Shown in pieces: positions 1 to 64,000 of a stretch of 64,000 nucleotides of DNA; the first letter of the stretch is position 1; every line of letters starts with the position of its first letter. A program made the position numbers and the translations under genes. The stretch comes from Gemmobacter lanyuensis (lineage in GTDB: Bacteria; Pseudomonadota; Alphaproteobacteria; Rhodobacterales; Rhodobacteraceae): the NCBI RefSeq assembly GCF_014652355.1, contig NZ_BMYQ01000004.1, positions 124,001 to 188,000 of the forward strand, given 5' to 3'. The notes below the pieces were generated by a model. That model ran no database searches. It was not told the origin of the DNA and worked only from the letters and a program-made list of their open reading frames with translations.

Positions 1-561
1 GGTCTGCGCCGGAACGCCAAGGGTGAGGTGCTGAAGATCGAATTCCTCAATGATGACCCGTCCTTTGACCGCGTCATCAACCCCTTCGTGGAAAACCTGC
101 GCGCGCTTGGCGTCGATGCGGTGAACACCAAGGTGGACCCGGCGCAGATGGAAAGCCGCACCCGCCCGCCGCAATATGATTTCGACATCATCACCGGGCG
201 CGCGGCATCAAGCTATATCTCGGGGGCAGAGCTGAAGCAGTACTATGGCTCGGCCACGGCGGATGTATCGGCCTTCAACCTGATGGGGCTGAAAAGCCCG
301 GCGGTGGATCGGCTGATTGATGTGCTGCTCGCGGCCGACAACAAGGATGCCCTGACGGTTGCCACCAAGGCGATGGACCGCGTGCTGCGTGCCGAACGCT
401 TCTGGGTGCCGCAATGGTTCAAGGATACCCATACGGTGGCCTATTTCGACATGTTCGCCCACCCCGAGGCCCTGCCGCCCTACGCTCTGGGCGAGCTGGA
501 TTTCTGGTGGTATGACGCCGAAAAGGCCGCCGCCCTGAAAGCTGCTGGCGCCATCAAATAA
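1..561 (+). CDS. Oligopeptide/microcin C-type ABC transporter substrate-binding protein, C-terminal part (YejA-like)
   Basis: The open frame runs in from the left edge and ends at 561, so only about 186 C-terminal residues are present. It resembles the last third of large SBP family 5 proteins (YejA/OppA type) that bind peptides in the periplasm. It includes a segment with [10 protein letters not shown] and a C-terminal FWWYDAEKA stretch of the kind that ends YejA proteins. yejB, yejE and yejF follow at once in the same direction, which makes a YejA-type role the best fit. The N-terminus, signal peptide and true start lie outside the window, so ligand choice cannot be judged. Confidence 0.85.
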
Positions 562-583
562 CAAGAACGGGCAGACGCACCCC

Positions 584-1741
584 ATGGGCGCCTATATCTT
601 CCGACGGCTCTTGCTGATCCTTCCGACGCTATTCGGGATCATGCTGATCAACTTCACCCTGACCCAGTTTGTGCCAGGGGGGCCTGTTGAACAGGTCCTT
701 GCCCGGCTGGAAGGGCAGGGGGATGCGTTCCAGAACATCTCGGGCGGTGGGGATGCCGGGGTGGAAGACCCCGGCGCCTCGGGGTCCGAGGGCAGCTATA
801 TCGGCGCGCGCGGTCTGCCGCCCGAATTCATTGATGCGCTTGAGGTGCAGTTCGGCTTTGCCCGCATCACCTGCGCGCCGGGCTATGACGGCCCTGTCAC
901 CACCAAGGCGCCCGAATGTGCCAAGGAACCCATCGCCCTGATGGAGCGGTTCTGGATCATGATGGGCAACTATGCCCGCTTCGATTTCGGGCAAAGCTAT
1001 TTCCGGTCCATCTCGGTGGTGGATCTGGTGCTGGAAAAGATGCCGGTCTCGATCTCGCTGGGGCTGTGGTCCACGCTGATCGCCTATCTGATCTCGATCC
1101 CGATGGGCATCCGCAAGGCGGTGCGGGATGGCTCCAGCTTTGATACCTGGACCTCGGGCATCATCATTATCGGCTATGCCATCCCCGGTTTCCTGTTTGC
1201 CATCCTTCTGCTGGTGGTCTTCGCAGGGGGCAGCTACTACCAATGGTTCCCCTTGCGGGGTTTGACCTCTGACAACTGGGAGGAGCTGTCCTGGCTGGGC
1301 AAGATCGCGGATTACGCCTGGCACATGGTGCTGCCGGTCACGGCCTCGACCATTTCCAGCTTTGCCACGCTGACCCTTCTGACCAAGAACAGCTTCCTTG
1401 ATGAAATCCGCAAGCAATATGTGATGACCGCCCGCGCCAAGGGCCTGTCCGAGGGGCGGGTGCTTTATGGCCATGTCTTCCGCAATGCCATGCTGATCGT
1501 GATTGCGGGCTTTCCGGCGATTTTCATCGGGGTGTTCTTCGGCGGGTCGCTCATCATTGAGACGATCTTCTCGCTCGATGGGTTGGGGCGGCTGGGCTAT
1601 GAGGCGGCGATTGCGCGCGATTACCCGGTGCTGTTCGGGACGCTGTTCATCTTTGGCCTGATGGGGCTGGTGGTGGGGATCCTGTCGGACCTGATGTATG
1701 TCTGGGTTGATCCCCGGATTGATTTTGAGCGGAGGGGCTGA
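584..1741 (+). CDS. yejB: Peptide/microcin C ABC transporter permease YejB
   Basis: Inner-membrane permease of 385 residues, slightly longer than the E. coli protein. The N-terminal membrane anchor (about residues 9-30) is followed by a long periplasmic stretch containing two cysteines, then the binding-protein-dependent permease core. The EAA-type cytoplasmic loop that contacts the ATPase is visible near residue 290 ([20 protein letters not shown]). The ATG at 584 lies 22 bases after the binding-protein stop. It pairs with YejE downstream to form the channel for peptide import; in enterobacteria this system also takes up microcin C. Confidence 0.93.
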
Positions 1742-1744
1742 TCC

Positions 1745-2847
1745 ATGGCGCTGTCCCCGCTGAACCAGCGACGCTGGCGCAATTTCAAGGCCAACCGCCG
1801 GGCGTTCTGGTCGCTGTGGATTTTTGCGGTGCTGTTCGGCCTGTCGCTTTTTGCCGAGGTGCTGGCCAATGACCGCCCCCTGCTGGTCAGCCACAAGGGC
1901 GAGTTTTACACCCCCTTCCTGCGGTTCTATCCCGAAACCGAATTCGGCGGTGATTTTCGTACTGAGGCCGCCTATCGCGACCCCGAGGTGCAATGCCTGA
2001 TCGTGGCCCAAGGGGCCGAGGCCTGCTGGGACGACCCAGAGGGGATTTTGGCCGAGGCTCAGCAGGGCACGGTGGAAGGCCGGCCGATCACGCCGGGCTG
2101 GATCATCTGGCCGCCGATCCCCTACAGCTACAACACCATCAATGACATCGGCGGGGCGGCCCCTTCGGCGCCCGATGCGAACCACTGGCTGGGCACGGAT
2201 GACACCGCGCGCGATGTGCTGGCGCGGGTGATCTATGGCTTCCGCCTGTCGATCGCCTTTGCGCTGATCGTAACGGCGCTGACCTCGGCCATCGGGATCG
2301 TGGCGGGGGCGGTGCAGGGCTATTTCGGCGGCTGGGTCGATCTGGTCTTTCAGCGCGTGATTGAAATTTGGGGTGCGACGCCGTCGCTCTATGTCATCAT
2401 CATCGTGGCGGCGATCTGGCAAATGAATTTCTGGCTGCTGATCGGGCTGATGGTGCTGTTCGGCTGGACCTCGTTGATCGGGGTGGTGCGGGCCGAATTC
2501 CTGCGCGCGCGCAACTTCGAATATGTTCGTGCCGCCCGCGCGCTGGGGGTGCCCGACCGGGTGATCATGTTCCGGCATGTGCTGCCCAATGCCATGGTGG
2601 CCACGCTGACGATGATGCCCTTCCTCGTCACCGGGGCCATCGGCAGCCTTGCCGCGCTGGATTTTCTGGGCTTCGGCCTGCCTGCCTCGGCCCCTTCGCT
2701 GGGCGAGCTGACGCAACAGGCCAAGCAGAACCTGCAGGCGCCCTGGCTGGCCTTTACGGCCTTCACCACCTTTGCGCTGATGCTCTCGCTCTTGATCTTC
2801 ATCTTTGAAGGGGTGCGCGACGCCTTTGACCCGAGAAAGACCTTCCA

Positions 2848-2851
<4 letters not shown>
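1745..2851 (+). CDS. yejE: Peptide/microcin C ABC transporter permease YejE
   Basis: Second permease, 368 residues. It has an N-terminal anchor, a large periplasmic insertion (about residues 40-150, with PITPGWIIWPPIPYSYNT, typical of YejE) and then the permease core with the EAA loop AARALGVPDRVIMFRHVLPN near residue 265. The start is 3 bases after the yejB stop, and its TGA overlaps the yejF ATG (ATGA), so translation of the two is probably coupled. The HWLGTDDTARDVLARV motif is shared with DppC/OppC permeases, but the operon order and long insertion favour YejE. Confidence 0.93.
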
Positions 2852-4437
<1,586 letters not shown>

Positions 4438-4439
4438 TT

Positions 4440-5666
4440 ATGAAAATCCTGTTTGTGCATCAGAACTTTCCGGGCCAGTTTTTGCATCTGGCCCCGGCGC
4501 TGCAGGCGCGGGGGCATGAGTGTCTGGCGCTGACCGACGGGGCGAATAACCGCCCTTCGGCCATCCCGGTGGTGAAATATCGCCACAGCAGTCCTGCGCC
4601 CGAACCGCAGGCCTGCCGTCTGGGCCGCAACTTCACGCAGATGAGCGACCGGGGCGTCACGGTGGCCCGTGCCTGCCTGCAGCTGCGGGAAAAGGGCTAT
4701 GTCCCCGACGTGATTTTCGGCCATTCCGGCTGGGGCGAGACGCTGTTCCTGAAAGAGGTCTGGCCCGAGGCGAAGCTGCTGGTCTATTCCGAATTCTACT
4801 ACAAGGGCCGCGGCGCCGATGTGGGCTTTGATCCCGAATTCGAACAGCCGAGCTTTGATCAAGTGATGATCGCGCAGGGGCGGGCGGCCCATCTGGGGCA
4901 GGCGCTTCTGCATGCCGATGCCGGGCTGTCACCGACGCATTGGCAGGCCTCGACCCATCCGCCCATCCTGCGCGAGCGGATCGAGGTGATTTTCGACGGG
5001 GTGGATACCGAGACGATGCGCCCTGACCCCACCGCCACGCTGGCCCTGCCCAATGGCCGGGTGCTGAAGGCGGGGGATGAGGTACTGACCTTCGTCAACC
5101 GCAACCTTGAACCTTATCGTGGCTATCACACCTTCATGCGCGCGCTGCCTGCCATTCTGGCCGAACGCCCCGAGGCGCAGGTGGTGATCGTGGGGGGCGA
5201 TGATGTCAGCTATGGTCGCCCCGCCCCCAAGGGCCAGAAATGGCGCGACATCTTCCTGTCCGAGGTTCAGGACCGACTGGATCTGAGCCGTGTGCATTTC
5301 ATGGGCAAGGTGCCCTATCCGACCTTTGTCAGCATGATGCAGGTCAGCCGCGTGCATGCCTACCTGACCTATCCCTTCGTCCTCAGCTGGTCGATGCTTG
5401 AAGCGATGAGCGCGGGGTGCCTTGTGATCGGGTCGCGCACGGCGCCGGTGCAAGAGCTGATTGATGATGGTGCGAATGGGCGTCTGGTGGATTTCTTTGA
5501 TGCGCCGGGATGGGCGCGGATGATCACCAAGGCGCTGGCACGCCCCGAACGCTTTGACGACATGCGCCGCAAGGCGCGGGAAACCATCTTGCGGGGCTAT
5601 GATCTGAAAACCGTCTGCCTGCCGCGGATGATCGACTGGGTCGAAAGCTTCGGCCCCCGTCCATAA
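4440..5666 (+). CDS. Glycosyltransferase family 4 protein
   Basis: Protein of 408 residues with a GT-B fold pattern: N-terminal MKILFVHQNFPGQF acceptor-domain start, and a C-terminal Rossmann domain with SWSMLEAMSAGCLVIGS followed by APVQELI (about residues 315-340), where GT4 enzymes bind the nucleotide sugar. It starts 2 bases after the yejF stop and is the last gene before a strong terminator, so it is probably cotranscribed with the importer. No signal peptide or membrane segment is seen, so it should act in the cytoplasm or at the inner face of the membrane. Donor and acceptor cannot be read from the sequence. Confidence 0.85.
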   Translation: MKILFVHQNFPGQFLHLAPALQARGHECLALTDGANNRPSAIPVVKYRHSSPAPEPQACRLGRNFTQMSDRGVTVARACLQLREKGYVPDVIFGHSGWGETLFLKEVWPEAKLLVYSEFYYKGRGADVGFDPEFEQPSFDQVMIAQGRAAHLGQALLHADAGLSPTHWQASTHPPILRERIEVIFDGVDTETMRPDPTATLALPNGRVLKAGDEVLTFVNRNLEPYRGYHTFMRALPAILAERPEAQVVIVGGDDVSYGRPAPKGQKWRDIFLSEVQDRLDLSRVHFMGKVPYPTFVSMMQVSRVHAYLTYPFVLSWSMLEAMSAGCLVIGSRTAPVQELIDDGANGRLVDFFDAPGWARMITKALARPERFDDMRRKARETILRGYDLKTVCLPRMIDWVESFGPRP

Positions 5667-5668
5667 GC

Positions 5669-5697
5669 AAAAGGGCCGGGGAGGACCCGGCCCTTTT
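5669..5697 (+). terminator. Rho-independent terminator after the yej operon
   Basis: Perfect 12-bp stem AAAAGGGCCGGG / CCCGGCCCTTTT with a 5-base loop, directly after the glycosyltransferase stop. The A and T ends are symmetric, so it may also terminate hemN, which ends at 5700 on the other strand. Confidence 0.85.
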
Positions 5698-5699
5698 CA

Positions 5700-7055
5700 T
5701 CAGATCGCGGCGGAATGCTGCGCCTTTGACTGGTCGTAATCGTCAAAGCAGCGCGCAATCATGCGGGTCAGCGGGCGCGCCTTGACCGGGATCGACATCC
5801 CGTCGGCAGTGAGCTGCACCATATCGCCGAACTGGGCGACAGCCTTGTCGAACATGGCCGCAAGCTGCGCCTCGGTCGCGCCGAAATCAGCCAGAAGCTC
5901 GGCCCGGTTCACGCGGAAGTCAGACATCAGCGCCTCGATGATGCGGCCGCGCAGCTTGTCCTCGCCCGCGAAGACATGGCCGCGGTGGGTGGTGAATTCA
6001 CCCGCGCGGATCGCCTTGGTGTAATCCGAGGTGCCAGAGGCATTCTGGGCATAGCCCTGCGGAAAGCGCGAGATGGACGAGGCGCCAAGCCCCACCAGGA
6101 CCGGCGCCGTGTCATCGGTATAACCCTGGAAGTTCCGCCGCAGCGTGCCGTTGCGCGCAGCCACGGCCATGCCATCGGTCGGGCGGGCGAAATGGTCGAT
6201 CCCGATCGCCTCATACCCGTCCCACTGGAACAGCTTGGCGGCGGTTTCAAACAGCTTCAACCGTTCCTGCGGGGTCGGAATGGCATCCGAGGGGATCATC
6301 TGCTGGCGGCGGCTCATCCACGGGACATGGGCATAGCCGTAAAGCGCCACCCGGTCGGGCGAGAGGCTGAGAAGCTTCTGCACGCTGTCGGAAATACGCG
6401 CCTGCGTCTGATGCGGCAGCCCGTAAAGGATATCGGCATTCAAGCTTTTGACGCCGCGGTCGCGGATCATCTCGGCCACGTCGCGGGTCAGTTCATAGGG
6501 CTGGATACGCCCGATGGTGCGCTGGATTTCCGGGTCAAAGTCCTGCACCCCGATCGAGGCGCGGTTCATCCCCGATTGCGCCAGCGCGTCCAGACGTGGG
6601 GCATCCACCTCATCGGGGTCGATCTCGACCGAAAATTCCGCACCTTCGCCCATCGGCACGGCGTCAAAGATCGTTCCGGCCAGATCGCGGATCAGATCGG
6701 GGGCCAGAAGGGTGGGGGTGCCGCCGCCCCAATGCAGCCGGCTGAGCCGCACGCCACGGGGCAGATGCCGGCGCAGCAGGGCGATTTCGGCCTTCAGCGT
6801 TTCGACATAGGCCTTCACCGGCTCATCGGTCGAGGTGCCCTGCGTGCGGCAGGCGCAGAACCAGCACAGCCTGCGGCAGAAGGGCACATGCAGATAGAGC
6901 GAGATTTCCGACCCCTCGGGAATCGCCTCGATCCATGCTGCAAAGAGCTTGGGCGTGACGGCATTTCCGAAATGCGGGGCAGTGGGATAGCTGGTGTAAC
7001 GCGGCACGCGCGCGTCAAACAGACCAAGCTTGGCGAGTTGCGATTCCTGTTCCAT
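5700..7055 (-). CDS. hemN: Oxygen-independent coproporphyrinogen III oxidase (radical SAM)
   Basis: Catalyses decarboxylation of coproporphyrinogen III to protoporphyrinogen IX without oxygen, using S-adenosylmethionine. The radical-SAM cluster motif C-x3-C-x2-C is at residues 60, 64 and 67 (CRRLCWFC), followed by the GGGTP motif. The protein is 451 residues, normal for HemN. The start at 7055 gives MEQESQLAKLGLFDARVPRY, which matches the known N-terminus of Rhodobacter HemN/HemZ; an upstream in-frame extension of 27 codons looks non-coding. It diverges from fnrL, and a perfect FNR box lies 35-48 bases upstream, so induction under low oxygen is expected. No clear Shine-Dalgarno precedes the ATG. 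Confidence 0.96.
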   Translation of the reverse strand: MEQESQLAKLGLFDARVPRYTSYPTAPHFGNAVTPKLFAAWIEAIPEGSEISLYLHVPFCRRLCWFCACRTQGTSTDEPVKAYVETLKAEIALLRRHLPRGVRLSRLHWGGGTPTLLAPDLIRDLAGTIFDAVPMGEGAEFSVEIDPDEVDAPRLDALAQSGMNRASIGVQDFDPEIQRTIGRIQPYELTRDVAEMIRDRGVKSLNADILYGLPHQTQARISDSVQKLLSLSPDRVALYGYAHVPWMSRRQQMIPSDAIPTPQERLKLFETAAKLFQWDGYEAIGIDHFARPTDGMAVAARNGTLRRNFQGYTDDTAPVLVGLGASSISRFPQGYAQNASGTSDYTKAIRAGEFTTHRGHVFAGEDKLRGRIIEALMSDFRVNRAELLADFGATEAQLAAMFDKAVAQFGDMVQLTADGMSIPVKARPLTRMIARCFDDYDQSKAQHSAAI

Positions 7056-7089
7056 CCGGCTACAGTTAAAGGCACGCCGTGCGAAAGCA

Positions 7090-7103
7090 TTGATACAGAT
7101 CAA
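7090..7103. promoter_or_regulatory. FNR box between hemN and fnrL
   Basis: TTGATACAGATCAA is a perfect match to the FNR consensus TTGAT-N4-ATCAA. Read towards hemN, a TAACTG -10-like hexamer (7068-7063) sits 21 bases beyond it, the geometry of a class II activator site. Towards fnrL the box centre is only 23 bases from the start codon, which would fit autorepression better than activation. Confidence 0.85.
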
Positions 7104-7119
7104 TATCAGGAAGACCCGG

Positions 7120-7866
7120 ATGCCGATGCAGGACATGCACCTTGTGCATCACGAGTGTGGGGATTGCCCCATCCGTCACCGTGCGGTTTGTGCCCGCTGC
7201 GAAGCAGATGAACTGCAACGCCTTGAACAGATCAAATATTATCGTACCTATCAGGCTGGTCAGACGCTGATCTGGTCGGGCGACCGGATGGATTTCGTGG
7301 CTTCGGTCGTGTCGGGCATTGCCACTTTGACGCAGACGATGGAAGACGGCCGTCGCCAGATGGTCGGGCTTTTGCTGCCGTCGGATTTCGTGGGGCGCCC
7401 GGGGCGGTCGACCGCTGCCTATGACGTGACCGCCACCACCGATCTGGTGATGTGCTGCTTCCGCAAGAAACCGTTTGAAGAGCTGATGGTTTCGACCCCG
7501 CATATCGGCCAGCGTCTGCTGGAAATGACCTTGGACGAACTGGATGCCGCGCGGGAATGGATGCTGCTTCTGGGGCGCAAGACGGCGCGGGAAAAGATCG
7601 CTTCGCTGCTGGCGATCATCGCGCGGCGCGATGCCTCGCTCCGGGTGAAAGCGGCCAAGGGCGCCCTGGTGTTCGACCTGCCGCTCACCCGCGAAGAAAT
7701 GGCCGATTATCTGGGGCTGACGCTGGAAACGGTCAGCCGCCAGATGTCCGCGCTCAAGCGCGACGGCGTCATCCTGCTGGATGGCAAGCGCCACGTCACC
7801 ATTCCCGATCTGGACCGCCTGCTGGAAGAGGCGGGCGACGACAGCGACGGCGGCGTTCTGGACTGA
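7120..7866 (+). CDS. fnrL: Fnr-type oxygen-sensing transcriptional regulator
   Basis: Crp/Fnr family regulator of 248 residues. The N-terminal cluster ligands are C13, C16, C24 and C27 (HECGDCPIRHRAVCARC), with a central Cys pair near 111-112 (MCCFRKKPF) giving the remaining 4Fe-4S ligand. A cyclic-nucleotide-type beta roll and dimer helix follow, then a helix-turn-helix with TVSRQMSALKRDGV; the E--SR recognition pattern fits TTGAT-N4-ATCAA half-sites. Start chosen at ATG 7120 with AGGA upstream (ATG 7126 also possible); a longer frame from 7030 would overlap hemN. In Rhodobacter this protein activates ccoN, hem and other genes when oxygen falls. Confidence 0.95.
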   Translation: MPMQDMHLVHHECGDCPIRHRAVCARCEADELQRLEQIKYYRTYQAGQTLIWSGDRMDFVASVVSGIATLTQTMEDGRRQMVGLLLPSDFVGRPGRSTAAYDVTATTDLVMCCFRKKPFEELMVSTPHIGQRLLEMTLDELDAAREWMLLLGRKTAREKIASLLAIIARRDASLRVKAAKGALVFDLPLTREEMADYLGLTLETVSRQMSALKRDGVILLDGKRHVTIPDLDRLLEEAGDDSDGGVLD

Positions 7867-7875
7867 ACGCTTTCG

Positions 7876-7898
7876 GGCGGCCCGCGATACGGGCCGCC
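7876..7898. terminator. Possible bidirectional terminator between fnrL and uspA
   Basis: GGCGGCCCG / CGGGCCGCC makes a 9-bp perfect stem with a 5-base loop between the convergent stops. There is no T tract on either side, so its strength as an intrinsic terminator is uncertain. Confidence 0.5.
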
Positions 7899-7909
7899 GG
7901 GTCGGCGCA

Positions 7910-8752
7910 TCAATGCGCCATCAGAACTGGCACCTCCGCCTGTTCCAGCATATTGCGGGTTGCGCCGCCCAGAATCGCCTCGCGGAACCGGGAATGGCCA
8001 TAGGCGCCCATCACCAGCAGATCGGCATTCATGTCGCGCACATGGCGGTTCAGCACGTCTGAAATGCGCGGCATAGACCGTGCCAGCACCGAAACCTCGG
8101 CCTTGACGCCGTGACGGACGAGCATCTGGCACAGCATCCCGCCGGGGTCCGACCGTTCCGGGCCATGCTGCGGCGGATCGATCACCGCGATGTTCACCAA
8201 CCCCGCCCGTTTGAGGAAGGGCAGCGCGCGGCGCACGGCGACCATGGCCTCGCGGCTCTGGTTCCAGCCGATCACCACCCGTTCGGGCAGTTTCACATCC
8301 GCGCTGTCGGGCAGCACCAGCACCGGGGCCTGCCCCTCGAACAGCGCCGATTCCAGCACCGCCTCGGCTTCGCCGCCCCGGCCCTTGCCATAAGGGCGCG
8401 GCAGCACCAAGAGATCGGCAAAGCGCGCACGCTGTGCCACCAGTTCGCCCACGGCGCCCACCTGGGCCACCGCGCTTTCCAGCGACCAGCGCAGGTCCAC
8501 CGCCTCGGCCGAAAGCAGCGCCTTGGCCGCAGTCTCCGACTCGCGCGCGTCCTGTTCGGCGCGCTCCATTGCGACCTGCATCAGGACCGCCCCGCTCCCA
8601 AGGTAGGAATACCCCAGCTGGGTGCGGTCGATCCCGAGGGCAAGGACATCCAGATGTGCATCGAGTGCAACTGCAAGATGCGCCGCGCTGGGAAGTGCGG
8701 ATCTGGCTTCATCCGGCGAAGAAATGATCGTTGTCAAGGATTTGTAGGCCAT
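7910..8752 (-). CDS. Universal stress protein (UspA family, two domains)
   Basis: Cytoplasmic protein of 280 residues, about twice a single Usp domain. The C-terminal half carries the nucleotide-binding signature GAYGHSRFREAILGGAT, close to G-2x-G-9x-G(S/T), so it may bind ATP; the N-terminal half is degenerate. The start at 8752 gives MAYKSLTTIIS with GGAGA upstream; a longer frame to 8815 is not needed. It diverges from ccoN across a gap with two FNR boxes, one placed well for this gene, suggesting low-oxygen induction with the oxidase. Confidence 0.9.
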   Translation of the reverse strand: MAYKSLTTIISSPDEARSALPSAAHLAVALDAHLDVLALGIDRTQLGYSYLGSGAVLMQVAMERAEQDARESETAAKALLSAEAVDLRWSLESAVAQVGAVGELVAQRARFADLLVLPRPYGKGRGGEAEAVLESALFEGQAPVLVLPDSADVKLPERVVIGWNQSREAMVAVRRALPFLKRAGLVNIAVIDPPQHGPERSDPGGMLCQMLVRHGVKAEVSVLARSMPRISDVLNRHVRDMNADLLVMGAYGHSRFREAILGGATRNMLEQAEVPVLMAH

Positions 8753-8814
8753 GACGCTGTCTCCTCGGGTGTTGGGAAGATGCCCCAAGCTATGCGCGGG
8801 GTCACCTTGCCGCA

Positions 8815-8828
8815 TTGACCTCGATCAA
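8815..8828. promoter_or_regulatory. FNR box proximal to the usp gene
   Basis: TTGACCTCGATCAA matches TTGAT-N4-ATCAA in 9 of 10 conserved positions. Reading towards the usp gene, a CATAGC -10-like hexamer lies about 20 bases further on and the start codon is 62 bases away, compatible with a class II site. Confidence 0.7.
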
Positions 8829-8846
8829 GCGAGCCCCCCCTTTGTG

Positions 8847-8860
8847 TTGACATGGATCAA
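8847..8860. promoter_or_regulatory. FNR box proximal to ccoN
   Basis: TTGACATGGATCAA matches the FNR consensus in 9 of 10 conserved positions and lies 98 bases before the ccoN start. Its centre is 32 bp from the other FNR box, about three helical turns, so both sites would lie on the same DNA face. Confidence 0.8.
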
Positions 8861-8958
8861 TGCCGCTTGGACGCTCATCTGCGAAAGCGGAATGGTCGAA
8901 AAGCGCCCGGACGACTCGTGCAAGCGGGACGGACCGGGCCAAGACGAAGGGACGCAAT

Positions 8959-10560
<1,602 letters not shown>

Positions 10561-10573
10561 GGAGGGAAACGAA

Positions 10574-11299
10574 ATGGCTTTCCTCGACAAACACAAAGCA
10601 ATCGAAACCCATGCCACGCTGCTGCTGGTCCTGTCCTTCCTGGTCGTGACCATCGGGGGCTTGGTGCAGATCGTGCCGCTGTTCTACCTGGAAAACACCA
10701 TCGAGAAGGTTGAAGGGGTCCGCCCCTACAGCCCGCTCGAACTGGCCGGGCGTGAAATCTACGTGCGCGAAGGCTGCTATGTCTGCCACAGCCAGATGAT
10801 CCGTCCCATGCGGGACGAGGTCGAACGCTATGGCCATTACAGTCTTGCGGCGGAATCGATGTATGACCATCCGTTCCAGTGGGGCTCCAAGCGCACCGGG
10901 CCGGATCTGGCCCGCGTCGGTGGCCGCTATTCGGACGAATGGCATGTGCAGCACCTGATCAGCCCGCAATCCGTCGTGCCGGAATCCGTGATGCCGAAAT
11001 ACGCGCATCTCATGGATAACGAACTGGATGGCGCGCATATCGGTGACAGCATGTGGGCGAACAGCGTGGTGGGCGTGCCCTACACGGATGAGGCCATGGC
11101 AAATGCCCAGGCCGACTTCCAGGCCCAGGCGGACCCGAACGCCGATACCGAAGGCCTGCTGGCCCGCTACCCCGGTGCCGTGGTCAGCAACTTCGATGGC
11201 CAGCCCAAGCTGACCGAGATGGATGCGCTGGTGGCTTATCTGCAGGTGCTGGGCACGATGGTCGACTTCTCGACCTTCCAGCCCGATCCGAGCCGCTGA
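10574..11299 (+). CDS. ccoO: cbb3-type cytochrome c oxidase subunit II (mono-haem cytochrome c)
   Basis: Membrane-anchored c-type cytochrome of 241 residues. One N-terminal transmembrane helix is followed by a periplasmic domain with a single haem-binding CxxCH motif (CYVCH, about residues 67-71); a downstream methionine ([10 protein letters not shown]) is a likely axial ligand. It passes electrons from CcoP to CcoN. It starts 13 bases after ccoN with GAGGG upstream. Normal length for the family. Confidence 0.97.
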
Positions 11300-11311
11300 G
11301 GAGGGGGGATC

Positions 11312-11518
11312 ATGGATACCTATTCCTTCCTTCGCCACTTCGCTGACAGCTGGATGCTTCTGCTGATGACGGCGCTGTTTGTGGGGGTGGTGGTTTACGC
11401 CTTCCGCCCCGGCAGCCGCAAGCTTCAGGACGATGCCGCCAACTCGATCTTCCGCAATGAGCGGCGCCCCGCGCCGCCCGCTGCGGAACCGGCCAGCCGC
11501 AATTTCAAGGAGGCGTGA
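11312..11518 (+). CDS. ccoQ: cbb3-type cytochrome c oxidase subunit IV
   Basis: Small membrane protein of 68 residues with one transmembrane helix (about 13-31, SWMLLLMTALFVGVVVYAF) followed by a charged cytoplasmic tail that includes FRPGSRKLQDDAA, typical of CcoQ. It stabilises the oxidase and, in Rhodobacter, has been linked to protecting the complex and to redox signalling. GGAGGGG precedes the ATG by a few bases; it sits between ccoO and ccoP in the usual order. Confidence 0.93.
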   Translation: MDTYSFLRHFADSWMLLLMTALFVGVVVYAFRPGSRKLQDDAANSIFRNERRPAPPAAEPASRNFKEA

Positions 11519-11521
11519 GAG

Positions 11522-12409
11522 ATGTGCGCCAAGCAAGTGAAGAAGGTCGGTGACGTCGAAACCACCGGCCACGAATGGGACGGCATTGCCGAGCTCAACA
11601 ATCCGCTGCCGCGCTGGTGGCTGTGGACCTTCTACCTGACCATCATCTGGGCTGTCGGCTATTCGATCTACTACCCCGCCTGGCCGCTGCTGACGCAGGC
11701 CACGCAGGGGATGGTGGGGCAGTCGGCCTCCGGGGATACCCGTCTGGCCGTCGCCGAAGAGATCAAGCGCTTTGACGATGCCAACGCCCCGATCAAGGCC
11801 AAGCTGGTGGCCGCCGACCTGAACGCGATTGCCGCCGATCCCGAACTTGGCGGTTACGCCAAGGCCGCCGGGGCCGCCGTGTTCAAGACCTGGTGTGCCC
11901 AGTGCCACGGTGCCGGTGCGGCGGGCGTGCAGGCCGGGGGCTTCCCGAACCTGCTCGACGACGACTGGCTCTGGGGGGGCGATATGGAGGCGATCCATAC
12001 CACCATCACCCACGGCATCCGCAACACCACCGATCCTGACGCGCGCTATTCGCAGATGCCCGCCTTCGGCACCGATGGTTTGCTTGAGCCGACCCAGATC
12101 GGCGAGGTGGTCGAATATGTGCTGCAGCTGTCCAAGCAAGAGCATGACGCGACCAAGGCCACCGCTGGCGCACAGATCTTTGCGGAAAACTGCGTGGCCT
12201 GCCACGGTGAACAGGGTCTGGGTGACCGCACGCAGGGCGCGCCGAACCTGACCGATGCCGTCTGGCTCTATGGTGGCGATCGCGCCAAGATCACGGAAAC
12301 CGTCACCAAGGCCCGTTTCGGCGTCATGCCGAACTGGAATGCCCGCCTGTCGGAAGACGAGATTCGCGCCGTTGCGGTCTATGTGCATGGTCTGGGCGGC
12401 GGCGAGTAA
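11522..12409 (+). CDS. ccoP: cbb3-type cytochrome c oxidase subunit III (di-haem cytochrome c)
   Basis: Di-haem electron-entry subunit, 295 residues. An N-terminal segment leads into a membrane helix (about 35-55, [20 protein letters not shown]), then two cytochrome c domains with CxxCH motifs: CAQCH (about 124) and CVACH (about 223). It accepts electrons from soluble or membrane cytochrome c and hands them to CcoO. It starts 3 bases after ccoQ and ends the operon before a strong terminator. Confidence 0.97.
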
Positions 12410-12436
12410 TCGCCCCACCCCTTCCTTCAAAATGCA

Positions 12437-12466
12437 AAAGGCCCCCGGAGCGATCCGGGGGCCTTT
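12437..12466. terminator. Bidirectional terminator after ccoP
   Basis: AAAGGCCCCCGGA / TCCGGGGGCCTTT, a 13-bp perfect stem with a GCGA loop. On the minus strand it is followed by TTTTGCATTTT, so it is a better intrinsic terminator for leftward transcription, i.e. for the small reading frame at 12485-12574. Confidence 0.85.
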
Positions 12467-12484
12467 ACTGTTCATCCTGCATGA

Positions 12485-12574
12485 TCAGCGCGTCCGGGGG
12501 CTGGGCGGCGTCGTGTCGCGCGGCGGGGTGGTGCGGGTGGCTACCATCAGGCTTTCTGCAATCAAGGCTAACAT
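12485..12574 (-). CDS. Possible 29-residue small protein, divergent from a LysR gene
   Basis: A short frame reading MLALIAESLMVATRTTPPRD and ending in TPPSPRTR. It has AAAGGAG about 6 bases before the chosen ATG (an in-frame ATG two codons earlier is too close to it), and the terminator at 12437-12466 with a leftward T tract lies just after its stop. The N-terminal third is hydrophobic and the rest is Thr/Pro/Arg-rich. I do not recognise the family; it is not a DUF1127 protein. It could also be a leader peptide or chance. Confidence 0.35.
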   Translation of the reverse strand: MLALIAESLMVATRTTPPRDTTPPSPRTR

Positions 12575-12651
12575 CTCCATCTCCTTTTCTGTCTGGATGG
12601 GTTGAATATGGCATGAAAAGAGGGTTGCATCGACTCAGAGATTTTTCGCGC

Positions 12652-12670
12652 ATGTAAGTTGAGGTTACAT
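12652..12670. promoter_or_regulatory. Palindrome over the LysR gene start: likely autoregulatory operator
   Basis: ATGTAA-N7-TTACAT, a perfect inverted repeat that covers the ribosome binding site of the LysR gene and ends one base before its ATG. LysR-type regulators often bind interrupted palindromes in the gap to a divergent gene. Binding here would block the regulator's own expression. Confidence 0.5.
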
Positions 12671-12671
12671 T

Positions 12672-13571
12672 ATGGATTGGCGCCTGATGCCGCCGCTTTC
12701 AGCCCTGCGTGCCTTTGCCGCCTTTGCCGAGGCCGGCGCGATCGAGGCGGCCGGCGCGCGGATCGGGGTGACGCATGCCGCCGTATCACAGCAGATCCGC
12801 GCGCTTGAGGCGCATCTGGGTTTGTCGCTGGTCGAACGTGGCGGTCGCCGCCTGACCCTGACGCCAGAGGGCCGCCGCCTTGCCGAGGCGCTTGAGGCAG
12901 GCTTTGGCCAGATTGCCACTGTGATCGCCGCGCTGACTGGCGCGGATCAGACGGCGCCGTTGCGGATCACCACGACCCCCACCTTTGCCGCCGGTTGGCT
13001 CATGCCGCGCCTGCCGGATTTCCGGGCGCGCCACCCCGATGTGGACCTTGCCATCGACCCCGCCCCCGAAAACCGCGACATCGGGCGCGAGGCCGATGTC
13101 GGCCTGCGCTACGGCAATGGCGACTGGCCGGGGCTGGAGACGCGGCTGATCCTGCGGTCTTCGGTGGTGGTGGTGGCCGCACCCCGGCTGGTTCCGCCGG
13201 GCGACGGTGCGGATCTCGCCCGATTGGCGGGTCTGCCCTGGCTGCAAGAGCTTGGCACCACCGAAGCCACCGCCTTTCTGGAACAGAACGGCCTGACGCG
13301 GCGGGCAGGCGCAGCCATCATCTCATTGCCCGGCAATCTGATGCTTGACGCCGCGCGCGACGGGCAGGGGGTAGCGGTGATCGCCCGCGGCTTTGTCGAG
13401 GCCGATCTTGCGGCGGGGCGCCTGCATGTTCTGCACGAAGATGCCGCGCGCGAGGGGTATTTTCTGGTTACCCGCCCCGGCCCGCAGCGCCCGGCCCTGC
13501 GCGCCTTTACCACCTGGGTGCTGCGACAGTCTGGCGCAGGCTTTGCGCCCAAACCGCCCCCCGGCATTTGA
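12672..13571 (+). CDS. LysR family transcriptional regulator (GcvA-like)
   Basis: 299 residues. N-terminal winged helix-turn-helix (about 7-65) with AAGARIGVTHAAVSQQIRAL, then a substrate-binding-like effector domain from about 95 (LRITTTPTFAAGWLMPRLPDF is typical of the GcvA subgroup). The effector and targets are unknown. It lies between ccoNOQP and ccoGHIS but is preceded by its own palindrome and a divergent small frame, so it need not be part of the oxidase system. RBS GAGG overlaps the palindrome. Confidence 0.9.
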   Translation: MDWRLMPPLSALRAFAAFAEAGAIEAAGARIGVTHAAVSQQIRALEAHLGLSLVERGGRRLTLTPEGRRLAEALEAGFGQIATVIAALTGADQTAPLRITTTPTFAAGWLMPRLPDFRARHPDVDLAIDPAPENRDIGREADVGLRYGNGDWPGLETRLILRSSVVVVAAPRLVPPGDGADLARLAGLPWLQELGTTEATAFLEQNGLTRRAGAAIISLPGNLMLDAARDGQGVAVIARGFVEADLAAGRLHVLHEDAAREGYFLVTRPGPQRPALRAFTTWVLRQSGAGFAPKPPPGI

Positions 13572-13638
13572 CGCAGGTCAAGGTGCGGCCCGCGGATCGC
13601 GGGCAAGGTGATCTTGTTCCGGTTGCAAGGCCGGGCAT

Positions 13639-13696
13639 GGCACCGCCGTCCCATCCTGTTCGCGCGTTTCCTGGGGGCGACGGTGCCTTTTTCTTT
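13639..13696 (+). terminator. Possible terminator after the LysR gene
   Basis: GGCACCG (13639-13645) can pair with CGGTGCC (13681-13687), followed directly by TTTTTCTTT. The 35-base loop is long, so folding efficiency is doubtful; the T tract is the best evidence. It lies between convergent genes. Confidence 0.4.
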
Positions 13697-13716
13697 CCGC
13701 CGGATCAGCCCCCAGA

Positions 13717-14403
13717 TCAGCCCATCGACGCCCCGCGACTTTGCCCGCGTTCGGCCAGACGCCGACTGTCGCGTCGGGTGATCCAGATCGCCAGCCCGGC
13801 CCATGTCACGATATAGGTGGCCCCCAAGCCCAGCACGACAAGCCCGGGCAGCGGCCCGATGTCGGCGCGGGCGATGAACGTGGCCAGATCGGGCACCGAA
13901 ACCGGATGAACCAGCAGCTTGCCGACATAGGCCAGGGACTGGATCAGCACGATCCAGAGATAATTCGACCGCACCCGCCGCGCCACCGCCACCAGATAGC
14001 TGACGTGATAATCCGGCGCGCGATAATCCTGTGCGAGAACGCTGCGCCAGACGACCGGATCATGCGGTGCGACGGGGTCCAGAATCGGCACATAGAGATG
14101 CCGCTCCATCCAGCGCGCCCGCGCGCGCCAGACGTTGAAGTAACGATAGCGCCGCGCCTCGAGCGCGAGGAAGAACAGCACCAGCACCCCCACCAGAACC
14201 AGCGGCAGGGGCGACGCCTCGGGCGAGCTGAAGGTGATCGACAGTGCCACCCCCAGTGTCACGACCGACCAGTTTGTCGTGGTATCCAGCCGCGTGCGCC
14301 ACACGGTGGAACGATAGACCTCGCCTCGGTAGAGATGCGCCAGCGCCCCGATCTCGGCCGCGCTAAGTTCGGCTGGGTCCTTGGGGTTGGCCGGTTCGGT
14401 CAT
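13717..14403 (-). CDS. DUF2270 family integral membrane protein
   Basis: 228 residues. The pattern RGEVYRSTVWRTRLDTTTNWSVV near residue 40, then two hydrophobic segments (about 47-85), YRYFNVWRARARWMERH, and another membrane pair nearer the C-terminus identify DUF2270. The function of the family is unknown. The start at 14403 follows AGGAGCG. An upstream in-frame extension to 14508 overlaps the intergenic DNA and is discarded. It is transcribed away from ccoG, and its promoter region may overlap the region of the ccoG FNR box. Confidence 0.8.
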   Translation of the reverse strand: MTEPANPKDPAELSAAEIGALAHLYRGEVYRSTVWRTRLDTTTNWSVVTLGVALSITFSSPEASPLPLVLVGVLVLFFLALEARRYRYFNVWRARARWMERHLYVPILDPVAPHDPVVWRSVLAQDYRAPDYHVSYLVAVARRVRSNYLWIVLIQSLAYVGKLLVHPVSVPDLATFIARADIGPLPGLVVLGLGATYIVTWAGLAIWITRRDSRRLAERGQSRGASMG

Positions 14404-14576
14404 GGGCGCTCCTGTTTCTGGGCGCGCGGGCGGTGATGCGTCCCTTGGCCGCAGCATGACAGGCTGCGAAACAGCGGTCAAAGCCTGGTTTTCAACCGCA
14501 AAAGTCAAGCCGCCCGGCCCTTGGGATGTTTTTGGCCAATATGACGCATGGCTTAGGTGTATCGCCGATGCGATTT

Positions 14577-14590
14577 TTGATACAGGTCAA
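14577..14590. promoter_or_regulatory. FNR box upstream of ccoG
   Basis: TTGATACAGGTCAA matches the FNR consensus in 9 of 10 conserved positions. Its centre is about 66 bases before the ccoG GTG. A class II start site would fall near 14625, leaving a leader of about 25 bases. It suggests that ccoGHIS has its own low-oxygen promoter. Confidence 0.75.
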
Positions 14591-14649
14591 GGCAGGGGCG
14601 TGGCCCTTCCGCGCATATCTGCCGCCAGAACGCCAGTCGGAGTTTTTCC

Positions 14650-16095
14650 GTGTCCAGCCCAGATACCGATCATGCCCTTTATGCCGCGCGGGAACCCGTG
14701 TTCCCCAAGCGCGTCAAAGGCGCCTTCCGCACCCTCAAATGGTGGCTCATGGCGCTGATGCTGGGGGTCTATTATCTTGCCCCCTGGATTCGCTGGGACC
14801 GTGGCCCCGCGCTGCCGGATCAGGCGATTCTGCTGGACCTTGCGAACCGCCGGTTCTTCTTCTTCATGATCGAGATATGGCCGCATGAATTCTATTTCGT
14901 CGCGGGCCTGCTGATCATGGCGGGTCTGGGGCTTTTCCTGTTCACCTCGGCGGCGGGGCGGGTCTGGTGCGGCTATGGCTGCCCGCAGACCGTCTGGACC
15001 GACCTGATGATTCTGGTGGAGCGTTGGGTTGAAGGCGATCGCAATGCCCGGCTGCGCCTGCACCGCCAGAAATGGGACATGGAAAAGATCCGCAAACGCG
15101 CGATCAAATGGACGCTGTGGATGCTGATCGGTCTGGCCACGGGCGGGGCCTGGGTCTTCTACTTCACCGATGCCCCGACGCTGGCACGCGATCTGGTCAC
15201 CGGGAACGCCCATCCCATCGCCTATACCACCATCGCGATCCTGACCGCGACGACCTTCAGCTTCGGCGGCTTCTTCCGCGAACAGGTCTGCATCTATGCC
15301 TGCCCCTGGCCGCGCATCCAGGCCGCGATGATGGACGAAGACACGCTGACCATCGCCTATCGCGAATGGCGGGGCGAACCGCGCGGCAAGATGGCCAAAG
15401 GCGGCGGCGTGGCCGAAGGGCAGGGCGATTGCATCGATTGCATGGCCTGCGTCAACGTCTGCCCGATGGGCATCGACATCCGCAACGGTCAACAGATGGC
15501 CTGCATCACCTGCGGCCTGTGCATCGACGCCTGCAATGAGATCATGGACAAGATCGACCGCCCGCGCGGCCTGATCAGCTATCTGGCGCTGACCGATGAA
15601 ACCCGCGAACGGACTGGCCTGCCGCCGAAAAGCGTGTGGAAACACGTTTTCCGCCCGCGCACCATTCTTTATACGGCGCTCTGGTCGGCGGTGGGCATCG
15701 GCCTTGTGGTGGCGCTGTTCCTGCGCTCGGACATTGACATGAACGTCAGCCCGGTGCGGAACCCGCTTTACATCACCCTGTCGGATGGCACGATCCGCAA
15801 CGTCTATGACATCCGTCTGCGGAACAAGCTGGGCGAGGCGCATGACTACGCGCTGACCGTGACTGCCGATGCCGACCTGGCGCTGCGCGTGGAAGGGGCC
15901 GAGGGCAATGTGGTGACGGTTCCGGCCAATGACACCCTGTCGGCCCGGGTCTATCTGGATGCACTGCCTGACAGCAAGGCCGCGCATGAGGGCCGGACCG
16001 AGGTGCGCCTTTGGGTCACCGATGACGAAGGCAAGGGCGGCACCCCGGCCCGCATTCACCACGACACCGTCTTCAACGGAAAAGAGGCGCAGTAA
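14650..16095 (+). CDS. ccoG: cbb3 oxidase assembly protein CcoG (RdxA/RdxB/FixG family, copper reductase)
   Basis: Membrane ferredoxin-like protein of 481 residues. Several transmembrane segments lie in the N-terminal 220 residues with CGYGCPQTVW near residue 115; two 4Fe-4S motifs follow (CIDCMACVNVCP, about 260, and CITCGLCIDAC, about 285); the C-terminal part is an Ig-like periplasmic domain. CcoG proteins reduce Cu(II) to Cu(I) for assembly of the oxidase copper centre. GTG start, with CGGAG 9-13 bases upstream. First gene of ccoGHIS. Confidence 0.95.
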   Translation: MSSPDTDHALYAAREPVFPKRVKGAFRTLKWWLMALMLGVYYLAPWIRWDRGPALPDQAILLDLANRRFFFFMIEIWPHEFYFVAGLLIMAGLGLFLFTSAAGRVWCGYGCPQTVWTDLMILVERWVEGDRNARLRLHRQKWDMEKIRKRAIKWTLWMLIGLATGGAWVFYFTDAPTLARDLVTGNAHPIAYTTIAILTATTFSFGGFFREQVCIYACPWPRIQAAMMDEDTLTIAYREWRGEPRGKMAKGGGVAEGQGDCIDCMACVNVCPMGIDIRNGQQMACITCGLCIDACNEIMDKIDRPRGLISYLALTDETRERTGLPPKSVWKHVFRPRTILYTALWSAVGIGLVVALFLRSDIDMNVSPVRNPLYITLSDGTIRNVYDIRLRNKLGEAHDYALTVTADADLALRVEGAEGNVVTVPANDTLSARVYLDALPDSKAAHEGRTEVRLWVTDDEGKGGTPARIHHDTVFNGKEAQ

Positions 16096-16096
16096 C

Positions 16097-16552
16097 ATGG
16101 CCCAGATCACCGGACGTCACGTTCTTGTCTTCACCGTGGGTGCCTTCAGCATCATCATCGCGGTGAATGTGCTGATGGCCTGGAAGGCGATTTCCACCTT
16201 TCCGGGCCTTGAGGTGCAGAATTCCTACGTCGCCTCGCAGCAATTCGACGCCGAACGTGAGGCGCAGACCGCGCTCGGCTGGACCCTGACGCAGGATTAC
16301 CAACCCGGCGCGGGGCTGTTCCTGACCTTCACCGATGCCGAAGGTCTGCCGGTGCAGGTCGAGGATCTGCAGGTGCTGGTGGGCCGCTCCACCTCGGTCG
16401 CCGATGACCAGCGGCCGAACTTCGTGCGTGAGGCGGGCCGCTATACCGCCGCCGTCGATCTGGCGCCGGGCAAATGGGTGTTGCATGTCGAGGCCAAATC
16501 CCCCGATGGCACGGGGTTCCGGCAGCGGCTCGACCTTTTCGTAAAGGGCTGA
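16097..16552 (+). CDS. ccoH: cbb3 oxidase assembly protein CcoH (FixH family)
   Basis: 151 residues: one N-terminal transmembrane helix (about 9-28, VFTVGAFSIIIAVNVLMAW) and a periplasmic FixH domain. The sequence FPGLEVQNSYVASQQFD is typical of FixH. It interacts with the oxidase during assembly. The chosen ATG is one base after the ccoG stop; the open frame continues upstream inside ccoG without meaning. Confidence 0.92.
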   Translation: MAQITGRHVLVFTVGAFSIIIAVNVLMAWKAISTFPGLEVQNSYVASQQFDAEREAQTALGWTLTQDYQPGAGLFLTFTDAEGLPVQVEDLQVLVGRSTSVADDQRPNFVREAGRYTAAVDLAPGKWVLHVEAKSPDGTGFRQRLDLFVKG

Positions 16553-16555
16553 GCC

Positions 16556-18775
16556 ATGGCCGTGGCAGAGCGCATCCCCCCGATCGAGACGGAAGCCCGG
16601 CTGGCCGCCTCGGCCTGCCCGGCCTGCATCGCAGCCCCTTCGGCCGAGGATCTGGCCAAGGCGGGCGCGGCGCGGGATACGCGGCTGATGCTGTCGATCC
16701 CGACCGCCCATTGCGCGGCCTGCATCTCGACGGTTGAGGGCGCGCTGGCGCAGGTGCCGGGGGTGAAATCGGCCCGCGTGAACCTGACGATGAAGCGCGT
16801 CTCGGTCGATGCCGGGCCTGAGGTCGATGCCGCCCCGCTGATCGCCGCGCTGGAAGGCGTGGGCTATGAGGCGCATGAACTGGACGCAGGGCTTCTGTCC
16901 GCCACCGAAACCGATCGGCAGGGCCGCGACCTGCTGATGCGGCTGGGGGTGGCGTTCTTCTCCATGATGAACGTCATGCTTCTGTCGGTCGCCGTCTGGT
17001 CGGGGGCCGAGGATGCGACGCGCGATCTCTTCCACTGGATTTCCGGCGCCATTGCGCTGCCGACGGTGGTCTTTGCGGGCCAGCCGTTCTTCAAATCGGC
17101 CTGGGCCTCGCTCCGTGTGGGGCGGCTGGGGATGGATGTCCCGATCAGCCTTGCGCTGATCCTCGCCTCTTCGATCTCGGTCTTCGAGACGATGAATTCC
17201 GGCCATCACGCCTATTTCGATGCTGCGGTGATGCTGTCGTTCTTCCTGCTGCTGGGCCGCTATCTCGACCATCGCACCCGCGCCATTGCCCGATCGGCCG
17301 CCGAAGAGCTGGCCGCGCTGGAAGTGCCGCGCGCCGTGGTGATCCGCGAAGGGGAAGAGCGCACCGTCGCCATTTCCGAAATCGCGGTGGGTGAGATCGT
17401 CCGCGTGCGCCCCGGTGGGCGGATGCCGGTGGATGGCGTGGTGATCGAAGGCACGTCCGAGGTGGACCGTTCGCTTCTGACCGGGGAAAGCCTGCCGGTC
17501 TGGGCCGGCCCCGATACCGTGGTCAGCGCGGGTGAGGTAAACCTGACCGGCCCGCTGACCCTGCGCGTCACTGCGGCGGGCAAGGATTCCAGCCTGCATC
17601 GCATGGCCGATCTCGTCGCCGTGGCCGAGGCCGCCAAGACCCGCTACACCGGCCTTGCCGAACGCGCGGCCCGGGCCTATTCGCCGCTGGTGCATCTGCT
17701 GTCCTTTACCGCCTTCGGGTTCTGGATGTGGAAAACGGGCGGCGATCTGCGCTTTGCGATCAATATCTCGGCCGCGGTGCTGATTATCACCTGCCCCTGC
17801 GCGCTTGGCCTTGCCGTGCCTGCCGTGGTGACGGCGGCCAGCGGCAAGCTGTTCCGCAAGGGCCTGCTGATCAAGCATGGCACCGCACTGGAGCGTCTGG
17901 CCGAGGTGGATACCGTGGTCTTCGACAAGACCGGCACCCTGACGCTGGGTGTGCCGGAAGTGACCAACCTGCAAGATCATCCGCGCGTTGCCAGCGAAGT
18001 CGCCATGGCGCTGGCCGCGGCCTCGTCGCATCCGCTGGCGCTGGCGCTGGTGCAGGGGGCCAAGGCGGCGGGCATCACCCCGGCCGAGGTGACCGACCTG
18101 CAAGAGGTGCCGGGCTATGGTGTCGAAGGCAAATGGCGCGGGCGTCGGGTGCGGCTGGGCCGCGCGGGCTGGTGCGGTGCCAGCGCCGATCTGGGCGTGA
18201 CGGCCACCTGGCTTTGCACGGGCGAAGACACCCCGCGCGCCTTCACCTTTGTGGATCGCCTGCGCCCCGGCGCGGCCGAGGCCATCAGCGCCCTGCGCGG
18301 CCAAGGCATGCAGATCCGTCTGATTTCCGGTGATACCGAAGGGGCGGTGGCGGCGCTGGCCGGGCGGCTGGGGATTGCCAACTGGGTGTCGGGTGCCCTG
18401 CCCGCGGAAAAGGCCGCGCTGGTCGCCGATCTGACGGCCGAGGGACGGCGCGTGCTGATGGTGGGCGATGGTCTGAACGACACGGCGGCCCTGGCCGCGG
18501 CACATGTGTCGATTTCACCGGCTACGGCGCTCGATGCCGCGCGCGTGGCCTCGGATATCGTGCTGCTGGGGCAGGATATGTCGCCCATCGCCGATGCGGC
18601 GCGCATTGCCCGGCAGACAACGAAGCGCATCAAGGAAAACTTCGCCATTTCCGCGGTCTATAACGTGGTGGCCGTGCCGCTTGCGCTTGTCGGGGCGGCC
18701 ACGCCGCTGGCGGCGGCGCTGGCCATGTCGCTCTCGTCGATCTCGGTCACCCTCAACGCCCTGCGCCTGAAGTGA
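16556..18775 (+). CDS. ccoI: Copper-translocating P1B-type ATPase for cbb3 assembly
   Basis: 739 residues. An N-terminal CPAC (about 21) precedes a heavy-metal domain with HCAACIST (about 52). The membrane part contains the transport motif CPC (about 413, ITCPCALGL), then the phosphorylation site DKTGTLT (about 456) and the hinge GDGLND (about 637). This subgroup exports Cu(I) to the periplasm to load the CcoN copper centre rather than for resistance. It starts 3 bases after ccoH and ends 4 bases before ccoS. Confidence 0.95.
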   Translation: MAVAERIPPIETEARLAASACPACIAAPSAEDLAKAGAARDTRLMLSIPTAHCAACISTVEGALAQVPGVKSARVNLTMKRVSVDAGPEVDAAPLIAALEGVGYEAHELDAGLLSATETDRQGRDLLMRLGVAFFSMMNVMLLSVAVWSGAEDATRDLFHWISGAIALPTVVFAGQPFFKSAWASLRVGRLGMDVPISLALILASSISVFETMNSGHHAYFDAAVMLSFFLLLGRYLDHRTRAIARSAAEELAALEVPRAVVIREGEERTVAISEIAVGEIVRVRPGGRMPVDGVVIEGTSEVDRSLLTGESLPVWAGPDTVVSAGEVNLTGPLTLRVTAAGKDSSLHRMADLVAVAEAAKTRYTGLAERAARAYSPLVHLLSFTAFGFWMWKTGGDLRFAINISAAVLIITCPCALGLAVPAVVTAASGKLFRKGLLIKHGTALERLAEVDTVVFDKTGTLTLGVPEVTNLQDHPRVASEVAMALAAASSHPLALALVQGAKAAGITPAEVTDLQEVPGYGVEGKWRGRRVRLGRAGWCGASADLGVTATWLCTGEDTPRAFTFVDRLRPGAAEAISALRGQGMQIRLISGDTEGAVAALAGRLGIANWVSGALPAEKAALVADLTAEGRRVLMVGDGLNDTAALAAAHVSISPATALDAARVASDIVLLGQDMSPIADAARIARQTTKRIKENFAISAVYNVVAVPLALVGAATPLAAALAMSLSSISVTLNALRLK

Positions 18776-18779
18776 TGCC

Positions 18780-18938
18780 ATGGAAATTCTGACGATCCTC
18801 ATCCCTGTGTCGCTGCTTTTGGGCGGGATCGGCTTGGCCTCATTCTTCTGGGCGCTGCGCAAGGGGCAGTTCGAAGACCCGCAGGGCGACGCGAACCGCA
18901 TCCTGACCACGGATTACGACGATCATCCGAAGCCATGA
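18780..18938 (+). CDS. ccoS: cbb3 oxidase maturation protein CcoS
   Basis: 52-residue protein: MEILTILIPVSLLLGGIGLA forms a membrane helix, followed by FFWALRKGQFEDPQGDANRI, the typical CcoS pattern, and an acidic tail. CcoS is needed to insert redox cofactors into CcoN. It is 4 bases after ccoI and closes the operon just before the terminator. The gene is short and easily missed. Confidence 0.95.
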   Translation: MEILTILIPVSLLLGGIGLASFFWALRKGQFEDPQGDANRILTTDYDDHPKP

Positions 18939-18963
18939 AAAAGGGGGCGCGAGGCCCCCTTTT
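18939..18963 (+). terminator. Terminator after ccoS
   Basis: AAAAGGGGGC / GCCCCCTTTT, a 10-bp stem with a 5-base loop directly after the ccoS stop. Symmetric A/T ends mean it could also serve hemC, which ends at 18985 on the other strand. Confidence 0.85.
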
Positions 18964-18984
18964 CGACATCGATTCCGGCCTGTC

Positions 18985-19929
18985 TCAGCGCCAGCTGAAG
19001 AACCCGGACGGAGCCTGCGAAAGCAGGCTACGGGCCAGATCGGCCCCCATCGCGGCGGCGTCGGCAATGCTGCTGCGCGCCTCGCCGACGATGACCTCTG
19101 ACCCGTCGGGGCGCAGGATTTCGCCGCGCAGCCAGACCTGATCCCCCTCGAGCAGGGCCAGCCCCGCAATCGGGGTTTCGCAAGACCCGTCGAGCGCGGC
19201 CAGAAAGGCGCGCTCCGCCGCAAGGCGCTGGCCTGTGGGCGTATCATGGATCGCGGCCAGCATCGCGGCGGCGCGGTCATCCGCGGCGCGGCGTTCGATG
19301 CCGATGGCCCCCTGCGCCACGGCGGGCAGCATCTCTTCTACCGCGATAGCCGATCGCGCGACCTGCGCCATGCCCAGACGGTTCAGGCCCGCCATGGCAA
19401 GGAAGGTCGCAACCGCGACTCCATCTTCCAGCTTTTTCATCCGCGTCTGCACATTGCCGCGGAACTCGACCAGGTTGAGGTCGGGGCGGCGATGGGCCAG
19501 CTGCGCGCGGCGACGCAGGCTCGACGATCCCACGGTCGCACCTTGGGGCAGATCGGCCAGCCGTTCCACCAGAGGCGAGACGAAGGCATCGCGCACATCT
19601 TCCCGCGGCAGGTAGCAATCCAGCAGCAGGCCGTCCGGCTGGGCCACCGGCATGTCCTTCATCGAATGGACGGCAATGTCGATGGCACCGGCCAGCATCG
19701 CCTCTTCGATTTCCTTGGTGAACAGACCCTTGCCGCCGATCTCTTTCAGCGGGCGGTCCAGCACGCGGTCGCCGGTCGTCTTGATGACCACGATCTCGAA
19801 CGCTGCCTCGGGCAGGTCGAAGGCCGCCATCAGGCGGCTGCGCGTCTCATGGGCCTGGGCAAGCGCCAGCGGGGAACCGCGGGTGCCGATCTTCAGGGGT
19901 TCGGCGGGGGAGGGGAGCGTGATCGTCAT
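18985..19929 (-). CDS. hemC: Porphobilinogen deaminase (hydroxymethylbilane synthase)
   Basis: Joins four porphobilinogen molecules into hydroxymethylbilane. 314 residues. KIGTRGSPLALAQ near the N-terminus is the family signature; DGSCETPIAG contains the cysteine (about C250) that anchors the dipyrromethane cofactor. ATG at 19929 is preferred over an in-frame TTG two codons upstream, with AGGA about 10 bases before. It is followed on the chromosome by hemE in the opposite direction. Confidence 0.96.
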   Translation of the reverse strand: MTITLPSPAEPLKIGTRGSPLALAQAHETRSRLMAAFDLPEAAFEIVVIKTTGDRVLDRPLKEIGGKGLFTKEIEEAMLAGAIDIAVHSMKDMPVAQPDGLLLDCYLPREDVRDAFVSPLVERLADLPQGATVGSSSLRRRAQLAHRRPDLNLVEFRGNVQTRMKKLEDGVAVATFLAMAGLNRLGMAQVARSAIAVEEMLPAVAQGAIGIERRAADDRAAAMLAAIHDTPTGQRLAAERAFLAALDGSCETPIAGLALLEGDQVWLRGEILRPDGSEVIVGEARSSIADAAAMGADLARSLLSQAPSGFFSWR

Positions 19930-20020
19930 GGCCAAGTCCTAGCCGTGCCGGGGCAATGTTTCAACGGCTCTTGCGTCGCACCCCCTTTGCGCGGGGCGGG
20001 GGCGCGGCTAGAACGGCGGC

Positions 20021-20326
20021 ATGACCCTGTCTTTCCTGATCGCCCTTGCCTTGCCCCTGCTTCTGGTGGCCCTTGCCCTTCGGATCGAGGCGGGCGCCAT
20101 CCGTGACCGCATCTCGGGCGGCAACGGGCTGATGCTGCTGGCGGCTTTTGTGGTTTCGGTCGGGATTGCGCTTCTGTCCGTGGGGCTTGTGGCCTTCCTG
20201 CTGGGCAGCAAGGCGGCGGTTGGCCTCGGCGCGCTGCAAATCACGCTGCTCGCGGGGCTTTGGCAGTGCAGCCATTGGCACCTGCGGCGGGTGATCGCGC
20301 AGGGCCGCGACAATCGCCGCGCTTGA
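20021..20326 (+). CDS. Small hydrophobic membrane protein, unknown function
   Basis: 101 residues with probably three membrane segments (about 3-20, 37-63 and 70-85) and a basic C-terminus ([16 protein letters not shown]). I do not recognise the family. It lies between hemC (divergent) and hemE (52 bases downstream, same direction). The Shine-Dalgarno is weak. Position suggests joint expression with hemE, but an inverted repeat between them could give hemE its own control. Confidence 0.6.
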
Positions 20327-20348
20327 CTTCGCAGGGCGGGCAGTCAAG
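20322..20348. promoter_or_regulatory. Inverted repeat upstream of hemE
   Basis: CTTGACT-N13-AGTCAAG, 7-bp perfect arms, begins at the stop codon of the small membrane protein and ends 30 bases before the hemE ATG. The left arm contains TTGACT, which could be a -35 element. It may be an operator or a hairpin; no known factor is assigned. Confidence 0.35.
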
Positions 20349-20378
20349 TCAGAGCCATCAGGAAAGAGGACGCGACCC

Positions 20379-21410
20379 ATGACCGACAAGACCATCCTCC
20401 GTGCGCTGAAGGGCGAGGTTCTGCCGACCCCGCCGATCTGGATGATGCGTCAGGCCGGGCGCTATCTGCCGGAATATCGCGCGACGCGCGCGCAGGCGGG
20501 CGATTTCCTCTCGCTCTGCTATAATCCCGAACTCGCGGCCGAGGTCACGCTGCAGCCGATCCGCCGCTACGGGTTTGATGCGGCGATCCTCTTTGCCGAT
20601 ATCCTGCTGATCTGTCAGGCGCTGGGGGCAGACCTGTGGTTTGAAACGGGCGAAGGCCCGCGCTTGTCCACCATCACCTCGGCCGCTGATCTGGCCCGGC
20701 TGAAGCCCGCGCGCGCGATCCATGATCGCCTTTCGCCGGTCTATGAGACGGTGAAGATCCTGTCCCGCGAATTGCCGCGCGAAACCACGCTGATCGGCTT
20801 TGCCGGGGCGCCCTGGACGGTGGCGACCTATATGATCGCCGGACGTGGCACCAAGGATCAGGGTCCGGCCCATGCGCTCAAGTCCGCCGAGCGCGCGACC
20901 TTTGCCGCGCTGATCGACCTGATTACCGAGGCGACGGTGGATTACCTGTCGGAACAGGTGAAGGCCGGGGCTGAGGTCGTAAAGCTGTTTGACAGCTGGG
21001 CGGGCAGCCTGAAGGGCGAGGATTTCACCGATTTTGCCGTGAAACCCGCCGCGCGGATCATTTCCGAACTGAAGGCCCGCCACCCCGGGCTGCCGATCAT
21101 CGCCTTCCCGCGGGAGGCGGGGCAGGGCTATGTCGGCTTTGCCAAGGCCACCGGCGCCGATTGTGTGGCGCTGGACAATTCCGTCAGCGCGGATTGGGCG
21201 GCGGCCCATGTGCAGGTTGACGGCTGTGTGCAGGGCAACCTTGCGCCCGACCATATGGTCACCGGGGGCGAGGCTCTGGTGCGCGAAACCCGCCGCGTGG
21301 TCGAAGCCTTCCGCAAGGGGCCGCATATCTTCAACCTTGGCCACGGGATCACGCCGGATGCCGATCCGGAAAACGTGCGCCTCATGATTGAAACCGTGCG
21401 CTCGGCCTGA
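20379..21410 (+). CDS. hemE: Uroporphyrinogen decarboxylase
   Basis: Removes four carboxyl groups from uroporphyrinogen III to give coproporphyrinogen III, the substrate of HemF and HemN encoded nearby. 343 residues, normal. The N-terminal signature [17 protein letters not shown] (about 14-30) and the second signature region [15 protein letters not shown] (about 138-152) are both present. AAAGAGGA gives a good ribosome binding site. Confidence 0.97.
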
Positions 21411-21493
21411 CCAGTTAGGTCAGGCTTATTGACACGCTTCGCGCCGCGGCGCAGTCTGCGCCACAAGCGACAGGGGCATCTGGGAGGATGACG

Positions 21494-22699
21494 ATGCAGT
21501 GGACGGATGTGCTGGCAACGCGCAGCACGCGCATGAAGGCGTCGGAGATCAGGGAGCTGCTGAAGCTTCTCGATCAGCCTGACATCATTTCCTTCGCGGG
21601 CGGGATCCCCGATCCGGCGCTGTTCCCGGCGGATGCCTTCGCTGCGGCCTTTGCTACGGCCATGTCGGGCAGCACGGCGGCCACGGCGCTGCAATATTCG
21701 GTCTCCGAAGGGTATCGCCCGTTGCGCGACTGGATCGCGGGGTGCATGGCCGACCTCGGGATTCCCTGTGACGCCGAGAATATCCTGATCACCTCGGGGT
21801 CGCAGCAGGGCCTGGATTATCTGGGCAAGCTGATGATTTCGCCCGGCGATACCGTCATGGTGACCTGGCCCACCTATCTGGGCGCGCTGGGGGCTTTCAA
21901 CGCCTATGAGCCGCGCTATGTCCGGCTGGACCCGATGGCCAATACCAGCCCCGAGGCGGTGAAGGCCGAGGCTGCGGCCGCCGGCAGCACCGTGAAATTC
22001 GCCTATCTGACGGCTGACTTCTCGAACCCGACGGGCGAGACGATCCCCGTCGCTGCCCGCCACGCCCTGTTGGATCAGGCCGAGGCGCTTGGCATCGCCA
22101 TCGTCGAGGATGCCGCCTATCAGTCGCTGCGCTTTGACGGCACGCCCGTGCCGCCCATTCTCGCGCTGGAGATCGAGCGGACCGGCAGCATCGAGGCCGC
22201 GCGGACCATCTATTGCGGCTCCTTCTCCAAGACGCTGGCACCGGGGCTGCGCGTGGGCTGGATCTGCGCCGCGAAAGAGGTGATCAGCCGTCTGGTGCTG
22301 CTGAAACAGGCGGCGGATCTGCACTCCTCGACCCTCAGCCAGATCGCGACCGAGATCGTCGCCCGCGAGATGTTTGACGACCATGTCGCCAAGCTGAAGG
22401 CCACCTACAGCGGGCGGCGCGACCGGATGCTGGCGGCACTGGAACGGGAAATGCCCGCAGGCGTGCGCTGGACGCGGCCTGAAGGCGGGATGTTCATCTG
22501 GCTGACCCTGCCCGAGGGCATGGATGGCGCCGATCTGCTGGCGAAATCGCTGGCCTCGGAACGGGTGGCCTTTGTTCCCGGCGGGGCCTTCCATGCCGAT
22601 GGCAGCAACCGTAACACGCTGCGTCTCAGCTATTCCTGCGCCTCGGATGCCCAGATTGATGAGGGCATCGCGCGGCTGGGTCGGCTGCTGCGGCGGTGA
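21494..22699 (+). CDS. PLP-dependent class I/II aminotransferase
   Basis: 401 residues from ATG 21494, which has GGGAGG at a good spacing; ATG at 21488 is too close to it. The PLP lysine lies in SFSKTLAPGLRVGW (about residue 244), with SGSQQGLDYLGKL binding the phosphate. The DIISFAGGIPDP start is typical of the 2-aminoadipate / aromatic aminotransferase subgroup (LysN, MocR-like catalytic domain). The substrate cannot be fixed by sequence alone. Terminator directly downstream. Confidence 0.88.
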   Translation: MQWTDVLATRSTRMKASEIRELLKLLDQPDIISFAGGIPDPALFPADAFAAAFATAMSGSTAATALQYSVSEGYRPLRDWIAGCMADLGIPCDAENILITSGSQQGLDYLGKLMISPGDTVMVTWPTYLGALGAFNAYEPRYVRLDPMANTSPEAVKAEAAAAGSTVKFAYLTADFSNPTGETIPVAARHALLDQAEALGIAIVEDAAYQSLRFDGTPVPPILALEIERTGSIEAARTIYCGSFSKTLAPGLRVGWICAAKEVISRLVLLKQAADLHSSTLSQIATEIVAREMFDDHVAKLKATYSGRRDRMLAALEREMPAGVRWTRPEGGMFIWLTLPEGMDGADLLAKSLASERVAFVPGGAFHADGSNRNTLRLSYSCASDAQIDEGIARLGRLLRR

Positions 22700-22707
22700 A
22701 ACAGAAA

Positions 22708-22731
22708 GGGCGCGCGGGGAACCGCGCGCCC
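22708..22731. terminator. Terminator between aminotransferase and the unknown gene
   Basis: GGGCGCGCGG / CCGCGCGCCC, a 10-bp stem with GGAA loop, then GTTTC. On the other strand the stem is followed by TTTCTG. It lies between convergent genes and may serve both. Confidence 0.7.
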
Positions 22732-22738
22732 GTTTCGA

Positions 22739-23077
22739 TTACAGGCCCGGCAGGCCCATCTTTTGGAGCTGCGCCAAGGCCGCCTCGGCCCCGTCGCAGG
22801 TTTTCAGCCGCACGGCAACCTGGCTTGCATAGCCAAAACGCCCCGCCTTTTCCGGCCGCAGCGTGACCAGAAGGTCGGTGCCTTGCGTGGCGACAGCGGC
22901 AATCGCGTCTTCGGCGCCAAAATCTTCGTCATTCACCTCAAACCACACCGCGCCGCCGCCAACGGGCTGGCGGAACAGGGCATAGTTTTCCTCGCGGCCA
23001 TCGACAAACCCAACGAAAACCGCGCCCTCTTCGGTGGCGACGGTCGCATAGGCGGCCTTTACGACAAGTTCGCTCAT
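22739..23077 (-). CDS. Conserved hypothetical protein downstream of hemF
   Basis: 112 residues, mixed alpha/beta pattern without signal peptide or membrane segment. It starts 19 bases after hemF in the same direction with AAAGGG upstream, so it is likely cotranscribed. I do not recognise a domain. The KTCDGAEAALAQLQ stretch near the C-terminus has one cysteine but no metal motif. Confidence 0.65.
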   Translation of the reverse strand: MSELVVKAAYATVATEEGAVFVGFVDGREENYALFRQPVGGGAVWFEVNDEDFGAEDAIAAVATQGTDLLVTLRPEKAGRFGYASQVAVRLKTCDGAEAALAQLQKMGLPGL

Positions 23078-23096
23078 TCCCGGCCCTTTCGGCGGT

Positions 23097-23957
23097 TTAG
23101 TACCATTTCGCGATGGGCGGCAGGCTCATCAGCACGGCATCGGCATTGTGGCCTGTTTCCAGCCCGAATTTCGTGCCCCGGTCATAGACAAGGTTGTATT
23201 CGGCATAAAGCCCGCGATGGCGCAGCTGGGCCTCGCGGTCATCGTCCGAGGCGGGGGTGCCAAGGCGCCGTTCCGTGACCGGCAGGAAGGCCGGCAGGAA
23301 GGCGCGGCCCACGTCTTGGGTAAAGGCGAAATCCGCCTCCCAGTCGCCGGTGTTCAGATCATCATAGAAGATCCCGCCGACACCCCGCGCACGGCCCCGA
23401 TGCGGGACAAAGAAATAGTCGTCGGCCCAGGCCTTGAAGCGGGGGTAGTAATCGGGCGCATGGGCATCACAGGCCGCCTGAAGGGTGGCGTGAAAATGCG
23501 CGGTATCCTCGGGGTATTCCAGACAGGGGTTCAGGTCCGCGCCGCCGCCGAACCACCAGGCATGGGGTGTCCAGAACATGCGGGTATTCATATGCACCGC
23601 CGGGGTATGGGGGTTCTGCATATGCGCGACAAGACTGATGCCGCTGGCCCAAAAGCGCGGGTCATCGGCCATGCCCGGCACACCGCGTGCAGCCATCGCC
23701 TTTTGCGCGCGTTCACCCAGCGTGCCATGCACGGTCGAGACATTGACCCCGACCTTTTCGAACACCTGCCCGCCGCGCATCACGCTCATCAACCCGCCAC
23801 CACCGCTTTCGCGGGTGGTGGGGGTTACCTCGAACCGCCCGGCGCGGTCGCCGCCAAAGCGGTCTTCCAGCGCCTCGAAGGCGGTGACGATGTCATCGCG
23901 CAGGCTGCGGAACCAGTTGGCCGCGCGGTCCTTGCGGGCGGCGAAATCATCGGACAT
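23097..23957 (-). CDS. hemF: Oxygen-dependent coproporphyrinogen III oxidase
   Basis: Aerobic counterpart of HemN: converts coproporphyrinogen III to protoporphyrinogen IX with oxygen. 286 residues. Diagnostic blocks are visible: HMQNPHTPAVHMNTRMF, FGGGADLNPC and RGVGGIFYDDLN. The start at 23957 (MSDDFAARKDRAANW) follows AGGAGAGG; an upstream in-frame extension to 24020 overlaps the SDR gene and is discarded. It lies 16 bases after the SDR gene and probably shares its transcript. Confidence 0.96.
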   Translation of the reverse strand: MSDDFAARKDRAANWFRSLRDDIVTAFEALEDRFGGDRAGRFEVTPTTRESGGGGLMSVMRGGQVFEKVGVNVSTVHGTLGERAQKAMAARGVPGMADDPRFWASGISLVAHMQNPHTPAVHMNTRMFWTPHAWWFGGGADLNPCLEYPEDTAHFHATLQAACDAHAPDYYPRFKAWADDYFFVPHRGRARGVGGIFYDDLNTGDWEADFAFTQDVGRAFLPAFLPVTERRLGTPASDDDREAQLRHRGLYAEYNLVYDRGTKFGLETGHNADAVLMSLPPIAKWY

Positions 23958-23973
23958 GGGCCTCTCCTGTTCC

Positions 23974-24780
23974 TTAATGGGCGGGCGTCGCCACGGGGTC
24001 GAGCAAGCTGCGCCCGCCATCCAGCGTCAGCACCTGACCGGTCATGAACCCCGAGGCATCCGAGGCCAGATATTGCACCGTTTCCGCCAGTTCCGCCGCC
24101 GCCGCAATGCGGCCAAGCGGCGTGCCCGCAGTGATGGCCGCGCGGCAATCGGGGGTTTCCTTGATCTGGGACAGAAGGCTCGCGCTCATCACCGACCCTA
24201 CGGCTATGGCATTGACGCGAATGCCCCGCGGCGCCAGTGCCAGTGCCATGCTGCGGGTCATCTGATCAATCCCGGCGCAGGCGATGGAATAGCCCAGCAG
24301 CTCGGGCCGGGTCTGGCGCGACACGATCGAGGACAGGTTGATGATGCTGCCCGCGGGCGTGCCCGGTTCTGCCCCTTCGGTCTGGGCGATCATGCGTTTG
24401 GCGCAGAGCTGGGCCAGGCGCAGGCTGCCCAGCAGGTTTTGCTGCAGCATCTGCTCCACCCCGTCATCCTCGCTTGCCAGTGGGTCGGACAGGATCACCT
24501 GCCGCGTCGCGTTCACCAGAATATCCACCCGTTCAAAGGCATCCATCGTGGCCGAGAGCAGATTGGTGATCGCCAGCTTCTGCCGCAGATCCCCGGCAAA
24601 CAGCCGCACCGGCCCTTCGGCCCGGGCCTCGGCGCCGATTTCATCGACCAGCCGGTCCTCGTCGATATCGGCGAACATCACATTCGCGCCCTTGTCGACA
24701 AAGTGACGCGCGATGGCGAGGCCGAACCCATTGGCGGCGCCGGTGACGATGGCGGTCTTGCCTTGAATGGAAAGGGACAT
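23974..24780 (-). CDS. Short-chain dehydrogenase/reductase with altered catalytic motif
   Basis: 268 residues, Rossmann fold with TGAANGFG (about 13-20) for NAD(P) binding, NAT in place of the usual NAG (about 90-92), and the dimer/substrate half in normal order. The serine region IINLSS and a tyrosine (YSIACAG, about 165) are present, but the YxxxK lysine is cysteine. That residue normally binds the nicotinamide ribose and lowers the tyrosine pKa, so standard activity is doubtful. It lies upstream of hemF in the same direction, and after the RsmC-like gene. A C-terminal 12-residue tail follows the LDGG element. Confidence 0.85.
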   Translation of the reverse strand: MSLSIQGKTAIVTGAANGFGLAIARHFVDKGANVMFADIDEDRLVDEIGAEARAEGPVRLFAGDLRQKLAITNLLSATMDAFERVDILVNATRQVILSDPLASEDDGVEQMLQQNLLGSLRLAQLCAKRMIAQTEGAEPGTPAGSIINLSSIVSRQTRPELLGYSIACAGIDQMTRSMALALAPRGIRVNAIAVGSVMSASLLSQIKETPDCRAAITAGTPLGRIAAAAELAETVQYLASDASGFMTGQVLTLDGGRSLLDPVATPAH

Positions 24781-24792
24781 GGGGGCTCCGGG

Positions 24793-25776
24793 TCAGCGAC
24801 GAACGGGATAGGAGGCGCGGGTGACCCGGAAGGCACCGTCGCCGCCGACATCCTCGATCTCGCGGAAGAGGGCGCGCAGGGCGGGGTCGTAGGGCAGGTG
24901 GCGGTTCCACACAACCCAGAGCGACCCATCGGGGGCCAGCATCTTGGCCGCCGCCCGCAGGAAGGCCAGCCCCAGCGCGGGGTCGGCATCGCGCCCGGTG
25001 TGGAAGGGCGGGTTGCAGACCACCGACCCCGCCAGATGCGGCACCTGCCAGGTGGTCGCATCGGCCCAGTGGAACTGGGCGCGGTCGTCGGTCACATTCT
25101 GGCGCGCGCAGTCCAGCGCGGCCAGCTCTGCCTCGACCAGGTGCAGCTCTTTCACGCCAGCGCGGGTCAGGATGTGGCGCGACAGATACCCCCAGCCCGC
25201 GCCCAGATCGACAACGCGCGAGGGGAACTTGGCCGGCAGCGCCGCAGCCAGAAGCGCGGATCCCCGATCCGGCCCATCGGCGGAAAAGACGCCCGGGGCG
25301 GTCACAAACCCCTCGACCTCGGCCACAGTCCCGGCCCAGTCGGTCAGGGCATTGCCCGCAGGGAAGCTGAAGATCTTGCCATGCGCTTTTGCCATCGCCT
25401 CGGACACGGCAACCCGACCGCGCAGATCCTTATACACCGCATCGACGCCATCGGTCTTTTGTCCATCGACCACCACCGGCGCACCGTGGGGCAGGGCGGC
25501 ACAGGCCGCGGCCAGCAGGGCGCGGGCCTCGGCCTTGGCGCGTGGCAGGCAGACCAGCGCCGCGGCAAAGGCGCCCTCGACCGCCGTCGCGCAGGCATAG
25601 CCGCGCGCGGTGAACCAGTCGTGATCGGGCCGGAAGCCGGTGATGACGGTCACGCGGTCTTTCGGCAGATCCGACAGATCATCCCCGCTGCGGGGGCGGA
25701 ACACCGCGATGCGGCCTTCGGTGGGCAGGGAAATCGCGCCGGAATCCAGCGCAAGGGCAAGGCGGGCAGATCGCAT
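24793..25776 (-). CDS. RsmC-like class I methyltransferase (rRNA guanine-N2 type)
   Basis: 327 residues from ATG 25776. The N-terminal half resembles the degenerate methyltransferase domain of RsmC; the C-terminal half has the SAM motif VVDLGAGWGYLS (about residue 192) and the catalytic NPPF (about 255), which marks base-amino methyltransferases. The likely target is guanine N2 in 16S rRNA (G1207 in E. coli). No good ribosome binding site is seen, so TTG at 25800 remains possible. It ends 12 bases before the SDR gene. Confidence 0.85.
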   Translation of the reverse strand: MRSARLALALDSGAISLPTEGRIAVFRPRSGDDLSDLPKDRVTVITGFRPDHDWFTARGYACATAVEGAFAAALVCLPRAKAEARALLAAACAALPHGAPVVVDGQKTDGVDAVYKDLRGRVAVSEAMAKAHGKIFSFPAGNALTDWAGTVAEVEGFVTAPGVFSADGPDRGSALLAAALPAKFPSRVVDLGAGWGYLSRHILTRAGVKELHLVEAELAALDCARQNVTDDRAQFHWADATTWQVPHLAGSVVCNPPFHTGRDADPALGLAFLRAAAKMLAPDGSLWVVWNRHLPYDPALRALFREIEDVGGDGAFRVTRASYPVRR

Positions 25777-25829
25777 GTCGGGCTGTAGCAGGGCAGCCAA
25801 GGCGGCCCGGTCCTATTTTCCGGGGCCGG

Positions 25830-26150
25830 TCATTCCTTCTCCATCGTGCATTGCAGCGGATGCTGATGCCGACGCGAGAAATCCATCACCTGGGCCACCT
25901 TGGTTTCCGCCACCTCGAAAGAGAACACGCCAACAACGGCAAGCCCCTTCTTGTGGACGGTCAACATGATCTCGAACGCCTGCGCGTGGTTCAGGCCGAA
26001 AAACCGTTCGAGGATATGCACCACGAATTCCATCGGGGTGTAATCATCGTTCAGCAGCAGCACCTTATAAAGCGGCGGGCGCTGCGTGCGCGTGCGGGTC
26101 TTCGTCAGGATCGAAGCATCCGATCCATTCCCATGGTCTTTGTCGGACAT
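25830..26150 (-). CDS. clpS: ATP-dependent Clp protease adaptor ClpS
   Basis: 106 residues. The core [20 protein letters not shown] (about 30-49) is the ClpS signature with its N-degron-binding acidic and hydrophobic residues, followed by a His near [13 protein letters not shown]. It delivers proteins with destabilising N-termini to ClpAP. The open frame extends far upstream to 26927, antisense to the HAD gene, but only the part from the MMSD double methionine looks real (26153 or 26150). clpA is not in the window. Confidence 0.95.
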
Positions 26151-26288
26151 CATGAGGGGGCGAAGGGGCACGGCGCTCTCCGGGGTTGGCGGGCGGATTC
26201 GGGATCGGTTCAGACCCGGAATTATAGCGGAAAACTGTGTCACGAAAAGGGGCTGGCAAAAATCCCCTGCATCCGGCAGGGTCCTGCC

Positions 26289-26993
26289 ATGGCGCGCATC
26301 ACTTTCATCGGCTTCGATGCCGACGACACCCTCTGGCAGAACGAAACCTTTTTCCGCCTGACGCAGGAAAGGTTTGAATCGCTTCTGGCCGATCACGCCG
26401 ATCCCGCTCATCTGCATGACCGCCTTCTGGCGGCCGAGCGGCGCAATGTCGGGCATTATGGCTTTGGCGTGAAGGGCTTTGTCCTGTCGATGATCGAAAC
26501 CGCCATCGAGGTGACGGAGGGCCGGGTTCAGGCCTCGGTCGTTGCAGAACTGATGGCCGCGGGCCGCGAGATGCTGGCCCACCCGATCGAGCTTTTGCCC
26601 CATGCGCGTGACGCCGTCGTTGCGGCCGCCGATCACGGGGCGCGGGTGGTGCTGATCACCAAGGGCGACCTGCTGGATCAGGAACGCAAGCTTGCCCAAT
26701 CGGGGTTGGGGGATCTGTTCCACGGGGTCGAGATCGTGTCGAACAAGACGGCCGATGTCTACGCCCGCCTCTTCATGCGCCATGGTGTTGCAGCCGAGGG
26801 GGCGATGATGCTGGGCAACTCGCTCAAGTCCGACGTGCTGCCGGTGCTTGAGACGGGTGGCTGGGGCGTGCATGTCCCCCATCACCTGACCTGGGCGCTG
26901 GAACACGCAGAGCCCCCCCACGGCCATGAGCGGTTTTGTGAACTTTCCGATCTGGGAGGATTGTTGCCGCTTCTGAACAGGGTGGACCCCTGA
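26289..26993 (+). CDS. HAD family hydrolase
   Basis: 234 residues from ATG 26289 ([16 protein letters not shown]). The nucleophile motif is DADDT (about residues 9-13); KGD (about 125) gives the lysine, and the acidic pair is in [10 protein letters not shown] (about 180). The helical cap between motifs I and II fits the phosphatase/dehalogenase-like subfamily. The substrate is unknown. It diverges from clpS across 138 bases. The reading frame is open upstream to 25851, but that part is antisense to clpS. Confidence 0.88.
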
Positions 26994-27105
26994 TCTGGTA
27001 TCTGCTACCCATCTTGCCCACTAGATGTTCCTTCGCGCAGTCTTGCCACAGGCTAACTGTATCGAATTTAAGGGGTTTTCGGCTGACAGCCTGCTGTGAT
27101 AGCAT

Positions 27106-27131
27106 CCGGGAAAGTCCCGGAAACACGGGAC
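27106..27131 (+). promoter_or_regulatory. Two mutually exclusive hairpins in the leader of the carboxypeptidase gene
   Basis: CCGGGA-AAG-TCCCGG (27106-27120) and GTCCCG-GAAACA-CGGGAC (27114-27131) share the TCCCG segment, so only one can form. They lie 36-61 bases before the GTG start. GC-rich DNA makes short hairpins common, so function is unproven. Confidence 0.3.
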
Positions 27132-27166
27132 ATCGAGGCAGAGAAACGAAGGCAAGGGGCAGCGAC

Positions 27167-28744
27167 GTGGTTTCGCGACTTGGGCAGTTCGTCCGTAACA
27201 TCACACTGCTCACGACGTTCATCGTGGTGGCAGCCTGTTCCGCCACGAAACCGACGGTGTCGGATGCCGCGCCCTATGCGGCTTATGTGATGGACGCCCG
27301 CACGGGCGAGACGCTGTATGAAACCAACGCGGAAACGCGGCTTCATCCGGCCTCTCTCACAAAGATGATGACGCTCTACATCGCCTTCGAGGCGATTGAG
27401 CGGGGCGAGATCAGCCTTGATTCGATGATCAAGGTCACGCGTCATGCCTCTGAACAGCCGCCGTCGCGTCTGGGTTTGAAGCCGGGCCAGAAGATCGCGT
27501 TGCGCCATCTGATTCGGGCCGCGGCAATCAAATCGGCCAATGATGCGGCCACCGCCATCTGCGAAGGCATCGGCGGGTCGCAGGAAAAATTCGCGGATCG
27601 CATGAACCGGACGGCCAAGGCCATCGGCATGACGAATTCGCATTTCGTGAACTGCAACGGTCTGACAGCCAAGGGGCATCTGTCCACCGCCAAGGACATG
27701 TCGGTGCTGGGTCGTCGGCTGTTTTATGATTTTCCGCAGTATTACAACATCTTCTCGCGCCGGGAAACCGATGCGGGCGTCAGTGACGTTGTGTCCACCA
27801 ACCGCAAGTTTCTGGACATGTACAAAGGTGCCGATGGCATCAAGACCGGCTTCACCAATGCGGCGGGCTTCAACCTGACGGCTTCGGCCGAACGCAATGG
27901 CGTGCGCCTGATCGCCACCGTCTTTGGTGGCACCTCGACCGCGCAGCGCAACGCCAAGGTGGCCGAGCTGCTGGATCTGGGTTTTTCGCGCGCGAAACCG
28001 GGCAAGGCCGTAGTGCCGCCGCCTGCGCCTGTCTATGAGGCCGCGCCGCAGGAGCCTGTCCTGATGGCCGAGGCCACGGGCGAAGGCACCCGCGTTCAGG
28101 GCGCCAAGACAGTGCGGGTTTCGACCACCGTTGTAACCTCGATCCGGCCGCGCCCCCGCCCGCAGATCGCCGCCGCCGCGCCGGTGCAGGTTGCTGCAGC
28201 CGAACCCGCGCCCAGCGGCGATGACCCGCTGGCGGAAATGATTGCCGCCGAGGTGGCCGTGAACGCCATGCAGGGCGATATCGCCGGGGCGCTGGCCGAG
28301 GCGACAGCCGCACCTGCGGTCCCGGCGATGGATGACGGCAGCGTGATCAACCTCGCTGCGGCGACCATCACACCCGCCGCACCGGTACCTGCGCCCGAGC
28401 CGGAACATGTGCCGACCGTCATTCACACCACCGCGACCGATGTGGCCATGGTCGCCCCGGATCCCGTGCCGACCGAGGCCGAGGTCGTGACCCGAATCTC
28501 CACCTCGGGCGGGCGGCATTGGGGCGTGAACATCGGCCGTTTTGCCAGCCGTGTGGCTGCGGAACGTGCGCTGATGCAGACCATGCTGGAAGAAAGCGCC
28601 ACGCTGAACGAAGGCCTTCGCAAGATCGTGCAGCGCCCCACCGGCTTTGACGCGAATTTCATGGGGCTGAGCCAGAAACAGGCCGAGCTTGCCTGCCTGC
28701 GTCTTCAGGCGCGCGGCACGCAATGCTTTGCCATCGGGCCGTAA
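27167..28744 (+). CDS. D-alanyl-D-alanine carboxypeptidase (DacF/PBP6-like) with C-terminal SPOR domain
   Basis: 525 residues from GTG 27167 with AAGGGG upstream. The export signal ends in FIVVAACSAT, which could be a lipobox or a normal cleavage site. The peptidase S11 domain shows all three motifs: SLTK, SAN and KTG. It trims the terminal D-Ala of peptidoglycan pentapeptides. A long Ala/Pro-rich linker (about residues 280-440) leads to a SPOR domain at the end (WGVNIGRFASRVAAERAL), which binds denuded septal glycan, so action at the division site is likely. Confidence 0.9.
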   Translation: MVSRLGQFVRNITLLTTFIVVAACSATKPTVSDAAPYAAYVMDARTGETLYETNAETRLHPASLTKMMTLYIAFEAIERGEISLDSMIKVTRHASEQPPSRLGLKPGQKIALRHLIRAAAIKSANDAATAICEGIGGSQEKFADRMNRTAKAIGMTNSHFVNCNGLTAKGHLSTAKDMSVLGRRLFYDFPQYYNIFSRRETDAGVSDVVSTNRKFLDMYKGADGIKTGFTNAAGFNLTASAERNGVRLIATVFGGTSTAQRNAKVAELLDLGFSRAKPGKAVVPPPAPVYEAAPQEPVLMAEATGEGTRVQGAKTVRVSTTVVTSIRPRPRPQIAAAAPVQVAAAEPAPSGDDPLAEMIAAEVAVNAMQGDIAGALAEATAAPAVPAMDDGSVINLAAATITPAAPVPAPEPEHVPTVIHTTATDVAMVAPDPVPTEAEVVTRISTSGGRHWGVNIGRFASRVAAERALMQTMLEESATLNEGLRKIVQRPTGFDANFMGLSQKQAELACLRLQARGTQCFAIGP

Positions 28745-28775
28745 CGCCCCCAGCCACGCCTTGCACGATGAACCG

Positions 28776-28807
28776 CCTCCGGGCAGGGTGAACCCCTGAC
28801 CCGGAGG
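28776..28807 (+). promoter_or_regulatory. Hairpin masking the ribosome binding site of the FAH-family gene
   Basis: CCTCCGGG (28776-28783) pairs with CCCGGAGG (28800-28807), and inside it CAGGG pairs with CCCTG. The right arm is the Shine-Dalgarno (GGAGG) of the gene starting at 28817. It may also terminate the carboxypeptidase transcript (GTTTCGTTTC follows). Confidence 0.55.
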
Positions 28808-28816
28808 TTTCGTTTC

Positions 28817-29494
28817 ATGGACTATGTCTTTCCGCCGCATCCGCAGCCCAGCCTGCCGGTCGAGGGCAGCGCCGCCCGCTTTCCCCTGCGCCGCATCTTC
28901 TGCGTCGGGCGCAACTATGCCGAACATGCGCGCGAAATGGGCAATGATCCCGACCGCGAGCCGCCGTTCTTCTTTACCAAACCCGCCGATGCGCTGGTTC
29001 AAAGCGGGGCAGAGATCCCCTATCCCCCGGCGACGCAAGACCTGCATCATGAGGCCGAGCTGGTGGTCTGCCTGTCGCGCGGCGGGGCCGATATTCCGGC
29101 TGAACATGCGCTGGCCCATGTGTTTGGCTATGCGGCCGGCAATGACCTGACGCGCCGCGATCTACAGTGGGAGGCGAAGGCCGCCAAGCGGCCCTGGGAC
29201 ATGTCCAAGGGTTTTGATCGTTCGGCGGTGATCGCGGCAATCCGTCCGGGTCAGGCGGTGCCGGAGGGCGGCCTGCGCGCCTGGGTGGGGGATGAGCTGC
29301 GCCAGAGCGCACCTCTGGCCACGATGATCTGGCCGGTGCCGATGATCATCGCCTATCTTTCGCGTCTGGTGACGCTGGCGCCGGGCGACATCATCATGAC
29401 CGGCACGCCCGCAGGTGTCGGCCCCATCCTGCGGGGGCAGGACTGCCGGGTTGAAATCGACGGGTTGGCACCCGCGGTGGTGCGGGTGGTCTGA
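28817..29494 (+). CDS. Fumarylacetoacetate hydrolase family protein
   Basis: 225 residues. FCVGRNYAEHAREMGND (about 28-44), FFFTKPADALV and the metal-ligand pattern HHEAELVV (about 75-82) are typical of FAH-family acylpyruvases/hydrolases; GDIIMTGTPAGVGP near residue 195 is the C-terminal signature. It probably cleaves a C-C bond in, or decarboxylates, a small 2-oxo acid with a divalent metal. The closest common annotations are acylpyruvase (FAHD1-like) or fumarylpyruvate hydrolase. Its ribosome binding site lies in a hairpin. Confidence 0.9.
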   Translation: MDYVFPPHPQPSLPVEGSAARFPLRRIFCVGRNYAEHAREMGNDPDREPPFFFTKPADALVQSGAEIPYPPATQDLHHEAELVVCLSRGGADIPAEHALAHVFGYAAGNDLTRRDLQWEAKAAKRPWDMSKGFDRSAVIAAIRPGQAVPEGGLRAWVGDELRQSAPLATMIWPVPMIIAYLSRLVTLAPGDIIMTGTPAGVGPILRGQDCRVEIDGLAPAVVRVV

Positions 29495-29501
29495 CCGCCG
29501 T

Positions 29502-30914
29502 TCAGGGCAGGACCTTGCCGGGATTCATGCGGTTGTCAGGGTCGAGCGCCTGCTTGATCTGCGCCATGACCGCAAGGGCCACCGGGTCTTTGCGCCGCCG
29601 CATCGAATTGCGCTTGGACAGGCCCACCCCATGTTCGGCGGAAAAGGTGCCGCCAAGGCGCTGCACCTCTTCCTCCAACATTTCGACGATCCGGTCTGCC
29701 TGTTCGGGATCGGCGGTCGGGGGAAAGACGGTCAGATGCACATTGCCGTCGCCCAGATGGGCCACGGCCATCATCTCGGCCGCCGGCTCAAAGGCCTGCA
29801 GCCGCGCCTCGAACCCTTCCATCAGCGGGGCCACGGCATCCAGCGGCACGGCGACATCGGTGTCGATGAAGGGGCGGCGGGCAAAGGTGATTTCTGCTGC
29901 GAGTTCCCGGCGCTGCCACATCGCGGCGCGCTGGCTTTCGTTCCGGGCGATCTGGGCATCCAGCACCAGCCCGTCCTCCATCAAATCGGATAGAGTGGTT
30001 TCCAGAAGGTCGGTCAGGGGCAGGCTGCCATCGGGCAGGGGGGTGGTGTCGCGCGTGGCAGTGGCGCCGAGTTCGACCAGAATCGTCACATCGGGGCGGG
30101 GGGTGAAGGGTTCGCCAATGTCGGGCCGCGCCTCGGACAGGCGGCGCATATAGCTCGCGGGCATGTATTCAAACGCCTCGACCAGACCGCCGGTCGCCTG
30201 TTGCAGGCGGTTCAGCAGCACCAGCGCCTCGGGCAGGCTGCGGACGGCAAGGGTGGCGGTGGCATGGGCGCGCGGGGCGGGCACCAGTTTCATCACCGCC
30301 GCGGTGATGATGCCCAGCGTGCCTTCGGCCCCGATGAACATATCCTTCAGTGCATAGCCGGAATTGTCCTTGTGCAGCGCGTTCATCAGGTTCAGCACGC
30401 GGCCATCGGCCAGCACGACCTCAAGCCCCAGGCAAAGGCTGCGGGTCGATCCATAGCGCAGCACATTGGACCCGCCCGCATTGGTGGACAGCGCCCCCCC
30501 GACCATCGCCGACCCGCGCGCCCCGAACCAGAGCGGGAAGTAGAGGTCCAGCGCGGCCGCAGCTTCATGCAGGCGCGACAGGATCACCCCAGCCTCGACC
30601 ACGGCGACACGGGCCTCGGGGCGGATGTCGCGGATGCGGTTCAGCCGCTCGACCGACACCATCAGGCCGCCGCGTGTCATCAGCCCGCCCACCAGCCCCG
30701 TGCGCCCTGCCGCAGGCACAACGGCCACGCCACGCTGCGCGGCAAGGCGCAGCACCTCGGCCACCTCGGCGGTGGATCCGGGGCGCACCACGGCCAGCGG
30801 ATCGGCAACATAAGCGCCGGTCCAATCGGTCAAATAGGGTGCCCGATCGGCCCCGGTCAGCACATGGGGGGCGCCCAGACAGGCAATCAGATCAGTCAGC
30901 AGGGCTTGGGTCAT
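29502..30914 (-). CDS. FAD-binding oxidase/dehydrogenase (GlcD / D-lactate dehydrogenase type)
   Basis: 470 residues from ATG 30914 with GGAAGGAG upstream. The PCMH-type FAD domain has VVPAAGRTGLVGGLM (about 72-86) and SALSTNAGG-type glycine motifs; the C-terminal FAD-oxidase domain contains MAVAHLGDGNVHLTVFP and ends with the NPGKVLP signature. Such enzymes oxidise 2-hydroxy acids (D-lactate, glycolate, 2-hydroxyglutarate). The substrate is undetermined. It converges with the FAH-family gene and diverges from yceI. The frame extends upstream into yceI without support. Confidence 0.9.
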   Translation of the reverse strand: MTQALLTDLIACLGAPHVLTGADRAPYLTDWTGAYVADPLAVVRPGSTAEVAEVLRLAAQRGVAVVPAAGRTGLVGGLMTRGGLMVSVERLNRIRDIRPEARVAVVEAGVILSRLHEAAAALDLYFPLWFGARGSAMVGGALSTNAGGSNVLRYGSTRSLCLGLEVVLADGRVLNLMNALHKDNSGYALKDMFIGAEGTLGIITAAVMKLVPAPRAHATATLAVRSLPEALVLLNRLQQATGGLVEAFEYMPASYMRRLSEARPDIGEPFTPRPDVTILVELGATATRDTTPLPDGSLPLTDLLETTLSDLMEDGLVLDAQIARNESQRAAMWQRRELAAEITFARRPFIDTDVAVPLDAVAPLMEGFEARLQAFEPAAEMMAVAHLGDGNVHLTVFPPTADPEQADRIVEMLEEEVQRLGGTFSAEHGVGLSKRNSMRRRKDPVALAVMAQIKQALDPDNRMNPGKVLP

Positions 30915-31027
30915 CGGGGGCTCCTTCCCCGGCAGAATGGCGACTTGTCGCCGCCCTGACCAGAGGGTGTTGACACGCCCCGCCGCCTTCGGGAAAGGCT
31001 GTCGCGGGATCAAGACATGAGGGCGCG

Positions 31028-31711
31028 ATGCGCAAACTTCGGGGATGGGTGCTGGCCGCAGCGGTAATGCTGGTGACCGGGGCACAGGCACAAGAGGCAC
31101 AGGTTCTGGCAGTAGACCCGAACCCGCCGGCGGGGGCCTATACGCTTGACCTGACCCATGGGCGGTTGATCTTCAAGGTCAGCCATCTGGGCTTTTCCAA
31201 CTACACCGCCTTTTTCCGCGACTTCAGTGCCGATCTGGCCTTCGATCCCGCGAACCCCGCCGCGATGAGCGTGGCGACCAAAGTCAAGGCAGCCTCGGTC
31301 GAGACGCTGTTTTCCGATCCGGGGGTCAATTTCAATGCGCTGATCGCAGGGCCGGAATTTCTGGATGCCGCGCAATTCCCTGAAATCACCTTTGTCAGCA
31401 CCGCCGTGCTGGTGACGGGGGAAAAGACGGCCATCGTCACGGGCGACCTGACCTTGCATGGTGTCACCAAGCCGGTGGCGCTGGATGTCACCTACAATGG
31501 CGGCTGGGCCGGGCATCCGATGGACCCCGGCGGGGCGCGGGTGGGCTTTTCCGCCAAGGGCAGCCTGAAACGGTCGGATTTCGGCATCACCTATGGTCTG
31601 CCCACACCGGGAAGCACGCTGGGCGTGGGTGATACCGTGCAGATCGAGATCGAGGCCGAGTTCATCAATCCTGCCGCCCCCAAGCCCGAAGCGCCGGCCC
31701 CTCAGGGCTGA
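31028..31711 (+). CDS. YceI family periplasmic protein
   Basis: 227 residues: signal peptide (about 1-21, ending TGAQAQ), then a YceI lipocalin-like barrel. YTLDLTHGRLIFKVSHLGFSN near residue 38 and GDLTLHGVTKPVALDVTYN near 140 are the family blocks. YceI proteins bind isoprenoid-like lipids in the periplasm. A Pro/Ala-rich tail of about 15 residues ends the protein. Its end overlaps the end of the convergent esterase gene by 10 bases. Confidence 0.92.
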   Translation: MRKLRGWVLAAAVMLVTGAQAQEAQVLAVDPNPPAGAYTLDLTHGRLIFKVSHLGFSNYTAFFRDFSADLAFDPANPAAMSVATKVKAASVETLFSDPGVNFNALIAGPEFLDAAQFPEITFVSTAVLVTGEKTAIVTGDLTLHGVTKPVALDVTYNGGWAGHPMDPGGARVGFSAKGSLKRSDFGITYGLPTPGSTLGVGDTVQIEIEAEFINPAAPKPEAPAPQG

Positions 31712-32382
31712 ACGCGGGCCAGAAGCTCCAGCACCTTCGGACCCAGATCGGCCACGATGCGCTTCACCCCTTCCGGGTTGGGGTGGATGCCATCGGCCTG
31801 CATCAGGCGACGCGCCGCGGCCGGATCGTCGCCCCCCAGCCCCGCCATGAAGTTCGGCGCGAGCAATGTGCCATGCTTGGCCGCAAGCTCGGGGTAGATC
31901 GCATCGAATTGCGCCTTCCAGTCGGGGCCGAAATTTGCAGGCCCCGGCAGGCCGATCAACAGCACCGGAAGCTTGCGCGCGTCCGCCTTGGTCAGGATCG
32001 CCTCCAGATTGGAGCGCGTGACGGCAGGGTCCAGCCCGCGCAGCAGGTCATTCCCGCCCAGCGTCACGATCAGCGCATCGGTTTCCGGCGTCAGCGACCA
32101 GTCGAGCCGGGCAAGCCCCCCGGCCGTGGTATCACCTGACACCCCGGCATTGACCACCGTGGCATCCGACCCGTTCGCCGCCAGCCATTGCTGCAACTGG
32201 GGGACAAACCCTTCGCCCTCGGCCAGACCATACCCGGCGGTCAGGCTGTCACCCAAGGCTACAACGCTCAAAGGTTCGGCATGCGCCACTCCAAAGGATA
32301 ACGCGAACGTCAGAAGGGCTTTGCCGAGGCAGCGTCCTGCCCCATATCCGAGAGAGAAAACAAGGCGAAGGGCAGTGACCAT
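31702..32382 (-). CDS. tesA: Arylesterase / acyl-CoA thioesterase I-like GDSL hydrolase
   Basis: 226 residues from ATG 32382, with a signal peptide ending near SFGVAHA. The SGNH motifs are all visible: GDSLTAG (Ser), the block I/II Gly, GGNDLLRG (Asn) and DGIHPN near the C-terminus (Asp/His). It hydrolyses thioesters or esters in the periplasm. The tesA / ybbA-ybbP arrangement seen here is widely conserved in Proteobacteria. Its ATG overlaps the ATG of the divergent ybbA by 2 bases. Confidence 0.93.
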   Translation of the reverse strand: MVTALRLVFSLGYGAGRCLGKALLTFALSFGVAHAEPLSVVALGDSLTAGYGLAEGEGFVPQLQQWLAANGSDATVVNAGVSGDTTAGGLARLDWSLTPETDALIVTLGGNDLLRGLDPAVTRSNLEAILTKADARKLPVLLIGLPGPANFGPDWKAQFDAIYPELAAKHGTLLAPNFMAGLGGDDPAAARRLMQADGIHPNPEGVKRIVADLGPKVLELLARVQP

Positions 32383-33052
32383 GGGTGAACCGATTCTGAC
32401 ATTGGACGATGCGCGACTGACTTTGGCGGGAAACGCTGGTCCGGTCGAGATTCTGAAAGGCATCACACTGACAGTTGAACGCGGCGAAACCGTGGGGCTG
32501 ATCGGGCCTTCGGGGTCGGGCAAATCCTCGCTTCTGATGCTGATGGGCGGGTTGGAGCGCGCAACCGGTGGCCGCGTCGCGGCGCTGGGGCAGGATCTGG
32601 GCGCGATGAATGAAGATGCGCTGGCGCGGTTCCGGCGCGGCAACATGGGGGTGGTGTTTCAAAGCTTTCACCTGATCCCCACAATGACCGCGCTTGAAAA
32701 CGTGGCGGTTCCGCTGGAGCTTGCCGGGGTGTCCGATGCCTTTGACCGGGCCGAGGCCGAGCTGCGGACCGTGGGCCTTGGCCACCGGATCGACCATTAC
32801 CCGGCGCAGATGTCGGGGGGCGAACAGCAGCGCGTGGCCTTGGCGCGCGCTGCCGCACCCCGGCCCGCGATCCTGCTGGCCGATGAACCCACTGGCAATC
32901 TGGATGGTGTGAACGGTGCTGCGATCATGGATCTTCTGTTCGGGCTGCGCGACCGGCACGGCGCGACGCTGGTTCTGGTGACCCATGCCCCCGAACTGGC
33001 GGAACGCTGCGACCGCGTTATCCGCTTGGCCGACGGTCGGGTGGTGGCATGA
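32381..33052 (+). CDS. ybbA: ABC transporter ATPase (YbbA/LolD-like)
   Basis: 223 residues. Walker A GPSGSGKSS (about 42-50), Q-loop, signature MSGGEQQR (about 145) and Walker B AILLADEPTGNLD (about 165) are intact; the pattern is that of the MacB/LolD type. It pairs with the giant FtsX-like permease encoded next, whose ATG overlaps its stop (ATGA). The frame is open upstream to 31973, but that part is antisense to tesA. No Shine-Dalgarno is evident before 32381, and its start shares bases with tesA. Confidence 0.92.
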   Translation: MGEPILTLDDARLTLAGNAGPVEILKGITLTVERGETVGLIGPSGSGKSSLLMLMGGLERATGGRVAALGQDLGAMNEDALARFRRGNMGVVFQSFHLIPTMTALENVAVPLELAGVSDAFDRAEAELRTVGLGHRIDHYPAQMSGGEQQRVALARAAAPRPAILLADEPTGNLDGVNGAAIMDLLFGLRDRHGATLVLVTHAPELAERCDRVIRLADGRVVA

Positions 33053-35559
33053 GCTGGTCCCTTGCGGCGCGCCTTGCGCGACGAGAGCTTCGGGGTGGTC
33101 TGCGCGGCTTTCGCATCTTTCTGGCCTGTCTGGCCCTGGGTGTCGCGGCGATTGCGGCAGTGGGGCAGGTGCGATCCGCCATCGAGGCCGGTTTGGCCGA
33201 TCAGGGGGCGGTGCTTCTGGGCGGCGATGCCCAGATGGAATTCACCTATCGTTTCGCTGATGACGCCGAGCGCGCCTATATGGCCCAGATCGCCGAGCGC
33301 GTGTCCGAGGTGGTCGATTTCCGCTCCATGATCGTGGTGGGGGATGAGCGCACCCTGACGCAGGTGACGGCCGTCGATGATCTCTATCCGCTGCTGGGTC
33401 AGGTAGAGCTGGATCCGCCGCAGCCGCTGTCACAGGCCTTGGCGGCAGAGGGCGGTGTGCCGGGCGCGGTGGTGGACCGGGTGCTTGTGGACCGGCTGGG
33501 CCTCAAGCCGGGCGACCGTTTCAAGCTGGGCCTGCAAGACTTCCGTCTGGGTGCCGTGTTGCTGCGCCAGCCCGACAGCGCGACCGGCGGCTTCGGCCTT
33601 GGCCCGCCCGCCATCGTGCGGACGGCGGATCTGGCGCAATCCGGGCTGTTGGTGCCGGGGGCGCTGTTTGAAACCGAATACCGGCTGGATCTGCCCCCGA
33701 CCGTCAATCTGGCGGCGCTGGAGGCCGAGGTCGAGGCCCGTTTCGCCGACAAGGGCCTGCGGTGGAGCGATTCGCGCCGCGCCGCCCCCGGGGTGGAGCG
33801 GTTTGTCGATCGTATGGGCGCCTTTCTGGTGCTGGTGGGGCTGGCGGGGCTGGCTGTCGGCGGCGTGGGGGTTTCGGCCGCCGTGCGCGCCTATCTGGAT
33901 GGCAAGGTGCCGGTCATTGCCACCCTTCGGACCATGGGCGCCGAGGGCAGCCTGATCTTCCGCAGCTATCTGATGCAGATCGGTGTGCTGGCCGGGCTGG
34001 GGGTGGTGATCGGGCTTGCGCTGGGTGCACTGGTACCGCTGCTGGCGGGGCCGCTGATCGCCGCGGCGCTGCCGTTCCCGGTGGCCTTTGCGGTCTATCC
34101 GGTGCCGCTGCTCGAGGCCGCGTTCTATGGTATGACCACGGCCTTCCTCTTTACCCTCTGGCCGCTGGCGCAGGTCGAACAGATCCGTGCGGCGGCCCTA
34201 TATCGCGGGGTTGCGCGGCAGGGTTGGCCCGCGCCGCGGCGTCTGGTGGCGATCGTCGCGCTGGCGGTGTTGCTGATCGGCGGGGCGGTCTGGCTGTCGG
34301 GGGTCTGGACCCTCGCGCTGGGCACTGCCGGTGGCGTGGCGGGGGCGCTGGCGCTGCTGGCGCTGGCGGCGCTGGGGCTCCGGCGTCTGGCGCGGCATCT
34401 GGCCCGCCGCGTGCGTGGTGCCGTGGCGCTGCGCGCGGCGCTGGGCGCCATTGCCGCCCCGCGGGGCGAGGCCGTGTCGGTCGTGCTGTCGCTGGGGCTG
34501 GGCCTGTCGGTGCTGGCCGCCGTCGGGCAGATCGACGCCAATTTGCGCGCAGCCATCGACCGCGACCTGCCCACCCGCGCGCCAGCCTATTTCTTCGTTG
34601 ATATCCAGCCTGACCAGATCGAAGGCTTCAAGGCCCGTGTGGCGGCTGACCCCGATATCTCGCGCGTGGAAACGGCGCCGATGCTGCGCGCGGTGCTGAC
34701 CCAGATCAACGGTCGCCCGGCGCGCGAGGTCGCGGGCGAACACTGGGTGGTGCGCGGGGATCGGGGCATCACCTATGCCGATGAACCATCCCCCACCACC
34801 CGCATCGTCGCGGGGAGCTGGTGGCCCAAGGGCTATACCGGCGACCCGCAGGTCAGCTTTTCTGCCGCCGAGGCCGAAGAGATCGGCCTGAAACTGGGTG
34901 ATACCGTGACCGTCAATGTGCTGGGCCGCGACATTACCGCCACATTGACCAGCCTGCGCGAGGTAGATTTTGCGACCGGCGGCATGGGCTTTGTGATGAC
35001 CTTCAATGCCGCGGCTTTGCAGGGGGCGCCGCATACCCATATCGCCACGATCTACGCCCCGCCCGAGGCCGAGGCCCGCATCCTGCGCGATCTGGCCAGC
35101 ACCTGGCCCAATATCACCGCGATTCGTGTGCGTGACGCCATCGACCGCGTGACCGAGGCGCTGGATGCCATTGCCACGGCCACCGCTTGGGCCGCGGCGG
35201 CAGTGTTGGTGACGGGCTTTGTGGTGCTGATCGGCGCGGCGGCAGCCGGTGAACGCAGCCGCACCTATGAGGCGGCGGTTCTGAAGGTGCTGGGCGCCAC
35301 CCGCCGCCGCATCCTGCTGAGCTTTGCACTGCGGGCCATGCTCATGGGGGCTGCAGCCGGGGCGGTGGCGATTCTGGCCGGGGCCGTCGCGGGCTGGGCG
35401 GTTCTGGAGTTGGTGATGGAGGCCGACTACGCCTTTGAGCCGCTCTCTGCCCTGGCCATCATCGTGGGGGGCATTGCCGCAACGGTGCTGGCGGGCCTGT
35501 TCTTTGCGCTGCGCCCCCTGCGTGTGCGCCCGGCACATGTGCTGCGCGGTGCGGAATAA
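33049..35559 (+). CDS. ybbP: ABC transporter permease with duplicated FtsX domains (YbbP family)
   Basis: 836 residues. It begins with a cytoplasmic helix and one membrane segment (about 20-45), a large periplasmic domain, FtsX domain 1 (three to four helices, about 255-380), a middle pair of helices (about 395-445), a second periplasmic domain and FtsX domain 2 (about 705-825). It overlaps ybbA by 4 bases. Members are thought to act in mechanotransmission or lipid/lipoprotein release rather than classical transport; the substrate is not known. Confidence 0.92.
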   Translation: MSWSLAARLARRELRGGLRGFRIFLACLALGVAAIAAVGQVRSAIEAGLADQGAVLLGGDAQMEFTYRFADDAERAYMAQIAERVSEVVDFRSMIVVGDERTLTQVTAVDDLYPLLGQVELDPPQPLSQALAAEGGVPGAVVDRVLVDRLGLKPGDRFKLGLQDFRLGAVLLRQPDSATGGFGLGPPAIVRTADLAQSGLLVPGALFETEYRLDLPPTVNLAALEAEVEARFADKGLRWSDSRRAAPGVERFVDRMGAFLVLVGLAGLAVGGVGVSAAVRAYLDGKVPVIATLRTMGAEGSLIFRSYLMQIGVLAGLGVVIGLALGALVPLLAGPLIAAALPFPVAFAVYPVPLLEAAFYGMTTAFLFTLWPLAQVEQIRAAALYRGVARQGWPAPRRLVAIVALAVLLIGGAVWLSGVWTLALGTAGGVAGALALLALAALGLRRLARHLARRVRGAVALRAALGAIAAPRGEAVSVVLSLGLGLSVLAAVGQIDANLRAAIDRDLPTRAPAYFFVDIQPDQIEGFKARVAADPDISRVETAPMLRAVLTQINGRPAREVAGEHWVVRGDRGITYADEPSPTTRIVAGSWWPKGYTGDPQVSFSAAEAEEIGLKLGDTVTVNVLGRDITATLTSLREVDFATGGMGFVMTFNAAALQGAPHTHIATIYAPPEAEARILRDLASTWPNITAIRVRDAIDRVTEALDAIATATAWAAAAVLVTGFVVLIGAAAAGERSRTYEAAVLKVLGATRRRILLSFALRAMLMGAAAGAVAILAGAVAGWAVLELVMEADYAFEPLSALAIIVGGIAATVLAGLFFALRPLRVRPAHVLRGAE

Positions 35560-35574
35560 AAGCACCCGGAAAAC

Positions 35575-35601
35575 CCCCGCCGGGTTGCAAGCCTGGCGGG
35601 G
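35575..35601 (+). terminator. Weak terminator-like hairpin after ybbP
   Basis: CCCCGCC / GGCGGGG with a 13-base loop containing the TTGCAA palindrome. No T tract follows, so termination is uncertain. Confidence 0.4.
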
Positions 35602-35903
35602 CAGATCTCTGGATCAATTCGGAACCAACGGGGCCTGCGAGGTAAAATCCGCCTCTGCCTCGACTGGACGGCGCTTGCCAGCCGGTTGCGACGTGGTTCC
35701 AATCTTTTCATTTAAAGCTGCGACAAAATCGTCCGTTCTGAGGGATATGCTGGGATTTGACGATATTTGACGATCCCTCGCCCCCCGCAAGCCGCTCTGC
35801 TCTGCCGTTTTGGAATTTTTTGGTTGATATGGTCCATAAATGGAATATCAATTCCATCAAGGCGACGGTGAGTCCCGTCGTGACCCGGGGGAGAACGATC
35901 CAA
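35602..35903. other. Intergenic control region before the inositol-type operon
   Basis: About 300 bases without a gene and with lower GC than its surroundings around 35690-35860. It contains a run of overlapping inverted repeats at 35824-35857, described separately. An open frame from a TTG at 35757 runs in phase into the isomerase gene, but its N-terminal 49 codons look like leader DNA. The ribosome binding site GGGGAG lies at 35887-35892. Confidence 0.6.
35840..35857. promoter_or_regulatory. IolR-like operator, GGAA-N6-TTCC palindrome
   Basis: ATGGAATATCAATTCCAT is a perfect 7-bp inverted repeat whose core is GGAA-N6-TTCC, the motif reported for the RpiR-family repressor IolR in Sinorhizobium meliloti. 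It overlaps two further inverted repeats (TTGATAT / ATATCAA at 35824-35851 and TCCAT-AA-ATGGA at 35833-35844). It lies 47 bases before the first start codon, a good place for repression. Confidence 0.6.
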
Positions 35904-36710
35904 ATGCTGCCGTTTGCGCTGAACCACATGACCACGCCGCGACTGGGCTGGGAGGCGTTTCTCGACCTCGCCAAATCGCTGGGCTGCGTCGGCGTGGAAT
36001 TCCGGAATGACCTGCCGGGCGCGCTGTTCCAGGGTGAAGATCCGGCCCGCGTCGGCGAAGCTGTCCGCGCCCGTGGCCTGCGCTTCCTTGCGCTGGCCGA
36101 AGTGAAGATGTTCAACGACTGGTCTGACGCCAAGGCCGCCGAGGCCGAGGCCCTGATGAAGATCGCTGTGGCCGCCGGGGCAGATGCTGTCAGCCTGATC
36201 CCGCGCAACGATGGCGTGGCGACCGAGCGCGGCGAAAGCCGCCGGGTGAGCGAACTGGCCCTGCGAGAGATCCTGCCCATGCTCAAGGCCCATGGCCTGA
36301 AAGCCATGGTCGAGCCGCTGGGTTTTGAGGTCTGCTCGCTGCGCTACAAGGACATTCTGGCCGATGCCATTGATGCCGTGGGCGGCGTTGGCACCTATTA
36401 CATGGTGCATGACACCTTCCACCACGCCCTGGCGGGCTGGGGTCCGATCTTCCCGGAACTGACCGGGATCATCCATGTCTCGGGCGTGACCGCCCCCGCC
36501 TATGTCGGCGATATGCGCGATCCGCACCGCGTTCTTGTGGACGCGGACGACGTTCTTGGTAACGTGGCACAGATCCGTGCCTTGCGTGCCGCGGGCTATT
36601 CCGGCCCGATCAGCTACGAGCCCTTCTCGCCCGAGGTGCATGCGTTGGATGACGCAGGTCCCGCCCTGAAGGCCTCGATGGACTTCATCGAACGTGGTGT
36701 TGCCGCCTGA
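35904..36710 (+). CDS. TIM-barrel sugar isomerase/epimerase family protein (IolI/IolE-like)
   Basis: 268 residues from ATG 35904 with GGGGAG upstream. Xylose-isomerase-like TIM barrel: conserved acidic and His residues are visible in GVEFRND, LKAMVEPLGFEV, MVHDTFHHAL and ISYEPFSPEVH, which fit divalent-metal binding. Such proteins act as inosose isomerases or dehydratases (IolI, IolE) or as hydroxypyruvate isomerases. The operon contents favour a 2-keto-inositol substrate. First gene of the operon. Confidence 0.82.
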   Translation: MLPFALNHMTTPRLGWEAFLDLAKSLGCVGVEFRNDLPGALFQGEDPARVGEAVRARGLRFLALAEVKMFNDWSDAKAAEAEALMKIAVAAGADAVSLIPRNDGVATERGESRRVSELALREILPMLKAHGLKAMVEPLGFEVCSLRYKDILADAIDAVGGVGTYYMVHDTFHHALAGWGPIFPELTGIIHVSGVTAPAYVGDMRDPHRVLVDADDVLGNVAQIRALRAAGYSGPISYEPFSPEVHALDDAGPALKASMDFIERGVAA

Positions 36711-36801
36711 GGCGACTGCGTTCGGCGAACAGCCGCTCCGGGGAGGGGCGGTCCGGCAGGGAGAAACGGGTGCGCCGGACACCTGATGTGGAGGAAAGAC
36801 A

Positions 36802-37743
36802 ATGAAAAAGACCCTTATCGTCGCTGGTTTCGCCGCACTGATGGGCACCAGCGCCATGGCGGATGGCATCGGCGTGTCGATGGCGCTGTTCGATGACAAC
36901 TTCCTGACCGTCCTGCGCAATGGCATGGATGCCAAGGGCAAGGAACTGGGCGTTTCGCTGCAGATCGAAGACGCTCAGAACGACGTGGCCAAGCAGCTGG
37001 ACCAGATCAACAACTTCATCGCGTCCGGCGTTTCGGCCATCGTGGTGAACCCTGTTGATACCTCGGCCACCCAGGCGATGTCGGATGCGGCCGCTGCCGC
37101 CAATATCCCGCTGGTCTATGTGAACCGTCAGCCGGTCAACGTCGATACCCTGCCCGACAACCAGGCTTTCGTTGCGTCGAACGAAGTGGAATCCGGCACG
37201 CTGGAAACCATCGAGGTTTGCCGTCAGCTGAAAGAAGCCGGCAAGACCGAAGCCAACGTCTATGTGATGATGGGCGAACTGTCGAACCAGGCCGCCGTTC
37301 AGCGCACCGCCGACATCCACGACGTGATCGCCGCCGGCAAGTGCGAAGTGAAACTGAACATCATCGACGAGCAAACCGCGAACTGGTCGCGTGACCAGGC
37401 GCAATCGCTGATGACCAACTGGCTGTCGACCGGCACCGCCTTTGACGGCGTGATCGCCAACAACGACGAGATGGCCATTGGCGCCATCCAGGCGATGAAA
37501 GCCGCGGGCATCGACATGGCTTCGGTTGTGGTTGGCGGGATCGACGCCACCCAGGACGCTCTTGCCGCCATGCAGGCCGGCGATCTGGACGTGACCGTGT
37601 TCCAGGACGCTGCCGGTCAGGGCGCAGGCGCGCTGGACGCAGCCATCAAGCTGTCGAAGGGCGAGGCGGTTGACCAGAAGGTCTACATCCCGTTCCAGCT
37701 GGTGACCCCGGCGAACGTTGGCGATTTCCTCGCCAAGAACTGA
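36802..37743 (+). CDS. Sugar ABC transporter periplasmic binding protein (myo-inositol/ribose type)
   Basis: 313 residues with a clear signal peptide ending SAMA (about 1-20). Periplasmic binding protein family 4 (ribose/galactose type): INNFIASGVSAIVVNPVDT, FDGVIANNDEMAIGAIQAM and VVGGIDATQDALAAMQAG are family blocks. The sequence YVNRQPVNVDTLPDNQAFVAS resembles inositol-binding IbpA. GTGGAGGAAAG gives a strong ribosome binding site. A stable hairpin follows, which could raise its message level over that of the permease. Confidence 0.88.
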   Translation: MKKTLIVAGFAALMGTSAMADGIGVSMALFDDNFLTVLRNGMDAKGKELGVSLQIEDAQNDVAKQLDQINNFIASGVSAIVVNPVDTSATQAMSDAAAAANIPLVYVNRQPVNVDTLPDNQAFVASNEVESGTLETIEVCRQLKEAGKTEANVYVMMGELSNQAAVQRTADIHDVIAAGKCEVKLNIIDEQTANWSRDQAQSLMTNWLSTGTAFDGVIANNDEMAIGAIQAMKAAGIDMASVVVGGIDATQDALAAMQAGDLDVTVFQDAAGQGAGALDAAIKLSKGEAVDQKVYIPFQLVTPANVGDFLAKN

Positions 37744-37758
37744 TCGCCCAAGGGCGAA

Positions 37759-37783
37759 GGGGCGGCGCGGCCAGCGCCGCCCC
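37759..37783 (+). other. Hairpin between binding protein and permease genes
   Basis: GGGGCGGCGC / GCGCCGCCCC, a perfect 10-bp stem with GGCCA loop, followed by CATTTCTTCC. Binding-protein genes of sugar ABC operons are often followed by a hairpin that partly ends transcription or protects upstream RNA; either fits here. Confidence 0.6.
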
Positions 37784-37862
37784 CATTTCTTCCCTGACCG
37801 GGCGCGGGGGCGCAGGCGGGGCAAGCTATTCATGACATTACCGGGGGAGAGGGGAGCGCACC

Positions 37863-38936
37863 ATGTCATCCACTACACATGGGCTGGGCGGCCTGAAGTA
37901 TGATCCATCGAAAAAGGCCCGCGCGCCGGAATGGAACGTTTTCTTCGCGCTGATCGGCATCATTGTTATTTTCGAGGTCATCGGCCGCGTGTTCATGGCG
38001 GACAGCTTCCTGTTCAATACCCGTGAAAACGTCAGCAGCCTGTTCAACGAACAGCGCCTGCAAATCATCATCCTGCAAGTGTCGATCACCGGCATCATTG
38101 CCCTGGGCGTGACGCAGGTCATCATTTCGGGCGGGATCGACCTCAGCTCCGGCTCGGTGGTGGGCGCCACCGCGATGATCGCGATGAGCTTCGCCCAGGT
38201 CGCCATGGTGAACGGCAACCCCAACCCCAAGGCCATTTTCGGCGAACTGGGCTGGGTTGACCTGCCGGTCATCGTGCCGGTGCTGGTGGGGCTTGGCTGC
38301 GGTCTGGTCGCCGGTCTGGTGAACGGCGCGCTGGTCGCCTACACCAAGATCCCGCCCTTCATCGCCACGCTGGGCATGATGGTCACGGCCCGCGGCATCG
38401 CGAAATGGTGGTCGAAGGGCAACCCGATCTCGTTCCCGACGGAAAGCTATGCCGCCATCGGCAAGGGCATGATGCCGGTCGTGATCTTTGTGGGCCTTGC
38501 GATCCTCTTCCACCTGATCATGACCTATACCCGCTATGGCAAGCATTGCTACGCGGTCGGTTCGAACGAAGCGGCGACCCGCATGTCGGGCATCAACGTC
38601 GACCGCACCAAGGTGCTGATCTATGTTATCGCGGGCCTTCTGTCGGCGCTGGCGGCGGTGGTTCTGTCGTCGAAAAACCTGACGGCGCAGGCTGGCATGG
38701 GCGTGATGTACGAACTTGACGCCATCGCCATGGCGGTCATCGGCGGCGTGTCGTTGCAAGGGGGCCGCGGGTCGATCCTGGGGACGGTGCTGGGCGCGCT
38801 GATCTTCGGGGTGATCATCTCGGGGTTCACCTTCCTCAAGCTCGACGCCTACTACCAAGAGATGGTCAAGGGCGTGATCATCGTGGCAGCCGTGGTGCTG
38901 GATCAATGGCGGCAAAAAGGCCGCGCGCGGGGGTAA
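37863..38936 (+). CDS. Sugar ABC transporter permease (inositol/ribose type)
   Basis: 357 residues, eight to ten membrane segments. GVTQVIISGGIDLSSGSVVG (about 80-100) is the hallmark of the RbsC family; AVGSNEAATRMSGINV (about 235) and the GRGSILGTVLGALI region near the C-terminus are also typical. It forms the inner-membrane channel for the sugar bound by the preceding gene product. GGGGGAGAGGGGAG precedes the ATG. Confidence 0.92.
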   Translation: MSSTTHGLGGLKYDPSKKARAPEWNVFFALIGIIVIFEVIGRVFMADSFLFNTRENVSSLFNEQRLQIIILQVSITGIIALGVTQVIISGGIDLSSGSVVGATAMIAMSFAQVAMVNGNPNPKAIFGELGWVDLPVIVPVLVGLGCGLVAGLVNGALVAYTKIPPFIATLGMMVTARGIAKWWSKGNPISFPTESYAAIGKGMMPVVIFVGLAILFHLIMTYTRYGKHCYAVGSNEAATRMSGINVDRTKVLIYVIAGLLSALAAVVLSSKNLTAQAGMGVMYELDAIAMAVIGGVSLQGGRGSILGTVLGALIFGVIISGFTFLKLDAYYQEMVKGVIIVAAVVLDQWRQKGRARG

Positions 38937-38938
38937 TC

Positions 38939-39706
38939 ATGAGCGATATCATTCTTGAAACGCGTGGCCTGACGAAACACTATGGGGGTGTCCACGCCCT
39001 CGACGACGCGAATTTCATCCTCCGCAAGGGCGAACATATCGCCGTGGTGGGCGACAACGGGGCCGGGAAATCGACCTTCGTGCGCCAGATCACCGCGGTG
39101 GAACAGAAGACCGGCGGCCAGGTGTTCTTCGACGGGCAAGAGGTGAACTTCACCGGCCCGCTGGAAGCGCGCGAGGCCGGGATCGAGACGGTGTTCCAGA
39201 CGCTGGCGCTGGCCGATGATCTGGATGTGCCTTCGAACCTCTTCCTGGGGCGCGAGCTTTACAAGTTCCGCCTTGGCCCCTTCTCGGTTCTGGACCGCAA
39301 GGCGATGCGCGACCGCACGATGGAGGCGCTGAAGACCACCGCCGTCAAGATCCCGAACGTGGACAACCCGATCCGCAACATGTCGGGCGGGCAGCGGCAG
39401 TGCGTGTCCATCGCGCGGACGGCGGCCTTCGCCTCCAAGCTTGTGATCATGGACGAACCGACGGCGGCGCTTGGCGTGCAGGAAACCGCGCAGGTGGAAA
39501 ACATCATCCGCGGCCTGAAAGAGCGCGGCATCCCGATGATCCTGATCTCGCACAACCTGCGTCAGGTCTTTGATCTGGTGGACCGGATCGTGGTGTTCCG
39601 TCGCGGCCGGATCGTGGCCAGCCTGAACAAGGACGAAACCGATGGCAATGACATCGTGTCCTATATCACGGGCGTGAAGGGCGGCACGGACGCGACCTAT
39701 GCGTGA
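38939..39706 (+). CDS. Sugar ABC transporter ATPase, single nucleotide-binding domain
   Basis: 255 residues with Walker A GDNGAGKST (about 37-45), signature MSGGQRQC (about 146) and Walker B LVIMDEPTAALG (about 168). RbsA/IatA proteins usually have two such domains in about 500 residues; this one has only one, as in the FrcA fructose ATPase, so it should work as a homodimer. The start at 38939 is one base after the permease stop region (TAATCATG). It overlaps the next gene by 8 bases. Confidence 0.92.
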   Translation: MSDIILETRGLTKHYGGVHALDDANFILRKGEHIAVVGDNGAGKSTFVRQITAVEQKTGGQVFFDGQEVNFTGPLEAREAGIETVFQTLALADDLDVPSNLFLGRELYKFRLGPFSVLDRKAMRDRTMEALKTTAVKIPNVDNPIRNMSGGQRQCVSIARTAAFASKLVIMDEPTAALGVQETAQVENIIRGLKERGIPMILISHNLRQVFDLVDRIVVFRRGRIVASLNKDETDGNDIVSYITGVKGGTDATYA

Positions 39707-40481
39707 TCACGCGCAGACCGTTGCAGTGATTACCGGTGGATCGCAGGGCCTTGGCCTTGCGATCGCCGAACGCCTGCTGGCCGAGGGATGCCCGCAGATG
39801 ATCATTGCAGGTCGGGGTGTGATGAAGGGCGAAGAGGCGGCGGAACGTCTGCGGGAAACCGGGGCCGATGTGCGCTTTCTGCCAGTAGATATGGGTGATC
39901 CGCAGGATGCCATCGACCTGATCAATCGCGCGGCCACGCGCTTTGGCCGGGTCACGGCGCTGGTGAATGCGGCGGCGGCGACGGACCGGGGATCGATACT
40001 CGATACCACGCCTGCGTCTTGGGACGGGCTGATGGCTGTGAATGCGCGGGGGCCGTTCTTCGCGCTTCAGCGTTTCGCGCAGCTCGCCATCGAAAACGGA
40101 CATCCGGCGCAGGCGGTGAATATCCTGTCCATGGTGGTGCATTGCGGCCAGAGCTTTCTGGCCCCCTATTCGGCCAGCAAGGCGGCGCTGGCCAATGTGA
40201 CGAAAAACGCAGCGCAGGCGTTGCGGGCCCACCGGATCCGGGTGAATGCCATCAACTGCGGTTGGATGGATACCCCCGGCGAGGATGCGACCCAGCGCCG
40301 CTATCATGGCGCAGGCGACGACTGGCTGGCGCAGGCCGAGGCCGCGCAGCCGATGGGAATGCTGGTCAAGCCGGTTCATGTGGCCGGACTGGCAAGCTAC
40401 ATGCTCTCTGCGGCGTCGGGCGTGATGACCGGCGCCGTGGTGGACTTTGATCAGAATGTCTCCGGGGCTTACCCGGAGTGA
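39699..40481 (+). CDS. Short-chain dehydrogenase/reductase
   Basis: 260 residues. TGGSQGLG (about 11-18) binds NAD(P); the catalytic YSASK is intact (about 154-158) with the serine in NILSMVVH. It lies inside the inositol-type operon, overlapping the ATPase gene by 8 bases, so it probably oxidises or reduces a sugar or inosose intermediate. In this context a 2-keto-sugar or scyllo-/chiro-inositol derivative is a reasonable guess but unproven. Confidence 0.88.
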   Translation: MRDHAQTVAVITGGSQGLGLAIAERLLAEGCPQMIIAGRGVMKGEEAAERLRETGADVRFLPVDMGDPQDAIDLINRAATRFGRVTALVNAAAATDRGSILDTTPASWDGLMAVNARGPFFALQRFAQLAIENGHPAQAVNILSMVVHCGQSFLAPYSASKAALANVTKNAAQALRAHRIRVNAINCGWMDTPGEDATQRRYHGAGDDWLAQAEAAQPMGMLVKPVHVAGLASYMLSAASGVMTGAVVDFDQNVSGAYPE

Positions 40482-40518
40482 ACAACCGGCCCGTCCGGGC
40501 CAACCCTGTGAGGACAAG

Positions 40519-41520
40519 ATGACTGTCAAATTCGGGCTTCTGGGTGCAGGCCGCATCGGCAAGGTTCACGCCAAGGCCGTGACCGGCGATGCCAATGCCG
40601 AACTCGTTGCGGTGGCCGATGCCTTCCCGGCGGCCGCCCAGGCGATTGCCGATCAATACGGCTGCGCCGTCCGTTCGATCGATGAGATCGAGGCCGCCAA
40701 AGACATCGACGCTGTGGTGATCTGCACCCCGACCGACACCCACGCCGACCTGATCGAGCGTTTCGTGAAAGCGGGCAAGGCCGTGTTCTGCGAAAAGCCG
40801 ATCGACCTGTCGCTGGCCCGCGTGAAGCAGTGCCTCGAGGTCGTGCGCGCCCACAAGGGCACGCTGATGGTGGGCTTCAACCGCCGCTTCGACCCGCATT
40901 TCGCCGCTGTCCGCGCCGAGATCGACAAGGGCACCATCGGTGACGTGGAGATGATCGTCATCACCTCGCGCGATCCGGGCGCCCCGCCGGTGGATTACAT
41001 CAAGCGGTCGGGCGGCATCTTCCGCGACATGACCATCCATGACTTCGACATGGCCCGCTTCCTGCTGGGCGAGGAAGTGACCGAAGTTTCCGCAACCGCC
41101 GCCGTTCTGGTCGATCCGGCCATTGGCGAGGCTGGCGATTTCGACAGCGTTCAGGTGCTGCTGAAAACCGCGTCGGGCAAGCAGGCGATGATCTCGAACT
41201 CGCGTCGCGCCACCTATGGCTACGACCAGCGCATTGAGGTGCATGGGTCGAAAGGTGCGGCCTCGGCCGAGAACCAGCGCCCGGTGTCGATCGAGGTTGC
41301 GACCGCGACCGGCTACAACCGCCCGCCGCTGCATGACTTCTTCATGACCCGCTACACCGAGGCCTATGCCGCCGAAATCGCGGCCTTCATCGCCGCTGCC
41401 GGTGGCAAGGGTGCGGCTGCACCTTCGGGCGAAGACGGGCTGGTGGCGCTGGCGCTGGCCGATGCTGCCGTCAAATCGGTTGCCGAAAAGCGCACCGTGC
41501 TGGTGAGCGAAGTTCTCTGA
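40519..41520 (+). CDS. iolG: Inositol 2-dehydrogenase (Gfo/Idh/MocA family)
   Basis: 333 residues. GLLGAGRIGKVHAKAV (about 6-21) is the Rossmann start; EKPIDLS (about 94) carries the catalytic lysine; GGIFRDMTIHDFDMARFL (about 167-184) gives the conserved Asp and His of IolG/IdhA enzymes. The enzyme oxidises myo-inositol (or scyllo-inositol) to 2-keto-inositol with NAD. The start at 40519 follows GAGGAC. It is the last gene before a strong terminator. Confidence 0.9.
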   Translation: MTVKFGLLGAGRIGKVHAKAVTGDANAELVAVADAFPAAAQAIADQYGCAVRSIDEIEAAKDIDAVVICTPTDTHADLIERFVKAGKAVFCEKPIDLSLARVKQCLEVVRAHKGTLMVGFNRRFDPHFAAVRAEIDKGTIGDVEMIVITSRDPGAPPVDYIKRSGGIFRDMTIHDFDMARFLLGEEVTEVSATAAVLVDPAIGEAGDFDSVQVLLKTASGKQAMISNSRRATYGYDQRIEVHGSKGAASAENQRPVSIEVATATGYNRPPLHDFFMTRYTEAYAAEIAAFIAAAGGKGAAAPSGEDGLVALALADAAVKSVAEKRTVLVSEVL

Positions 41521-41544
41521 TCTTCCCTCAATAGATCAGGGTCG

Positions 41545-41579
41545 GGCCGCGCAGAGGGTGCAAGCTCTGCGCGGCCTTT
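41545..41579 (+). terminator. Terminator of the inositol-type operon
   Basis: GGCCGCGCAGAG / CTCTGCGCGGCC, a 12-bp perfect stem with an 8-base loop, followed by TTTC. Confidence 0.85.
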
Positions 41580-41587
41580 CTGTATCT

Positions 41588-42214
41588 TCAGTTGCTGAGG
41601 AACAGGTAATTCTCATCTTCGGGGCCGGGGTTCCGCAGGGTTACGGTGACAAAGCCGCTTTCGACCAGCGTTACGCCGCAATAGCCGCGCGCCCGGCACA
41701 GCACCGCATCGCCTGCCGCCGCCTCGATTTCCAGCTGCGACAGGCCATCGGTCACCACCCCCAGATCCAGCTTCACCCCCCCATCGGCGGGCAGGCGGTA
41801 GCGATGCGCCTGACCGGGCGCCAGCGCCGCAGCCGAGCTGCGGACGCTGCCTTTGGGCAGCACCTCGGCGCTGGCCATGGCCGAGGTCAGGAAAATCCCC
41901 AGCGTTTCGTCGGCGGCCACAGCCGCCTTGGCGCCTTCCAGCATCCGTGCGGCATCGGGGGGGATGGCGGCGGCCTTGGGGGTGCCCTTGCCCTCGACCT
42001 CGGGTTTGCGCTCAACCGTTTGCAGGGCCACGCTGGCGGCAATGCGGGCGGCTGCGATCTGTGACAGCCCGTCCCGCTCGGCCTGCCCGGTGGCAAACAG
42101 CCGATGCGCCAGCACCAGCCGCTCCACCGGGCCGGCGGTGGCGGGTTCGGCCTGGGCGGGCGCGGCCAGGAAGGTGGGCAGGGCGGCAATCAGCAGAAGG
42201 GGCAGGCGGGGCAT
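41588..42214 (-). CDS. Secreted hypothetical protein
   Basis: 208 residues with an N-terminal signal peptide ending APAQA (about residue 22), then a helical Ala-rich region and a beta-rich C-terminal part with three cysteines (CRARGYC among them). I do not recognise a family. It converges with iolG and diverges from argE, so it seems monocistronic. GAGAG precedes the ATG. Confidence 0.7.
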   Translation of the reverse strand: MPRLPLLLIAALPTFLAAPAQAEPATAGPVERLVLAHRLFATGQAERDGLSQIAAARIAASVALQTVERKPEVEGKGTPKAAAIPPDAARMLEGAKAAVAADETLGIFLTSAMASAEVLPKGSVRSSAAALAPGQAHRYRLPADGGVKLDLGVVTDGLSQLEIEAAAGDAVLCRARGYCGVTLVESGFVTVTLRNPGPEDENYLFLSN

Positions 42215-42359
42215 CGCACTCTCGGAAGGGTCGGGTCAGGATCGCGGCAGACTGGCAGCGCCGTCGGGGAAAGGAAAGGCCGAAGCACCGCTTCGCCTGA
42301 TCGGGGGTTTCGCACGGGGCGGGGGCGGTCTATTTGTCCGCACAAATCAGGAGGCCCCG

Positions 42360-43508
42360 ATGCGTGCGATTTTCGACCGGCTGATGCGTTTTGATACCGT
42401 CAGCGCCAAGCCCAATCTGGAGCTGATGCTCTGGGTCAAGGCGGAACTGGCCGCGGCGGGGATCGAGGCGCTGCTGCTGCCCGATGCCAGCGGGCAGAAG
42501 GCCAACCTCTTTGCCACGGTCGGCCCTGCGGATGTGGGGGGGGTGATGCTCTCTGGCCATACCGATGTCGTCCCTGTCGAGGGGCAGGTCTGGACCAAGC
42601 CGCCCTTCGCCCTGACGGAAGAGAGCGGGCGCTTCTATGGCCGGGGTGCCGCCGACATGAAGGGGTTTTGCGCCCTTGCCATCGACGCGATGATCAAGGC
42701 GACGCACCGCCCGCTGAAGGTGCCGTTGCACCTTGCGCTGTCATATGATGAAGAGATCGGCTGCATGGGCGTGCGGTCGATGGTCGATATGCTGGCCAAG
42801 GCGCCGGTCAAGCCGCGTTTCTGCATCGTGGGCGAACCCACCGGGATGCAGGTTGCGACCGGGCACAAGGGCAAGATCGCGCTACGCGCCACCTGCACCG
42901 GACGCGAGGGGCATTCCGCGCTGGCGCCGCTTGCGCTCAATGCCCTGCATCTGGCGGCGGATTTCGTGCAGGCGGTCCGCGATCTGCAGGCCCGCGTGGC
43001 TGCCGAAGGCCCCTTCGATGGCGATTACGATGTGGCCTATAGCACGATCCATGTGGGCAAGATGCAGGGCGGGGTGCAGGTGAACATCGTGCCCAATACC
43101 GCCGTGCTGGATTTCGAAATCCGCAGTCTGGCCGAACAGGACACCGACAGTCTGATTGCCGATCTGCGCGCCCGGGCCGAGGCGATCTGTGCCCCCCTGC
43201 GGGCCGAATTCCCCGAGGCCGAGATCCGCATCGACCGCCTGTGGGATTACCCCGGTCTTGGCACGCCTTCGGACGCGGGGGTGGTGAATTTCGTCAAAGG
43301 GCTGACCGGGGCCAATGGCACGATCAAGGTGGCCTACGGCACGGAAGGCGGGCTTTTTTCGCGGGTGGCCGGCATCCCCACGGTGATTTGCGGGCCGGGC
43401 AGCATGGCGCAGGGCCACAAGCCCGACGAATTCGTCACCGTCGAACAGATGGAACGCGGGGCCGCCATGCTCGATGCGCTGATCGCGCGCTGCGAGGCGG
43501 GGTTCTGA
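42360..43508 (+). CDS. argE: Acetylornithine deacetylase (M20 metallopeptidase)
   Basis: 382 residues from ATG 42360 with AGGAGG upstream. Metal ligands are visible in SGHTDVVP (about 60), GRGAADMKGF (about 93) and the catalytic pair EEIG (about 126); MQVATGHKGK marks the ArgE branch. It releases acetate from N-acetylornithine in arginine synthesis. The frame is open upstream to 41853, antisense to the secreted protein, and that part is not used. Confidence 0.92.
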   Translation: MRAIFDRLMRFDTVSAKPNLELMLWVKAELAAAGIEALLLPDASGQKANLFATVGPADVGGVMLSGHTDVVPVEGQVWTKPPFALTEESGRFYGRGAADMKGFCALAIDAMIKATHRPLKVPLHLALSYDEEIGCMGVRSMVDMLAKAPVKPRFCIVGEPTGMQVATGHKGKIALRATCTGREGHSALAPLALNALHLAADFVQAVRDLQARVAAEGPFDGDYDVAYSTIHVGKMQGGVQVNIVPNTAVLDFEIRSLAEQDTDSLIADLRARAEAICAPLRAEFPEAEIRIDRLWDYPGLGTPSDAGVVNFVKGLTGANGTIKVAYGTEGGLFSRVAGIPTVICGPGSMAQGHKPDEFVTVEQMERGAAMLDALIARCEAGF

Positions 43509-43550
43509 TCGGGGTTTGAGTGTCGGGGACTTCGCGGCTAATCTCGCCTC

Positions 43551-44591
43551 ATGGCCATTACACTCAGCTCCCTCACCCAGATCGCGGACCTCGGGTTCGA
43601 CACCATCATCGACGTGCGATCCCCTGCCGAATGGGCGGAAGATCACGTCCCCGGCGCCATCAGCCTGCCGGTGCTGGACAATGACGAACGCGCGCTTGTC
43701 GGCACGATCTACAAGCAGGAAAGCCCCTTCAAGGCCCGCAAGGTCGGGGGCGCACTGGTCGCCAAGAATGCCGCGGCCCATCTGCAAGGCCCGCTGGCCG
43801 ACAAAGAGGGCGGATGGAGGCCGCTGGTCTATTGCTGGCGCGGGGGGATGCGGTCGGGGTCTTTTGCCACCATCCTGAAAAGTGTGGGCTGGCGCGCGGA
43901 TGTGATCGAAGGCGGTTACAAGACCTGGCGGCGGCTGGTGGTGGATCAGGTCTATCACTGCCCCATTGCCGCGCCCGTGGTGGTGCTGGATGGCAATACC
44001 GGGTCGGCCAAGACGGCGCTGCTGGCGGAACTCGCGCTTCAGGGGGTGCAAGTCATCGATCTTGAGGGGCTGGCCCGGCATCGCGGGTCGCTTTTCGGGG
44101 CCATGTCAGGCGGGCAGCCGTCGCAGAAGGCGTTTGAAGGCGGGCTGGCCATGGCACTGGCCGCGCTTGACCCCGCCCGACCTGTGGTGATCGAGGCCGA
44201 AAGCTCCAAGGTCGGGAATTGCCGCCTGCCGCCGCCGCTGTGGCAGGCGATGGTGGCCGCGCCACGGATCGAGGTTTCGGCCCCGCGTGAGGCCCGTGCC
44301 GCCTATCTGACCCGCGCCTATGGTGATCTTTGTGCAGACCCGGAGCGGCTGGTGCAGGTGGTGGGCCTGCTGCGCCCGTTGCATGCGGCCGAGGTGATCG
44401 AAGGCTGGCAGGCGCTGGCCCAAGCGGGTGATTTTGCCGCGCTGGCCGAGGATCTGATGGCCCGCCATTACGACCCCCGCTATGCCAAGCACCGCGCCCG
44501 CATGGCCCACGCGGCCACGGTGGTCGAGGCCGAGAGCCTGTGCCCCGAGGCGCTGCCCGCCATCGCCGCCCGAATCAAGGCCGCGCTTTAG
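43551..44591 (+). CDS. mnmH: tRNA 2-selenouridine synthase
   Basis: 346 residues. An N-terminal rhodanese domain with the active cysteine in VYCWRGGMRSGS (about 97) is followed by a P-loop domain (DGNTGSAKT, about 145-153). It replaces sulfur by selenium at U34 of certain tRNAs, using selenophosphate and a geranyl intermediate. It converges on selD, which supplies the selenophosphate, and their ends overlap by 4 bases. Confidence 0.95.
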   Translation: MAITLSSLTQIADLGFDTIIDVRSPAEWAEDHVPGAISLPVLDNDERALVGTIYKQESPFKARKVGGALVAKNAAAHLQGPLADKEGGWRPLVYCWRGGMRSGSFATILKSVGWRADVIEGGYKTWRRLVVDQVYHCPIAAPVVVLDGNTGSAKTALLAELALQGVQVIDLEGLARHRGSLFGAMSGGQPSQKAFEGGLAMALAALDPARPVVIEAESSKVGNCRLPPPLWQAMVAAPRIEVSAPREARAAYLTRAYGDLCADPERLVQVVGLLRPLHAAEVIEGWQALAQAGDFAALAEDLMARHYDPRYAKHRARMAHAATVVEAESLCPEALPAIAARIKAAL

Positions 44592-46792
44592 GCACCATCC
44601 CTGACGGTCAGGAAGGGCGAACCCGTGGTGACCTGCCCCACGATGGCTGCCGCGTAGCCCGCCTGGTGCAGATCGGCCAGAACGTTCTGCGCCTGTTCGC
44701 CCGGCACCGCGGCCAGAAAGCCGCCCGCCGTCTGCGGATCGAACAGAAGCGCCGCCCGCGCGGTCTGAGGGGCCGAGATCCGCCCCACCACGGCCCCCCG
44801 GTTCGCGGGGGCGAGGGTCGATGCCACGCCCATCGCCGCCCAATCCTCGGCCCCCGGCAGAAGGGGCAGGGCCGCCAGATCCAGCTCAGCCGCCACGCCG
44901 GACGCCGCGCAGAGTTCCAGCAGATGCCCGGCAAGGCCAAAGCCTGTCACGTCCGTCAGGGCATGGGAAACCGGCGTCAGGATCCGCGCGGCAGGGGCAG
45001 GGTTCTGCAGCATCGAGGCATAGGTGGCCGCCACCGCCTCACCCGCCATCAGGGCGCCGTGCAGAAGGGTGCGGGCCATTTCAGCCGCAAGGACCGTGCC
45101 GGTGCCAAGCGCCTTGGTCAGGATCAGCGCATCGCCGGGCTGGGCGCCCCCTTTGGTCAGCACGTGGTCGGCGCGGCCGGTCAGGGTGAAGCCGATGGTG
45201 AATTCCTCGCCCACGCTCGTGTGGCCGCCGATGATCTCGGCCCCGGCCTCGGCCAGCGTTTCGGCGGCGATCTGCATCACCTCGGCCAAGGTCCGGGCCT
45301 GCAATTCGGCCGAAAGGCGCGGCAGCGTCACCTGCGCCAGCGCAAATTCGGGGCGCGCGCCCATGGCCCAGATATCCCCTAGCGCATGAAGAACGGCGAT
45401 GCGGGTCATCACGCCGGGGTCGGGGGTGAAGGCGCGCAGGTGATCGGTGGTCAGGACCTGATAGCTGTCCCCCTGCCGGATCACGGCGGCATCATCGCCC
45501 GGCCCGGTCAGCACCGCCGGGTTCTGCGGTGCTGGCAGATCCGCCAGCGCGCGGGCCAGATCGGCCGCCCCCACCTTGGCGCCGCAGCCACCGCACATCG
45601 GCTTTGGCCCCACCGCCTCGGCCAGACCGGCCGCGGCCGGGTGGGGCAGCGCGGGCGCGGGCATCGCGGGCAGGTCATGGAACATCGCCATGAAGCGGCG
45701 GTCGATCCGGTCCTTCCAGCGCCAAAGGGCGGGGTGCGACAGGCGCAGGCCGAATTTGTCCGCCACCGCGTTCTGCCGCCCGGTGGACACGAGCTTCAGG
45801 TAATCGCGCTGCGGGTAGTAGGGGCGCAGATTGCCCGTGCCTTGCAACAACTGGCGTAGGTTATGGGCCAGAATCGGCGCCTCGCGCACGGCAAAGACCC
45901 CGGCCTTGGGGCGGGGGGCATGGGTCAGATGCGCGCAATCGCCCACGGCAAAGACGGCCGGGTCCGACGATTGAAGCGTAGGCCCCACGGCGACAAACCC
46001 GTCATGGAGCTGCAACCCGGTGTCCCGCAGCCAGCCCTGCGGACGCGACCCCGCAACCGACAGCGTGAAATCCGACGGCAGCACCCGGCCATCCTGCAGC
46101 AGCACCTGTCCCGCCAGGATCTGGGCCGGCTGCGCGCCGGTAAGCAGGGTGATTCCGGCCGCGGCCAGTTCCGCCAGCAGCGCCCGCCGCGCGCCCGCAC
46201 CGATATGCGGCAACGCCATCTCCGACTGGTCAAGCAGCGTGACCTGCGGCTTTGCCCCGCCCGCGCGCAGCCGATGGGCCGAGGCCAGCGCCAGTTCGAC
46301 CCCGCCCACACCGGCCCCGATCACCACAACCTGCGGCGCGGGCAGCGCCCGGTCAACGAACCGTGCCCAAGCCGCCGCATAATCGCCCAGTGGCTTGGCC
46401 GAAACACCATGGTCCGCGTAACCGGGGATCTGCGGCAGGTCCGACGAAATCCCGATGTCGAGGCTGGCCAAATCATAGGCAACGGGCGGGCGGCTCTGCA
46501 GCATCACGTGCCTGTTCACCGGATCAAGCCCCACCGCCCGATCAAGAATCAGCCGCGCCCCGGCAAAGCGCGCAAGCTGCACCAGATCCAGCATCATCTC
46601 GGACCGCGCGTAATGCCCGGCGATATGGCCGGGCAGCATCCCGGTATAGGGGGCGACCGGTCCGGGGTTGATGATCGTCAACCGCACCCCCGGCAGCGGG
46701 TCCATGCCCCACATCCGCGCCAGCAGCGCATGGGCATGGCCCCCGCCCACCAGCACCAGATCCGCAACCTGAGGCAATTCCCGCATTTTCAT
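44588..46792 (-). CDS. selD: Selenide, water dikinase fused to an FAD-dependent NADH dehydrogenase-like domain
   Basis: 734 residues. The N-terminal half (about 1-370) is a pyridine nucleotide-disulfide oxidoreductase: DLVLVGGGHAHALL at the start and VVIGAGVGGVELALA near 165 bind FAD and NADH, with an FAVGDCAHL motif near 285. The C-terminal half is SelD, with GGCGAKV (about 400) holding the catalytic Cys and Lys and DDAAVI / TTDHLRAF for ATP. The N-domain may reduce selenium for the kinase. Start 46792 after AGGAG (46786 also possible). Confidence 0.93.
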   Translation of the reverse strand: MKMRELPQVADLVLVGGGHAHALLARMWGMDPLPGVRLTIINPGPVAPYTGMLPGHIAGHYARSEMMLDLVQLARFAGARLILDRAVGLDPVNRHVMLQSRPPVAYDLASLDIGISSDLPQIPGYADHGVSAKPLGDYAAAWARFVDRALPAPQVVVIGAGVGGVELALASAHRLRAGGAKPQVTLLDQSEMALPHIGAGARRALLAELAAAGITLLTGAQPAQILAGQVLLQDGRVLPSDFTLSVAGSRPQGWLRDTGLQLHDGFVAVGPTLQSSDPAVFAVGDCAHLTHAPRPKAGVFAVREAPILAHNLRQLLQGTGNLRPYYPQRDYLKLVSTGRQNAVADKFGLRLSHPALWRWKDRIDRRFMAMFHDLPAMPAPALPHPAAAGLAEAVGPKPMCGGCGAKVGAADLARALADLPAPQNPAVLTGPGDDAAVIRQGDSYQVLTTDHLRAFTPDPGVMTRIAVLHALGDIWAMGARPEFALAQVTLPRLSAELQARTLAEVMQIAAETLAEAGAEIIGGHTSVGEEFTIGFTLTGRADHVLTKGGAQPGDALILTKALGTGTVLAAEMARTLLHGALMAGEAVAATYASMLQNPAPAARILTPVSHALTDVTGFGLAGHLLELCAASGVAAELDLAALPLLPGAEDWAAMGVASTLAPANRGAVVGRISAPQTARAALLFDPQTAGGFLAAVPGEQAQNVLADLHQAGYAAAIVGQVTTGSPFLTVRDGA

Positions 46793-46932
46793 CCTGCTCC
46801 TAAGCTTTGGCCAGCTTAACCGCCCCGGCCCGCCGGGGCGAGTGGCGCGGCTGCGACAGAACGCGTCGCGCGCGGGGCTGACCTTGCCCCGGCTTCGGCC
46901 TATGTCAGGGGGACGCGAACAGGGACAGAACC

Positions 46933-48936
46933 ATGGCATATTTCCTCGGGGTCGATACGGGCGGCACCTATACCGATGCGGTCATTGTGGATGAGGGCGC
47001 GACCCGCGTCATCGGATCGGCGAAATCGCTGACCACGCGCGGGGATCTGAGCCTGGGCGTTGGCCGGGCCGTTGATGCCGCACTGTCCGAGGCGGGGGTG
47101 GAGCCCGCCGAGGTATCGCTTGTGTCGCTGTCAACGACGCTGGCCACCAATGCGCTGGTGGAGGGCCAAGGCGGGCGCGTGGCGCTGATCTTCATCGGCT
47201 TTGATGCGGGCGATCTGGAGCGCGGCGGTCTGTCCGAGGCCTTGGGCGGCGATCCGGTGGTGCTGCTTGCGGGCGGGCATGAACATTCCGGGGCCGAGAC
47301 AGCGCCGCTTGATATCGCCGCGCTGGAGGCTGAGGTCGCGCGCCTTGCGCCCGAGGTCATGGGCTTTGCCGTGGCCGCGCGCTTTGCCACCCGCAACCCC
47401 AGCCACGAAGTCACCGCGCGCGAGGTGATTCGCCGCGTCTCGGGGCGTCCGGTCACCTGCTCGCATGAGCTTTCGGCCGGGCTGAACGGGCCGAAACGCG
47501 CGCTGACGGCGGTGCTGAACGCCCGGCTGATCGGCATGATCGACCGTCTGGTCCGCGCGTGCGAGGCGCATCTGGAAACCCGCGGCATCACCGCGCCGCT
47601 GATGGTGGTGCGCGGCGACGGGGCGCTGATTTCGGCCGCGATGGTGCGCGAACGCCCGATTGAAACGATTCTGTCGGGGCCTGCGGCCTCGATCGTGGGT
47701 GCGCGCTGGCTGACGGGGGAAAGCGATGCGCTGGTGTCCGATATTGGCGGCACCACCACCGATGTGGCGCTTTTGAAAGACGGTCTGCCCGAGATCGACC
47801 CCGAGGGCGCTCGCGTCGGTGGTTTCCGTACCATGGTAGAGGCCGTCGCCATGCGCACAACTGGCCTTGGCGGCGATTCCGAGGTGCATCTGCAGCAAAG
47901 CGGGCTGGAGGGCGGTCTGCGTCTTGGCCCGCGGCGGCTGATTCCCGTTTCGCTTCTGGCAGTGGATCATGCCGAAATGGTCCATGCCGCGCTGGACCGA
48001 GCCCTTTCGACCGAGGTGGCGGGTGAATTCGACGGGCGCTTTGTGGTGCCCATGGCCGGGCAGACCGGCGGCCTGAACGCACGCGAGGCGGCATTGCTCG
48101 CGCGGATCACCGAAGCCATGCCGTTTTCGCGGCCGATCACCTCGCGGCTTGAGGTTGCGGCGATGGAGCGGCTGGTCGCGCGCGGTCTGGTGATGGTCTC
48201 TGGCGTCACGCCGTCGGACGCCAGCCATGTGCTGGGCCGGCTGGAGGCTTGGGACCGCACCGCCGCCGAAAAGGCGCTGCGGCTGCTGGGGCGCCGCCGC
48301 ACCGGGCGCGGTGAACGATTCTCGAACGATCCGGCGCAGCTTGCCCAGATGATCGTGGATCAGCTGACGCAGCAGACGGTCGATTGTCTGCTGGAAGCGG
48401 CTTTTGCCGAAGATCCCGCCTTTGCCGGGGAAAGCGCCGAGGGGCTGGCCCGCCACCTGCTGACGCAGCGGGGCGTCGCGGGGCATCGGGGCGTGGTGCA
48501 GGCGACGCTGCGGCTGGGCGTGCCGGTGATCGGGCTGGGTGCTTCGGCCCCATCCTATTACGGCGCGGTCGGCGACCGGCTGGAGGCACGGATGATTCTG
48601 CCCAAGCACGCCGGGGTGGCCAATGCCATCGGCGCCGTGGTGGGGCAGGTGCGCCAGCGCGTGACCGGCCTTGTCAGCAGCCCGGGCGAGGGCCGATTCG
48701 TCGCCCATCTGCCCAGCGGCAACACCATGTTCGCCCATCGGGACGAGGCCCTTGCCGCACTGGAGGCCGCGCTGTCAGATGAGGTGCGCGACCGTGCCGA
48801 ACGCGCGGGGGCCGCAGATGTGCAACTGACTGCGACCCGCGACATCCGCGAAGCCGAGATTGAAGGCCGCATGATGTTCATCGAAGCCACGGTCACCGTC
48901 ACCGCTGCGGGGCGCCCGCGCGTCGCGCATGGCTGA
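46933..48936 (+). CDS. Hydantoinase/oxoprolinase A-type protein (HyuA family)
   Basis: 667 residues. GVDTGGTYTDAVIVDE (about 6-21) is the N-terminal phosphate-binding motif; LSTTLATNALVEG (about 69-81) and VSDIGGTTTDVALL (about 268-281) are the other family blocks of ASKHA-fold HyuA proteins. These hydrolyse hydantoins or 5-oxoproline with ATP, usually with a separate B subunit; none is next to this gene. It diverges from selD. Confidence 0.88.
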   Translation: MAYFLGVDTGGTYTDAVIVDEGATRVIGSAKSLTTRGDLSLGVGRAVDAALSEAGVEPAEVSLVSLSTTLATNALVEGQGGRVALIFIGFDAGDLERGGLSEALGGDPVVLLAGGHEHSGAETAPLDIAALEAEVARLAPEVMGFAVAARFATRNPSHEVTAREVIRRVSGRPVTCSHELSAGLNGPKRALTAVLNARLIGMIDRLVRACEAHLETRGITAPLMVVRGDGALISAAMVRERPIETILSGPAASIVGARWLTGESDALVSDIGGTTTDVALLKDGLPEIDPEGARVGGFRTMVEAVAMRTTGLGGDSEVHLQQSGLEGGLRLGPRRLIPVSLLAVDHAEMVHAALDRALSTEVAGEFDGRFVVPMAGQTGGLNAREAALLARITEAMPFSRPITSRLEVAAMERLVARGLVMVSGVTPSDASHVLGRLEAWDRTAAEKALRLLGRRRTGRGERFSNDPAQLAQMIVDQLTQQTVDCLLEAAFAEDPAFAGESAEGLARHLLTQRGVAGHRGVVQATLRLGVPVIGLGASAPSYYGAVGDRLEARMILPKHAGVANAIGAVVGQVRQRVTGLVSSPGEGRFVAHLPSGNTMFAHRDEALAALEAALSDEVRDRAERAGAADVQLTATRDIREAEIEGRMMFIEATVTVTAAGRPRVAHG

Positions 48937-48958
48937 ACAAAAATCTCGCGTTTTCCGC

Positions 48959-48987
48959 TTGACCCTGCCGCGCCCATCCCATAGGAA
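48959..48987 (+). promoter_or_regulatory. Probable tRNA promoter
   Basis: TTGACC (48959-48964), a 17-base spacer and TAGGAA (48982-48987), ending 10 bases before the tRNA. The -35 is close to consensus and the -10 is weak. Confidence 0.4.
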
Positions 48988-48997
48988 CCGCGCCAGT

Positions 48998-49074
48998 GGC
49001 TAGGTAGCTCAGTTGGTTAGAGCACGCGACTCATAATCGCGGGGTCGGGGGTTCGAGTCCCCCCCTCGCCACCA
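48998..49074 (+). tRNA. tRNA-Met (CAT anticodon, elongator type)
   Basis: A 77-base cloverleaf with the D-arm GCTC/GAGC, anticodon stem CGCGA/TCGCG around CTCATAA, T-stem GGGGG/CCCCC and an encoded CCA. Overall sequence resembles elongator tRNA-Met rather than initiator or Ile2. The acceptor stem GGCTAGG / CCTCGCC has one U4-C69 mismatch; G at position 4 would make it perfect. Confidence 0.93.
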
Positions 49075-49247
49075 CTCTCCCCTCGTTTGAAGTCTGGAAA
49101 ACGGCAGAATTCTGTCGATCCCGGTCGTTTCCGCGCCATCAACGATCCGCGGGAATTCCCCGAACTCGTCGCGCCCTTGCCCCTATCTCGCCCGAATTGG
49201 CGATCAATACTGCCCTATCGCAGCGCATCGGCCGCATGGGGAAGACA

Positions 49248-50153
49248 ATGGATCGACTGACCGAAATGGAAGCCTTCGCCACCGTGGTGGACCAAGGTGG
49301 CTTCACGGATGCGGCCAAGAAGATGGGCATCTCGAAATCGGCGGTGTCGAAGCATGTCTCGGCGTTGGAGGCGCGCCTCGGCGCGCGGCTTCTGAACCGC
49401 ACCACCCGCCGCGTCAGCCCCACGGAAATCGGCCTTGCCTATTACGACCGCGCACGCCGCGTGCTGAACGATGCCGGTGAGGCGGATGCACTGGTCACCA
49501 GCATGCAATCCGCACCTTCGGGTCTGCTGCGGATCAGCGTGGCCACCGACTTCGGGGTCAATCTGCTCTCGCCCATTCTGGGGGATTTCCTGCTGGAATA
49601 TCCCGATATCACCGTGAACATGGTGCTGAACAACCGCTATGTCGAACTGATCTCGGAAGGGTTCGACATGGCGATCCGTGTCGGCGATCTGGAGGATAGC
49701 AGCCTGCGCGCCCGCAAGCTGACCGAAACCTCCAAGCGGATGATCGGGTCGCCCAGCTATTTCCAGAAATACGGTCGCCCGATGAAGATCGACGATCTGA
49801 ACGACCACAAGCTGCTGCATTATTCGAACCAGGCCAATGGCAATGTCTGGAAGGTGACGGCGCCTTCGGGCGAAAAGCGGCAGGTGCGCTCGAACGGCTG
49901 GCTGACGGTGAATGACGGCCAGTCGCTGCTGAATGCGGCGATTGCGGGTCTGGGCATCGCCTACCTCCCCTCGTTCCTCTATGCCGAGGCGATGCGGAAC
50001 GGCCAGGTTGAAGAGGCCATTCCCGGCCTGCCGGTGGAAACGCTGGGCATCTATGCGGTCTATCCGCCGGGGCGATTCACCCAGCCCAAGGTGCGCGCCT
50101 TCATCGACTTCCTGGCGCGACAGTTCATGGAGAAGGGGCCGGACAACTGGTGA
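49248..50153 (+). CDS. LysR family transcriptional regulator (CrgA-like)
   Basis: 301 residues from ATG 49248, which has GGGGAAG at good spacing. The HTH includes GGFTDAAKKMGISKSAVSKH, and NRTTRRVSPTEIG is typical of the CrgA/AaeR-like branch; the effector domain begins near residue 90 (GLLRISVATDFG). Target and effector are unknown. A perfect 10-bp palindrome (CAGAATTCTG, 49105-49114) lies 134 bases upstream. It converges with the OmpA-like gene. Confidence 0.9.
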   Translation: MDRLTEMEAFATVVDQGGFTDAAKKMGISKSAVSKHVSALEARLGARLLNRTTRRVSPTEIGLAYYDRARRVLNDAGEADALVTSMQSAPSGLLRISVATDFGVNLLSPILGDFLLEYPDITVNMVLNNRYVELISEGFDMAIRVGDLEDSSLRARKLTETSKRMIGSPSYFQKYGRPMKIDDLNDHKLLHYSNQANGNVWKVTAPSGEKRQVRSNGWLTVNDGQSLLNAAIAGLGIAYLPSFLYAEAMRNGQVEEAIPGLPVETLGIYAVYPPGRFTQPKVRAFIDFLARQFMEKGPDNW

Positions 50154-50168
50154 TCCGGCCTGACAGAG

Positions 50169-51092
50169 TTAAGGTGCGGCGACCAACTGGGTCGAGGTCA
50201 GCATGACCTCGACCCTTCTGTTTTGGGTGCGGCCTTCCGGGGTCAGGTTGGTGCTGCGCGGGGCAAGATAGCCCACGCCCTCGGCCTCGATCCGGTCGCC
50301 GGAAATGCCAAGCGCCGTCAGCGCTTTGCGAACCGATTGCGCCCGCGCGCGCGACAGGGCGATATTCGCCGCAAGGCCGCCCGAGGCATCGGTATGCCCG
50401 ACCAGCGCAACCCGTGCTTCGGGACGTTGGTCCATGTAATCGGCCAGCGCCCGCAGCGTGGGATAATCACCGGGGGCAAGCGTCCCGGCCCCCGAGGCAA
50501 AGACCAGATCGGCCAGCACAAGGCTGCCCGCGGTTTCAATCTGGCGGGCGAAATCGCCGGTGGGGGTGGCGGCAGGCACCGGGGTCGGGGCGGCAATGTC
50601 GCGGCGGGGCGTGGCGCTTTCGGGGCGCACGCGGATCAGCTGCACGAAGGCCGCCGCCCGGGCGCGGCTGACGACAAGGGCCAGCGCCTCATCCTGCTGG
50701 TCGAGCAGCAGATACCGGAAATCGCCCAGATCGACATGCATGTCGGGTTCGGTGATCAGCGGCAGGGCATAGCGGAAATCAAAGCCGCCGCAGGTCGCCG
50801 TTTCGCAGGCGAAGGCGGGGTGCCAGCCCTCGGCCTCAAGCTGCGCCTGCAGATGGGTCAGGATTTGCAGGGTGGTTTGGCGGGTGTCGATGCGCCAGGC
50901 GGTTTGCTCGACCAGCCCGTCCAGCGCACGGGCCGGGGTCGCCCCGGCTGTCCAGGCGCCATCAGGCAGTCGGATCGAGGTGCCGCCTTCGCTGCTGGTG
51001 GTGGTCTGCGCGGCAGGGTCGCCGAAATCGAGCGTCAGCGCCCCCACGGGTGTGGCGAGCAACAGCAGAAGGCAGGGCAGCAGGTGCCGCAT
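50169..51092 (-). CDS. OmpA family protein
   Basis: 307 residues with a signal peptide ending PVGA (about 1-18). The central region is unfamiliar and contains a Cys pair (CETATCGG); the C-terminal OmpA/MotB domain (about 195-300) has the peptidoglycan-binding pattern LVGHTDASGGLAANIALSRARAQSV and NRRVEVML. It probably anchors an envelope component to peptidoglycan. Last gene of a three-gene leftward unit, 3 bases after the GNAT gene. Confidence 0.88.
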   Translation of the reverse strand: MRHLLPCLLLLLATPVGALTLDFGDPAAQTTTSSEGGTSIRLPDGAWTAGATPARALDGLVEQTAWRIDTRQTTLQILTHLQAQLEAEGWHPAFACETATCGGFDFRYALPLITEPDMHVDLGDFRYLLLDQQDEALALVVSRARAAAFVQLIRVRPESATPRRDIAAPTPVPAATPTGDFARQIETAGSLVLADLVFASGAGTLAPGDYPTLRALADYMDQRPEARVALVGHTDASGGLAANIALSRARAQSVRKALTALGISGDRIEAEGVGYLAPRSTNLTPEGRTQNRRVEVMLTSTQLVAAP

Positions 51093-51095
51093 GTT

Positions 51096-51806
51096 TCAGA
51101 TCACCCGATAATGATAGCGGTCCACGGCTATCATGCCCGTGCGTTCATACAAGGTGCGGGCGGCGGTATTGGCTTCGGTCGCCACCAGAGAAAAGGTGGT
51201 TGCCCCCTGATCTTGCGCCCAGTTTGCGGCCGCCGTCAGCATCTTGTGGGCGGAACCTTGCCGACGCAGCGCAGGCCGCACCTCAAGCGCGTGCAGCATG
51301 GCCGTCCGGCCCGCCAGCGCCACGAAGGCCGCGCCGGAGGGCGTGTCATCGGTCCGGCCCAGAATGGCGGTCTTGGGGGTGGTCACGCGGTCCATCACGG
51401 CGCAGCGGTCGGGGCCGATGCCACCTTCGGCCCAGATGTCGCGGGTGATCGCGAGCGGCGGCCAATGGGCAAAGGCAGCCATGGGGCTGACCGCGCCTGC
51501 CAGCCGGTCGATGGGCGCGACATAGGCGATGACCGGGTCTTTCACCCGGTAGCCCCGCGCGGCAAGGGCGGCGTCCAGCGCGGCATCCTGCGGCCCCAGC
51601 ACCCAGATCCGGGGCTGGTGCAGGCGGTCCATCGCAGCCTCGGCCTCCGCGATATCGCCGGGCTGCCAAGCGTCTTCGACGCTGGTTGCCTGCACGCGCT
51701 GCCCACCGCCCGCACTGACGCGCAGGCGCCACGGCCCCAGCCGTTCGCTGCGTTCCGGCGGCCAGGTGGCCGCCAAGACCGCAGCAAGGGGCGGATCAAG
51801 GATCAT
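51096..51806 (-). CDS. GNAT family N-acetyltransferase
   Basis: 236 residues from ATG 51806. The C-terminal half carries the acetyl-CoA-binding block LEVRPALRRQGSAHKML (Q/R-x-x-G-x-A-like) and ATEANTAARTLYERTGM, both typical of GNAT. The acceptor is unknown. Its start overlaps the stop of the CinA-like gene (ATGA), so the two are likely translated together. Confidence 0.88.
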   Translation of the reverse strand: MILDPPLAAVLAATWPPERSERLGPWRLRVSAGGGQRVQATSVEDAWQPGDIAEAEAAMDRLHQPRIWVLGPQDAALDAALAARGYRVKDPVIAYVAPIDRLAGAVSPMAAFAHWPPLAITRDIWAEGGIGPDRCAVMDRVTTPKTAILGRTDDTPSGAAFVALAGRTAMLHALEVRPALRRQGSAHKMLTAAANWAQDQGATTFSLVATEANTAARTLYERTGMIAVDRYHYRVI

Positions 51807-52522
51807 CCGAACAGCGCGCAAAGCCGCGACATCGCCGCATCCAGCCGCGCGGCATCGGTGCCGCGGATCACCAGATTGGTGCCATGCGCCCCCGACTGGA
51901 TGAAGGGATAGGACCCCATCGACAGATCGGGATATTCGGCAGCCAGCGCCGCGAAGGGGCCGGCGATCTCGCCCTCGCCCCGGTTCACGCGGAGCGACTG
52001 GCTCAGCAGCGGGGCGCCCCCGGTGATGGTGGGCAGGACGCCTGCGACCATGGCCTGAAAGATGTTCGGCACCCCCGCCATCACATGCACATTCCCCAGC
52101 GTGAAGCCCGGGGCGGTGCTGATGGGGTTGTCGATCAGCGTGGCGCCATCGGGAATGCGGGCCATGCGGCGGCGGGCCTCGTTGAATTCCAACCCGGCGC
52201 GGTCGTAATGCGCCTGCAGCAGGGCCATGGCATCGGCGCGATGGGTGATCGCGACACCGAAGGCCGCGGCAATGGCATCAGCGGTAATGTCGTCATGCGT
52301 CGGCCCGATCCCGCCCGAGGTGAAGACATGGTCCCATTTCGCGCGCAGCGCATTCACGGCGGCGATGATCTCGGCATGGTCATCGGCCACCACGCGGGCT
52401 TCCATCAGGCGGATGCCACGGTTGGTCAGTTCGGTCGCAAGATGGTGGGTATTGCTGTCGCGGGTGCGGCCCGACAGGATTTCGTCCCCGATCACCAGCA
52501 TGGCGGCGGTTGGGTTGGTCAT
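51803..52522 (-). CDS. CinA N-terminal domain / molybdopterin-binding family protein
   Basis: 239 residues. MLVIGDEILSGRTRDSNTH (about 8-26) and FTSGGIGPTHDDITADAIA (about 66-84) are the MoaB/MogA-like signatures of the CinA N-terminal domain; the C-terminal nicotinamide-nucleotide amidase domain of full CinA is absent. Proteins of this type have been linked to nucleotide pyrophosphatase activity (COG1058). AGGAGAG precedes the ATG. Confidence 0.9.
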   Translation of the reverse strand: MTNPTAAMLVIGDEILSGRTRDSNTHHLATELTNRGIRLMEARVVADDHAEIIAAVNALRAKWDHVFTSGGIGPTHDDITADAIAAAFGVAITHRADAMALLQAHYDRAGLEFNEARRRMARIPDGATLIDNPISTAPGFTLGNVHVMAGVPNIFQAMVAGVLPTITGGAPLLSQSLRVNRGEGEIAGPFAALAAEYPDLSMGSYPFIQSGAHGTNLVIRGTDAARLDAAMSRLCALFG

Positions 52523-52655
52523 GATGCTCTCCTGCTCATTCGTGCAAAGGTATAGCGCGTCGGACCGGCTTTCAAAGCCCCCGCTGCCCGGCCTCTGGCC
52601 AAATCCCGCTTCAGCCTTTATCTACGGGTCAGTTTTGCAGGAAAGGACAAGCCCC

Positions 52656-53465
52656 GTGAACGATCTGCGCGGCCGCATCACCAAAGACGGCATCCGTATC
52701 TATGAGGACGCCGATTTCGCGGGCATGCGCGCGGCGGGTCAGGTGGCGGCGGAAATTCTGGATGCCGTGATCCCGCTGGTCAAACCCGGCGTCACCACGG
52801 CCGAGCTGGATGCCTTCATCACCGAAGAGGTGCATCGCCGCGGCGTGATTTCCGCGACCATCGGTTACAAGGGCTACAAGCACGCCTCCTGCATCAGCGT
52901 GAACCACGTCGTCTGCCATGGCATCCCCGGCACCAAGGTGCTGGCCGATGGCGACATTCTGAACATCGATGTGACGGTGATCGTCGATGGCTGGTATGGC
53001 GATACGAGCCGGATGTATGTCGCCGGTCAGCTGGGCCGCAAGGCCGAACGCCTGATCGAGGTCACGCATGAAGGCCTGATGCGCGGGATTGCGGCGGTGA
53101 AGCCGGGCAATACCTTTGGCGACATCGGCAATGCGATCCAGAGCTATGTCGAATCGAACCGCATGTCGGTGGTGCGCGATTTCTGCGGCCACGGGCTTGG
53201 CCTTGTGTTCCACGCGCCGCCGAATGTGCTGCATTACGGCCGCGCAGGCAGCGGCCCGGTGCTGGAAGAGGGCATGTTCTTCACCATCGAACCCATGGTG
53301 AACCTGGGCCGCCCCGAAACCAAGGTGCTGGCCGATGACTGGACGGCGGTCACGCGGGACAAGTCGCTCTCGGCGCAATACGAACATTCCATCGGGGTCA
53401 CGGCGACGGGATGCGAGATCTTCACCGCCTCGCCCGCGGACAAATTCTTCCGCACCTGGGCCTGA
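52656..53465 (+). CDS. map: Methionine aminopeptidase type I
   Basis: Removes the initiator methionine from nascent proteins. 269 residues from GTG 52656 with AAAGGA upstream; the frame is open further upstream but that part lacks family similarity. Metal ligands are seen in order: IDVTVIVDGWYGDTS (two Asp), GHGLG (His), FTIEPM (Glu) and YEHSIGVT (Glu), and the substrate His lies in YKHASCISVNH (about 77). Strong terminator follows. Confidence 0.96.
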   Translation: MNDLRGRITKDGIRIYEDADFAGMRAAGQVAAEILDAVIPLVKPGVTTAELDAFITEEVHRRGVISATIGYKGYKHASCISVNHVVCHGIPGTKVLADGDILNIDVTVIVDGWYGDTSRMYVAGQLGRKAERLIEVTHEGLMRGIAAVKPGNTFGDIGNAIQSYVESNRMSVVRDFCGHGLGLVFHAPPNVLHYGRAGSGPVLEEGMFFTIEPMVNLGRPETKVLADDWTAVTRDKSLSAQYEHSIGVTATGCEIFTASPADKFFRTWA

Positions 53466-53477
53466 GGGCCGGAACAG

Positions 53478-53506
53478 AAGGCCCGCCGCGGTGGCGGGCC
53501 TTTTCT
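53478..53506. terminator. Terminator between map and msrB
   Basis: AAGGCCCGCC / GGCGGGCCTT, a 10-bp stem with a 5-base loop, then TTCTTT. Symmetric ends suggest use by both convergent genes. Confidence 0.85.
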
Positions 53507-53947
53507 TTACAGCCGGTCGAGCCAGTCGCCATAGCCCTCGGCCTCCATCCGGTCGCGCGGGATGAAGCGCAGGCTGGCCGAGTTGATGCAGTAGCGCATC
53601 CCCCCCAGATCGCGCGGGCCGTCGTTGAAGACATGGCCCAGATGGCTGTCGCCATGGGCTGACCGCACCTCGGTGCGGATCATGCCATGGGTGCTGTCAT
53701 GCAGTTCGACGATATGGTCATCGGTGATCGGGCGGGCAAAGGCGGGCCAGCCGCAGCCGCTGTTGTATTTGTCGGCCGAGGAAAACAGCGGCTCGCCCGA
53801 GACGATATCCACATAGATCCCCGGTTCGAAATGATGGTCATATTCGCCGGTGAAGGGGCGTTCGGTGCCGTTCTGCTGCGTCACGCGGTATTGTTCGGGG
53901 GTCAGCCGGGCAATGGCCTCGGCGCTTTTGGCATAGGGTCTGGTCAT
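53507..53947 (-). CDS. msrB: Peptide methionine-(R)-sulfoxide reductase
   Basis: 146 residues from ATG 53947 with AAAGGA upstream. SGCGWPAF (about 68-75) and the catalytic [11 protein letters not shown] (about 123-133) define MsrB. The two CxxC pairs that bind zinc in many MsrB proteins are absent: the first site reads [11 protein letters not shown]. It reduces methionine-R-sulfoxide in proteins. Its end abuts the map terminator. Confidence 0.93.
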
Positions 53948-54018
53948 CGGGATTCCTTTCGCCGGTCGGGTCGCCGCTCTGGCCTCATAGATGGGGCAGG
54001 GGGGCAGCTTGTCCAGAC

Positions 54019-54396
54019 TCAGGCGCTGGTTTCCAGGCAATGACGGCGGAAGGCGCGCTTGAGCATGTCCAGCTCGGCCCGCAGCAGATCGACCTCGGCG
54101 CGCAGGTCATCTTCCATTGCGACGCCGGTGATGATGGTGAAATGGCCCAGCCGGTCCCCGGTTTCGGCATCGCGGAACAGGAAGGTTTGCACCCCTTCCG
54201 ACAGCAGGCTGGCCGGGATTGGCAGGCGCACGGCATAGCGGCCCGGCTGATCAGGCAGTTCCGACACGGTCAGACCGGGCATCTTCTGTTCCAGGTGCAG
54301 CACCTCAAGCTGCGGTTTGGTGGAACCGGGCGTGGACAGGACCCCTTCCCAGACACCGGCCCGCACGCGGGTTTTCGTCAGCGTCACTTCGGCCAT
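54019..54396 (-). CDS. Conserved hypothetical protein (Rhodobacterales)
   Basis: 125 residues: a beta-rich N-terminal two thirds and a C-terminal amphipathic helix with leucine heptads (about 96-118, [20 protein letters not shown]) that could be a coiled coil. It lies 7 bases after the DUF6478-like gene in the same direction, so the two probably form an operon and may interact. No function is recognised. Confidence 0.65.
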
Positions 54397-54403
54397 GGTT
54401 CCC

Positions 54404-55177
54404 TCACAAATCGGCGCGCGGGCGGCGCGACAGCGTCACATCCCGCAGGATGATCTGGTTCATTTCCGGGCCTTCGAAGATCAGATCGACCCAGAGCCTC
54501 TCGACCCGCTTTTCGTTCATTTTGGTATAGGCGAGGTCGAATTCCACCATCACCTCTTCCTCGGCCAGCGGCAGTTCGCGCACGATCTGTTCGACGTTCG
54601 GGCCGTGCTTGATGTTCAGCCGCGCAAAGATTTCCAGCGGCTTTTCCATCTCGACGATCACATCCAGCCGAACCAGGTGCCGCAGCTTGAGGCCCTGCAC
54701 TGATTCGGGCGGCAGATCCACGACCAGCGACAGGAACGATCCGTCAAAGCGGAACACGTCCATCCGCAGGCCGAAGGGGGCCAGATCGGCCTCGCGCGTG
54801 TTGCGGATCTGGCGCACGGTCAGTTCCGACCGCCGGCAATCGTGATAAACCACCGATCCGTCGCAGATCGGCTGTTTCGACGGCACCGAGGAAAAGCCCG
54901 GCACAGGGATTTCACCGCGCCACAGCGGCGGGCGCCAGACCCAGTCCGACCCCATCGGGCGGCGCAGCGCGTTCGACCCGATGACCGGCAGGGCCAGACG
55001 GTGTTCCGCGATATGGATCACCTTGTCCAGCTGGCGGCGGGCTTCGCGTGCGCGCCCGCGCATCTCGCGCAGCCGGTCGAGCGTCAGCGTCTCCGCCATG
55101 GCGGCCCAGCGTTCCCACCGCGCCAGCGAACGGCGGTGGAGGACACGGTCCAGGAATGTGTCGATCTTGGTCCCCAT
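54404..55177 (-). CDS. DUF6478-like conserved hypothetical protein
   Basis: 257 residues from ATG 55177 (MGTKIDTFLDRVLHRRS). The N-terminal 60 residues are helical and basic; the rest appears beta-rich with DWVWRPPLWRGEIPVPGF and CRRSELTVRQIRNT blocks. The open frame extends 90 codons upstream into AT-rich leader DNA, which I exclude. Function unknown; the two-gene unit with the following 125-residue protein looks typical of Rhodobacterales. Confidence 0.7.
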   Translation of the reverse strand: MGTKIDTFLDRVLHRRSLARWERWAAMAETLTLDRLREMRGRAREARRQLDKVIHIAEHRLALPVIGSNALRRPMGSDWVWRPPLWRGEIPVPGFSSVPSKQPICDGSVVYHDCRRSELTVRQIRNTREADLAPFGLRMDVFRFDGSFLSLVVDLPPESVQGLKLRHLVRLDVIVEMEKPLEIFARLNIKHGPNVEQIVRELPLAEEEVMVEFDLAYTKMNEKRVERLWVDLIFEGPEMNQIILRDVTLSRRPRADL

Positions 55178-55308
55178 AACCCTACTGACGGGCGCTTGCC
55201 CGCAACCTTTACCCCTCCGGCCGGATGTTTCTTTGCCGGAAACGATTCGTTTATTTATCCCTTTGGTTAATAACGTGATCCAATTTGTCAGGGCACCAGA
55301 AAAATTCG

Positions 55309-55899
55309 TCACCGATTGGCCAGACGCACCGCATCGACATATTCGCCAATCAACGCGCGGCCGGCTTCGGCGGTCAACGGGCCGGATTGCAGGCCGGTTA
55401 CAGTCAAGGTCACCAGCCGGTCGCCCACCGGCATCAGTGCGCGCCATCCATCGACCTGCAGGGGGGCCTTGCCACGGGTGGGGCCGCGGTCGCTGAAGCG
55501 CAGCAACAGCGCGCCCTTGATGCCCGAGATCTGATGCACGGTCACATCGGCGGCACGGCCCCGGCGGCTCAGCGCCATGCGTCCTCGGTCTGATCGGAAG
55601 AAAGCCGCGATTTCGGCCCCGCCGCCTTCCACGTCAATTCCCTGCGCCGATCCGGTCTGGCCCACCGTTGCCGTCAGAACGGCAGGGCTGCGGGCCGTTT
55701 CGCCCGCGCAGCGCCCGATCAGAAGTAACGCGCTGTCATCCTTTTCCAGCCGTGACCGGCTTTCGATGCAATAGCCTTGCGGCGCAGCCAGGGTGACAGC
55801 CCCGGCCAGAACCGGCTGCCGTGTGGCGAGTGTGGCGGGCGTCGTCGGGGCGACGCAGCCTGCCAAGACTGTCGAAAGTACCAGGAACCGCAACCGCAT
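55309..55899 (-). CDS. Putative lipoprotein
   Basis: 196 residues from ATG 55899, beginning MRLRFLVLSTVLAGCVAP: a short signal peptide and the lipobox LAGC with Cys 15. The mature part has two cysteines (YCIES and GRCAGE) that could form a disulfide. No family recognised. An extended frame to 55971 overlaps the upstream divergent promoter and is not used. Confidence 0.75.
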   Translation of the reverse strand: MRLRFLVLSTVLAGCVAPTTPATLATRQPVLAGAVTLAAPQGYCIESRSRLEKDDSALLLIGRCAGETARSPAVLTATVGQTGSAQGIDVEGGGAEIAAFFRSDRGRMALSRRGRAADVTVHQISGIKGALLLRFSDRGPTRGKAPLQVDGWRALMPVGDRLVTLTVTGLQSGPLTAEAGRALIGEYVDAVRLANR

Positions 55900-56030
55900 G
55901 ACTCGTTCTCCCCTATCCTTCGCCTCGGGATAGCGCTGCCCGGACCATCCGGCAACTGGCGCAAAGTGCAAAGGGCTTGGGTGGCGGGCCGAAGCGCGCT
56001 ATCACCGTCGGGCGCATGAAAGGAATATCC

Positions 56031-56480
56031 ATGTCCGAGATCGAAGCCCTTGAGGCCGAGGCCGCCGCCCTTGTCCTGCCCGCCTTTTCCGAAGAAACAG
56101 CCCTGCGTCTTGGGCTGGATCTGGTCGAACTTGCGCGTGCCGACGGCCTGCCGGTGGTGATCAATGTCCGCACCGCCGACCGCACGCTCTTTCACGCGGC
56201 CCTGCCGGGGTCGAGCCCGGAAAACGACGCCTGGGCCCGGCGCAAGTCCAATGTGGCGCTGCATTTTCACGCGCCTTCGCTGCTTGTTGGCGCCCGGCTG
56301 CGCGCCAAGGAACGGACATTGGCCGATCAGGGCCTGCCTGCTACCGATTACGCAGCCCACGGCGGCGCGGTGCCGATCCGGGTGCAAGGCACCGGGGTCG
56401 TGGCGGTCGTGACCGTTTCGGGCCTGCCCCAGGTCGAGGATCACCGACTGGTGGTTCAGGCGCTGCGCCGCCTGCTCTGA
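56031..56480 (+). CDS. UPF0303 family protein (heme-degrading/HbpS-like fold)
   Basis: 149 residues from ATG 56031, where AAAGGA has good spacing; ATG 56016 is possible. The patterns GLPVVINVRTADRTLFHAALPG and HGGAVPIRVQGTGVVAVVTVSGLPQVEDH are typical of UPF0303, related to the HbpS/GlcG fold. Molecular role unknown; some relatives bind haem or cobalamin-like ligands. It diverges from the lipoprotein gene and precedes accD. Confidence 0.85.
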   Translation: MSEIEALEAEAAALVLPAFSEETALRLGLDLVELARADGLPVVINVRTADRTLFHAALPGSSPENDAWARRKSNVALHFHAPSLLVGARLRAKERTLADQGLPATDYAAHGGAVPIRVQGTGVVAVVTVSGLPQVEDHRLVVQALRRLL

Positions 56481-56582
56481 CCCGTTTGCCGGGGTCCGAC
56501 AGGCCCCGGCCCCTGTTCAGATTGCATTTCGCCCTTTTGCGTCTTATTTCGAGGGCCGACATCGCACAAAGGGCCATCCGGC

Positions 56583-57482
56583 ATGAACTGGATCTCGAAC
56601 TACGTCCGTCCCAAGATCAACTCGCTCTTCTCGCGCCGGGAAGTGCCCGAGAACCTGTGGACGAAATGCCCCGAATGCGGGACGATGCTGTTTCACCGCG
56701 AACTGGCGGACAATCTGAATGTCTGCACGCATTGCGACCATCACATGGCGATCACGCCGCGTGACCGGTTCAAGGCGATGTTCGATGGCGGCGTGTTCCT
56801 TGAGGTCAAGGTGCCCGAGCCGCTGGCCGACCCGCTGCATTTCCGCGACCAGAAGAAATACCCTGACCGCATGAAGGCTGCGCAAAAGTCGACCGGCGAA
56901 AAGGATGCCATGCTGGTGGCCGAGGGCGAGGTGATGCGTACCCCCATCGTCGCCATCGCGCAGGACTTTGCCTTCATGGGCGGGTCGATGGGCATGTATG
57001 TCGGCAATGCCATCATCGCGGCGGCGGAACGGGCGGTCAAACTGAAACGCCCGCTGGTGCTGTTCTCGGCCGCGGGCGGGGCGCGGATGCAGGAAGGCAT
57101 CCTCAGCCTGATGCAGATGCCGCGGTCCACCGTGGCGGTGCAGATGCTCAAGGAAGCGGGTCTGCCCTATATCGTCGTGCTGACCCATCCGACGACCGGG
57201 GGGGTGACCGCCTCCTACGCGATGCTGGGCGATGTGCAGATCGCCGAACCCAATGCCCTGATCTGCTTTGCCGGCCCGCGCGTGATCGAACAGACCATCC
57301 GCGAAAAGCTGCCCGAAGGGTTCCAGCGCGCGGAATACCTGCTGGATCACGGGATGCTGGACCGCGTCACCCACCGCAAGAACCTGCGGGAAGAGCTGGT
57401 GACCATCATCCGCATGCTGACCCGGCAATCGCCCGCAGTGCATGGCGACCTGCCTGCCACGGCCGAAGCGCCCAAGGCCTGA
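56583..57482 (+). CDS. accD: Acetyl-CoA carboxylase carboxyltransferase subunit beta
   Basis: Forms malonyl-CoA with AccA in fatty acid synthesis. 299 residues. The zinc finger is CPEC (about 35-38) and CTHC (about 54-57); the carboxyltransferase core contains [18 protein letters not shown] and [17 protein letters not shown]. 102 bases after the UPF0303 gene. A hairpin between accD and folC may partly end its transcript. Confidence 0.97.
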
Positions 57483-57497
57483 CGCCCGTTTTCGCGC

Positions 57498-57521
57498 GGC
57501 GGTCGCTTCCGGGCGACCGCC
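57498..57521 (+). terminator. Hairpin after accD
   Basis: GGCGGTCGC / GCGACCGCC, a 9-bp stem with TTCCGG loop, followed only by TTACC. A weak intrinsic terminator at best. Confidence 0.45.
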
Positions 57522-57572
57522 TTACCGCCCCTTGGGGCTATCCTCGCCCCAATCTGCCCGCTGCGAGGCCCC

Positions 57573-58850
57573 ATGACCGATACGACCCGTTCCGACGCCA
57601 TCCTTGCCCGGATGATGGAATTCCACCCCAAGATCATCGACCTGACGCTGGACCGCGTGCATCGCATGCTGGCAGCACTGGATCACCCTGAACGGAACGT
57701 GCCGCCGGTGATCCACATCGCCGGAACCAATGGCAAGGGCAGCACCCAGGCAATGATCCGCGCGGGCCTTGAGGCGATGGGGAAACGTGTCCACGCCTAT
57801 ACATCGCCGCATCTGGCTTGGTTCCATGAACGCATCCGGCTGGCAGGTGAACTGATCACCGAAGACGCACTTGCAACGCTGCTTGATGAATGCGTGACTG
57901 CGAATGGCGGCGAAGAGATCACCTTCTTTGAAATCACCACCTGCGCGGCCTTTCTGGCCTTTGCGCGCACGCCTGCCGATTACACCCTGCTTGAGGTGGG
58001 TCTGGGCGGGCGGCTGGATGCCACCAATGTGATTGATCATCCGGTGCTGACGGTGATTACCCCTGTCTCGATCGACCACCAGCAATATCTGGGCGAAACC
58101 CTGCCCGAAATCGCCGGCGAAAAGGCCGGGATCATCAAGCGCCACGTGCCCTGCGTGGTCGGCCCGCAGATGGAGGATGGCCTCGCCGTGATCGAGGCCC
58201 GCGCCGAACGCCTGGGCGCCCCGGTTCTCGCCTATGGCCAGCATTGGCATGTCACGACTGAACGCGGCCGGTTGATCTATCAGGATGAACGCGGCCTCTT
58301 GGACCTGCCGCTGCCCAATCTCCCCGGCCCCCACCAGATCCAGAACGCAGGCGCCGCCCTGGCTGTCCTGCGCCATCTCGGCGCTGATGAGGCCGCTTGC
58401 GAAGCGGCCGTGACCCGTGCCTTCTGGCCCGCCCGGATGCAGCGCCTGAAGACCGGTCCGCTGGTCGAGGCCGCGCCGGGGGTGGAGCTATGGCTCGACG
58501 GTGGCCACAACCCCGCCGGGGGTGAGGCGATTGCCGCCACGCTGGCCGCGATGCCCCAACGCCCGACACACGCGATCTGCGGGATGCTGAACACCAAGGA
58601 CATCGGCGGCTATCTCCGCCCTCTGACGTCCTGCCTGAACAGCCTTCACGCCGTCTCGATCCCAGGGGAAAAGAACACCCTTCCCGCCGAAGTGACGGCC
58701 GAGGCTGCCACCGCCGCTGGTATCCCCGCCCATATTGCCGAGAACGTGGCTTCGGCCCTGCAGGCCATCGCCGCCCAAGACCCGCAGGCGCGGGTGCTGA
58801 TCTGCGGCTCGCTCTATCTCGCCGGGACGATCCTGCGCGAAAACGGCTGA
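57573..58850 (+). CDS. folC: Bifunctional folylpolyglutamate synthase / dihydrofolate synthase
   Basis: 425 residues. GTNGKGST (about 49-56) is the P-loop of Mur-type ligases; TSPHLAWFHERIRL, LEVGLGGRLDATNVI and PVSIDHQQYLG are FolC signatures; the C-terminal domain has WLDGGHNPAGG. It adds glutamate to dihydropteroate and folates. accD-folC neighbours are common in Proteobacteria. Confidence 0.95.
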   Translation: MTDTTRSDAILARMMEFHPKIIDLTLDRVHRMLAALDHPERNVPPVIHIAGTNGKGSTQAMIRAGLEAMGKRVHAYTSPHLAWFHERIRLAGELITEDALATLLDECVTANGGEEITFFEITTCAAFLAFARTPADYTLLEVGLGGRLDATNVIDHPVLTVITPVSIDHQQYLGETLPEIAGEKAGIIKRHVPCVVGPQMEDGLAVIEARAERLGAPVLAYGQHWHVTTERGRLIYQDERGLLDLPLPNLPGPHQIQNAGAALAVLRHLGADEAACEAAVTRAFWPARMQRLKTGPLVEAAPGVELWLDGGHNPAGGEAIAATLAAMPQRPTHAICGMLNTKDIGGYLRPLTSCLNSLHAVSIPGEKNTLPAEVTAEAATAAGIPAHIAENVASALQAIAAQDPQARVLICGSLYLAGTILRENG

Positions 58851-58863
58851 ACAAAAGGAAAGT

Positions 58864-58958
58864 GAGGGGGCGTTGCCCCCTCGCGCCTTCGGCGCTCACC
58901 CCCAGGATATTTTTTCCAAGATGAAAAGGGTCCGGGTTTCATCTTGGTCCAAATATCC
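58864..58958. repeat. Composite of two hairpins and a long inverted repeat
   Basis: Three structures in a row between convergent folC and rppH. First GAGGGGGC / GCCCCCTC (58864-58882); then GCGCC-TTC-GGCGC (58883-58895); then a 22-bp inverted repeat GGATATTTTTTCCAAGATGAAA (58905-58926) against 58937-58958, matching 19 of 22 positions. This resembles repeated intergenic units of Rhodobacterales; copies elsewhere cannot be counted here. It probably ends both transcripts. Confidence 0.65.
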
Positions 58959-59050
58959 CCGCCGGAGGCAACGGAGACCAGCGGCCAGAGGCCGCGCAGG
59001 CGACCCAAATGCAATGCGCGGCCAAGGGCCGCGCGCCGCCGGGTTCGGGA

Positions 59051-59533
59051 TCAGGCCAGATGGGGCCGGAAGGCCGCAACGACCTGTTCGTAGACTGCGC
59101 GTTTGAAGGGCACGATCGAGGCGACCATGTCATCTGCGCGGGTCCATTGCCAGCGGTCGAATTCCGGGTGGTCGGTTTCGATGTTGATCTGGTCATCCCG
59201 GCCCAGATAGCGGAACAGGAACCATTTCTGCTTTTGCCCGCGGTATTTGCCGTCCCAGACCCGGCCCAGCAGTTCTGGTGGCAGGTCGTAGGTCACCCAG
59301 TCTTCGGTCTTTGCGACGAATTCTACGAGATCCTCGGTCACGCCGGTTTCTTCCCACAGCTCGCGCAGCGCGGCGACACGCGGCTTTTCGCCCGCGTCGA
59401 TCCCGCCCTGGGGCATTTGCCAAGCGGGCGTGCTGCTGTCCTTGCGGTTGCCGCAGAAGATCAGCCCCTGCGGATTGATGAGCGTGACGCCCACGCAGGG
59501 GCGATAGGGCAGGTCGGTTGCGGTCTGGGTCAT
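59051..59533 (-). CDS. rppH: RNA pyrophosphohydrolase (Nudix)
   Basis: 160 residues. The Nudix box [20 protein letters not shown] (about 43-62) is complete (GX5EX7REUXEEXGU) and the [10 protein letters not shown] start and [11 protein letters not shown] block are typical of RppH. It removes pyrophosphate from the 5' end of mRNA, starting RNase E decay. 40 bases after ctpA in the same direction. Confidence 0.93.
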
Positions 59534-59573
59534 CTGATATCGGGGCCGGTCACCCGGCCCCCCTTCCTTGCGA

Positions 59574-60926
59574 TCAGTTTTCAGCCTTGACGGTAATGGC
59601 GGCGGCCCCTTTCAGGATGTCGACGGCATAGGCGAGCTGATAGTCCTCGTCGCGCAGTTTGGCGGCTTCGGCGGCCTTGGCCTGCTCTTCCTGATACTGG
59701 CGCTTTTCGTCCTCCGTCATGCTGTCATTGGACAGCACGCCGCGCAGATCTGCCTCGCCCTTGGCCTTGGCCGCGGCTTCGGCGGCGGCGGCCTCGGTTC
59801 CGGTTTCGCCTTCTTTGGCGATCGGCTGGTTCACCACCACATCCGGCGAGATGCCGAGCGACTGGATCGACCGGCCCGAGGGCGTGTAGTAGCGCGCCGT
59901 GGTCAGGCGCATCGCGCCATCGCCACGCAGCGGGATGACCGACTGGACAGAGCCTTTGCCGAAGCTCTTGGTGCCGACCACGATGGCCCGGCGGTGATCC
60001 TGCAGCGCGCCCGAGACGATTTCCGAGGCCGAGGCCGACCCGCTGTTGATCAGCACCACCATCGGCTTGCCATCGATCAGGTCGCCTTTGTTGGCGTTGA
60101 AGCGTTCGCCATCCTGCGGGTTGCGGCCGCGCGTCGAGACGATCTCGCCCTTGTCGAGAAAGGCGTCTGACACCTCGATCGCCTGGGTCAGCAGTCCGCC
60201 GGGGTTGTTGCGGAGGTCGAGGACCAAGCCGTTCACATTCTCCATCCCGCCGAGGCTTTCGACCGCCTTTTTCAGCTCTTCCTGCAGGCCCGGGAAGGTC
60301 TGGTCGTTGAAGGTGGTCAGGCGGATCACCACGGTATTGCCGACGACGCGGCCTTTGGCGGCGGTCAGCTTGATCGTGTCGCGGATGATCGAGACATCGA
60401 ACGGGTCTTCCGTCCCTTCGCGCACCACGGTCACGACGATTTCGGACCCGACCTCGCCGCGCATCTTGTCGACGGCTTCGTCCAGCGTCAGGCCCAGCAC
60501 GCTTTCGCCATCGACATGGGTGATGAAGTCGCCGGCCTGGATCCCGGCCTTGGCGGCAGGGGTGTCATCCATCGGGGTCACGACTTTGACAAAGCCGTTT
60601 TCCTGCGTCACCTCGATGCCCAGCCCGCCGAATTCGCCGCGGGTTTGCACCTGCATGTCGCTGAAGTCATCGGCGGCCATATAGCTCGAATGTGGGTCAA
60701 GCGAGGTCAGCATGCCGTTGATGGCCGCTTCCATCAGCTTCTTGCTATCCACCTCTTCGACATACTGGGCGCGGATGCGTTCGAAGATGTCGCCGAACAG
60801 ATCGAGCTGTTCATAGACCGAACCCCCTTTGTCGGCCTCTTGTGCGATGAGAGGGCCAGCAAGCTGCGTCGTCAGCAGCACCCCCGCCACCGTCCCGCCA
60901 AGCGCGGCCATCATGTATTTCTTCAT
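59574..60926 (-). CDS. ctpA: Carboxy-terminal processing protease (S41 family)
   Basis: 450 residues from ATG 60926, with a signal peptide or anchor ([18 protein letters not shown]). PDZ domain (about 95-170), then the catalytic Ser in [15 protein letters not shown] and Lys in [13 protein letters not shown] Lys/Ala-rich helical tail closes the protein. It cleaves periplasmic proteins; in Proteobacteria it often controls peptidoglycan hydrolases, which fits the EnvC-like gene just upstream. Confidence 0.95.
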
Positions 60927-60945
60927 CGCCTGCCCATCCTCTTCC

Positions 60946-62148
60946 TCAAGGCACCTGCTGCGCGCCGGCCAGGGGCGCAGTTGCCGCAAACCATGGCATG
61001 GGATCAACCGGTTCGCCCCCTTGCCGCAGCTCTACATACAGTGTTTCGGTGTCGCGTGCGCCACCGCCGTCTTGCGCCGAGACGAGGAATTCCTCCATGC
61101 CCGGTTCACCGCCTCCCATCAGGCCCAGCGGTGCGCCTTCGGCCACCACTTCGCCCACCTCGCCATAGACCGTTTCCATCCCGGCGAGAATGAGAAGGTA
61201 GCCCGCCCCCGGTTCGAGGATGATCACGTTTCCGAAATCCAGCAAGGGGCCGCGATAGCGGATGGTGCCCGACCAGGGCGACGTCACGAGCGATTTCTTG
61301 CGCGCCGCCAGCACCATGCCGGGGCGCCGCACGCCCGCGCCGTCGGCCTCATCAGGGCGGCGCAGGATGGTGCCCAGGACGGGCAGGGGCAGCTGACCAT
61401 GGGCAAAGCCGAAATCCTTGATATCGGCGCTTTCGATTTCGTTCAGTGCAAGGCCCGCGGCAAAGGCATCCAGCGTGTCTGCGCTTTCCAGCAGGCCCTT
61501 CAATACCTCGGGGTCTTCGGTAAAGCGTTTGGGCAGGTCGGTGCGGTCGGAAATGGCCTTGGACAGGGCCGTCCGCGCCTCTTGTGCCACGCGCAGGCCC
61601 TGGGCCAGCGTCTTGCCCGCCGCAGTCTGCAGGGCGCGCAGGTCGCGCACCTCTTGCAGCTGTTTGCGAAGCAGTTCAGCCTCGGCCTGCAGGGCGGGGG
61701 TGACATCGGCGATCATCATCCCCGACCGCGCCGTGCCCAGCGGCCCCGAGGGGTGGAGCAGCAGAAGGGGGGCAGGGTCCGCCTCCATCCGGCTCAGCAC
61801 GCCGACCAGCTGGGCCACGCGGTCGCGCTTGGCCTCGAACTGCAAAAGCAGCGTCGCCTCGCGGATCGAAGCCTGACGCAGGCTTTCGCGCAGGGCGGTC
61901 AGGCCTTCTTCATAGGCGGTGATGGTCTGGGTCAGGGCCTGAACGCGGTCGCGCGCCTCGCGCGCCTTGTCCAGCGCCTCGACCGCGGTTTGCAGATTGC
62001 CGGCGGCGCGCTGCGCTTGGGCGGCCACGGTCTGGGCGCCCTCTGCGACCGGGGCGGGGGCGGTGTCCTGCGCATGCAGCACCGCGCCGGAGGCGCCCAG
62101 TGCGACCAGCAAAGACAGCAGGGCGGGAAGGCCGTTCAGCCGCATCAT
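60946..62148 (-). CDS. EnvC-like murein hydrolase activator with degenerate LytM domain
   Basis: 400 residues from ATG 62148 (62145 possible): signal peptide ending AVLHAQ, a long coiled coil (about 45-245) and a C-terminal M23/LytM domain. The usual zinc ligands are changed: the His pair regions read DFGNVIILEPGAG and LYVELR instead of HxxxD and LHFE. As for E. coli EnvC, it should activate amidases rather than cut peptidoglycan. It lies 5 bases after gpmI and 19 bases before ctpA. Confidence 0.88.
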   Translation of the reverse strand: MMRLNGLPALLSLLVALGASGAVLHAQDTAPAPVAEGAQTVAAQAQRAAGNLQTAVEALDKAREARDRVQALTQTITAYEEGLTALRESLRQASIREATLLLQFEAKRDRVAQLVGVLSRMEADPAPLLLLHPSGPLGTARSGMMIADVTPALQAEAELLRKQLQEVRDLRALQTAAGKTLAQGLRVAQEARTALSKAISDRTDLPKRFTEDPEVLKGLLESADTLDAFAAGLALNEIESADIKDFGFAHGQLPLPVLGTILRRPDEADGAGVRRPGMVLAARKKSLVTSPWSGTIRYRGPLLDFGNVIILEPGAGYLLILAGMETVYGEVGEVVAEGAPLGLMGGGEPGMEEFLVSAQDGGGARDTETLYVELRQGGEPVDPMPWFAATAPLAGAQQVP

Positions 62149-62153
62149 CCGGC

Positions 62154-63680
62154 TCAGGCTTTGACGATCAGGCTCTGGCCCGTCATCTCGGCCGGTTGTG
62201 GCAGCCCCATCAGCTCCAGCACCGTGGGCGCAAGATCGGCCAGACGCCCACCCGCGCGCAGCTGCGCCCCGGCGGGGCCACCCACCAGAATGACCGGGAC
62301 GAGATTGGTGGTATGCGCAGTATGAGGCCCGCCGGTGACGGGATCGACCATCAGCTCGCAATTGCCGTGGTCGGCGGTCACGATCATGGCGCCGCCCGCC
62401 TTTTCCAGCGCGGCAAGCGCCTGGCCCAGGCCGTCATCCACGGCCTCGCAGGCCTTCATCGCGGCTTCCAGGCTGCCGGTATGGCCGACCATATCGGGGT
62501 TGGCGAAATTCACCACGATCAGGTCATAGCCCTTTTCGATGGCACCCACCAATTGCGCGGCCACTTCGGGTTCGCTCATTTCCGGCTGCAGGTCATAGGT
62601 CGCAACCTTGGGCGATTTTGGCATGAAGCGGTCTTCTCCGGTCGAGGGGCTTTCTTTCCCGCCGTTCAGGAAGAAGGTGACATGGGGATATTTCTCGGTC
62701 TCGGCCAGACGGAACTGGCTGCGGCCGTGCTGTGCCACCCATTCGCCCAGCGTATTGCGGATGTCCTGCTTGGGATAGGCGGTGGTCATGAAGGCGTTAT
62801 GGCGGGTCGAATAATCCACCATGCCCAGAAGCGTCGCCCAGTGCGGCCGGGCCGAGGCATCGAAGCCGTCAAATTCGGCATCCCCCAGCGCCAGAAGGAT
62901 TTCGCGCGCGCGGTCGGCGCGGAAGTTCAGGCAGAAAAAGCCGTCGCCGTCGCGGGTGCCCGCGTAATCGCCAATCACGGTGGGGGCGATGAATTCGTCG
63001 GTTTCGCCGCGCTGATAGGCCATGTCCACGGCGCGGGCCGGGTCAGTCGCGGTTTCGCCTTCAGCCTTGACCATGGCATCAAAGGCGCGGCCCACGCGTT
63101 CCCAGCGGTTGTCGCGGTCCATCGCCCAGTAGCGCCCGATCACCGTGCCGACGCGCACACCCGCGGGGAGCTGCTCCATCAGTTCACGCACGAAGGTGGT
63201 GGCGGACGACGGTGCCACATCACGCCCGTCGGTAATGGCATGCAGCACGACAGGCACGCCCGCCTCGGCCACGGCGCGGCAGGCGGCCAGAACATGGGTG
63301 ATATGGCCATGCACGCCGCCATCCGACACCACGCCCATAAGGTGCGCGGTGCCGCCGGTTTCCTGCAGCTTTGCGATGAAGGCGCGCAGGGCGGCGTTCT
63401 GGAAGAACGACCCGTCCTCGATTGCCAGATCGATCTGGCCCAGATCCATCGCCACCACGCGCCCCGCGCCGATATTGGTATGCCCGACCTCGGAATTCCC
63501 CATCTGGCCGCTGGGCAGGCCCACATCGGGGCCATGGGTGATCAGCAGGTTATGCGGGCAGCCCGTCCAGATCCGGTCGAAATTGGGGGTGGTAGCCAGG
63601 GCCGGGGCATTGGCCGCGCGCTCTTCCCGATAGCCCCAACCATCCAGAATGCAGAGAACGACGGGCTTCGGGGGGGTCAT
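62154..63680 (-). CDS. gpmI: 2,3-bisphosphoglycerate-independent phosphoglycerate mutase
   Basis: Interconverts 3- and 2-phosphoglycerate with two Mn ions. 508 residues, normal. CILDGWGYRE (about 9-18) holds the first metal Asp; LPSGQMGNSEVGHTNIG (about 56-72) contains the catalytic Ser; TADHGN near the C-terminus gives metal Asp and His. AAAGGA precedes the ATG. First gene of the gpmI-envC-like-ctpA-rppH unit. Confidence 0.97.
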   Translation of the reverse strand: MTPPKPVVLCILDGWGYREERAANAPALATTPNFDRIWTGCPHNLLITHGPDVGLPSGQMGNSEVGHTNIGAGRVVAMDLGQIDLAIEDGSFFQNAALRAFIAKLQETGGTAHLMGVVSDGGVHGHITHVLAACRAVAEAGVPVVLHAITDGRDVAPSSATTFVRELMEQLPAGVRVGTVIGRYWAMDRDNRWERVGRAFDAMVKAEGETATDPARAVDMAYQRGETDEFIAPTVIGDYAGTRDGDGFFCLNFRADRAREILLALGDAEFDGFDASARPHWATLLGMVDYSTRHNAFMTTAYPKQDIRNTLGEWVAQHGRSQFRLAETEKYPHVTFFLNGGKESPSTGEDRFMPKSPKVATYDLQPEMSEPEVAAQLVGAIEKGYDLIVVNFANPDMVGHTGSLEAAMKACEAVDDGLGQALAALEKAGGAMIVTADHGNCELMVDPVTGGPHTAHTTNLVPVILVGGPAGAQLRAGGRLADLAPTVLELMGLPQPAEMTGQSLIVKA

Positions 63681-63764
63681 GCGCGGTCCTTTCCTTGATT
63701 GCTGGGGTTTTACGCCGCGCGGCCCAAGGGTGCAACGGGCTTCACCCGCGCCATCGCGCGCCCG

Positions 63765-64000
63765 TCAGGCCCGGTGATAGGGCGCGCCCGCCAAGATCGA
63801 GGCCGCGCGATAGAGCTGTTCCGTCAACATGACGCGGACGAGCATATGCGGCCAGACCATACGCCCGAAGCTGATCGAGAAATCGGCACGCGCGCGCAGG
63901 GACGGCGCGATCCCGTCCGCGCCCCCGATGATGAAGGCCAGATCCTGCCGCCCGCCATCGCGCCAGCGGGCCAGATGTTCGGCAAATTCCGGGCTGGACA
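63765..64000 (-). CDS. rlmH: 23S rRNA pseudouridine-1915 N3-methyltransferase, C-terminal part
   Basis: 78 codons visible; the N-terminal half lies beyond the right edge. The frame reads [18 protein letters not shown], then [20 protein letters not shown] and ends AGAPYHRA, which are the SPOUT-type SAM-knot and C-terminal signatures of RlmH (the common end is PYHR). It methylates pseudouridine in the decoding region of the large subunit. It runs towards gpmI, 84 bases away. Confidence 0.95.

Follow-up and report, generated by a model that had tools for sequence, protein, structure and literature searches.

What can an SDR still do once the catalytic Lys of its YxxxK motif has gone, and why would such a protein be retained? 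The question is raised by a gene of Gemmobacter lanyuensis, a member of the Rhodobacteraceae, within a stretch of 64,000 nucleotides that is referred to here as the window. A sequence-only reading had noticed that the motif of the encoded protein reads YSIAC, with a Cys at the site of the Lys, and translation of the gene indeed places Y164-S-I-A-C168 at this site.

The window protein and its motifs

The window protein is classed as a classical SDR by its Pfam matches (Table 1). Its AlphaFold2 model (mean pLDDT 93.8, pTM 0.92) superimposes on solved SDRs with VIA-align Z values of 33.8-35.7 among the 50 matches listed, e.g. 4npc_A with a Z of 35.7 and an rmsd of 1.7 over 248 residues, and the modelled fold is that of a standard SDR. 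All parts other than the Lys had been described as intact, which is correct for the Gly-rich motif TGAANGFG, for Ser151 (located 13 residues N-terminal of Tyr164), for Asn115 and for the C-terminal LDGG, but not for the NNAG and P-G motifs, both of which are altered and had been overlooked. Strand 2 ends with D38, and under the established SDR rules an acidic residue at this place is of the NAD(H) type. The gene had further been judged not to be decayed, which agrees with the open frames and with dN/dS values of 0.011-0.151 among the 40 closest pairs listed; such pairwise values point to an SDR that is kept by purifying selection.

Table 1. Coordinates of the SDR, its motif and tetrad positions and the neighbouring genes in the window. 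Clade counts refer to aligned rows unless stated otherwise.
Feature	Position	Strand	Remarks
SDR, 268 aa	23974..24780	minus	open reading frame; PF13561 E=2.2e-47, PF00106 E=6.9e-35
Gly-rich cofactor motif T13-G-A-A-N-G-F-G20, kept	24721..24744	minus	clade: G14 149/149, G18 148/149, G20 150/150
D38, acidic, end of strand 2	24667..24669	minus	clade 144/150; outgroup 26/26
N90-A-T-R93 replacing NNAG	24502..24513	minus	R93 in 142/150 clade rows; outgroup G/A/S 26/26
N115 of N-S-Y-K tetrad, kept	24436..24438	minus	clade 149/151
S151 of tetrad, mostly kept	24328..24330	minus	S 181, T 12, C 4, A 4, G 1, N 1 (203 distinct sequences)
Y164 of tetrad, mostly kept	24289..24291	minus	Y 183, F 11, L 8, W 1, H 1 (204 distinct sequences)
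C168 at catalytic Lys site	24277..24279	minus	Lys 0/211 loci; outgroup K 24, Q 2 of 26 sequences
V194-G195 replacing P-G motif	24196..24201	minus	P at 194: clade 5/152 rows, outgroup 26/26
RsmC-like MTS-domain methyltransferase, upstream neighbour	24793..25800	minus	PF05175 E=9.2e-41
clpS, further upstream	25830..26150	minus	ClpS-like translation; name and start codon inferred from translation
hemF, oxygen-dependent coproporphyrinogen oxidase, downstream	23097..23957	minus	PF01218 E=6.2e-93; NF003727 above cut-off

Absence of the catalytic lysine across homologues

A match to the SDR is present in 373 of 395 sampled Rhodobacteraceae genomes (E<=1e-50), and residue-level reading covered 134 of these 373, namely the own genome, the genomes at the top of the list, 30 with low scores, another 60 from the list and 14 others. 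Scanning the named genomes with six peptide patterns yielded 73 loci, comprising 72 orthologues and L073, a gammaproteobacterial SDR with Lys that was omitted from the clade counts. Since one of the six patterns (ACAGIDQM) includes the Cys, a bias is possible in the 72 pattern-found loci taken by themselves; Lys is equally absent from the 139 further loci, which were found by whole-protein similarity rather than by residue 168. The two genome collections may share species, and the number of distinct sequences (204) is therefore given beside that of the loci (211), which include three partial ones (L070, L071 and L131) that all cover position 168. The 30 low-scoring family matches were re-read, and none of them has Lys at position 168, while a renewed search of 20 of the 22 non-matching family genomes revealed a divergent member (L141) in G049 only. 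Class-wide, 33 of 386 genomes gave a match at E<=1e-38. Six of these belong to the Rhodobacteraceae, and of the remaining 27 genomes, 24 were read; other families of the class account for 24 of the 26 outgroup sequences.

With the window gene left aside, position 168 is occupied by Cys at 95 loci, Ser at 41, Thr at 39, Ala at 21, Asn at seven, Met at six and Val at two, and by Lys at none of the 211 homologous loci (204 distinct sequences). The alignment of homologues that had been suggested as a check thus gave a divided answer, in that the absence of Lys is shared, but the Cys is not conserved and Cys168 is no special residue. A function of Cys168 as a new catalytic nucleophile is ruled out by the same count, as the Cys is found at 95 of 211 loci only.

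In a tree of 205 proteins, built by a quick method and rooted at the midpoint, 145 clade rows fall on one side of a branch with an SH-aLRT support of 98, and within this tree the Lys-free clade has one origin. The deepest branches of the clade are formed by loci L140 and L141, followed by L126, L137 and L138, all of which are without Lys168 and also without Arg93. The catalytic Lys would have been lost in or before the common ancestor of one Rhodobacteraceae SDR clade. Two outgroup SDRs from the same class (family f117; L192:1477-2286 and L193:1480-2289) carry a Gln at the Lys site, and L193 in addition has Phe for the catalytic Tyr. Because both fall inside the outgroup, their Gln looks like a second, separate loss of the Lys. 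Their sisters L190:808-1620 and L206:1393-2193 (support 88) have kept the Lys, but their catalytic Tyr is replaced by Phe.

Cofactor site, catalytic residues and possible function

The Gly-rich loop, D38, D64 and N115 are kept in the clade. Ranked by entropy, G14 (rank 3), G20 (rank 4), G18 (rank 20) and D38 (rank 44) are among the less variable positions of the clade, whereas S151 and Y164 hold ranks 103 and 86 (45 and 71 in the outgroup) and position 168 holds rank 207 of 268 (55 in the outgroup). Given the low ranks of the Gly-rich loop and D38 and the higher ones of S151, Y164 and position 168, the pattern is what would be expected, short of a proof, if the cofactor site were still used and the proton relay were nonessential. 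Furthermore, D, E, K, R, Q and H do not occur at position 168 in any of the 152 clade rows, while all 27 sites of similar entropy hold some of these residues, with a mean share of 0.39; this comparison was set up with the residues already known.

As Lys is missing from every clade member read (0/211), the earlier proposal of a pseudo-enzyme or a non-standard mechanism names the right class of explanation. Within this class, we assign a probability of about 0.6 to an NAD(H)-binding SDR that lacks ordinary catalysis and serves as a scaffold or sensor subunit. The Lys-free SDR would then be retained for a role that is independent of ordinary SDR hydride transfer. It would probably still bind NAD(H), if perhaps less firmly owing to the altered NNAG loop; Tyr164 presumably could not be activated in the usual way without the Lys. 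A scaffold or sensor role would most likely be exerted by joining another protein. Candidate partners are SDR paralogues with catalytic activity, with which mixed oligomers could form, and proteins outside the SDR family, e.g. the methyltransferase of the adjacent gene, which would then be joined in the way that human SDR5C1 joins TRMT10C. Counting against a pseudo-enzyme is that Ser151 and Tyr164 are both retained in 167 of 204 distinct sequences (each in ~90%), a degree of conservation beyond what a pseudo-enzyme free of all catalytic constraint would require. Moreover, some activity could persist after a catalytic residue has been lost.

Several known systems can be set beside the window SDR. 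The PRK07231 SDRs (NF005559) provide the NCBIfam model with the highest score for the window protein as well as for the five outgroup proteins scanned, and have the fold and the Gly-rich loop in common with the window protein. They differ in that the window SDR is missing the catalytic Lys and has altered NNAG and P-G motifs; with 187.5 bits it stays under the NF005559 cut-off of 215 bits, whereas the five outgroup proteins exceed it (231.5-263.9 bits), including L192 with its Gln for Lys. BbsC is a non-catalytic SDR partner. In the heterotetrameric SDR BbsCD (PDB 7pcs), BbsD belongs to the closest folds to the window SDR among the matches listed (Z 34.8). In the window, however, the SDR gene has no second SDR gene as its immediate neighbour. 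SDR5C1 (HSD17B10) is the non-nuclease subunit of the human mitochondrial tRNA methyltransferase and RNase P. In one study, mutation of its matching Lys (K172A) completely abolished the dehydrogenase activity, yet the variant remained able to support tRNA methylation and cleavage by RNase P (PMC3526285), so that the dehydrogenase Lys is dispensable beside a methyltransferase; in the present case, too, the neighbour found most constantly encodes a methyltransferase. By contrast, SDR5C1 keeps its own Lys and is an active enzyme too, and the methyltransferase is a candidate partner of the window SDR by its gene order. No description of a Lys-free SDR of this kind was present among the titles and abstract beginnings listed in literature searches, the scope of which also included passages on BdcA (PMC4171110) and on plant SDRs (PMC3541173).

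The joint retention of Ser and Tyr, together with the kept cofactor loop, would also fit a protein that is still a redox enzyme, in which another residue, most likely Arg93 of the rebuilt NNAG loop, provides the positive charge for orienting the nicotinamide ribose and for lowering the pKa of Tyr164. The equivalent of NNAG reads N-[A/G]-x-R in the clade, where Arg93 is present in 195 of the 203 distinct sequences with a residue at this position and replaces the Gly, Ala or Ser of the outgroup; at position 91, Asn is found in 25 of 26 outgroup rows, but in 0 of 150 clade rows, of which 119 have Ala. Such a relocation of a catalytic charge is comparable to the With-No-Lysine kinases. We nevertheless regard it as unlikely, since the deepest branches mentioned above are without both Lys168 and Arg93, so that the loss of the Lys seems to precede the gain of the Arg, unless the Arg was lost again, and since Tyr164 itself is replaced by Phe, Leu, Trp or His in 21 of 204 distinct sequences. 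A bolder form of the proposal, in which the loss of the Lys was followed later by Arg93 taking over the binding of the cofactor ribose and the activation of the Tyr, so that the protein would be a "with-no-lysine" SDR and a widespread oxidoreductase of the Rhodobacteraceae, appears rather improbable.

Non-redox chemistry is known on the SDR fold from the halohydrin dehalogenases, which are described by the motifs S-X12-Y-X3-R and T-X4-F/Y-X-G (PMC11976700). Like the window SDR, they represent an SDR frame with an altered catalytic Lys, and a non-redox enzyme built on this frame could be envisaged for the clade. However, the dehalogenases have Arg at the Lys site and are without the Gly-rich nucleotide motif, whereas the Lys-free clade has Arg at none of the 211 loci and has kept the nucleotide loop, with G18 in 148 of 149 rows, and we regard a non-redox enzyme as very improbable. 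Identity with a halohydrin dehalogenase is ruled out directly, as no locus has the Arg of S-X12-Y-X3-R and the site of the aromatic residue is G18 in these 148 rows.

Gene neighbourhood and the proposed link to haem

The most constant neighbour of the SDR gene is the MTS-domain methyltransferase, which is located upstream in 190 of the 206 loci whose upstream flank measures 500 bp or more; the copy in the window scores 81.2 bits against the NCBIfam RsmC model and is thus under the cut-off of 295. At the other 16 loci no methyltransferase was found within ~1.5 kb of flank by tblastn at E<=1e-5, a search that a diverged copy could escape. The SDRs encoded at these loci are less similar to the window protein (39-53% identity). 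At three of the loci clpS is located upstream, and 15 of the 16 were inspected and have neighbours that differ from those of the window except for clpS. An acyl-CoA-synthetase-like neighbouring frame is shared by L124, L125 and L133, and a purH-like one by L126 and L137 (both named from translations). A match to the ClpS-like stretch of the window is present in the flanking DNA at 63 of 72 loci.

The relation of the two genes was also followed in genomes without the SDR. In 19 SDR-less family genomes, the methyltransferase is present in 13 and missing in six, while among 10 SDR-bearing genomes searched alike it is present in nine and missing in G376; G049 is also without it. The lower share in the SDR-less genomes suggests some joint loss of SDR and methyltransferase, but the methyltransferase appears to have no strict need for the SDR, since it is present in 13 of the 19, and an obligate tie between the two is weakened.

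Downstream, the in-frame ATG of hemF lies 16 bp past the stop codon of the SDR gene, in agreement with the earlier observation that the SDR precedes hemF in the same direction. On this ground a link to haem synthesis had been suggested, and the SDR could be imagined as a regulator of haem synthesis or as an accessory factor acting with hemF. The 72 pattern-found loci bear this out in part, since 52 of them have hemF downstream in the same orientation, and a wider set gives the same arrangement for 141 of the 210 loci whose downstream flank is 1.1 kb or longer (of the misses, 51 have less than 3 kb of flank). On the other hand, hemF follows directly in only 20 of the 72 and at a distance of 200-1100 bp in 32, while 18 loci have no hemF although their flanks extend over 3 kb or more (in two others the flank is too short). 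In 30 of the 32 spaced loci a lipoprotein-like motif (like C-G-T-P-Q-E) intervenes on the opposite strand, the low-identity SDR members have other neighbours, and hemF is still in place downstream of the methyltransferase in eight of the 13 SDR-less genomes that have the latter. Gene order across loci and SDR-less genomes thus weakens a functional tie to hemF, the proximity of the two genes looks like local synteny more than a haem connection, and we give little credence to a haem factor. The least tenable explanation, a private mutation, a sequencing error or decay, has nothing but the odd motif itself in its favour and is opposed by the open frames and purifying selection, while mutation and error in particular are ruled out by the fact that homologues with a normal YxxxK, the finding that would have spoken for them, do not occur inside the clade (Lys 0/211).

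The motif belongs to a small putative lipoprotein encoded on the opposite strand between SDR and hemF (L001:4305-4739 and the same place in other loci), for which the 16-bp gap in the window leaves no room. Following hemF, the window encodes a 112-aa protein (22739-23077, minus strand) that has no NCBIfam match; in some relatives, the flanking DNA contains a tblastn match to it. Furthermore, hemC-like and hemE-like open reading frames, named from their translations, are located near hemF (18985-21410), so that haem genes appear loosely clustered in the window.

Lysine-free SDRs in the same genome and annotation

The notable point is the family-wide retention of the Lys-free version of the SDR. 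Two plasmid records annotate the gene simply as "SDR family oxidoreductase", which is misleading if the protein is a pseudo-enzyme; in that case, the gene encodes a widespread protein of ecologically important bacteria with a role that can be tested. Should the protein have remained an enzyme, it would illustrate how an SDR functions without its lysine. Lys-free SDRs as such are not unique and are less unusual than they seem at first sight. In the own genome 34 SDR-like places were found, and profile alignment shows the Lys to be missing at the aligned position in three of them, namely in the window gene, in L302 and in L309. According to this alignment, L302 (G000:C7:94600-95700) has an Asn at the Lys site (YTTAN), L309 (G000:C14:68250-69350) has an Arg at the Lys site and no Tyr at the usual place, and the paralogue L079 has kept the Lys within the sequence YNASK.
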